A stretch of 20,505 bases of DNA, from positions 1 to 20,505 of IMG/VR virus record IMGVR_UViG_3300049479_000170; one strand, 5' to 3'. This stretch comes from a virus. The translations under genes and the position numbers were made by a program. This document shows positions 1 through 20,505 of the stretch, in pieces (the stretch's first letter is position 1; each line of letters starts with the position of its first letter). The notes beneath the pieces are model-generated. The model worked only from the letters and a program-made list of their open reading frames with translations, searched no databases and was not told the DNA's origin.

Positions 1-110
1 ATGGTTATAAAATGAAACAACTGGGATGGACTCCTTCTAAATCAGTAAGAGAGCGTATCGCAGAAGTAACACAATGGACACTTAGTAACGAGAGGTGGAT
101 TACTCTATGA
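1..110 (+). CDS. Sugar-nucleotide epimerase/dehydratase-like protein, C-terminal end (partial)
   Basis: The open frame enters from the left edge and stops at TGA 108-110. The visible tail reads LGWTPSKSVRERIAEVTQWT followed by LSNERWITL. This resembles the C-terminal 'LGW-P...G/RI...W' segment of extended short-chain dehydrogenases such as dTDP-glucose or GDP-sugar epimerases, which modify nucleotide sugars in the cytosol. The catalytic YxxxK and Rossmann motifs lie outside the window, so the assignment rests on about 36 residues. The stop overlaps the next start as ATGA, so the two genes are probably translationally coupled. Confidence 0.45.
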   Translation, partial: GYKMKQLGWTPSKSVRERIAEVTQWTLSNERWITL

Positions 111-238
111 CCGAAAGAACTTTTGTAGACAAGAATGGTAACTCCTGGTCTTGGGAAGAGACTCCCGAAACTATTGAGGCACTGAAACAACTTCATGAAA
201 CAATCAAGCAAGTAAATGAGCGAAAAGAAACTAATTGA
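107..238 (+). CDS. Small hypothetical protein, 43 aa
   Basis: The start ATG at 107 overlaps the previous stop (ATGA). The product, beginning MTERTFVDKNGNSWSWEETP, is polar and has no membrane segment; its second half (ETIEALKQLHETIKQVNE) is probably one helix. It overlaps the next gene by 23 nt. No function is recognised. Confidence comes from the chain of start/stop overlaps on both sides. Confidence 0.6.
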   Translation: MTERTFVDKNGNSWSWEETPETIEALKQLHETIKQVNERKETN

Positions 239-425
239 CGACTGCTTTTATATTGAACAAAAAAAGTATGGACTCTGGGACTCAACCGATCTTGAAGGAA
301 ATGGACTGGTCACGTCTCTCACTGAAGAGCAATGTATATCAGCGACCCGTTACATTCTCCAGTTCAGGCAAGAAAATAAGTTTGAATCCAAAACTTATGA
401 GAGTGAAGTAGGGGGTAAATTGTGA
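216..425 (+). CDS. Conserved cyanophage-type hypothetical protein, 69 aa
   Basis: Starts at ATG 216, inside the end of the upstream gene, and stops at TGA 423-425, overlapping the next GTG start. The product begins MSEKKLIDDCFYIEQKKYG and carries a Gly-rich hinge followed by an acidic helix (TEEQCISATRYILQFRQE). It is cytosolic, with no known catalytic motif. From memory it resembles a hypothetical family common in marine T4-like phages, but this could not be searched. Confidence 0.75.
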   Translation: MSEKKLIDDCFYIEQKKYGLWDSTDLEGNGLVTSLTEEQCISATRYILQFRQENKFESKTYESEVGGKL

Positions 426-559
426 GTGATACTGACCCAACATCACCTTGGTATGAATTCATTTCATATTGTAGGTGCTGTGAAAGTCTTGGAGTCACTC
501 CATCTCTACAACGTTTTATGGCGTATCGAAGGTATCTAAAATCGGTTGGAATTGTATGA
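422..559 (+). CDS. Small hypothetical protein, 45 aa, GTG start
   Basis: GTG 422 overlaps the previous TGA as GTGA, and the stop 557-559 overlaps the next ATG as ATGA; these two joints define the gene. The product (VSDTDPTSPWYEFISYCRCC...) has the cysteine cluster CRCC near residues 17-20 and a basic C-terminal helix (RFMAYRRYLKSVG). One cysteine pair alone is too little to call a zinc site. Function unknown. Confidence 0.6.
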   Translation: MSDTDPTSPWYEFISYCRCCESLGVTPSLQRFMAYRRYLKSVGIV

Positions 560-759
560 ATTGGTTTAGGAAATGGTCTTTTGAAGAAGATGTACCAATG
601 GATGATGTGTATAAGAGACTTTATGAGTTGGAAGCAAAAGTTGAAAGACTTGAAGAAGAAAATGTAGAATTGACTAACGAATTGTATCGTATGGAAAACT
701 CTCTTGATGCTCGTATAGATATTCTTGCCGATCGTTGTAGGATTGATTACGATGTATGA
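556..759 (+). CDS. Small coiled-coil protein, 67 aa
   Basis: Starts at ATG 556 in an ATGA overlap. Residues about 17-60 (DVYKRLYELEAKVERLEEEN and onward) show heptad-like spacing of L/V/I with many E, K and R, typical of a coiled coil, so the protein is probably an oligomer. The N-terminus (MNWFRKWSFEED) is aromatic and basic. No enzymatic motif is visible. It overlaps the next gene by 8 nt. Confidence 0.7.
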   Translation: MNWFRKWSFEEDVPMDDVYKRLYELEAKVERLEEENVELTNELYRMENSLDARIDILADRCRIDYDV

Positions 760-931
760 ATTAGATGACTTTGAAAAAGCTCTTGCACATTTTGGAACAA
801 GAGTCGATGTTATCATAGCAATGGAAATGGGAGGCAAATTAGATGCTGACTCTGCTTACAAAAATATTAAAATGGAACTCAAAGAACTCAAACGTCTGCG
901 AAAGTCCATCAAAAAAGACAAGGATTTGTGA
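752..931 (+). CDS. Small charged hypothetical protein, 59 aa
   Basis: I chose ATG 752, which overlaps the upstream stop (TGA 757-759), over a TTG at 725 that would force a 35 nt overlap. The product begins MYELDDFEKALAHFGTRVDV and ends in a lysine-rich helix (MELKELKRLRKSIKKDKDL), possibly nucleic-acid binding by charge only. It has no recognised domain. The following zinc-ribbon frame runs through its last 90 nt in another frame. Confidence 0.65.
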   Translation: MYELDDFEKALAHFGTRVDVIIAMEMGGKLDADSAYKNIKMELKELKRLRKSIKKDKDL

Positions 932-1046
932 TAAGTGTGGAATTGAAAAACCACTTGACGAAGACCACTACCAGGTTGTAAAATACTTTCGTGATGGATT
1001 TTCATACTATTGTCACGAATGCTCCAAACCAAAACCAAAAGATTGA
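843..1046 (+). CDS. Zinc-ribbon-like small protein (start uncertain)
   Basis: The C-terminal part carries CDKCG at about residues 29-33 and CHEC at about 57-60, two CxxC knuckles separated by about 24 residues. That is the layout of a short zinc ribbon as seen in recombination-endonuclease-VII-like and other small phage proteins. ATG 843 is the only normal start in frame but gives an 89 nt overlap with the gene before. A rare ATT start at 924 would begin the protein directly before the first knuckle and overlap the upstream stop as expected for this operon. The coding call is fairly firm, the start is not. Confidence 0.55.
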   Translation: MLTLLTKILKWNSKNSNVCESPSKKTRICDKCGIEKPLDEDHYQVVKYFRDGFSYYCHECSKPKPKD

Positions 1047-1204
1047 TGGAAGATACGCTTAAGATAACACAAAATGAAGATGGGTCTTTCACAATGGACT
1101 GGGATCCAAAAGACCCAAAATGGGAATGGTTAAATGGGTTGACAAGCAAAGAGATTTCCATTATAGTACAGCAAGCAATCAAGGACTTTACCGATGGACT
1201 TTGA
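1046..1204 (+). CDS. Conserved cyanophage-type hypothetical protein, 52 aa
   Basis: ATG 1046 overlaps the upstream TGA (TGATG). The alternative TTG start at 1010 lies inside the zinc-ribbon gene and is rejected. The sequence MEDTLKITQNEDGSFTMDWD then P, K and W-rich residues forms a probable beta hairpin followed by a helix (SKEISIIVQQAIKDF). It matches from memory a small family frequent in cyanophages. Function unknown. It overlaps the next start by 11 nt. Confidence 0.7.
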   Translation: MEDTLKITQNEDGSFTMDWDPKDPKWEWLNGLTSKEISIIVQQAIKDFTDGL

Positions 1205-1868
1205 CTACAAGAAGTATTCTCTTGAACAACTTGATAACTGGATGCACGATGCTCTGTCTTCGGCAGAAGCATCTCCACAAGAAATCTATGATGTAATTAA
1301 GGGTGTTGTAGAAGAACAATATGTTTACTTCAAAGAGCAAGCAAATCGTTGTTCTGAATTGCTTGGTCTATTGAGTGGTGATCGTAAGCATCGCATTCCT
1401 GTATATGATGAATTCAGGGGTTCAACTGTAAGTAGTGTTATGCCCCCTTGGGGACATAGTGATATGGAAGCACTTCGATATACTGAAGAAGAACTGAACG
1501 CAATGTGCGACAAGGCAGCATCAGATCAAGAAAAAGAACAATGTCGTGAGTATAATCTGCGTGAGGCAGAGTATTATGATAAGAGAGCAAAACTCGATAT
1601 GAGTTATCAAGAGGCAATTGCTGCAGGTTGGACTATGACCGATGATGGTTTCTGGATTAAAGAAGATAAAGTAAAGAAGTGGGTTCTTCCTGTTGAAGAG
1701 GCAAAGGATGTTGATACTGACAAAACAGATTATTTTGTATCTTTTCCTGATGACCTTTTAGAAGCAGCAAACTTGAAAGAAGGTGATCAGGTTGAATGGG
1801 TAGATAATGGTGATGGATCTTATACACTTACTAAAGTAACTAAACCACTTGGAATGGAGGAATGTTGA
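1194..1868 (+). CDS. Helical protein with C-terminal SpoVT/AbrB-like domain, 224 aa
   Basis: The largest gene of the first cluster. Residues 1-150 are helical and charged with a short proline-rich break (VSSVMPPWGHSDMEALR). The C-terminus, about residues 178-218, reads DYFVSFPDDLLEAANLKEGD followed by a short strand-turn-strand (VEWVDNGDGSYTLTKV), a close fit to the swapped-hairpin AbrB/MazE fold that binds DNA as a dimer. The N-terminal part has no match I recognise. The role may be transcriptional control or an antitoxin-like interaction; no toxin partner is evident. The stop TGA overlaps the next ATG. Confidence 0.8.
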   Translation: MDFDYKKYSLEQLDNWMHDALSSAEASPQEIYDVIKGVVEEQYVYFKEQANRCSELLGLLSGDRKHRIPVYDEFRGSTVSSVMPPWGHSDMEALRYTEEELNAMCDKAASDQEKEQCREYNLREAEYYDKRAKLDMSYQEAIAAGWTMTDDGFWIKEDKVKKWVLPVEEAKDVDTDKTDYFVSFPDDLLEAANLKEGDQVEWVDNGDGSYTLTKVTKPLGMEEC

Positions 1869-2092
1869 TGGCATTATCTGAATCTGTAGAAACAAGTCTG
1901 AAAGAAGCAGAACAATCTTTGCGTAATGCTCTGGCATATGCTGCTCGTCAAGAACGTCCCATGGTATGCAGTGTAATTGCTGATATGATTAGTCGTATTG
2001 AAACTCTACAAACCACTGATTCTATTCTGGATAAACTTGAGAATCGTAAACCAGGAGATTCTGGATTCTTTGGAACTATGTTTGGAGAATGA
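1868..2092 (+). CDS. Small helical hypothetical protein, 74 aa
   Basis: Two in-frame ATGs exist, 1862 and 1868. The GGAGG at 1856-1860 lies 7 nt before 1868 but only 1 nt before 1862, and 1868 forms the usual TGATG joint, so 1868 is preferred. The product (MALSESVETSLKEAEQSLRN...) is an alpha-helical, probably coiled-coil protein with a Gly-rich tail (PGDSGFFGTMFGE). No function recognised. Confidence 0.7.
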   Translation: MALSESVETSLKEAEQSLRNALAYAARQERPMVCSVIADMISRIETLQTTDSILDKLENRKPGDSGFFGTMFGE

Positions 2093-2454
2093 TGACTGAA
2101 AAGCAACCCAATGACTTCGGTAAGGCACTACAAGAATGGTGGGATTCTGATGCTTGTAAACAACTTCAAAAAGAGCATAAAGAAGCAAAAGAAAGGGCAG
2201 TAGGAAAGTATTTTATGCTTTCTGAAGAGGATAAACTTGACATGATTCAAGCAATATGTTATATTATGTGTGAAGCAGAAAGTAAAGGCACTTCACATAG
2301 AGGTCTTATGAATGCTCTAGGAGTCTATCCTGCAGGATTCTGGATTGACAATCTTATGGATGTGCATAATGCCCTTTGGTCTTATTATCATGACAAGAAA
2401 AGAGAACAAGAACTGAAAGATGATCTTGATGCGCTAGATGATTTCATTAAGTAG
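2089..2454 (+). CDS. Conserved hypothetical protein, 121 aa
   Basis: Starts at ATG 2089 (or 2092) in an ATGATGA joint. The protein is soluble and largely helical: an N-terminal EWWDSDACKQLQKEHKEAKE stretch, a central segment with several Met and Cys (MIQAICYIMCEAESKG) and an acidic end (DDLDALDDFIK). It is the last gene of the first tightly coupled run; the next gene starts 84 nt later. I recognise no catalytic motif. Confidence 0.8.
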   Translation: MMTEKQPNDFGKALQEWWDSDACKQLQKEHKEAKERAVGKYFMLSEEDKLDMIQAICYIMCEAESKGTSHRGLMNALGVYPAGFWIDNLMDVHNALWSYYHDKKREQELKDDLDALDDFIK

Positions 2455-2500
2455 TGTGGAGCAATTACAAAGAAATTATTAAGTTTCTAGATAGTTATGT

Positions 2501-2508
2501 TATAAAAT
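2501..2508 (+). promoter_or_regulatory. Possible promoter box TATAAAAT
   Basis: The only intergenic gap of the early part (2455-2538) contains TATAAAAT 30 nt before the next ATG. It could be a bacterial -10 (TATAAA) or a weak T4-late-like box. No good -35 and no copy of the TGTGAC palindrome lie upstream. Confidence 0.3.
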
Positions 2509-2538
2509 GCTAACATTGGGACACATCGCAAGAAACTC

Positions 2539-2715
2539 ATGACTCTCGCAAAAACTGGCACTGAAGTCCTTACTACTGACGAATGGAATGAATTGATTGC
2601 TCTTAAAGATGCGATTACTTACGCTCCACAAACAGTTTCGGCACAAAAGATGGAAAAGTTTGCCGAACTTATGGTAAGGTCACTGGAAGGAAAAGGTGAC
2701 TGCACACCCCGATAA
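2539..2715 (+). CDS. Small hypothetical protein, 58 aa
   Basis: ATG 2539 to TAA 2713-2715. The product (MTLAKTGTEVLTTDEWNELI...) begins with a short strand-forming part and continues as one or two helices (SAQKMEKFAELMVRSLEGKG). It is soluble with no cysteine motif. No Shine-Dalgarno is obvious. The next gene starts 29 nt downstream. Function unknown. Confidence 0.6.
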   Translation: MTLAKTGTEVLTTDEWNELIALKDAITYAPQTVSAQKMEKFAELMVRSLEGKGDCTPR

Positions 2716-2744
2716 AATAAATATTATCATCACGATACACAACA

Positions 2745-2938
2745 ATGGATAACATCAATCAGCACATTCAGAAGGATGAGGATCTTCTGAGTGACCCAAC
2801 AATCTCCCCACAAGCACGGAGACATACAGAAGAAGAATTAGAAGCACTAAAAGCATATAAAGTAAATCATCCCGACGATGACTACTCTATTGCGATGCAA
2901 ATCCTGACGCATTAGAATGTAGGATTTACGAGGACTGA
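2745..2938 (+). pseudogene. Small conserved cyanophage-type protein interrupted by a frameshift
   Basis: ATG 2745 opens a 56-codon frame ending at TAG 2913-2915 (MDNINQHIQKDEDLLSDPTI ... MQILTH). From about 2882 the -1 frame reads LLYCDANPDALECRIYED and stops at TGA 2936-2938. As I remember the family, its C-terminus ends in just such a 'YCDANPDALECRIYED' tail. The natural protein would therefore be about 64 residues, and a single base seems to be missing between about 2879 and 2885 (for example one T before TACTC). It may be a real mutation, a sequencing error or, less likely, programmed shifting; no slippery heptamer is visible. Confidence 0.6.
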
Positions 2939-2996
2939 GGACAGTTTGAGAAGTGTCACATTGGGTCTCCTGGGTTGCTGGGAGACCCTTTATAAT
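2937..2996 (+). promoter_or_regulatory. Palindrome plus -10 promoter before 3021
   Basis: Palindrome at 2937-2960 (GAGGAC - 12 nt - GTCACA, left half degenerate), then 30 bp to TATAAT 2991-2996. A hairpin GGGTCTCC/GGAGACCC (2963-2970, 2981-2988) fills the gap. No -35 hexamer is visible. Confidence 0.7.
2963..2988 (+). terminator. GC-rich hairpin between palindrome and -10
   Basis: Eight-base-pair perfect stem GGGTCTCC/GGAGACCC with a 10 nt loop, followed by TTTATAAT. It probably ends transcription of the upstream genes directly inside the promoter of the next gene. Confidence 0.5.
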
Positions 2997-3020
2997 GGAT
3001 ACATACACAATCAACTGACA

Positions 3021-3239
3021 ATGAATTACACTCAGGAACAATTGATTGAAGCACTCTACAATGAGTATTCTTTTCTTTGCCACGATGACTTCGATCCAGA
3101 TGAAGATCTAACTCCTCAAGAATATCTTGAAATGATTGAAACCTTGTCTTATGATGAGTTAGTTTCAGAAACTTGCACTGACGAAGAATACACTCTTGAA
3201 GATTTTATGAAGAGGTATGGATATCCAAAATATAATTGA
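3021..3239 (+). CDS. Acidic conserved hypothetical protein, 72 aa
   Basis: ATG 3021 lies 24 nt after the -10 box at 2991-2996; longer frames start inside the promoter and are rejected. The product (MNYTQEQLIEALYNEYSFLC...) is strongly acidic and helical, with a central DDFDPDEDLTPQEYLEM and ending FMKRYGYPKYN. It resembles a family frequent in marine myoviruses. The acidity suggests a decoy or host-interaction protein, but that is only inference. Confidence 0.8.
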   Translation: MNYTQEQLIEALYNEYSFLCHDDFDPDEDLTPQEYLEMIETLSYDELVSETCTDEEYTLEDFMKRYGYPKYN

Positions 3240-3282
3240 TAAACTTTGTTCATATAACTATCACTAGCAACCTATTCAAAGT

Positions 3283-3660
3283 ATGAAGTATCTTCTACCA
3301 TTGTTACTGCTATTACCATCACCTGGTATAGCACAACAAGTGAACAATTATGCTGTTTGTACTCAGAATCAGGAAGTTTATCAACCTGGTGGTTATGATC
3401 GATATGGAAACTATGTTCCTGGTGGAGTGAGTGTTCAAACTTATAATGTGCCATGTAATGGTATGGCAAACCAGTATTATGGTAATGGAGGTGGTTACTA
3501 CGGTAGAAGGTCAAATCCTAACTGCAATCCCACAAGAACCGTTTTAGGTGCTGTAATGGGTGGCGCAATCGGTCGTGCAGCTGCTATGAATTATCCTAAA
3601 AATTATGGTTGGGCAACAGCACTCGGAGCATCTCTTGGTGGACTTGCATTCGCTTGTTAA
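3283..3660 (+). CDS. Secreted Gly-rich protein with glycine zipper, 125 aa
   Basis: The N-terminus MKYLLPLLLLLPSPGIA is a clear Sec signal peptide with probable cleavage after A17. The mature part is rich in Y, N and G (QPGGYDRYGNYVPGG, NGGGYYGRR) and has Cys residues at several places. The C-terminal half (LGAVMGGAIGRAAAMNYPKN, then LGASLGGLAFAC) has small-residue spacing typical of glycine-zipper segments found in outer-envelope proteins. It likely acts in the host periplasm or outer membrane. Confidence 0.8.
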   Translation: MKYLLPLLLLLPSPGIAQQVNNYAVCTQNQEVYQPGGYDRYGNYVPGGVSVQTYNVPCNGMANQYYGNGGGYYGRRSNPNCNPTRTVLGAVMGGAIGRAAAMNYPKNYGWATALGASLGGLAFAC

Positions 3661-3727
3661 TTATGAAGTATAGTGGTTTTGATCGTTTGATTTTTATTTC
3701 GTCCTTCATTTGGTTTCTTCATTGGTC

Positions 3728-4207
3728 ATGCAATCTTCTTTTTGCCATCATGGATATGGTTATCGTAAACGGGTCTGTGAGGATGTTACCTGTTGGTTTC
3801 TGAATAAGTTTCTACCACGACATAAGATTGAATTAGAAATACTTCATCGTGGTCTAAAACGCGAATTTGTGCATGGATGGTGTGATTATGTTGGAGAATC
3901 TTATCGTCCTCGTCACTTTTTGATTGAACTTGATACTTATATGGATGAAGAGTTGTATATAAAAACTCTTTTGCATGAACTTACTCACTTGAAGCAGTGG
4001 GTAGTAGGTTCTCTGCGGATGCGTCGTGGAAAAATGCATTATGATAAAGAACCAGTTGAATTTTATGACTATTGGCATCAACCACACGAAATAGAGGCGC
4101 GGGAACAGGAGGAGACGCTATATCTGAAGTATTTGTTTGAGAAGAATGGGTGGACGGATCATCAAGTGTCACAGTTCTTCCCGAACCGCTTGACGCAGGC
4201 AGTATAA
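3728..4207 (+). CDS. SprT-like zinc metallopeptidase-fold protein (N-terminus probably frameshifted)
   Basis: Residues 82-90 (LHELTHLKQ) contain the zinc motif HExxH (H83, H87, catalytic E84), with a downstream HEIEARE that may supply another ligand or buried acid, as in SprT/wss-type small metallopeptidases. The frame from ATG 3728 (or TTG 3710) begins with an unlikely sequence (MQSSFCHHGYGYRKRV). The +1 frame over the same DNA reads GFFIGHAIFFLPSWIWLS, and a separate frame from ATG 3663 reads MKYSGFDRLIF. Two single-base deletions would join these into one membrane-anchored protein. The catalytic body from about 3768 on is intact. Confidence 0.7.
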   Translation: MQSSFCHHGYGYRKRVCEDVTCWFLNKFLPRHKIELEILHRGLKREFVHGWCDYVGESYRPRHFLIELDTYMDEELYIKTLLHELTHLKQWVVGSLRMRRGKMHYDKEPVEFYDYWHQPHEIEAREQEETLYLKYLFEKNGWTDHQVSQFFPNRLTQAV

Positions 4208-4208
4208 T
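4203..4208 (+). promoter_or_regulatory. Possible -10 box TATAAT
   Basis: TATAAT at the stop of the SprT-like gene, 25 nt before ATG 4234, the same spacing as in the palindrome promoters of this window. However, no palindrome or -35 is present upstream, so it is weakly supported. Confidence 0.3.
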
Positions 4209-4233
4209 ATGGAGGTAATCAAGGGAACATCTG

Positions 4234-4449
4234 ATGAAACCTATTACATTCACTTCTGGGCAACTGCTGGATCTGATTGCTCTCCTTGAAGAGAAAGAGG
4301 ATGCTCTTTATGATGAGGAGAACAGGGCACTTTCCATTTACTACATGCAGATGGGAGTGCAGTTCCAACGGATGTATGATCGGTTGCAGAGTCTTCCTGG
4401 TGAACAAAGGGTTGCTGAATTGGCAATCCCAGAACTAATGAATTCTTGA
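4234..4449 (+). CDS. Small hypothetical protein, 71 aa
   Basis: ATG 4234 to TGA 4447-4449, preceded by GGAGG at 4211-4215 (18 nt away, rather far) and AAGGGAA nearer. The product begins MKPITFTSGQLLDLIALLEE and is mostly helical and acidic (EEKEDALYDEENRAL), without membrane segments or recognised motifs. It sits between the SprT-like gene and a secreted protein. Function unknown. Confidence 0.7.
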   Translation: MKPITFTSGQLLDLIALLEEKEDALYDEENRALSIYYMQMGVQFQRMYDRLQSLPGEQRVAELAIPELMNS

Positions 4450-4468
4450 TGATTTTAAAGATTGAATC

Positions 4469-4828
4469 ATGAAAAAACTACTTCTCATCACATCTCTACT
4501 ACTGACCTCACCTTCATTTGCACAAGAGACTCAAGCATATCGTCCATTCCGATATGAGACTACTTGTGCGATTGAATCACAAAATCAATTGTTTGAGGAT
4601 ACATGCGTTGTGATTGAGACCCGTGAAAAGAACGGTGCTCTTCGCACTCGCAACATTTTCTCTAACAGATTTTCTCTGACTATCAAAGGGCGATTTGATA
4701 AGGAAAAAGGATATATGACCTGGGATAGTCATAATAAGTATGAGTATAAGTGGGAGTACAAACCTGCTGGTACTGGGTGGACTTATGTAATGCCTGGTGT
4801 TCTTCTTGAAAATGTATCATGGGACTGA
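4469..4828 (+). CDS. Secreted hypothetical protein, 119 aa
   Basis: MKKLLLITSLLLTSPSFA is a typical signal peptide; cleavage is expected after A18. The mature protein is beta-rich with two cysteines in the first 50 residues (TTCAIESQ and DTCVVIET), which could form a disulphide in the periplasm. The middle reads NIFSNRFSLTIKGRFDKEKG. It is the second of several phage proteins here destined for the cell envelope. The stop overlaps the start region of the following gene by 10 nt at most. Confidence 0.8.
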   Translation: MKKLLLITSLLLTSPSFAQETQAYRPFRYETTCAIESQNQLFEDTCVVIETREKNGALRTRNIFSNRFSLTIKGRFDKEKGYMTWDSHNKYEYKWEYKPAGTGWTYVMPGVLLENVSWD

Positions 4829-4833
4829 AAACA

Positions 4834-5037
4834 ATGACTGAAACGCAAGTAAATCTAAATGTTCATGAGATTGGTATTCTTCTCTCTGCAATTCAAAATT
4901 TAGAAATTGTAGATGAAAGGCACATTGCTCGTGATTATGGAAGTGCCCCTGCACTTTATAACAAACTTTATACACTTTGGGAGAGGATGGATCGATCTCA
5001 GGTTGGATTGGTAAACGATGTTGTTCCTTCTTTTTAA
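4834..5037 (+). CDS. Conserved cyanophage-type hypothetical protein, 67 aa
   Basis: Two in-frame ATGs, 4819 and 4834; the second gives MTETQVNLNVHEIGILLSAI, which fits how this family starts as I remember it, and avoids overlap with the upstream stop. The protein has a central helix pair (LLSAIQNLEIVDERHIARDY ...) and ends LVNDVVPSF. It is cytosolic, with unknown function. Confidence 0.75.
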   Translation: MTETQVNLNVHEIGILLSAIQNLEIVDERHIARDYGSAPALYNKLYTLWERMDRSQVGLVNDVVPSF

Positions 5038-5042
5038 TTCAA

Positions 5043-5168
5043 ATGAAACTTAGGTACTTGCTAATTGGGGGAATTGGGTTTATTATTGGATGGAACATCT
5101 TTTTGATTCAACGCGACTCAAATCTTTTTGAATCATACAATCGTCCAAACTACGAAGCATTGAAATGA
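5043..5168 (+). CDS. Single-span membrane micro-protein, 41 aa
   Basis: ATG 5043 is 5 nt after the upstream stop; the longer frame from 4977 runs backwards into that gene and is rejected. Residues 4-22 (RYLLIGGIGFIIGWNIFLI) form one transmembrane segment, followed by a polar tail (QRDSNLFESYNRPNYEALK). An ATGA overlap links it to the next gene. It probably inserts in the host inner membrane. Confidence 0.7.
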   Translation: MKLRYLLIGGIGFIIGWNIFLIQRDSNLFESYNRPNYEALK

Positions 5169-5335
5169 ACGAATTCTCCCTTGCATACCAAGACTTCACC
5201 AAACACTATGTGGAAATCAGTGAAGATCAAATGAAAGTGTATGAAAAAGCAGCAGAACAATATTGGTCTGAGATTGAAAAGAAAGCAGAAAAATTGGAAG
5301 TAACTTGTGATTATTATTTGATGGAGTTTATGTGA
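5165..5335 (+). CDS. Small helical hypothetical protein, 56 aa
   Basis: Starts in an ATGA overlap at 5165 and its TGA 5333-5335 overlaps the next ATG. The product (MNEFSLAYQDFTKHYVEISE...) is a charged helix pair with a K/E-rich middle (AAEQYWSEIEKKAEKLE). No motif is recognised. The two overlaps make translation likely. Confidence 0.65.
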   Translation: MNEFSLAYQDFTKHYVEISEDQMKVYEKAAEQYWSEIEKKAEKLEVTCDYYLMEFM

Positions 5336-5508
5336 TGGATCAACGAACCAAATTGATCCTAGCACTTCAACAAACTGAAAACATCTATAATCTTCTACAA
5401 GATGGAGAGTATGCTGGTTTCTTTGCTTCTCATCTACTGCCTATTAAGTTTGAAATTGAAAGGCAAATCCATTGCTTGACAAACGCAAATCCTTATACTA
5501 AAATTTGA
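5335..5508 (+). CDS. Conserved cyanophage-type hypothetical protein, 57 aa
   Basis: ATG 5335 overlaps the previous TGA. MDQRTKLILALQQTENIYNL begins two helices separated by GEYAGFFASHLLP; the end is LTNANPYTKI. I recall close relatives in other marine T4-like phages. Soluble, no known motif, function unknown. Confidence 0.7.
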   Translation: MDQRTKLILALQQTENIYNLLQDGEYAGFFASHLLPIKFEIERQIHCLTNANPYTKI

Positions 5509-5527
5509 GAGTAATTTACACAACACG

Positions 5528-5758
5528 ATGAAGTATCTTTACATTGTTGACTACTGGGTTCCTTTTCCTTCTTCCGAATATGGTGGTCTGATTAATTTGA
5601 TTGCAGAGTCTGACACTGAAGCATTTCAGATTCTATCAGAAGAGCAATCGTTTGATGATCGTTACACCGATCGTATTATGGAAAGAATTGTTAACGCACA
5701 AAAGTTTGCACTTGTTGATGATTACGAGTCGGGGATTCTGGAGGCATTTACCACATGA
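5528..5758 (+). CDS. Conserved hypothetical protein, 76 aa
   Basis: ATG 5528 follows a 19 nt gap. The N-terminus MKYLYIVDYWVPFPSSEYGG is a hydrophobic strand with a pattern similar to small alpha/beta proteins that sense or bind ligands ('YIVDYWVPFP...'). The rest is acidic and helical (DTEAFQILSEEQSFDDRYTD). The stop overlaps the next ATG (ATGA). Function unknown. Confidence 0.75.
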   Translation: MKYLYIVDYWVPFPSSEYGGLINLIAESDTEAFQILSEEQSFDDRYTDRIMERIVNAQKFALVDDYESGILEAFTT

Positions 5759-5919
5759 CACAATTGTATCGTATTGAAGAGTTGTTCACTAATGGTTGGG
5801 AAGTGATTGATGAGAACGCAAAGAAACTTACTAAAGAGCAATGTGATGAGCGTTTGAATTATTATCTTTCTGCAGGATATAATCCAAACTACATCCGTGC
5901 AGTTTTAGATGTTGATTGA
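5755..5919 (+). CDS. Small hypothetical protein, 54 aa
   Basis: ATG 5755 forms an ATGA joint. The product MTQLYRIEELFTNGWEVIDE has the look of a small 'GWE' fold, with KKLTKEQCDERLNYYLSAGYNPNYIRAV after it. Proteins with the 'LY.IEEL.T.GWE.ID' beginning recur in cyanophage genomes in my memory. No enzymatic motif. It overlaps the next gene by 11 nt. Confidence 0.7.
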   Translation: MTQLYRIEELFTNGWEVIDENAKKLTKEQCDERLNYYLSAGYNPNYIRAVLDVD

Positions 5920-6196
5920 ATTCTTTCATAAAGCACCCAAAGGTTACTCATATGTATTTGAAGACTTCAAACGCAACATTACTGCAATCTGGATTGTTAA
6001 TCACTCTCACTTCAACTATTGTGGTAAGTCTGATGTTTTTAGCATTTGGGGATTCTGGAATTCAAAAACAAAAGAATACCATGCCCCAATCAATAGTAAG
6101 ACCATTGGTGAGTGTGTAAATATTCAAGATACAACACCTTACTCAGCAATGATACCTAAACTCACTCCATTAGAGCAATGTATGTTCCCAAGGTAA
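5909..6196 (+). CDS. Conserved cyanophage-type hypothetical protein, 95 aa
   Basis: ATG 5909 (MLIEFF) is used; TTG 5912 is an alternative. The protein is aromatic and beta-rich: PKGYSYVFEDFKRNITAIWI, NHSHFNYCG, IWGFWNSKTKEYHAPINS, then a C-terminal LTPLEQCMF. The 'SIW.F...H.API' pattern is typical of a widespread small cyanophage family. Biochemical role unknown. It overlaps the next start by 19 nt. Confidence 0.75.
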   Translation: MLIEFFHKAPKGYSYVFEDFKRNITAIWIVNHSHFNYCGKSDVFSIWGFWNSKTKEYHAPINSKTIGECVNIQDTTPYSAMIPKLTPLEQCMFPR

Positions 6197-6411
6197 ATGA
6201 TTATGTGACCTGGACTAAAGGTGTAGAAGGTTGGGTATACTTCACAGATAAGGAGTATATTACAATTGAAGTTGATGTAAGACCAAAAGACCAAATCAAT
6301 TATGAAGCATGTAGTCTTCATAAAAATGAGAGATTGTTGGTCTTATGTTATTCAAATCAATGGAAAGAATTAAAGTATATTAAGTCAAGAGAATCGGTTT
6401 ATGAAACCTAA
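6178..6411 (+). CDS. Conserved hypothetical beta-barrel-like protein, 77 aa
   Basis: MYVPKVNDYVTWTKGVEGWV followed by YFTDKEYITIEVDVRPK and LLVLCYSNQWKELKYIKSR suggests a small SH3-like or KOW-like barrel ('NDYV.W..GVEGWVYF...YITIE'). Similar small proteins are common in cyanophages. It may bind nucleic acid or protein, but no residue is diagnostic. Overlaps at both ends. Confidence 0.75.
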   Translation: MYVPKVNDYVTWTKGVEGWVYFTDKEYITIEVDVRPKDQINYEACSLHKNERLLVLCYSNQWKELKYIKSRESVYET

Positions 6412-6673
6412 AAACGCCTGGAGATGGTGGGCAAAGGCGTTAGGAGAAAAAGCATCCAAATGTGATAAAGAGTCTGATAAGATTGCTGTTATTCGCACAG
6501 TGATCTTTCTTTCTTATTTGATTACCAATGGGTTTATCATTGCAGGTGTTATGAGACACTGGAATAATTCTAAAGATATTGAAATTTACATTGAAAATCC
6601 TTATGAAGTACCAAGTCATTTACATCAAGAACAAAAAGAAGAGCAAGTCCAAACAAATTGCAACTTTCTATAA
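6401..6673 (+). CDS. Single-span membrane protein, 90 aa
   Basis: N-terminal amphipathic/basic helix (MKPKNAWRWWAKALGEKASK), then a transmembrane helix at about residues 31-51 (RTVIFLSYLITNGFIIAGVM), then a polar tail with acidic and Gln-rich residues. The likely topology is N-in. From memory this 'NAWRWWAKALGEKASK' family is conserved in cyanomyoviruses. Its last 71 nt are shared with a second gene in another frame (6603-6752). Confidence 0.75.
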   Translation: MKPKNAWRWWAKALGEKASKCDKESDKIAVIRTVIFLSYLITNGFIIAGVMRHWNNSKDIEIYIENPYEVPSHLHQEQKEEQVQTNCNFL

Positions 6674-6752
6674 AATTGAAGATGCTTCCATGTGGGAAAA
6701 GCATGTCATTCAACAAGGATGTACTGATGTAGAGATTGTGCCACTATTTTAA
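6603..6752 (+). CDS. Small hypothetical protein, 49 aa, overlapping gene
   Basis: ATG 6603 starts inside the end of the preceding membrane-protein gene, in a different frame, and stops at TAA 6750-6752. The product MKYQVIYIKNKKKSKSKQIA then TFYKIEDASMWEKHVIQQGC and DVEIVPLF looks like a small alpha/beta protein, and the last part matches a cyanophage family I recall ('FYKIEDA..WE.HV...C.DVEI.P.F'). The 71 nt of shared DNA encode a polar tail in the other frame. Confidence 0.65.
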   Translation: MKYQVIYIKNKKKSKSKQIATFYKIEDASMWEKHVIQQGCTDVEIVPLF

Positions 6753-6796
6753 GTGTCACACTGAGAAATCATTTGGGTTCCAATTCAGTGTATAAT
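6737..6796 (+). promoter_or_regulatory. Palindrome plus -10 promoter before 6823
   Basis: TGTGCC - 12 nt - GTCACA at 6737-6760, inside the last codons of the upstream gene, then exactly 30 bp to TATAAT 6791-6796. No -35 box. Confidence 0.75.
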
Positions 6797-6808
6797 TCAT
6801 TTGTCATC

Positions 6809-6816
6809 AAGGAGGT
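6809..6816 (+). promoter_or_regulatory. Strong Shine-Dalgarno AAGGAGGT for a TTG start
   Basis: AAGGAGGT is fully complementary to the 16S rRNA tail, six nt before TTG 6823. It decides the start: the next ATG (6835) would be 18 nt away. It is one of the few strong ribosome sites in the window. Confidence 0.75.
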
Positions 6817-6822
6817 ATTCTC

Positions 6823-7092
6823 TTGGATCCAGCAATGATTGAATTGAATGAAACCAACTATTGTGACCAAAAACCAGTCACAATGGAATTTTCATTTGAA
6901 GAGCATGACTTTCTTAACGAAGTTCTGAATCATGCAATTAGTGCGTATGATTTTCTTGGATTTTATGAGATTGATATGCTTCCAGACGATTCAGAAATCA
7001 AACGGAAGTATAACATGTTAATGGACATCAAACAATGTTCCCATAATCTTTGGATGCATCGCTTTGGTAATGCTCCTTACGATAACAACTGA
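6823..7092 (+). CDS. Hypothetical protein, 89 aa, TTG start
   Basis: TTG 6823 is chosen because AAGGAGGT lies at optimal spacing. The product (MDPAMIELNETNYCDQKPVT...) contains MEFSFEEHDFLNEVLNHAIS and a helix with DMLPDDSEIKRKYNMLMDIK, soluble and acidic. It is the first gene after a palindrome promoter and is followed 3 nt later by the nucleotidyltransferase-like gene, so the two probably form one operon. The efficient Shine-Dalgarno suggests high expression. Function unknown. Confidence 0.75.
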   Translation: MDPAMIELNETNYCDQKPVTMEFSFEEHDFLNEVLNHAISAYDFLGFYEIDMLPDDSEIKRKYNMLMDIKQCSHNLWMHRFGNAPYDNN

Positions 7093-7095
7093 ATC

Positions 7096-7974
7096 ATGAA
7101 GAATCTTCATCAAGATCACTTTGAGGATTTTATTCTCACTGGAGACTTTCGTGCTCTGAATGCAATTGCAAAGGACTTTCACCTATCTACCAAGATGGAT
7201 GGAAGTCCTGCTGTTGTTTTTGGCAAAAATCCTGCAACAGGTAAGTTCTTTGTATCAACCAAATCTGCATTTAACAAAGTAAAGATCAAACTCTGCCATT
7301 CTCATGAAGAAATTGACACGCACTTTGCAGGTGAAGTTGCAGACATTCTTCACGATTGTTTTGATTATCTACCTCGCACAAGTTCTATCTTTCAATGTGA
7401 TTTTTTGGGGTTTGGTAATTCTGACATTGTTAAACCTAATACCATTTCGTATCTCTTTCCAGAGGTAGTCACACAGAATATTATTGTTTCTGTTCACACG
7501 CAATGGGCAACAGAGAATGAGTTAAAAGATGCTTATGTAGTGGGCCCAGCGCCTCAATTTGAGTCTGATGATGATGTTTATTTTGTAGATAATTCTGCTT
7601 ATCAAAGTATTGATTGTGAAGACTTTGTAGATGTAATTGGTTTCATCAAACAGATGGCAACCACAGTTACTTTTGCAACTGAAAAAGAAGTAAAAGAAAT
7701 TAAAAAGCAAATTAATGCATGTATTTGGGAAGATCGTGAGATTGTACCTGAAGAGTTTGATAATCCTTCTCTAATTTCTCTTTGGAAGGTTGCAGAAAGT
7801 ATTAAACTTGATTTTCTACACTTTTGTCGATCTACCAATGCTCCAAAATCTTATCTGTATGGAGAAGAAATCAATCATGAAGGATTTGTTCTGCAAAATG
7901 ACGAAGTGATTGTGAAGTTTGTGGATCGTAGAGTATTCTCTCATGCGAATTTTCTAAATAACAATAAAAAATGA
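7096..7974 (+). CDS. KxDG nucleotidyltransferase-fold protein (ligase-like), 292 aa
   Basis: Motifs appear in the order of the covalent nucleotidyltransferase superfamily (DNA/RNA ligases, capping enzymes): motif I KMDGS with K33 as the candidate adenylated lysine, a basic patch FFVSTKSAFNK at 51-61, a motif III-like FQCDFLGFG at 99-107, motif IV EGFV at 262-265 and motif V VIVKF with K274. A family known as DUF6267 in T4-like phages has this shape. It may join or modify nucleic acid ends or bind nucleotide; substrate unknown. It lacks a separate OB-fold. The stop overlaps the next ATG. Confidence 0.75.
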   Translation: MKNLHQDHFEDFILTGDFRALNAIAKDFHLSTKMDGSPAVVFGKNPATGKFFVSTKSAFNKVKIKLCHSHEEIDTHFAGEVADILHDCFDYLPRTSSIFQCDFLGFGNSDIVKPNTISYLFPEVVTQNIIVSVHTQWATENELKDAYVVGPAPQFESDDDVYFVDNSAYQSIDCEDFVDVIGFIKQMATTVTFATEKEVKEIKKQINACIWEDREIVPEEFDNPSLISLWKVAESIKLDFLHFCRSTNAPKSYLYGEEINHEGFVLQNDEVIVKFVDRRVFSHANFLNNNKK

Positions 7975-8261
7975 AAACCTTCTCACAATTCATTTCTGAA
8001 AGTGGTGGGTCGCCGTATCAACCTTATAAACCCAAACCACAACCAGAACCATCTGCACCACCTGCAGGATGGAAAGAGAAGTATCTTGATCCACTGAAGA
8101 AGAAGTCACCAAAGTTGGCAGAAGACGCTGGTAGTGGATACTCAGATGATTATGAGAATGAAAGAGTTGAAAGAAGAAAAAGAACGCCAATTCAAAAGAG
8201 ACAAGACAGAGATCTTGCAAAGTTAAGTTATATGTTAAATCTTGATCGTCGTGGAAGATAA
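7971..8261 (+). CDS. Basic, disordered protein with MKTFSQFI leader, 96 aa
   Basis: The N-terminus MKTFSQFISE is a short leader seen on many proteins of T4-like cyanophages, sometimes ones packaged in virions or processed; here it is followed by a Pro-rich disordered stretch (PYQPYKPKPQPEPSAPPAGW), a lysine block and a strongly basic C-terminus (ERRKRTPIQKRQDRDLAKLS). It overlaps the nucleotidyltransferase-like gene by 4 nt and probably works with it or with DNA, but that is inferred from charge and position only. Confidence 0.7.
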   Translation: MKTFSQFISESGGSPYQPYKPKPQPEPSAPPAGWKEKYLDPLKKKSPKLAEDAGSGYSDDYENERVERRKRTPIQKRQDRDLAKLSYMLNLDRRGR

Positions 8262-8262
8262 G

Positions 8263-8322
8263 AGGGACACCTAAAGAACTGTCACAAGACCCCTCCTCCT
8301 GCCCCCACAACCCCCTTATAAT
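8263..8322 (+). promoter_or_regulatory. Palindrome plus -10 promoter before 8346
   Basis: Right half GTCACA 8281-8286 with AACT before it; the left half (AGGGAC) is degenerate. Exactly 30 bp to TATAAT 8317-8322. The 30 bp are C-rich and contain no clear hairpin or -35. Confidence 0.65.
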
Positions 8323-8345
8323 GTAGAGGTAGTCACACAGACCTC

Positions 8346-8516
8346 ATGACCTCCAATCCTTACGCACAGCACCTGCTTCAGAAGGGTTACACTGAAGCAG
8401 AGACTCGCACTCCATCCAAATCAAAGCGCACTTTCCCTTGTACCATTGGTGCTCGTACTTTTCACACTGAAGAACAGTATCAAGAAGCACTTGCCGATTT
8501 CCTGAATGGGTACTAA
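8346..8516 (+). CDS. Small hypothetical protein, 56 aa
   Basis: ATG 8346, 23 nt after the -10 box. The product MTSNPYAQHLLQKGYTEAET continues with a basic patch (RTPSKSKRTF), one cysteine, and ends HTEEQYQEALADFLNGY. The last seven residues ADFLNGY recur exactly at the end of the 19-residue product at 10552, suggesting a shared functional tail. Soluble; function unknown. Confidence 0.75.
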   Translation: MTSNPYAQHLLQKGYTEAETRTPSKSKRTFPCTIGARTFHTEEQYQEALADFLNGY

Positions 8517-8517
8517 G

Positions 8518-8586
8518 ATGATGACTGGAATCCTGGTTCTCATCGCCTATTCACTAGGAGCACTTCAAATTATTCTACTTCATTGA
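8518..8586 (+). CDS. Membrane micro-protein, 22 aa
   Basis: ATG 8518 or 8521, one nt after the previous stop, to TGA 8584-8586. The whole product (MMTGILVLIAYSLGALQIIL, then LH) is one hydrophobic span with small residues, so if translated it is a membrane peptide. It lies at the head of a run of membrane-protein genes. Its size makes the call tentative. Confidence 0.4.
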   Translation: MMTGILVLIAYSLGALQIILLH

Positions 8587-8623
8587 ATTGTCAAATGAAT
8601 ACTGATCGTCAGCAACAACACTC

Positions 8624-8815
8624 ATGAAAACTTCTACTGCCGTCACTGCTATTTTTGCTGTTATTGTTCTTGCTACTGTTGGACTTCTCTTTCAGGCATG
8701 GATTCTTGGAATTATTCTGTCTTGGTTTAGTGTCTCACTGACATTCTGGCAGAATCTTCTAATTGTTCTGCTTGCTAACATGATTACTTACAACTCTGGA
8801 GGTTCTTCTAAATGA
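8624..8815 (+). CDS. Two-span membrane protein, 63 aa
   Basis: ATG 8624. Residues about 7-33 (VTAIFAVIVLATVGLLFQAW) and about 40-55 (TFWQNLLIVLLANMIT) are hydrophobic spans separated by a short loop; the tail is YNSGGSSK. The stop overlaps the next ATG (ATGA). It probably sits in the host inner membrane, next to other membrane proteins in the same operon; possible roles such as lysis timing are not supported by any motif. Confidence 0.75.
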   Translation: MKTSTAVTAIFAVIVLATVGLLFQAWILGIILSWFSVSLTFWQNLLIVLLANMITYNSGGSSK

Positions 8816-9129
8816 AACCAATTTTTGCTATTGTAGGTGGTGTGGTTGGGTTTGGTGCTTTCATCTGGGGAGTTGCCTACCACGACCTTCTCTTCACAGC
8901 ATTCTTTGCACCGAAGTTTGAGAATGTTCGCAGGAACACCTTTGAGCAATCAAAGTCTTTCCGAACTGGTGCCGTGCAGGAACTGCAGAATATGCAATTC
9001 GAGTATATTAAGGCAGATCCAGCACATAAAGCAGCACTGGCAGATGTAATTCGTCACCGTGCTGCAGAAGTTCCTGCGGATGCAATGCCAACTGAACTTC
9101 AATCTTTTATCTCTAATCTTCCTCAGTGA
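8812..9129 (+). CDS. Membrane-anchored hypothetical protein, 105 aa
   Basis: Residues about 3-22 (PIFAIVGGVVGFGAFIWGVA) form a transmembrane or uncleaved signal segment, and a second short hydrophobic part (LLFTAFFAPKF) follows. The rest is a soluble helical domain (NVRRNTFEQSKSFRTGAVQE; AHKAALADVIRHRAAEVP). Cyanophage relatives are remembered. The soluble part probably faces the periplasm. The stop overlaps a GTG start (GTGA). Confidence 0.75.
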   Translation: MKPIFAIVGGVVGFGAFIWGVAYHDLLFTAFFAPKFENVRRNTFEQSKSFRTGAVQELQNMQFEYIKADPAHKAALADVIRHRAAEVPADAMPTELQSFISNLPQ

Positions 9130-9350
9130 CTATCCGCAATCTAATTCTTCACAGAGCAAAGATCGTTGTGTATCTGAGCATTACTCTTGTTCTACTAGCA
9201 TTTGATTCAATTTGGAAGGGTATTCGTTGGTTCTTTGTGTATCAAGTTTATGCCTTCGGAGGTCTGTTTTATGAACCTTATCAGAACGCAACTTATTATG
9301 GTCGCAAGTATCTGAACCCTAAAACTTTGAAGTGGAATGGTAATGACTGA
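9126..9350 (+). CDS. Membrane protein, 74 aa, GTG start
   Basis: GTG 9126 in a GTGA overlap. Residues about 10-27 (RAKIVVYLSITLVLLAFDSI) form a transmembrane segment, followed by an aromatic amphipathic region (WKGIRWFFVYQVYAFGGLFY) and a basic tail. It is the third membrane protein in a row. The stop (9348-9350) overlaps the next gene by 8 nt. Confidence 0.7.
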   Translation: MTIRNLILHRAKIVVYLSITLVLLAFDSIWKGIRWFFVYQVYAFGGLFYEPYQNATYYGRKYLNPKTLKWNGND

Positions 9351-9492
9351 CAAACAACAATTCATCGCTGATTGGTTGAAAGACAATCCAGATGATGACA
9401 TTTCTGATGCTATGGATGCCTGGAAGTCTGAAGTCAAGTGCATCAACCATCACAGAGACTGGGACGATCAACTGGACTGGGATGATGACTGA
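9343..9492 (+). CDS. Acidic small protein, 49 aa
   Basis: ATG 9343 overlaps the previous stop region; TGA 9490-9492 overlaps the next start. MTDKQQFIADWLKDNPDDDI then WKSEVKCINHHRDWDDQLDWDDD: a very acidic, Trp-rich tail. Soluble, function unknown. Another frame crosses it from 9392 but has no credible start until 9482. Confidence 0.6.
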   Translation: MTDKQQFIADWLKDNPDDDISDAMDAWKSEVKCINHHRDWDDQLDWDDD

Positions 9493-9658
9493 CGCAGAAA
9501 AGATTGATGCTCTGATTGATCTCTGTTCTAATGTGATTCACTCTCTGGAGATGACACATTATCACATTGAAGATGTATCAGAAGCAGCAAATGTGGTTCG
9601 TGAGGCAAATCACTATGATCAACAAATGCTAGACATTCTTCACTCTGAGGGCAACTGA
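9485..9658 (+). CDS. Helical hypothetical protein, 57 aa
   Basis: ATG 9485 (or 9482) is preferred over the long upstream extension that would run through the previous gene. MTDAEKIDALIDLCSNVIHS and the rest are alternating helices, acidic, with one Cys. The gene ends 1 nt before the next ATG. Function unknown. Confidence 0.65.
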   Translation: MTDAEKIDALIDLCSNVIHSLEMTHYHIEDVSEAANVVREANHYDQQMLDILHSEGN

Positions 9659-9659
9659 A

Positions 9660-9986
9660 ATGATTACCGCAACCGAACTGCTGGACTTTCTCTGTAAAGC
9701 ACAGAAACTTTCTATTATTGATGTAACCTATACTCAAACAGATGAAGGTTATGTAATCACTCTGCGTGATGATTGGCACGATGATGCTAACTGGTATAAT
9801 CAAACTGTTTTCATCACCAACGAAGGTGAATCTACTTGGGTTAAAGGAGATTGTGAGTTTCACACAATGAATAGCATTTTGGATGAGAAACTTGAAGAAC
9901 GGAAACAGAAAGAAATCAAGGTACAAAAGCGTAAAGAACTGATTGAATCTCTCACGCCAGAGCAAAGAGAATTGCTGGGGGTGTGA
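9660..9986 (+). CDS. Hypothetical protein, 108 aa
   Basis: ATG 9660. The N-terminal two thirds are alpha/beta (MITATELLDFLCKAQKLSII, DVTYTQTDEGYVITLRDDWH, VFITNEGEST) with Trp and acidic residues, the last third a charged helix (KLEERKQKEIKVQKRKELIE) ending SLTPEQRELLGV. The stop TGA is part of the downstream TGTGAC palindrome. No motif of known function. Confidence 0.75.
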   Translation: MITATELLDFLCKAQKLSIIDVTYTQTDEGYVITLRDDWHDDANWYNQTVFITNEGESTWVKGDCEFHTMNSILDEKLEERKQKEIKVQKRKELIESLTPEQRELLGV

Positions 9987-10041
9987 CAGTTGAGAAGGTG
10001 GCACAAGACCCCTTCCACTTTCCTCCAATCCACCCTATAAT
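9982..10041 (+). promoter_or_regulatory. Palindrome plus -10 promoter before 10064
   Basis: TGTGAC - 12 nt - GGCACA at 9982-10005 (contains the upstream stop TGA), 30 bp to TATAAT 10036-10041, then AACCA-AGT at the likely transcript start. No -35. Confidence 0.8.
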
Positions 10042-10063
10042 AACCAAGTAATCAACCTTAATT

Positions 10064-10549
10064 ATGAAATCCATTGCTTCTATTGCTGCACTTGCACTTT
10101 TGAGTGTAACTCTTGTTGGTTGTGATGATTTCAGTAATTCTGATCAAAAACAACGAGAACAGCAAGAGCGTATTCTTCAAGAAGGTACGGCACAAACTGG
10201 TATGCCTGCCATCAAGAACTTCCGTGAACGCAAACTGATGAAACAAATCATTGAGATGCGTGATCAAGATGGTTTGGTGACTTATACTTACACTGTTCCT
10301 GAAACTACTGGTCGTCCAGTGTTCCTGTGTAATTCTATTGGTTATGGTTTGCCTGCTGCAACTCAATACACCAACCCAGAAAAAATGGAGTATCAGGGAG
10401 CAACTCTTCCACAGGCAGACCCTAATGGTTTGTTCTCTCCCAGTAGTGCAGAAGGCACTTGGGTGATGTGTTCTGATCCTAGTGGTAATGGTAAGACACG
10501 CCCTGTGTATGTTGAACCTCGTATTATTGTTTCTCCCTTTAAACTCTGA
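10064..10549 (+). CDS. Secreted lipoprotein, 161 aa
   Basis: MKSIASIAALALLSVTLVGC is a lipoprotein signal peptide with lipobox LVGC, so Cys20 should be lipidated and anchored in the host envelope. After a Gln/Glu-rich linker (DQKQREQQERILQEG) the mature part is beta-rich: VTYTYTVPETTGRPVFLCNS, GYGLPAATQYTNP, EGTWVMCSDPSG. Cyanophages carry such lipoproteins; superinfection exclusion is one guess but nothing in the sequence proves it. It has its own palindrome promoter. Confidence 0.85.
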   Translation: MKSIASIAALALLSVTLVGCDDFSNSDQKQREQQERILQEGTAQTGMPAIKNFRERKLMKQIIEMRDQDGLVTYTYTVPETTGRPVFLCNSIGYGLPAATQYTNPEKMEYQGATLPQADPNGLFSPSSAEGTWVMCSDPSGNGKTRPVYVEPRIIVSPFKL

Positions 10550-10551
10550 TT

Positions 10552-10611
10552 ATGATTAAACAAAACGGATTTATTGATCCTGCTATTGCTGATTTTCTGA
10601 ACGGTTATTGA
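10552..10611 (+). CDS. Micro-protein, 19 aa
   Basis: ATG 10552 begins 2 nt after the lipoprotein stop and ends at TGA 10609-10611. The product MIKQNGFIDPAIADFLNGY shares its last seven residues, ADFLNGY, with the 56-residue protein at 8346. That identity argues for real translation, perhaps as a remnant of a duplicated gene. Otherwise no evidence. Confidence 0.4.
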   Translation: MIKQNGFIDPAIADFLNGY

Positions 10612-10618
10612 TCTTATC

Positions 10619-11005
10619 ATGAATACAATCTACATTCTGACTGAAGGTGATTACTCCGATTATCATGTTATTGGAGTGTATTCTACTGAAGAACTTGCCA
10701 AAAAAGCACAGTTTGTTTATAAAGATTCTCAAATTGAAGAGTATGCATTAGATGATGTACCTGACTATCCTCCTGGTATGAAAGGATGGTATGTGAATAT
10801 TGATGATGCAAAACCTGATGAACCCCATAGTTATCAAGTGACTCCAGAATGTGCAACCATTCCATCTGAGAGTGAATACAAATATCATTATAATAAACAG
10901 ACAGGTTATTATGTTTATTGTTGGGCAGTAGACAAGGATCATGCCCTAAAGATTGCACGGGATAAGTATTACCAACATCAAGCACAAAAGGCAGGTATCG
11001 CATGA
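10619..11005 (+). CDS. Conserved hypothetical protein, 128 aa
   Basis: ATG 10619. The beginning MNTIYILTEGDYSDYHVIGV then YSTEELAKKAQ matches the 'YIL...IGVYS..E.A..A' signature of a small phage/bacterial family (DUF7336-like, from memory). The central part is aromatic (GWYVNIDDAKP), and the C-terminus repeats a 'AVDKDHALKIARDKYYQ' helix. Cytosolic. The stop overlaps the next ATG. Confidence 0.8.
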   Translation: MNTIYILTEGDYSDYHVIGVYSTEELAKKAQFVYKDSQIEEYALDDVPDYPPGMKGWYVNIDDAKPDEPHSYQVTPECATIPSESEYKYHYNKQTGYYVYCWAVDKDHALKIARDKYYQHQAQKAGIA

Positions 11006-11160
11006 CTGACTACGGATTTTACACTCAGGAAGAACTCCAAGAACTGGATGATTCTGATCTATCTGGTGAAATTGCAGACACTGCTCTTCTTAAAACACCA
11101 GATGCAGATGAATACTTAAATCTTCTTATCCATGAACTCCAACGCCGTGCTTCAACATGA
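11002..11160 (+). CDS. Small hypothetical protein, 52 aa
   Basis: ATG 11002 in an ATGA joint; TGA 11158-11160. MTDYGFYTQEELQELDDSDL continues as an acidic helix and ends LIHELQRRAST. It is the last gene before a 364 nt non-coding stretch, so it may end an operon, though no strong terminator hairpin with T-run follows at once. Confidence 0.7.
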   Translation: MTDYGFYTQEELQELDDSDLSGEIADTALLKTPDADEYLNLLIHELQRRAST

Positions 11161-11524
11161 TTAATCCTTTATATTGTAATCATGTTTTGAAATAAAAACA
11201 ATTAAAAAATATATTAAAAAATATATTTGTGTTGTTTATTTTGTTGTATAATGTTAGTGTTATATTCTTATAATACCCTCTAAATGCTTATAAATGTGTC
11301 TGGGTCTTGTGGGTTAGGCGAGCGTAGCATAAGACTCGCAGTTTGTCAACCCCCGACCCACCAAAAAGTTCACAGACCGTCACATGATCTCGACGAGACT
11401 CATAAGATCATCATATAACGATATCATAGTGCATATATATTCTTATGTGAATCTCGACGAGACCTGCAGTACTTGCATCTAGTCGAGTTTTATGGTACAA
11501 TAAACACAGTTATCTCGACGAGTT
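11161..11524. other. AT-rich non-coding stretch with possible promoters
   Basis: No credible gene in 364 nt. It begins as A/T runs (AAAAAATATATT-like), then holds TATAAT 11247-11252, a T4-late-like TATAAATG 11289-11296, a stem GCGAG/CTCGC (11318-11322, 11335-11339), TTGTCAACCCC 11343-11353 (also at 13057), an isolated palindrome half-site GTCACA 11379-11384 followed 29 bp later by TATAAC 11414-11419, and the first CTCGACGAG copies. A small RNA could start at one of these boxes. Confidence 0.5.
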
Positions 11525-11623
11525 ATGTACGACGACTACGATCTCGACTATACATACAGCAACGATTACGCGGATCTCGACGAGGACACATATGCCGAAC
11601 TAGGCACATCAGATCTCGACGAG
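11389..11623 (+). repeat. CTCGACGAG repeat cluster 1 (five exact copies plus a variant)
   Basis: Exact copies at 11389-11397, 11453-11461, 11514-11522, 11576-11584 and 11615-11623; variant CTAGTCGAG at 11479-11487; half copy CTCGAC at 11543. The unit has inverted arms CTCG/CGAG around one base. Three copies lie before and two inside the micro-gene at 11525. Confidence 0.85.
11473..11501 (+). promoter_or_regulatory. Sigma70-like promoter with repeat variant in the spacer
   Basis: TTGCAT 11473-11478, 17 bp, TACAAT 11496-11501. The variant CTAGTCGAG (11479-11487) directly abuts the -35, and exact copies lie at 11453-11461 and 11514-11522, so a protein bound there would block polymerase. Confidence 0.6.
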
Positions 11624-11680
11624 GATTATGCACGAGATGGGCAAGATTATCAAGATCTTGCATATCGACACTACGCATGA
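11525..11680 (+). CDS. Acidic Tyr/Asp-rich micro-protein with repeat-encoded DLDE, 51 aa
   Basis: ATG 11525 to TGA 11678-11680: MYDDYDLDYTYSNDYADLDE then DTYAELGTS, DLDEDYARDGQ and a YQDLAYRHYA tail. Two exact copies of the DNA repeat GATCTCGACGAG encode D-L-D-E in frame. The product is extremely acidic, like DNA-mimic proteins, but has no recognised fold. It lies 24 nt after a promoter with repeats on both sides. The alternative frame from 11473 is Arg-rich and has no support. Confidence 0.6.
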   Translation: MYDDYDLDYTYSNDYADLDEDTYAELGTSDLDEDYARDGQDYQDLAYRHYA

Positions 11681-11711
11681 TAGAATCTAGTACACATTAC
11701 ATCGAGTTCTT

Positions 11712-11861
11712 ATGCTAATGCAAAAACGCAGGGTCATTGTTACTCTAGACATTGATTGCTATGATGATCTAGATGTACATGATATTGATTGGAAGGATCT
11801 CCTAGACCTAGAAGGGGATGAGAGCATTCATGTAAGCATTAAAGAGTATGATCCTTTCTGA
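11712..11861 (+). CDS. Acidic small hypothetical protein, 49 aa
   Basis: ATG 11712 or 11718; stop TGA 11859-11861. The product (MLMQKRRVIVTLDIDCYDDL...) has a basic start and a beta strand, then DVHDIDWKDLLDLEGDESIH and VSIKEYDPF. The strand-helix-strand pattern 'RRVIVTLDIDCYDDLD' is one I recall from other cyanophage small proteins. No Shine-Dalgarno. Soluble. Confidence 0.7.
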   Translation: MLMQKRRVIVTLDIDCYDDLDVHDIDWKDLLDLEGDESIHVSIKEYDPF

Positions 11862-11864
11862 TGG

Positions 11865-11925
11865 TGTGACAGTTCGATAAGTGTCACAAGGAGTCTTGAG
11901 TACCCATGAGATCCAGTGGTACATT
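11865..11925 (+). promoter_or_regulatory. Palindrome plus -10 promoter before 11954
   Basis: The best copy: TGTGACAGTT - CGAT - AAGTGTCACA at 11865-11888, perfect at 9 of 10 arm pairs. 31 bp to TACATT 11920-11925. A weak TTGAGT 18 bp before the -10 could serve as -35 here. Confidence 0.75.
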
Positions 11926-11953
11926 GACCTTGTTCGACACCTGAACCCCAACC

Positions 11954-12136
11954 ATGTCCATCTACACTGAGAACGGTTACGAATCCCGCACCGAATACCT
12001 CAACGAACTGCGTGAGGAGTACGGTGATTTGGTTGACATCCTTATTGGTGTGCTACCATCGTCAGAAGATTTCGACGGTCTTGTAATCGCCCTGGAAGAC
12101 GCTTTGGAATCGGGAGAGTACGCAGACCTCCTGTGA
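11954..12136 (+). CDS. Acidic small hypothetical protein, 60 aa
   Basis: ATG 11954, 28 nt behind the -10. MSIYTENGYESRTEYLNELR followed by EEYGDLVDILIGVLPSSEDF and IALEDALESGEYADLL: helical and acidic. The stop codon TGA lies inside the next palindrome (TGTGAC 12132). Monocistronic by layout. Function unknown. Confidence 0.75.
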   Translation: MSIYTENGYESRTEYLNELREEYGDLVDILIGVLPSSEDFDGLVIALEDALESGEYADLL

Positions 12137-12189
12137 CACTCTGAGAACTGTCCACGGGGCACACAGGAGTCTCTCCGGTGCCCTATACT
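12132..12189 (+). promoter_or_regulatory. Palindrome plus -10 promoter before 12216
   Basis: TGTGAC - 12 nt - GTCCAC at 12132-12155, 28 bp to TATACT 12184-12189, then GATCA-AGTCAAC at the expected transcript start. Confidence 0.75.
12157..12183 (+). terminator. GC-rich hairpin between palindrome and -10
   Basis: GGGCAC 12157-12162 pairs with GTGCCC 12178-12183, with inner GGAG/CTCC (12166-12169, 12173-12176). It directly abuts the -10 box. Likely ends the upstream transcript. Confidence 0.5.
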
Positions 12190-12215
12190 GATCAAGTCAA
12201 CCCACCTCTGACACT

Positions 12216-12683
12216 ATGGGTACTCGCTCTCGCATTGGTTACGAACTTCCTGATCATTCAGTGGTTTCTGTCTACTGCCACTGGGATGGTTATGTAGAAC
12301 ACAATGGTAAGATTCTGGTAGAGCATTATCAGAATCGTGATGATGTTATGGAACTTATTGATGGTGGTAGTATGTCAACATTGCGCACTCGGGGCACTTG
12401 GGATCATTCTTCCCCGCTTCGTGATGAGAACGGAGAATATATTTGTGATGCTGCAGGTTATCTGATGTATGAGAGTGATCGTGATCCTCAACCACTGTAT
12501 CATTCAGAGCGTGGTGATGGTGAAGATCCCACTCACACCACTTTTGATGAGTTTGTGTCTGGCAAACTTGGAGGTGAAGAGTATGCGTACATGTTCGATC
12601 TGAATGGTAACTGGAAAGCATACAAGACTGGTCTGTTCTCTCCTGTAGAGCGTGTTGAGATTCCAAATTATGTAACTGCATAA
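12216..12683 (+). CDS. Conserved cyanophage-type hypothetical protein, 155 aa
   Basis: ATG 12216 with a CA-rich leader. The N-terminus MGTRSRIGYELPDHSVVSVY then CHWDGYVEHNGKILVEHY is a strand-rich fold with 'YCHWDGY...G..L..HY' that I recall in many phage and bacterial proteins handling image-like 'CHWDG' motifs; a hydrolase fold is possible but no catalytic set is certain. The C-terminal half has TFDEFVSGKLGGEEYAYMFD and ends PNYVTA. A long structured non-coding region follows. Confidence 0.8.
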   Translation: MGTRSRIGYELPDHSVVSVYCHWDGYVEHNGKILVEHYQNRDDVMELIDGGSMSTLRTRGTWDHSSPLRDENGEYICDAAGYLMYESDRDPQPLYHSERGDGEDPTHTTFDEFVSGKLGGEEYAYMFDLNGNWKAYKTGLFSPVERVEIPNYVTA

Positions 12684-12690
12684 ATAAATC

Positions 12691-12775
12691 ATCAGAAATC
12701 TTCTAACTTCTGATCAGCACTTGAACTCTCCTACGGGATTCAGAGGTAACAAACTCGAAAAGAAGTTAGAAGATT
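12691..12775 (+). ncRNA. Possible bistable RNA structure after 12683
   Basis: AATCTTCTAACTTCT (12697-12711) is perfectly complementary to AGAAGTTAGAAGATT (12761-12775), 49 nt loop. The same left arm also takes part in a rival hairpin ATCAGAA (12691-12697) with TTCTGAT (12708-12714). Two exclusive folds are a hallmark of attenuators or regulatory RNAs. No known RNA family is recognised. Confidence 0.4.
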
Positions 12776-12874
12776 CTACAAACTACATCATAAAAAGAGG
12801 GAGTTTAATCCTGTCTCCGTCGCAATAAAATAGGAAAGAATAAAGAAGTGGCACAATTCATCAAAAAGAAGGAA

Positions 12875-12920
12875 GATTCCTGATTAGATCTCTGCGTTTA
12901 ATTCTAATCACTTAGGAATC
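12875..12920 (+). ncRNA. Two-part long stem-loop
   Basis: GATTCCT-GATTAGA (12875-12888) pairs with TCTAATC-ACTT-AGGAATC (12903-12920): 14 base pairs with a 4 nt bulge and a 14 nt loop. No T-run follows, so a simple terminator is unlikely. Confidence 0.4.
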
Positions 12921-13071
12921 GTTTTGTTGTATCTATAATTCCTCTTATATCAATTCGCTTCGCTCATTCACTCCCTTCGGTCGTGATCCTTTCTAAGTAT
13001 TCTATAGTTCCTCATCTTCAACCGGGACAAAGGTAGTCTACAGCAGATTTGAGAACTTGTCAACCCCTCTA

Positions 13072-13131
13072 TGTGACACATGAAGAATTGTCACCAGAAC
13101 CCTCCAGAATCCCCTACAAGGGTCTTATACT
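13072..13131 (+). promoter_or_regulatory. Palindrome plus -10 promoter before 13161
   Basis: TGTGAC - 12 nt - GTCACC at 13072-13095, 30 bp, TATACT 13126-13131, then ACAAG-AGTCAAC. No -35. The palindrome stands in non-coding DNA here, which shows it is not merely a stop-codon context. Confidence 0.8.
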
Positions 13132-13160
13132 ACAAGAGTCAACCACACACACCTAACCAC

Positions 13161-13295
13161 ATGGAAGACACCCTCTGGACTGAGATCATGGAAGCACCCG
13201 GTGAGATCTGGGACATGGACATCCCTGAACTACGGGATGAAGATGATGATGAGCAGTCCTGGAATGAGTTTGTCAACAGCAATGTGACACTCTAA
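13161..13295 (+). CDS. Very acidic small protein, 44 aa
   Basis: ATG 13161 follows a CA-rich leader (ACCACACACACCTAACCAC) without Shine-Dalgarno. MEDTLWTEIMEAPGEIWDMD then IPELRDEDDDEQSWNEFVNS: about one third acidic. The longer frame from 13080 would start inside the promoter and is rejected. The stop lies in the next palindrome spacer. Function unknown. Confidence 0.7.
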   Translation: MEDTLWTEIMEAPGEIWDMDIPELRDEDDDEQSWNEFVNSNVTL

Positions 13296-13342
13296 GAACT
13301 GGCACAAGGGGGGTTTACATGCCCCCCAATCCGTTCTACATT
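13283..13342 (+). promoter_or_regulatory. Palindrome plus -10 promoter before 13365
   Basis: TGTGAC - 12 nt - GGCACA at 13283-13306, 30 bp, TACATT 13337-13342. The palindrome overlaps the end of the previous gene. Confidence 0.7.
13308..13327 (+). terminator. G6/C6 hairpin inside the promoter
   Basis: GGGGGG 13308-13313 and CCCCCC 13322-13327 around an 8 nt loop, between palindrome and -10. No T-run; termination is inferred. Confidence 0.45.
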
Positions 13343-13364
13343 ACCTTTGTTCCTGAGACACCAC

Positions 13365-13526
13365 ATGCCTGACACCCTCTCACGAAACATCTACCGCCAA
13401 CTGTTCAGTGAAGATCAGTGGGATCTGATCTATGCTATGGTTGGTCATGCTCTGGATGATGATGACTTCGATCCAGAAGATGTCTACTCCATTCGCAACA
13501 AGATTCACGCTATCTTTGGAGACTGA
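13365..13526 (+). CDS. Acidic small hypothetical protein, 53 aa
   Basis: ATG 13365; TGA 13524-13526 overlaps the next ATG. MPDTLSRNIYRQLFSEDQWD then LIYAMVGHALDDDDFDPEDV and an IRNKIHAIFGD tail. Helical, acidic. First gene of a chain of eight overlapping genes reaching 14596. Confidence 0.7.
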   Translation: MPDTLSRNIYRQLFSEDQWDLIYAMVGHALDDDDFDPEDVYSIRNKIHAIFGD

Positions 13527-13672
13527 TGTATCTCACTCCTGATGATCTCAACAACCTCATTCGTTTGGTTGAAGACAACAACCAGTACAATGATGATGAG
13601 GACAAAGAGTTTTGGGATGACATTCTGATTCGTCTCAACCAAGATTACCGTCACTGTTTGGATGATTTCTGA
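13526..13672 (+). CDS. Acidic small hypothetical protein, 48 aa
   Basis: TGATG joints at both ends define it. MYLTPDDLNNLIRLVEDNNQ, then YNDDEDKEFWDDILIRLNQD and YRHCLDDF. The pattern of LTPDDLNNLI..LVE...NQ resembles small cyanophage proteins with two helices. Function unknown. Confidence 0.7.
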   Translation: MYLTPDDLNNLIRLVEDNNQYNDDEDKEFWDDILIRLNQDYRHCLDDF

Positions 13673-13845
13673 TGCCTGACCTTCGTTACTCTACAGGTAC
13701 AGAACTCTTTGAGTTTCTGTATGCTAAGTGTAGGGAAGATCATGACCTTCTCGCTATGATTGTCGATGAGTACATTGTCTCTCTAAGTGACAGCAAACTC
13801 ATTGAACTTGAAGACTTCCTCACCAACAACTTCGGAGACGACTGA
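13672..13845 (+). CDS. Small hypothetical protein, 57 aa
   Basis: ATG 13672 to TGA 13843-13845, TGATG at both ends. MPDLRYSTGTELFEFLYAKC followed by REDHDLLAMIVDEYIVSLSD and KLIELEDFLTNNFGDD: helical, acidic, one Cys. The MPD start is shared with the gene at 13365, and both end FGD/FGDD, so the two may be distant paralogues. Confidence 0.7.
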   Translation: MPDLRYSTGTELFEFLYAKCREDHDLLAMIVDEYIVSLSDSKLIELEDFLTNNFGDD

Positions 13846-14027
13846 TGAACCGCAAAGACCTTCAAGACCAAATGGTTCAGCAAATGCTGGATGACATGGA
13901 TCTCAAGACAATGACCCAACTCTGCTATGATTATCTGGACGAGGGTTATGCAAAGTATTCGGATGAAGAACTAATCACCGAATGTGAAGAATACTACCCT
14001 GAACTTCTAGAGGAGACTGCACAATGA
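13845..14027 (+). CDS. Acidic small hypothetical protein, 60 aa
   Basis: ATG 13845 (TGATG joint). MNRKDLQDQMVQQMLDDMDL then KTMTQLCYDYLDEGYAKYSD and an acidic YYPELLEETAQ end. Three short helices likely. The stop overlaps the next ATG (ATGA). Unknown function. Confidence 0.7.
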   Translation: MNRKDLQDQMVQQMLDDMDLKTMTQLCYDYLDEGYAKYSDEELITECEEYYPELLEETAQ

Positions 14028-14152
14028 CACCTGACACTCTGAACTTTACTGGCGACTCTGTGACAGTTCTCGGACTGGTCGGAGTCATCTCTACTGGCAT
14101 CATTCTGGTGCTATGCTTCACTCGTTACTTCAATTCACCCCTGAGGAAATGA
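14024..14152 (+). CDS. Single-span membrane micro-protein, 42 aa
   Basis: ATG 14024 in an ATGA joint. The transmembrane segment is at about residues 13-33 (VTVLGLVGVISTGIILVLCF), with a polar acidic start and a basic tail (TRYFNSPLRK), so N-out orientation is expected from the charge rule. The stop overlaps the next ATG 14149. Confidence 0.65.
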   Translation: MTPDTLNFTGDSVTVLGLVGVISTGIILVLCFTRYFNSPLRK

Positions 14153-14328
14153 CCTATCTTGAACTTCTGAAGAAACTCCAAACCCTTGAGAAGAACCAAC
14201 TAGATCGTGAGGTTCTAGTTTACAATGAAGAACAGGACTTCTTCTATGATGATGGAACAAATCTTCGCGTCACAGATCGTTCTGTTCCTGGTTTGATTGA
14301 TGCAGACTTTCCGTACCTTGTAGTATGA
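14149..14328 (+). CDS. Conserved cyanophage-type hypothetical protein, 59 aa
   Basis: ATG 14149 gives an ATGA joint and MTYLELLKKLQTLEKNQLDR, the way I recall this family beginning. ATG 14113 would overlap the membrane gene by 40 nt and is less likely. The protein continues EVLVYNEEQDFFYDDGTNLR and VTDRSVPGLIDADFPYLVV: a small alpha/beta domain. The 'EL..KLQ.L...QL...V.VY' family is widespread in bacteria and phages; function unknown. Confidence 0.75.
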   Translation: MTYLELLKKLQTLEKNQLDREVLVYNEEQDFFYDDGTNLRVTDRSVPGLIDADFPYLVV

Positions 14329-14453
14329 TTCTCTTGCTTGGCGCATTTATTGTCACCATGTTCTTGGTGATGTTCTATCTCGAAGACCGTCAAGGTGGCG
14401 GTCTTTATGATCCTGATCCAACTGCACACTATCGTTATCGTAATCACAAATGA
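14325..14453 (+). CDS. Single-span membrane micro-protein, 42 aa
   Basis: ATG 14325, ATGA joints at both ends. MILLLGAFIVTMFLVMFYLE is an N-terminal transmembrane anchor; the tail (DRQGGGLYDPDPTAHYRYRN HK) is Gly, Tyr and Arg-rich. The second membrane peptide in this operon. Confidence 0.65.
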   Translation: MILLLGAFIVTMFLVMFYLEDRQGGGLYDPDPTAHYRYRNHK

Positions 14454-14596
14454 CCAAACAACTTCTGATCTCTCAACTTCGCACTGGCAAAAATGGGAAC
14501 GACATCCTTTTCATTCTTGATGCACTGTGTAATGGGATGGACAGCAGTGAATCTAGTCAAGATAATGTTCCAACACTAGACGAGATCCAATTCTGA
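14450..14596 (+). CDS. Small hypothetical protein, 48 aa
   Basis: ATG 14450 (ATGA). MTKQLLISQLRTGKNGNDIL then FILDALCNGMDSSESSQDNV and PTLDEIQF. The C-terminal codons TLDE contain the repeat variant CTAGACGAG (14576-14584), so coding and operator sequence overlap here. Last gene of the overlapping chain. Confidence 0.65.
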   Translation: MTKQLLISQLRTGKNGNDILFILDALCNGMDSSESSQDNVPTLDEIQF

Positions 14597-14684
14597 AACT
14601 CGTCGAGGTGTGCCAGTTCATCTAGTGGTACACCTCTCTCGACGAGATCAGCAAGATCAACTAGATTATGCACATCTCGACGAG
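14576..14684 (+). repeat. CTCGACGAG repeat cluster 2
   Basis: Variant CTAGACGAG 14576-14584; inverted copy CTCGTCGAG 14599-14607; direct copies 14638-14646 and 14676-14684. The first two unit copies flank a hairpin GAGGTGTGCC/GGTACACCTC, making a composite inverted repeat of about 48 nt (14599-14646). Confidence 0.85.
14641..14669 (+). promoter_or_regulatory. Weak candidate promoter in repeat cluster 2
   Basis: TCGACG (14640-14645, part of a repeat copy) lies 17 bp before TAGATT (14663-14668 region). Each matches the sigma70 consensus only in part. Repeats overlap the putative -35 and lie just downstream of the -10, as expected for repression. Confidence 0.3.
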
Positions 14685-14690
14685 ATCATC

Positions 14691-14879
14691 ATGCAAACTG
14701 CATCTGTTACACCAATCTCGAACAAGGCAAAGAATCGTTTTGCCAATCTTATGGATCGCATCGAGATCTGCATCATTGAGCAACACACAGGCAACAAAGT
14801 GTTTCTCACATCATTGAACGGTCGCAATCACTTCTGGGCAATGATTGACAACGATCCAGACTGGATGGTATCATTCTAA
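14691..14879 (+). CDS. Hypothetical protein, 62 aa
   Basis: ATG 14691, directly behind repeat cluster 2; a frame from 14610 would translate the repeats and is rejected. MQTASVTPISNKAKNRFANL then MDRIEICIIEQHTGNKVFLT and NGRNHFWAMIDNDPDWMVSF: a compact alpha/beta protein with a conserved-looking 'NRFANLMD.IEICIIEQHTGNKVFL.S' core that is common in cyanophages. Function unknown. Confidence 0.75.
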   Translation: MQTASVTPISNKAKNRFANLMDRIEICIIEQHTGNKVFLTSLNGRNHFWAMIDNDPDWMVSF

Positions 14880-14971
14880 AACCAAGACGGAAGGGGTTTG
14901 CCGTCGCTTTCTTGTTAAAGTCACCCAGCGCGAAAGAGAACCGATAATTATAGGGTCTAGGTGAGGTGGTT

Positions 14972-15005
14972 AAGGAGACGGGGTGGTGCCTGTCTCCTTT
15001 TTTCT
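14972..15005 (+). terminator. Rho-independent terminator
   Basis: Perfect 8 bp stem AAGGAGAC (14972-14979) / GTCTCCTT (14992-14999), 12 nt loop, followed by TTTTTC. The clearest intrinsic terminator in the window; it ends the transcript of the genes from 13365 or 14691. Confidence 0.85.
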
Positions 15006-15020
15006 TATTATAATAATACA

Positions 15021-15040
15021 GTATAACAGTAGCGTTATAC
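15021..15040 (+). promoter_or_regulatory. Perfect dyad GTATAAC - N6 - GTTATAC
   Basis: Seven-base perfect arms, six nt after TATAAT 15009-15014, thus over a likely transcript start. Its reverse complement recurs at 18609-18628 with 18 of 20 bases. Probably a repressor site. Confidence 0.55.
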
Positions 15041-15141
15041 GATTATGAGATTCTACCTCCATCCTAGCACGGTGCTTTGGGTTCTGGTTGGTACGGGTTC
15101 CCCTGCTGCCCAATACCTATAAGTGCAAAAAACCCGTGCAG

Positions 15142-15165
15142 TGTGTCAATCGAATCAGTGGCACA
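15142..15165 (+). promoter_or_regulatory. Palindrome copy before 15250
   Basis: TGTGTC - 12 nt - GGCACA. The expected -10 position (about 15196) reads GATCAT, a poor match, so this promoter is less certain. The leader down to ATG 15250 is CA-rich like the others. Confidence 0.55.
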
Positions 15166-15249
15166 AGGGTGGTTGTGCTGGTCGGTTCTGGCGGGCGATC
15201 ATTCACCCAACGGCGCACCACTGACGCCGACCACCACCACCCCACCAAG

Positions 15250-15690
15250 ATGAACACCCCCACTCCTTTCTTCTCCCCCGTTCTGCCTCTCCAACTGACC
15301 GAGGAAGGTATCAACAAACTGGATGAAGTTTGCTTTGAGGTTACACAAAAGTTCTTCCGTAAGGATTACGCTGAGCGCATCATGGACGCCCTAAAGTATT
15401 CCCGTTGTGCAAAGAAAGGTTATTATCGCACAACACCCGATTTCCGTCACTTTATCGGAATCTATCACTGGGTGAAGTCTCACTGCAACTACGATGATTA
15501 TGTCGTCTTCCGTAAGTATCTGCAGACTCTAAGTGCAGTCTACCGCTGGCATTTCGGACACTATCAGTCTGTAACTGTCTACAATTATCTGCACGAGCGT
15601 GTTAAGATTGAAACCCATTGTGAGCACTGTGGTTCACTCTCTAAGGCGCTGATTGATCGCCTGATTGAAGAGAATCTCTGGGCAGCGTGA
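15250..15690 (+). CDS. Hypothetical protein, 146 aa
   Basis: ATG 15250; an extension to TTG 15088 would translate the control region and is rejected. After a short Pro-rich start (MNTPTPFFSPVLPLQLTEEG) the protein is helical and rich in aromatic and basic residues (DALKYSRCAKKGYYRTTPDF, RHFIGIYHWVKSHCNYDDYV), with a C-terminal CEHCG knuckle (about residues 127-131). One CxxC alone does not prove zinc binding. It is cytosolic, no family recognised. The stop is part of the next palindrome. Confidence 0.8.
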   Translation: MNTPTPFFSPVLPLQLTEEGINKLDEVCFEVTQKFFRKDYAERIMDALKYSRCAKKGYYRTTPDFRHFIGIYHWVKSHCNYDDYVVFRKYLQTLSAVYRWHFGHYQSVTVYNYLHERVKIETHCEHCGSLSKALIDRLIEENLWAA

Positions 15691-15746
15691 CAGTTGGCGA
15701 AGTGGCACAAGGGGGGCGTCAGTGCTCCCCTTGCTACCCTTAAGAT
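15686..15746 (+). promoter_or_regulatory. Palindrome plus -10 promoter before 15771
   Basis: CGTGAC - 12 nt - GGCACA at 15686-15709, 31 bp, TAAGAT 15741-15746, then AACCTC-AGTTCAC. Contains the upstream stop TGA. Confidence 0.7.
15709..15732 (+). terminator. GC hairpin inside the promoter
   Basis: AAGGGG 15709-15714 pairs with CCCCTT 15727-15732 around a 12 nt loop. It overlaps the last base of the palindrome. Termination is inferred. Confidence 0.45.
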
Positions 15747-15770
15747 AACCTCAGTTCACACCACACCACC

Positions 15771-16508
15771 ATGCTGAACTTCACCAAGGGTAACGCCAAA
15801 CTCGGCAAGCAAACTCTAATTTTCAACCTGCCTGCAGGAAAAACCTGCCCCGGTGCATTATTCTGCAAGTCTTTCGCTGTCGTTGATGCAAACGGCAAGC
15901 GTAGCATTCAAGACGGCGAGCACACTCAATTCCGTTGTTTTGCTGCATCCTCTGAAGTGCAATACGACGCAGCATTCTACAATCGTGCTCAGAATCTGCA
16001 GATGATTTCTGATGCAATCAAAGACGGAACTGCTGCCGATTTGATTCACAATTCGATTCAAGAACACCGCACAAAGAATACTAAACTGGTGCGGATTCAT
16101 GAGTCTGGCGACTTCTTCTCTGGCGCGTATTTGGATGCCTGGATTGAAGTTGCACACCGCAATCCTGATCTTAAATTCTACTGCTACTCTAAGAGTTTGC
16201 AACTCTTTCTGAACTTTAAGATGCCTGAGAACTTCTACATGACGGCATCCTATGGTGGCAAGTGGGATCACCTAATTGATGAGGGATTCTTCACTCGCTA
16301 CGCTAAAGTTTTCATGACTGAGGATGAAGCAAACTCTGCAGGGTTGGAAGTTGATCATGACGACACACACTGTTTTGGTGATAAACCGTTTGCGCTGTTA
16401 GTGCATGGAACTCAACCGAAAGGTAGTGCATGGGGCAAGGCAATCCGTGCCCGTCGTTCTACTCAACAGTTCTCAGGTTACAGTAAGAAAAAGACTGTGA
16501 CGGTCTGA
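15771..16508 (+). CDS. GP88-like protein, 245 aa
   Basis: Matches the 'Gene product 88' family of phages as I remember it: N-terminal GNAKLGKQTLIFNLPAGKTC with CPGA..C (C26, C32), FRCFAAS with C56, then VRIHESGDFFSGAY at 107-120 and FYCYSKS near 136-142. Biochemical function is unknown; the conserved cysteines, His110 and the SGDFFS segment look like an active or metal site and deserve testing. It is a monocistronic gene with its own palindrome promoter and a CA-rich leader (TCACACCACACCACC then ATG). Length is in the usual range for the family. Confidence 0.8.
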   Translation: MLNFTKGNAKLGKQTLIFNLPAGKTCPGALFCKSFAVVDANGKRSIQDGEHTQFRCFAASSEVQYDAAFYNRAQNLQMISDAIKDGTAADLIHNSIQEHRTKNTKLVRIHESGDFFSGAYLDAWIEVAHRNPDLKFYCYSKSLQLFLNFKMPENFYMTASYGGKWDHLIDEGFFTRYAKVFMTEDEANSAGLEVDHDDTHCFGDKPFALLVHGTQPKGSAWGKAIRARRSTQQFSGYSKKKTVTV

Positions 16509-16556
16509 GAACTGGCACACTGGGGGGATCGGATCCCCCCTTCCATCCTGTAGACT
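16496..16556 (+). promoter_or_regulatory. Palindrome plus -10 promoter before 16582
   Basis: TGTGAC - 12 nt - GGCACA at 16496-16519, 31 bp, TAGACT 16551-16556, then TACAG-AGTCAAC. Confidence 0.75.
16522..16540 (+). terminator. GC palindrome inside the promoter
   Basis: GGGGGGATC and GATCCCCCC, nine-base arms around one G. Sits between palindrome and -10 as in the neighbouring promoters. Confidence 0.5.
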
Positions 16557-16581
16557 TACAGAGTCAACCGCAAACGACACC

Positions 16582-16854
16582 ATGGCAACCGCAACCGACT
16601 TTACGATCAGCGCCAGCGTTCAATCCAGCGCAATCTCCCACCTTTCTATTGTTCGCGCCGAGGGCGATTGTTACGATCTGTTGGTAACATTCACCAGTAG
16701 CGATAAAGTATACCGCTACGCTTGGGAGGATGAAGGAGAGTGTGAACGCTGGTTTGCACTTCTCTCCAACGATGAAGACAAAGCGGCAACATCTTGGGGG
16801 CAACTGTTCAACCGTGCTCTGAAGCATGGTGACATTGAACAGATCGACATGTGA
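16582..16854 (+). CDS. KTSC-like domain protein, 90 aa
   Basis: Residues about 12-75 (VQSSAISHLSIVRAEGDCYD, LLVTFTSSDKVYRYAWEDEG, then GQLFNRALKHG) follow the layout of the KTSC family: an N-terminal 'V.SS.I', a YD/L.V.F core with Y.Y, and a terminal 'G..FN..I' helix. KTSC domains occur as short stand-alone proteins or fused to lysyl-tRNA synthetases; their role is obscure, with RNA binding suspected. The gene has its own promoter and a terminator. Confidence 0.7.
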   Translation: MATATDFTISASVQSSAISHLSIVRAEGDCYDLLVTFTSSDKVYRYAWEDEGECERWFALLSNDEDKAATSWGQLFNRALKHGDIEQIDM

Positions 16855-16870
16855 TCGCTAAGTAACATTT

Positions 16871-16900
16871 AAGGGGGCACAATCCGCCCCCTTTCTTTAT
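16871..16900 (+). terminator. Rho-independent terminator
   Basis: AAGGGGGC (16871-16878) / GCCCCCTT (16886-16893), 7 nt loop, followed by TCTTTATAC and a T7 run. Ends the KTSC-like gene. Confidence 0.8.
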
Positions 16901-16991
16901 ACTTTTTTTGCCATTATTTTATGGCAGGGGGCGTGGCGACCTTTTTCGTCTACGGTGATACCCCCCACCTCATCTGATTGTCCCCATAGTC

Positions 16992-17080
16992 TACAGGCAC
17001 CACCGACCCATAAACCCCCACCAGTGGACAGTTCGCAAGGTGGCACACCCCCCTGTTGCATGTGGTCGGTGGTGCCTGTA
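16992..17080 (+). repeat. 17 bp perfect inverted repeat around a palindrome promoter element
   Basis: Left arm 16992-17008 (TACAGGCACCACCGACC) and right arm 17064-17080 are exact reverse complements. The 55 nt loop contains the palindrome 17024-17047. The right arm ends inside the putative -10 (TATTGT 17079-17084). Confidence 0.8.
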
Positions 17081-17084
17081 TTGT
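17024..17084 (+). promoter_or_regulatory. Palindrome plus -10 promoter before 17109
   Basis: GTGGAC - 12 nt - GGCACA at 17024-17047, 31 bp, TATTGT 17079-17084 (a modest -10), then 7 nt and AGTTCAC. Confidence 0.6.
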
Positions 17085-17108
17085 GATCTCAAGTTCACCA
17101 CACCACCG

Positions 17109-17366
17109 ATGAACCTTAAGACCGCAATCCGCGCCGCCGTCCGCGCCACCCTGATTCAGAACGGTGAGCAAACATGTTCTGAGATCGTCAGGGGCATGGG
17201 AATGGATCCCAGAAAGCACAAGGGCACCGTTCACGCCATTATGGTTGAAATGGAGCGGGAGGGCATCCTAGGGGCATGGAGAACCGACAGTGGCAAGCGC
17301 GATAAGTGGTTCATCTGGGGGAACCGCATCCGTAAGCGTGATCGGTTCTTCGCTCTGTTCGCCTGA
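17109..17366 (+). CDS. Winged-helix-like DNA-binding candidate, 85 aa
   Basis: ATG 17109; the extension to 17040 is rejected because it starts in the promoter. MNLKTAIRAAVRATLIQNGE (helix 1), TCSEIVRGMGMD (helix 2), HKGTVHAIMVEMEREGILGA (recognition-helix-like), then a basic wing (TDSGKRDKWFIWG) and a basic tail (NRIRKRDRFFALFA) fit a compact winged helix. This makes it the best candidate regulator encoded in the window, though no link to any operator is shown. GC-richer than the first half of the window. Confidence 0.6.
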   Translation: MNLKTAIRAAVRATLIQNGEQTCSEIVRGMGMDPRKHKGTVHAIMVEMEREGILGAWRTDSGKRDKWFIWGNRIRKRDRFFALFA

Positions 17367-17374
17367 TACAATAC

Positions 17375-17392
17375 GGGGGGCACCAACCCCCC
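17375..17392 (+). terminator. G6/C6 hairpin before 17405
   Basis: GGGGGG 17375-17380, loop of 6, CCCCCC 17387-17392. No T-run. TACAAT 17367-17372 lies directly before it and could be a -10 box. Confidence 0.45.
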
Positions 17393-17404
17393 ATCCTACC
17401 TACC

Positions 17405-17542
17405 ATGAAAGCACTCCCCTTCCTTTTCTGCCTGCTCGCCTGCACCTTTGCTAAGGTCGCTATGGCAACCGTTGATCCTAGCACAGAAGCGGTAGCAGAC
17501 CGCATCTGCCTCACCCGTCCTTCCGCTTGTGGTCTCAAATGA
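17405..17542 (+). CDS. Secreted micro-protein, 45 aa
   Basis: MKALPFLFCLLACTFAKVAM A has a signal-peptide layout, with cleavage expected after AMA (residue 21). The mature part would be only 24 residues (TVDPSTEAVADRICLTRPSA CGLK) with two cysteines that could form a disulphide. Exported to the periplasm if functional. The stop overlaps the next ATG (ATGA). Confidence 0.65.
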   Translation: MKALPFLFCLLACTFAKVAMATVDPSTEAVADRICLTRPSACGLK

Positions 17543-17691
17543 AAGCACTCGGCAAAGCAACCTCCAATCCTACCATGCTGCGCCTGATGATCGCAACCCT
17601 ACTGGTGTGGTTGCTATGGGAACCGATCCGCCCCATCCGTAGTGTGACAGCAGAGGCACTGTCCACCGTCTCTGAGATGATGCGCCGCTGA
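17539..17691 (+). CDS. Single-span membrane micro-protein, 50 aa
   Basis: ATGA joint at 17539. Transmembrane segment at about residues 13-28 (MLRLMIATLLVWLLWE) between basic ends; the C-terminal third is polar (SVTAEALSTVSEMMRR). It shares the MKAL start with its neighbour. The next promoter palindrome lies in its codons. Confidence 0.65.
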   Translation: MKALGKATSNPTMLRLMIATLLVWLLWEPIRPIRSVTAEALSTVSEMMRR

Positions 17692-17702
17692 CCCCTTATA
17701 CT
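17643..17702 (+). promoter_or_regulatory. Palindrome plus -10 promoter before 17729
   Basis: TGTGAC - 12 nt - GTCCAC at 17643-17666, 30 bp, TATACT 17697-17702, then 6 nt and AGTTCAC. The palindrome is wholly inside the upstream coding region, 25 nt before its stop. Confidence 0.7.
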
Positions 17703-17728
17703 GATCTCAGTTCACACCACACCACTGA

Positions 17729-17881
17729 ATGAACTACCCCATCACAAACGCTTTCCAACTTGAAGAGGATCGGGCGTTAGATCTTCAAGAATACATTCAA
17801 GAGAATTGGGAGGATCTTCAGGAATTCTGGAATCACGAAGACTTCCCGATTGATGATAACGGATACTGCATTCAAAAGTAA
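17729..17881 (+). CDS. Acidic small hypothetical protein, 50 aa
   Basis: ATG 17729 after the leader TTCACACCACACCACTGA. MNYPITNAFQLEEDRALDLQ, then EYIQENWEDLQEFWNHEDFP and IDDNGYCIQK. Acidic and Trp-rich; soluble. Own palindrome promoter; followed by a G6/C6 hairpin. Unknown function. Confidence 0.7.
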   Translation: MNYPITNAFQLEEDRALDLQEYIQENWEDLQEFWNHEDFPIDDNGYCIQK

Positions 17882-17888
17882 CATTCAC

Positions 17889-17908
17889 GGGGGGCAACAT
17901 TCCCCCCC
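17889..17908 (+). terminator. G6/C7 hairpin before 17927
   Basis: GGGGGG 17889-17894 and CCCCCCC 17902-17908 around a 7 nt loop. Probably terminates or attenuates transcription between two genes; no palindrome or -10 is found here. Confidence 0.45.
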
Positions 17909-17926
17909 ACTCAATTACACCACACC

Positions 17927-18082
17927 ATGCAAACATTCCTCACCGCTGAAGAATTGATCCAGTTAGTTACAACTGGAATCGTAGAATTGACTGATGATTT
18001 GATGCTCAGAATGTCAGAATCTTATGAAGATTCAGAATGGTACAATGACCCCAACAATGTTATGTCACACCACCACTACTGA
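17927..18082 (+). CDS. Small hypothetical protein, 51 aa
   Basis: ATG 17927 follows TTACACCACACC. MQTFLTAEELIQLVTTGIVE, then LTDDLMLRMSESYEDSEWYN and a His cluster (MSHHHY). Helical, acidic. A TGATG joint to the next gene. Confidence 0.65.
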   Translation: MQTFLTAEELIQLVTTGIVELTDDLMLRMSESYEDSEWYNDPNNVMSHHHY

Positions 18083-18240
18083 TGATTAAATCTTTACATT
18101 CTGAGTGGCAAACTGCTTTTGCTGAGTGGCATCTTCATCGTACTGATGAGTGTGCAGAAGTAGAAAAAACTGCACGACAAAATTATCTTTCACTCATTCG
18201 TGAAATGAGAAAAGCAAAGGTTAATTCTCGACGAGTATAA
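18082..18240 (+). CDS. Small hypothetical protein, 52 aa
   Basis: ATG 18082 (TGATG). MIKSLHSEWQTAFAEWHLHR, TDECAEVEKTARQNYLSLIR, then EMRKAKVNSRRV: helical with a basic tail. The last codons are made of a CTCGACGAG repeat (S-R-R) and the stop TAA is part of the TATAAT box of the next gene. Function unknown. Confidence 0.65.
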   Translation: MIKSLHSEWQTAFAEWHLHRTDECAEVEKTARQNYLSLIREMRKAKVNSRRV

Positions 18241-18298
18241 TCTAGTCGAGAGCGCACACATTATCTCGTCGAGACACACATACATACATCTCGACGAG
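18227..18298 (+). repeat. CTCGACGAG repeat cluster 3
   Basis: Direct copy 18227-18235, variant CTAGTCGAG 18242-18250, inverted copy CTCGTCGAG 18265-18273, direct copy 18290-18298. Between them runs a (CA/TA)-rich leader (ACACACATACATACATC). Confidence 0.85.
18236..18241 (+). promoter_or_regulatory. -10 box TATAAT clamped by two repeat copies
   Basis: TATAAT is flanked without any gap by CTCGACGAG on the left and CTAGTCGAG on the right. No convincing -35 lies 17 bp upstream. A factor binding the repeats would necessarily control this promoter. Confidence 0.65.
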
Positions 18299-18325
18299 AT
18301 ACACACACCTAACACATCTAGATTC

Positions 18326-18481
18326 ATGAACAATCAAATCAATTCAATTGGTTTCACAATCACTTATCAAACGCCATACAATAATTGTGAATGGCGCACA
18401 CAATCTTTCACCACAAAAGAAGAGGCAGAAAGAATGATTAGATTCTATCAGTCTTGTGGAAGTCCTGCTAAGTTTGTATAA
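18326..18481 (+). CDS. Small hypothetical protein, 51 aa
   Basis: ATG 18326. MNNQINSIGFTITYQTPYNN, CEWRTQSFTTKEEAERMIRF, then YQSCGSPAKFV: strand-strand-helix layout, soluble, with two cysteines. The 'F.T.EEAERMI.FY' part is the pattern of small proteins that wrap a beta hairpin over one helix. Governed by repeat cluster 3. Followed by 315 nt without a gene. Confidence 0.7.
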   Translation: MNNQINSIGFTITYQTPYNNCEWRTQSFTTKEEAERMIRFYQSCGSPAKFV

Positions 18482-18508
18482 AGAATAAAGAATAGAGTGT
18501 AAGATAAA

Positions 18509-18599
18509 GTATAAAGAACTAACTCAGGATTAAGTGTAGTTTGTTAGTCAGTGGTGTGGTTTAGTTCTCTACACTTAGTCCTGTCTTAGTTCTTTATAC
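18509..18599 (+). ncRNA. Long stem-loop, possible structured RNA
   Basis: Arms 18509-18539 and 18569-18599: 28 Watson-Crick pairs, one G-U and two mismatches over 31 positions, 29 nt loop rich in G and T. No T-run follows, so it is more than a terminator. No RNA family recognised. Confidence 0.5.
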
Positions 18600-18610
18600 A
18601 AACTGGGGTC

Positions 18611-18696
18611 ATAACGCTACTGTTATACTGCAGATTCCGCAAGCGTTATGATGCACATGTCGCTACTGTTATGACATAGATTCCGCAAGCGTTATG
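18611..18696 (+). repeat. Two direct copies of a 40-mer
   Basis: Copies 18611-18650 and 18657-18696 share CGCTACTGTTAT, AGATTCCGCAAGCGTTATG and 33 of 40 bases overall. Copy 1 has self-complementary ends ATAACGCT/AGCGTTAT; copy 2 has ATGTC/GACAT. The first 18 nt recur inverted at 15021-15040. Confidence 0.8.
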
Positions 18697-18709
18697 GGAT
18701 CGGTGCCCT

Positions 18710-18733
18710 TGTGCCAATTCGCAGACTGGTCAA
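18710..18733 (+). promoter_or_regulatory. Degenerate palindrome copy before 18797
   Basis: TGTGCC - 12 nt - GGTCAA. No good -10 stands 30 bp downstream (GAATCT); TATGGG 18769-18774 is slightly further. AGTTCAC follows at 18778. Weak. Confidence 0.4.
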
Positions 18734-18796
18734 AACCTATTGACCTGCTCTGGGAGGGTATGGGAATCTATGGGGGTAGTTCACACCACTGAACCG

Positions 18797-19018
18797 ATGA
18801 CCGCTTCCACCGCTGCTGCTGAGACCATCACCCTTGAGATCCCTGCCGACCTTGCTTGGGTTCTGAAAGGCGCTTGCGTCGATTCCGCGTCCCATTGGCA
18901 CCACCTATGGCAGGATGCCGCCGATGGCAAGCGCACGGATCTGAGCGCCGATGGTGCCCGCTCCCTGTCGCGTAAGGCATGGGCGCTCTGGGAACTGCTG
19001 GACTCCCAGGGAGTCTGA
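18797..19018 (+). CDS. GC-rich hypothetical protein, 73 aa
   Basis: ATG 18797; TTG 18740 would start in the promoter. MTASTAAAETITLEIPADLA then WVLKGACVDSASHWHHLWQD and LSADGARSLSRKAWALWELL. One N-terminal strand and two helices; 'LEIPADLAWLLKGACVDSA..W..LW' is shared, from memory, with small proteins of marine cyanobacteria and their phages. The GC-rich, host-like codon use supports exchange with a high-GC Synechococcus. Confidence 0.75.
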   Translation: MTASTAAAETITLEIPADLAWVLKGACVDSASHWHHLWQDAADGKRTDLSADGARSLSRKAWALWELLDSQGV

Positions 19019-19026
19019 ACCCTATG

Positions 19027-19048
19027 GGGAGAGGTTGACCCCTCTCCC
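19027..19048 (+). terminator. Hairpin overlapping the next promoter
   Basis: GGGAGAGG 19027-19034, loop TTGACC, CCTCTCCC 19041-19048: a perfect 8 bp stem whose loop is exactly the -35 hexamer of the following promoter. Confidence 0.5.
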
Positions 19049-19062
19049 TCCCATGGTACAAT
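19035..19062 (+). promoter_or_regulatory. Sigma70-type promoter before 19090
   Basis: TTGACC 19035-19040, 16 bp, TACAAT 19057-19062, then TATCG-AGTCAAC. Unlike the palindrome promoters this one has a -35 and lacks the palindrome, yet shares the same start and leader. Confidence 0.75.
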
Positions 19063-19089
19063 TATCGAGTCAACAACACCACTGACGCC

Positions 19090-19248
19090 ATGACCGACCA
19101 CACCTGGACCGAGAACGCCATGCGCTGCGCCGCTGCTCGCTTGCGCGATCTTAAACCGTTTGAGCATCAGTCCTGGGCACACTATCGCCAGCAGCGGGAG
19201 CGGGAAACCCTCACCGCCCTTTATACCCTTTATTGGTCTCAGCAGTAG
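19090..19248 (+). CDS. Basic GC-rich small protein, 52 aa
   Basis: ATG 19090. MTDHTWTENAMRCAAARLRD, then LKPFEHQSWAHYRQQREREТ-like helix continuing LTALYTLYWSQQ. Arg-rich amphipathic helices; soluble. The codon use is GC-rich like the gene before. Function unknown. A 9 bp hairpin follows. Confidence 0.65.
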   Translation: MTDHTWTENAMRCAAARLRDLKPFEHQSWAHYRQQRERETLTALYTLYWSQQ

Positions 19249-19257
19249 TTAGTTAGT

Positions 19258-19286
19258 GGGCGGCAGTTAGTTATACTCTGCCGCCC
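19258..19286 (+). terminator. Perfect 9 bp hairpin
   Basis: GGGCGGCAG 19258-19266 / CTGCCGCCC 19278-19286, 11 nt loop. Lacks a T-run, but lies right after the stop and is the likely transcript end. Confidence 0.6.
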
Positions 19287-19438
19287 TAATCACGAACGAT
19301 TAGAATACTTTATGCGTGCGTGTTTGACAGTTAAGCGATCCTGATGGGCGGGTCGGGGGGATGCGATATGATAAGGTTCCATAATCATAGTCTACATGCG
19401 GACCAGATCGACCTTAAGATATAATAACCTTAAAAAAT

Positions 19439-20158
19439 AAAAAATTCCGGCAATAAAATATGATAGAATACCTTTATATAAAAAATAAAAAAATGAAAGA
19501 ATATCCAGAAGGAACAATTAGAACAAATAAGAAAGGATATCAGTTTATCAAGAAAAATGGGAAATGGAATTACATAAAAAAACCAAGAGAAGATTGGAAT
19601 GTCCCTATAAAAAAATCAAAAAAAGTGAAATATAATTATCCACCAATAAAAATCCCAGACAATATGAAAGAAACACAATATACTGGTTACTATGTTACTG
19701 AAGATGGTAAAGTTTATAGAAAACCAGGAAAATATGATAGAACGGGTTTTTACGGTGAAATCAACGAATATGGATTAATTTACTTAAAACCGGCATATCG
19801 AGGATCGTCAAAGAGTAAAAAGTACCAATATCAATGTGTTAATATTTCATTGTATGATGAAAAAGGAAAATTTTTAAAACAAATCAAGAGAAGTGTTCAT
19901 CAATTAGTTGCAGAAACTTTTATACCAAATCCAAATAACTATACTGAGATAGATCATATAGATCGAAATAAACAAAACAATTGCAAAGATAATTTAAAGT
20001 GGACAACAAGATTTGAAAATATGAATTCATGGGAGAGAGACGGTGAATACAGGAAGAAACTGTCAGAAAATACCAGGTGGCACAAAATCTCTCATAATAC
20101 TCATATATAAAAAACAAAAATAACTTTTATATTCCCCTATAATGAAAAAAAATTCCGG
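19439..20158 (+). mobile_element. HNH homing-endonuclease insertion flanked by a 12 bp direct repeat
   Basis: AAAAAATTCCGG occurs at 19439-19450 and 20147-20158, on both sides of the A-rich HNH gene, and TATAAT stands shortly before each copy (19420-19425, 20139-20144 region). The right copy is at codons 2-6 of the AbrB-like gene. This suggests that insertion duplicated the start of that gene. Confidence 0.45.
19460..20110 (+). CDS. HNH homing endonuclease, 216 aa
   Basis: C-terminal HNH motif: VHQLVAETFIPNPNNYTEID (H147), DHID at 165-168 with H166, KDNLKW at 176-181 with N178. N-terminal residues 15-37 (YPEGTIRTNKKGYQFIKKNG) form the small domain common on free-standing phage HNH enzymes, followed by a NUMOD4-like segment (YYVTEDGKVYRKPG at 77-90). 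It cuts intron- or gene-less alleles of a target and spreads by repair. Start 19460 or ATG 19493. Base use is far more A-rich than in neighbouring genes, a sign of recent transfer. Confidence 0.85.
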   Translation: MIEYLYIKNKKMKEYPEGTIRTNKKGYQFIKKNGKWNYIKKPREDWNVPIKKSKKVKYNYPPIKIPDNMKETQYTGYYVTEDGKVYRKPGKYDRTGFYGEINEYGLIYLKPAYRGSSKSKKYQYQCVNISLYDEKGKFLKQIKRSVHQLVAETFIPNPNNYTEIDHIDRNKQNNCKDNLKWTTRFENMNSWERDGEYRKKLSENTRWHKISHNTHI

Positions 20159-20312
20159 AGATATTTTTGAGTCCATAGAGATCGACCCAATTAGCGGACA
20201 ATATTACATCACCATACCAGAACAAATTATGAATGAATTGGAATGGTACGAAGACACTCGAATTAAATTTTCAGTTGAGGGTGGTGAGGTCATTCTGACA
20301 GAGGCGGATTGA
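20142..20312 (+). CDS. AbrB/MazE-like small protein, 56 aa
   Basis: MKKNSGDIFESIEIDPISGQ, then YYITIPEQIMNELEWYEDTR and IKFSVEGGEVILTEAD. The pattern 'G.YYI.IPE.IMNEL.WYEDT.I.F...GGEV.L' is the swapped-hairpin AbrB fold, expected to bind DNA as a dimer. TATAAT with an A-tract overlaps the start (20137-20142), so the ATG is inside the box or the box is fortuitous. It could regulate structural or late genes next door; that is inference. Confidence 0.75.
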   Translation: MKKNSGDIFESIEIDPISGQYYITIPEQIMNELEWYEDTRIKFSVEGGEVILTEAD

Positions 20313-20317
20313 CTTCT

Positions 20318-20325
20318 TATAGATA
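20318..20325 (+). promoter_or_regulatory. T4-late-like box TATAGATA
   Basis: Seven of eight match to the T4 late promoter TATAAATA, 35 nt before ATG 20361. Suitable for a late structural-type gene; not confirmed. Confidence 0.35.
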
Positions 20326-20360
20326 ATGATGTATGATATGAATGTAATTACTTTTCAATT

Positions 20361-20505
20361 ATGGCGCGTGGTTTTACAGTAAAAGCAAAGGCACCAGTTG
20401 CCTCACAAGAACAAGAATGGGACTATAATCTAGCAAGAGAAATGGTAAAGGGAAAATCCATTGTCTTTTGTCTACCTGGAAGAGGAGTTTCATACACTTA
20501 TCTAA
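20361..20505 (+). CDS. Conserved T4-like cyanophage protein, N-terminal part (runs off the window)
   Basis: ATG 20361; open to the right edge. MARGFTVKAKAPVASQEQEW, then DYNLAREMVKGKSIVFCLPG and RGVSYTYL. The segment 'AREMVKGKSIVFCLPGRGVSYTYL' matches a well conserved cyanomyovirus family that I recall being annotated as hypothetical or glycosyltransferase-like; the residues that would prove that lie beyond the edge. It appears to mark the boundary of the accessory region with core genes. Confidence 0.7.
   Translation, partial: MARGFTVKAKAPVASQEQEWDYNLAREMVKGKSIVFCLPGRGVSYTYL

Follow-up and report, generated by a model that had tools for sequence, protein, structure and literature searches.

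Arrays of a conserved palindrome at the putative control regions of small genes in a virus of freshwater cyanobacteria

The repeat units described here, found in a 20,505-nucleotide stretch of viral DNA (positions 1 to 20,505 of IMG/VR virus record IMGVR_UViG_3300049479_000170, hereafter the window), are real and important. The word CTCGWCGAG occurs 11 times as an exact match in the window, against a mean of 0.05 in dinucleotide shuffles, and once half-site variants (CTAG for CTCG) are included the units form three clusters: array A at 11389-11623, array B at 14576-14684 and array C at 18227-18298. Judged from sequence comparison, they are conserved palindromic DNA sites of a virus of freshwater cyanobacteria, and they mark three loci of small genes at what appear to be their control regions. 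The reading that we favour, and regard as probable, is that the arrays are operators recognised by a dimeric DNA-binding protein. This regulator is most likely encoded by the phage and would most likely repress strong early promoters of the sigma-70 type.

When 220 distinct units were pooled, the consensus was ATCTMGWCKAGAT, a 13-bp palindrome with symmetric A/T flanks and a free, interchangeable centre base. The one-base variant CTAGTCGAG, in which C3 is changed to A, accounts for 36 of the 220. Comparison of orthologous positions revealed that a unit can change its orientation or a half-site with the neighbouring units unchanged. The palindromy of ATCTMGWCKAGAT is that expected of an operator for a dimeric regulator, and the occurrence of the units in multiple copies at only a few loci is also what such operators display. 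A viral scan for pairs of CTCGWCGAG was unselective and relatives were therefore gathered through protein-anchored loci. The literature matches listed for CTCGACGAG, the form which recurs in all three arrays, were unrelated.

The nearest annotated relative of the window is the freshwater Synechococcus myovirus S-SRM01, an isolated cyanophage. Its genome has all three arrays, located at 85.6, 88.1-88.3 and 90.9-91.0 kb, and two single matches outside them. No report of the unit motif was found, and the text of the S-SRM01 paper contains neither the word "promoter" nor the word "motif". The three clusters are also present in IMG/VR relatives, and in one of these, of 174,667 bp, 12 out of 12 matches to CTMGWCKAG lie inside them. 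S-T4 has array A only, with a second copy near its other end that looks like a terminal duplicate. Across 28 genomes the paired-unit pattern gave three to eight matches in 16 and zero in the other 12, and a reversed control pattern gave zero in all 28; the arrays are absent from DSL-LC03, DSL-LC02, S-SM2, S-B05, S-CREM1 and Bellamy. Marine relatives without arrays carry a plain TTGACA-17-TATAAT before the orthologous genes. In a separate lineage represented by the genome G073, the A2 gene is preceded by an array in which a unit occupies the spacer of TTGACG-17-TATAAT. An array-C-like run of seven units was also seen in a contig binned as Rhodobacteraceae (RGAJ01000223.1), which may be stray cyanophage DNA.

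The features of array A in the window are as follows; units, being sites rather than genes, are given as unstranded here and below.

11389-11397, unstranded: most upstream unit, CTCGACGAG
11453-11461, unstranded: unit upstream of the promoter, CTCGACGAG
11473-11478, plus strand: promoter -35, TTGCAT
11479-11487, unstranded: unit inside the -35/-10 spacer, CTAGTCGAG
11496-11501, plus strand: promoter -10, TACAAT, with a TG extension, 29 nt before the ATG
11514-11522, unstranded: unit just upstream of the ORF A start, CTCGACGAG
11525-11680, plus strand: ORF A, a conserved acidic 51-aa protein
11576-11584, unstranded: unit inside ORF A, encoding LDE
11615-11623, unstranded: unit inside ORF A, encoding LDE
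11658-11686, plus strand: second promoter, TTGCAT-17-TAGAAT followed by CTAG, at -31 from the ATG; at the related locus L251 the -10 of this promoter runs straight into a full unit

The 80 related loci sampled for array A reduced to 55 distinct upstream regions, of which 54 contain TTGNNN-17/18-TANANT. Of these 54 distinct promoters, 51 have a unit between the -35 and the -10 which starts within -1 to +1 of the end of the -35; by chance, about 1.6% of spacers would do so. Further units occur in the relatives just before the ORF A ATG and upstream of the -35, and at one locus (L291) all three promoter-region units have a G/C centre, a concerted change. Selection on the word itself is also evident within the coding sequence; in 58 distinct coding sequences of ORF A, 89 of the 106 LDE tripeptides are written as CTCGACGAG, where codon usage in the window predicts 0.9%, and therefore it is the DNA or RNA word which is under selection. 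ORF A itself is a genuine protein, acidic and conserved. More than 400 related stretches are present in IMG/VR, and in S-SRM01 the ORF is unannotated (at approximately 85.6-85.8 kb).

Array B likewise holds its units in a fixed relation to a promoter:

14576-14584, unstranded: unit inside the upstream ORF (14450-14596), CTAGACGAG
14599-14607, unstranded: unit CTCGTCGAG
14638-14646, unstranded: unit CTCGACGAG, overlapping the -35 position (TCGACG, 14639-14644)
14662-14667, plus strand: -10, TAGATT, exactly 15 bp after the unit and 29 nt before the ATG
14676-14684, unstranded: unit CTCGACGAG, at approximately +3 to +11
14691-14879, plus strand: gene B (phrog_1653), no assigned function

A unit followed by 14-16 bp and then TANANT was found in 33 of 34 distinct regions, the distance being exactly 15 bp in 30 of them. 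With this spacing the -35 position (TCGACG) falls within the unit. The -10 of the relatives reads TAGATT, TATAAT, TAGAAT or TACAAT, and the second unit around +3 to +11 is found in about half of the distinct regions. At 14599-14607 the centre base is flipped in most relatives, giving CTCGACGAG. The -35 TCGACG and -10 TAGATT are weak matches, and this counts against the operator explanation. Between two of the array B units a dyad, GTGCCAC-N8-GTGGCAC (14608-14632), is conserved in relatives, with both arms varying in sequence.

A protein would be expected to bind these units, most likely one encoded by the phage, and repression would then come about by occlusion of RNA polymerase, with a unit in the spacer at array A, over the -35 at array B and around +1 at both. 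The original prediction, made at array C, had proposed that the units are protein sites lying over promoter elements; the fixed positions at arrays A and B support this well, whereas the stretch for which it was proposed, 18227-18250, does not.

That stretch forms the upstream end of array C, one of the three arrays of the 13-bp palindrome, and contributes two of its four sites:

18082-18240, plus strand: small ORF, its last codons and stop overlapping unit C1 and the TATAAT
18227-18235, unstranded: unit C1, CTCGACGAG (palindrome CTCG-A-CGAG)
18236-18241, plus strand: TATAAT between units, holding the TAA of ORF 18082-18240; a -10 function is unsupported
18242-18250, unstranded: unit C2, CTAGTCGAG (half-site variant CTAG)
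18265-18273, unstranded: unit C3, CTCGTCGAG
18290-18298, unstranded: unit C4, CTCGACGAG
18326-18481, plus strand: gene C, 51 aa, no assigned function, downstream of array C

Gene C has at least 79 related loci in IMG/VR and no relatives were found among annotated phages. The array is always rebuilt upstream of it, with one to seven units, and the unit variants, spacings and upstream genes all differ. In S-SRM01 (L252, 12340-12910) array C is intact but gene C is absent, its place being taken by a gene for an HNH endonuclease on the opposite strand. No conserved promoter was found at array C, which counts against the operator explanation, and its units show no fixed-position overlap with promoter elements.

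Array C is also where one alternative applies, namely that it acts as RNA, with neighbouring units pairing to form hairpins in the gene C leader which protect or regulate the mRNA; we consider this unlikely. C3 and C4 form a 13-bp perfect inverted repeat with a loop of 14 nt, the leader in the window is predicted to fold at -24.5 kcal/mol (z = -5.8), and the linkers of array C are poor in G. Among 25 distinct C unit strings, 19 contain at least one perfectly complementary neighbour pair, with three different pair types represented, where 13 would be expected (p 0.004, range 0.004-0.05, these p-values being inflated as the sequences are related). Such reverse complementarity between neighbours, somewhat above chance, fits an RNA hairpin and counts against the operator explanation. 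However, the folding energy compared with random unit orientation gives a mean z of only -0.5, the minus strand folds equally well or better in nearly all arrays, and no Rfam family scored above its gathering threshold. An RNA role also leaves unexplained the promoter register at arrays A and B and the units upstream of +1 at array A, which cannot work solely as RNA from that promoter.

A second alternative, that 18236-18241 is the working -10 of a gene C promoter and is covered by a factor bound to the flanking units, was the substance of the original prediction, and is improbable. Its description of the sequence was accurate: CTCGACGAG-TATAAT-CTAGTCGAG is contiguous at 18227-18250, a single occurrence in the window, the two repeat units are genuine (as the excess of CTCGWCGAG over shuffles attests), and the same DNA supplies the last codons and stop of ORF 18082-18240 (...TCT CGA CGA GTA TAA, S-R-R-V-stop), the TAA lying inside the TATAAT. 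Relatives of this ORF, present in 7 of 45 fetched regions, terminate at or near the same junction, and for this reason it is probably a real gene; the overlap with its stop codon is, as far as comparison with relatives goes, real but local, being particular to this genome and its close kin. With three functions claimed for 24 bp, the unit and the stop codon thus stand, and the third, the -10, is unlikely.

In its favour, the hexamer is a perfect TATAAT placed between units, as are the -10 boxes of array A with looser spacing, and at one array A locus (L251) a -10-like TACAAT is followed directly by a full unit, CTAGACTAG. TATAAT is, moreover, strand-biased in the phage (21 on the plus strand vs 4 on the minus), and some phage promoters may lack a -35. 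Against it, neither a -35 at 16-18 bp (the best candidate being AAGCAA) nor the TG of an extended -10 was found for this hexamer. Under a matrix whose values are approximate, it scores 4.3, below the median of 6.8 for the top-scoring site after shuffling of a 230-bp stretch, compared with 11.0 for the array A promoters, and a consensus promoter scan did not list it. Its position is at odds with the remainder of the phage as well. Hexamers resembling a -10 are found 28-34 nt upstream of the ATG at 14 gene starts (window 216-20361), including array A (-29), the second promoter at A (-31) and array B (-29), which, together with the strand bias, suggests many single-gene promoters; the TATAAT at 18236, by contrast, lies at -90.

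Nor is the arrangement conserved. Among 32 distinct C arrays, only 3 have TATAAT between units; near kin have AATAAT or AATAGT in its place and the remainder have no such clamp. The 15-bp unit spacing which frames a hexamer is confined to about seven distinct C sequences (TATAAT in three, AATAAT in three and AATAGT in one), and the clamp with [T/A]ATAAT to five IMG/VR contigs, all among the relatives of the clade. The remaining linkers are longer, for example AACGCGCACATAAAT. On score, position and conservation the clamped -10 was rejected as a conserved promoter. It is probably fortuitous and not functional as a promoter; most likely a linker became shorter and happens to read TATAAT and to give a stop codon. 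The four sites, and not the TATAAT box, are probably what array C acts through.

About as improbable is the possibility that the units are activator sites which aid or replace the -35, in principle as the MotA boxes of T4 do. There is a likeness to T4 middle promoters in that a site lies near the -35 of an extended -10 promoter, as at array A, and at array B the -35 is occupied by a unit whose distance to a weak -10 is fixed at 15 bp. However, the register is not constant across arrays: the unit starts 17 bp upstream of the -10 at A but 24 bp upstream at B, a difference more readily reconciled with an operator than with a sigma-factor element. Additional units also lie downstream of +1 and inside coding sequence, and homologues of motA and asi are absent from the cyanomyoviruses (PMC2984593). 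That the units are non-regulatory sites for replication, partition, packaging or recombination is very improbable, for iterated palindromes within approximately 7 kb of a phage genome and a rearranged array C with differing upstream genes would suit such a role, but not the fixed positions of units relative to sigma-70 elements in dozens of distinct sequences.

Returning to the operator reading, the question arises as to which protein could bind the sites. A host regulator was considered and set aside: when 84,980 genomes of bacteria and archaea were scanned for pairs of AT-flanked units, zero records titled as a cyanobacterium were recovered, which favours a phage-encoded factor; the Rhodobacteraceae contig mentioned above was one of the hits. 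The window offers a candidate:

20142-20312, plus strand: 56-aa protein with a predicted MazE/AbrB fold, candidate regulator

Its gene is among those common to array-bearing genomes and missing from array-less ones, being present in 15 of 15 tested array-bearing genomes of the clade whose contig appears to reach the locus, and in 0 of 12 array-less contigs and 0 of 5 array-less isolates. AlphaFold2 and Foldseek place the protein alongside MazE, SpoVT and AbrB (pLDDT 86.7); the top Foldseek match, a truncated EcMazE, has a probability of 1.00 but an E-value of 0.02. The protein is, however, strongly acidic, with few basic residues on the putative DNA face, and its gene is absent from G073 even though G073 carries an array, both of which count against the operator explanation. 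As an array regulator it is thus a weak candidate, since its association with the arrays is confounded with clade. The protein of phrog_3577 co-occurs with the arrays, G073 included, and no DNA-binding domain was found in it with Pfam. A winged-helix-like gene at 17115-17366 was rejected as the regulator, as it was not found in S-SRM01 or S-T4. Two MazE/AbrB-like proteins are encoded in this one phage region, at 1194-1868 and 20142-20312.

Known systems provide partial parallels. Repressor operators of the lambda OL/OR type consist of one palindromic site in several copies, overlapping promoter elements at few loci, and the cyanophage arrays resemble them in being a multi-copy palindrome over promoter elements at few loci. 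They differ in that the array-bearing phages are T4-like, with S-SRM01 described as lytic (PMC8557907), in that there are three or more loci, and in that some sites are in coding sequence. The stoperators of mycobacteriophages are asymmetric, phage-specific short sites distributed genome-wide and also within transcribed regions (PMC9283540); the cyanophage units are also phage-specific, short and partly in transcribed regions, but they are palindromic and confined to three clusters. With the MazE/AbrB autoregulators the likeness is in the predicted fold of the 20142-20312 protein, for which EcMazE is the best match, and the difference is in its highly acidic character, its sparsely basic putative DNA face and the fact that no toxin gene was identified.

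It is possible, and we put this forward tentatively, that freshwater T4-like cyanophages have a palindromic operator regulon of their own, comprising three promoter-linked arrays and a putative DNA-binding protein of the phage, for which the MazE/AbrB-fold protein at 20142 is one possibility; this protein would turn small early genes on or off in the course of a lytic infection. The question touched upon is that of how gene expression is timed in T4-like cyanophages which have no MotA and AsiA, and the presence of a conserved, promoter-positioned family of sites in the isolate S-SRM01 makes it experimentally testable.

Two further elements were observed in the window. The first is a second operator-like element, ATAACGCTACTGTTAT, found at 15023-15038, 18611-18626 and 18657-18672, with four sites at three or fewer mismatches against 0.08 expected. 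The second lies downstream of gene C at 18509-18599, where there is a 31-bp inverted repeat, 90% complementary, with a loop of 29 nt.
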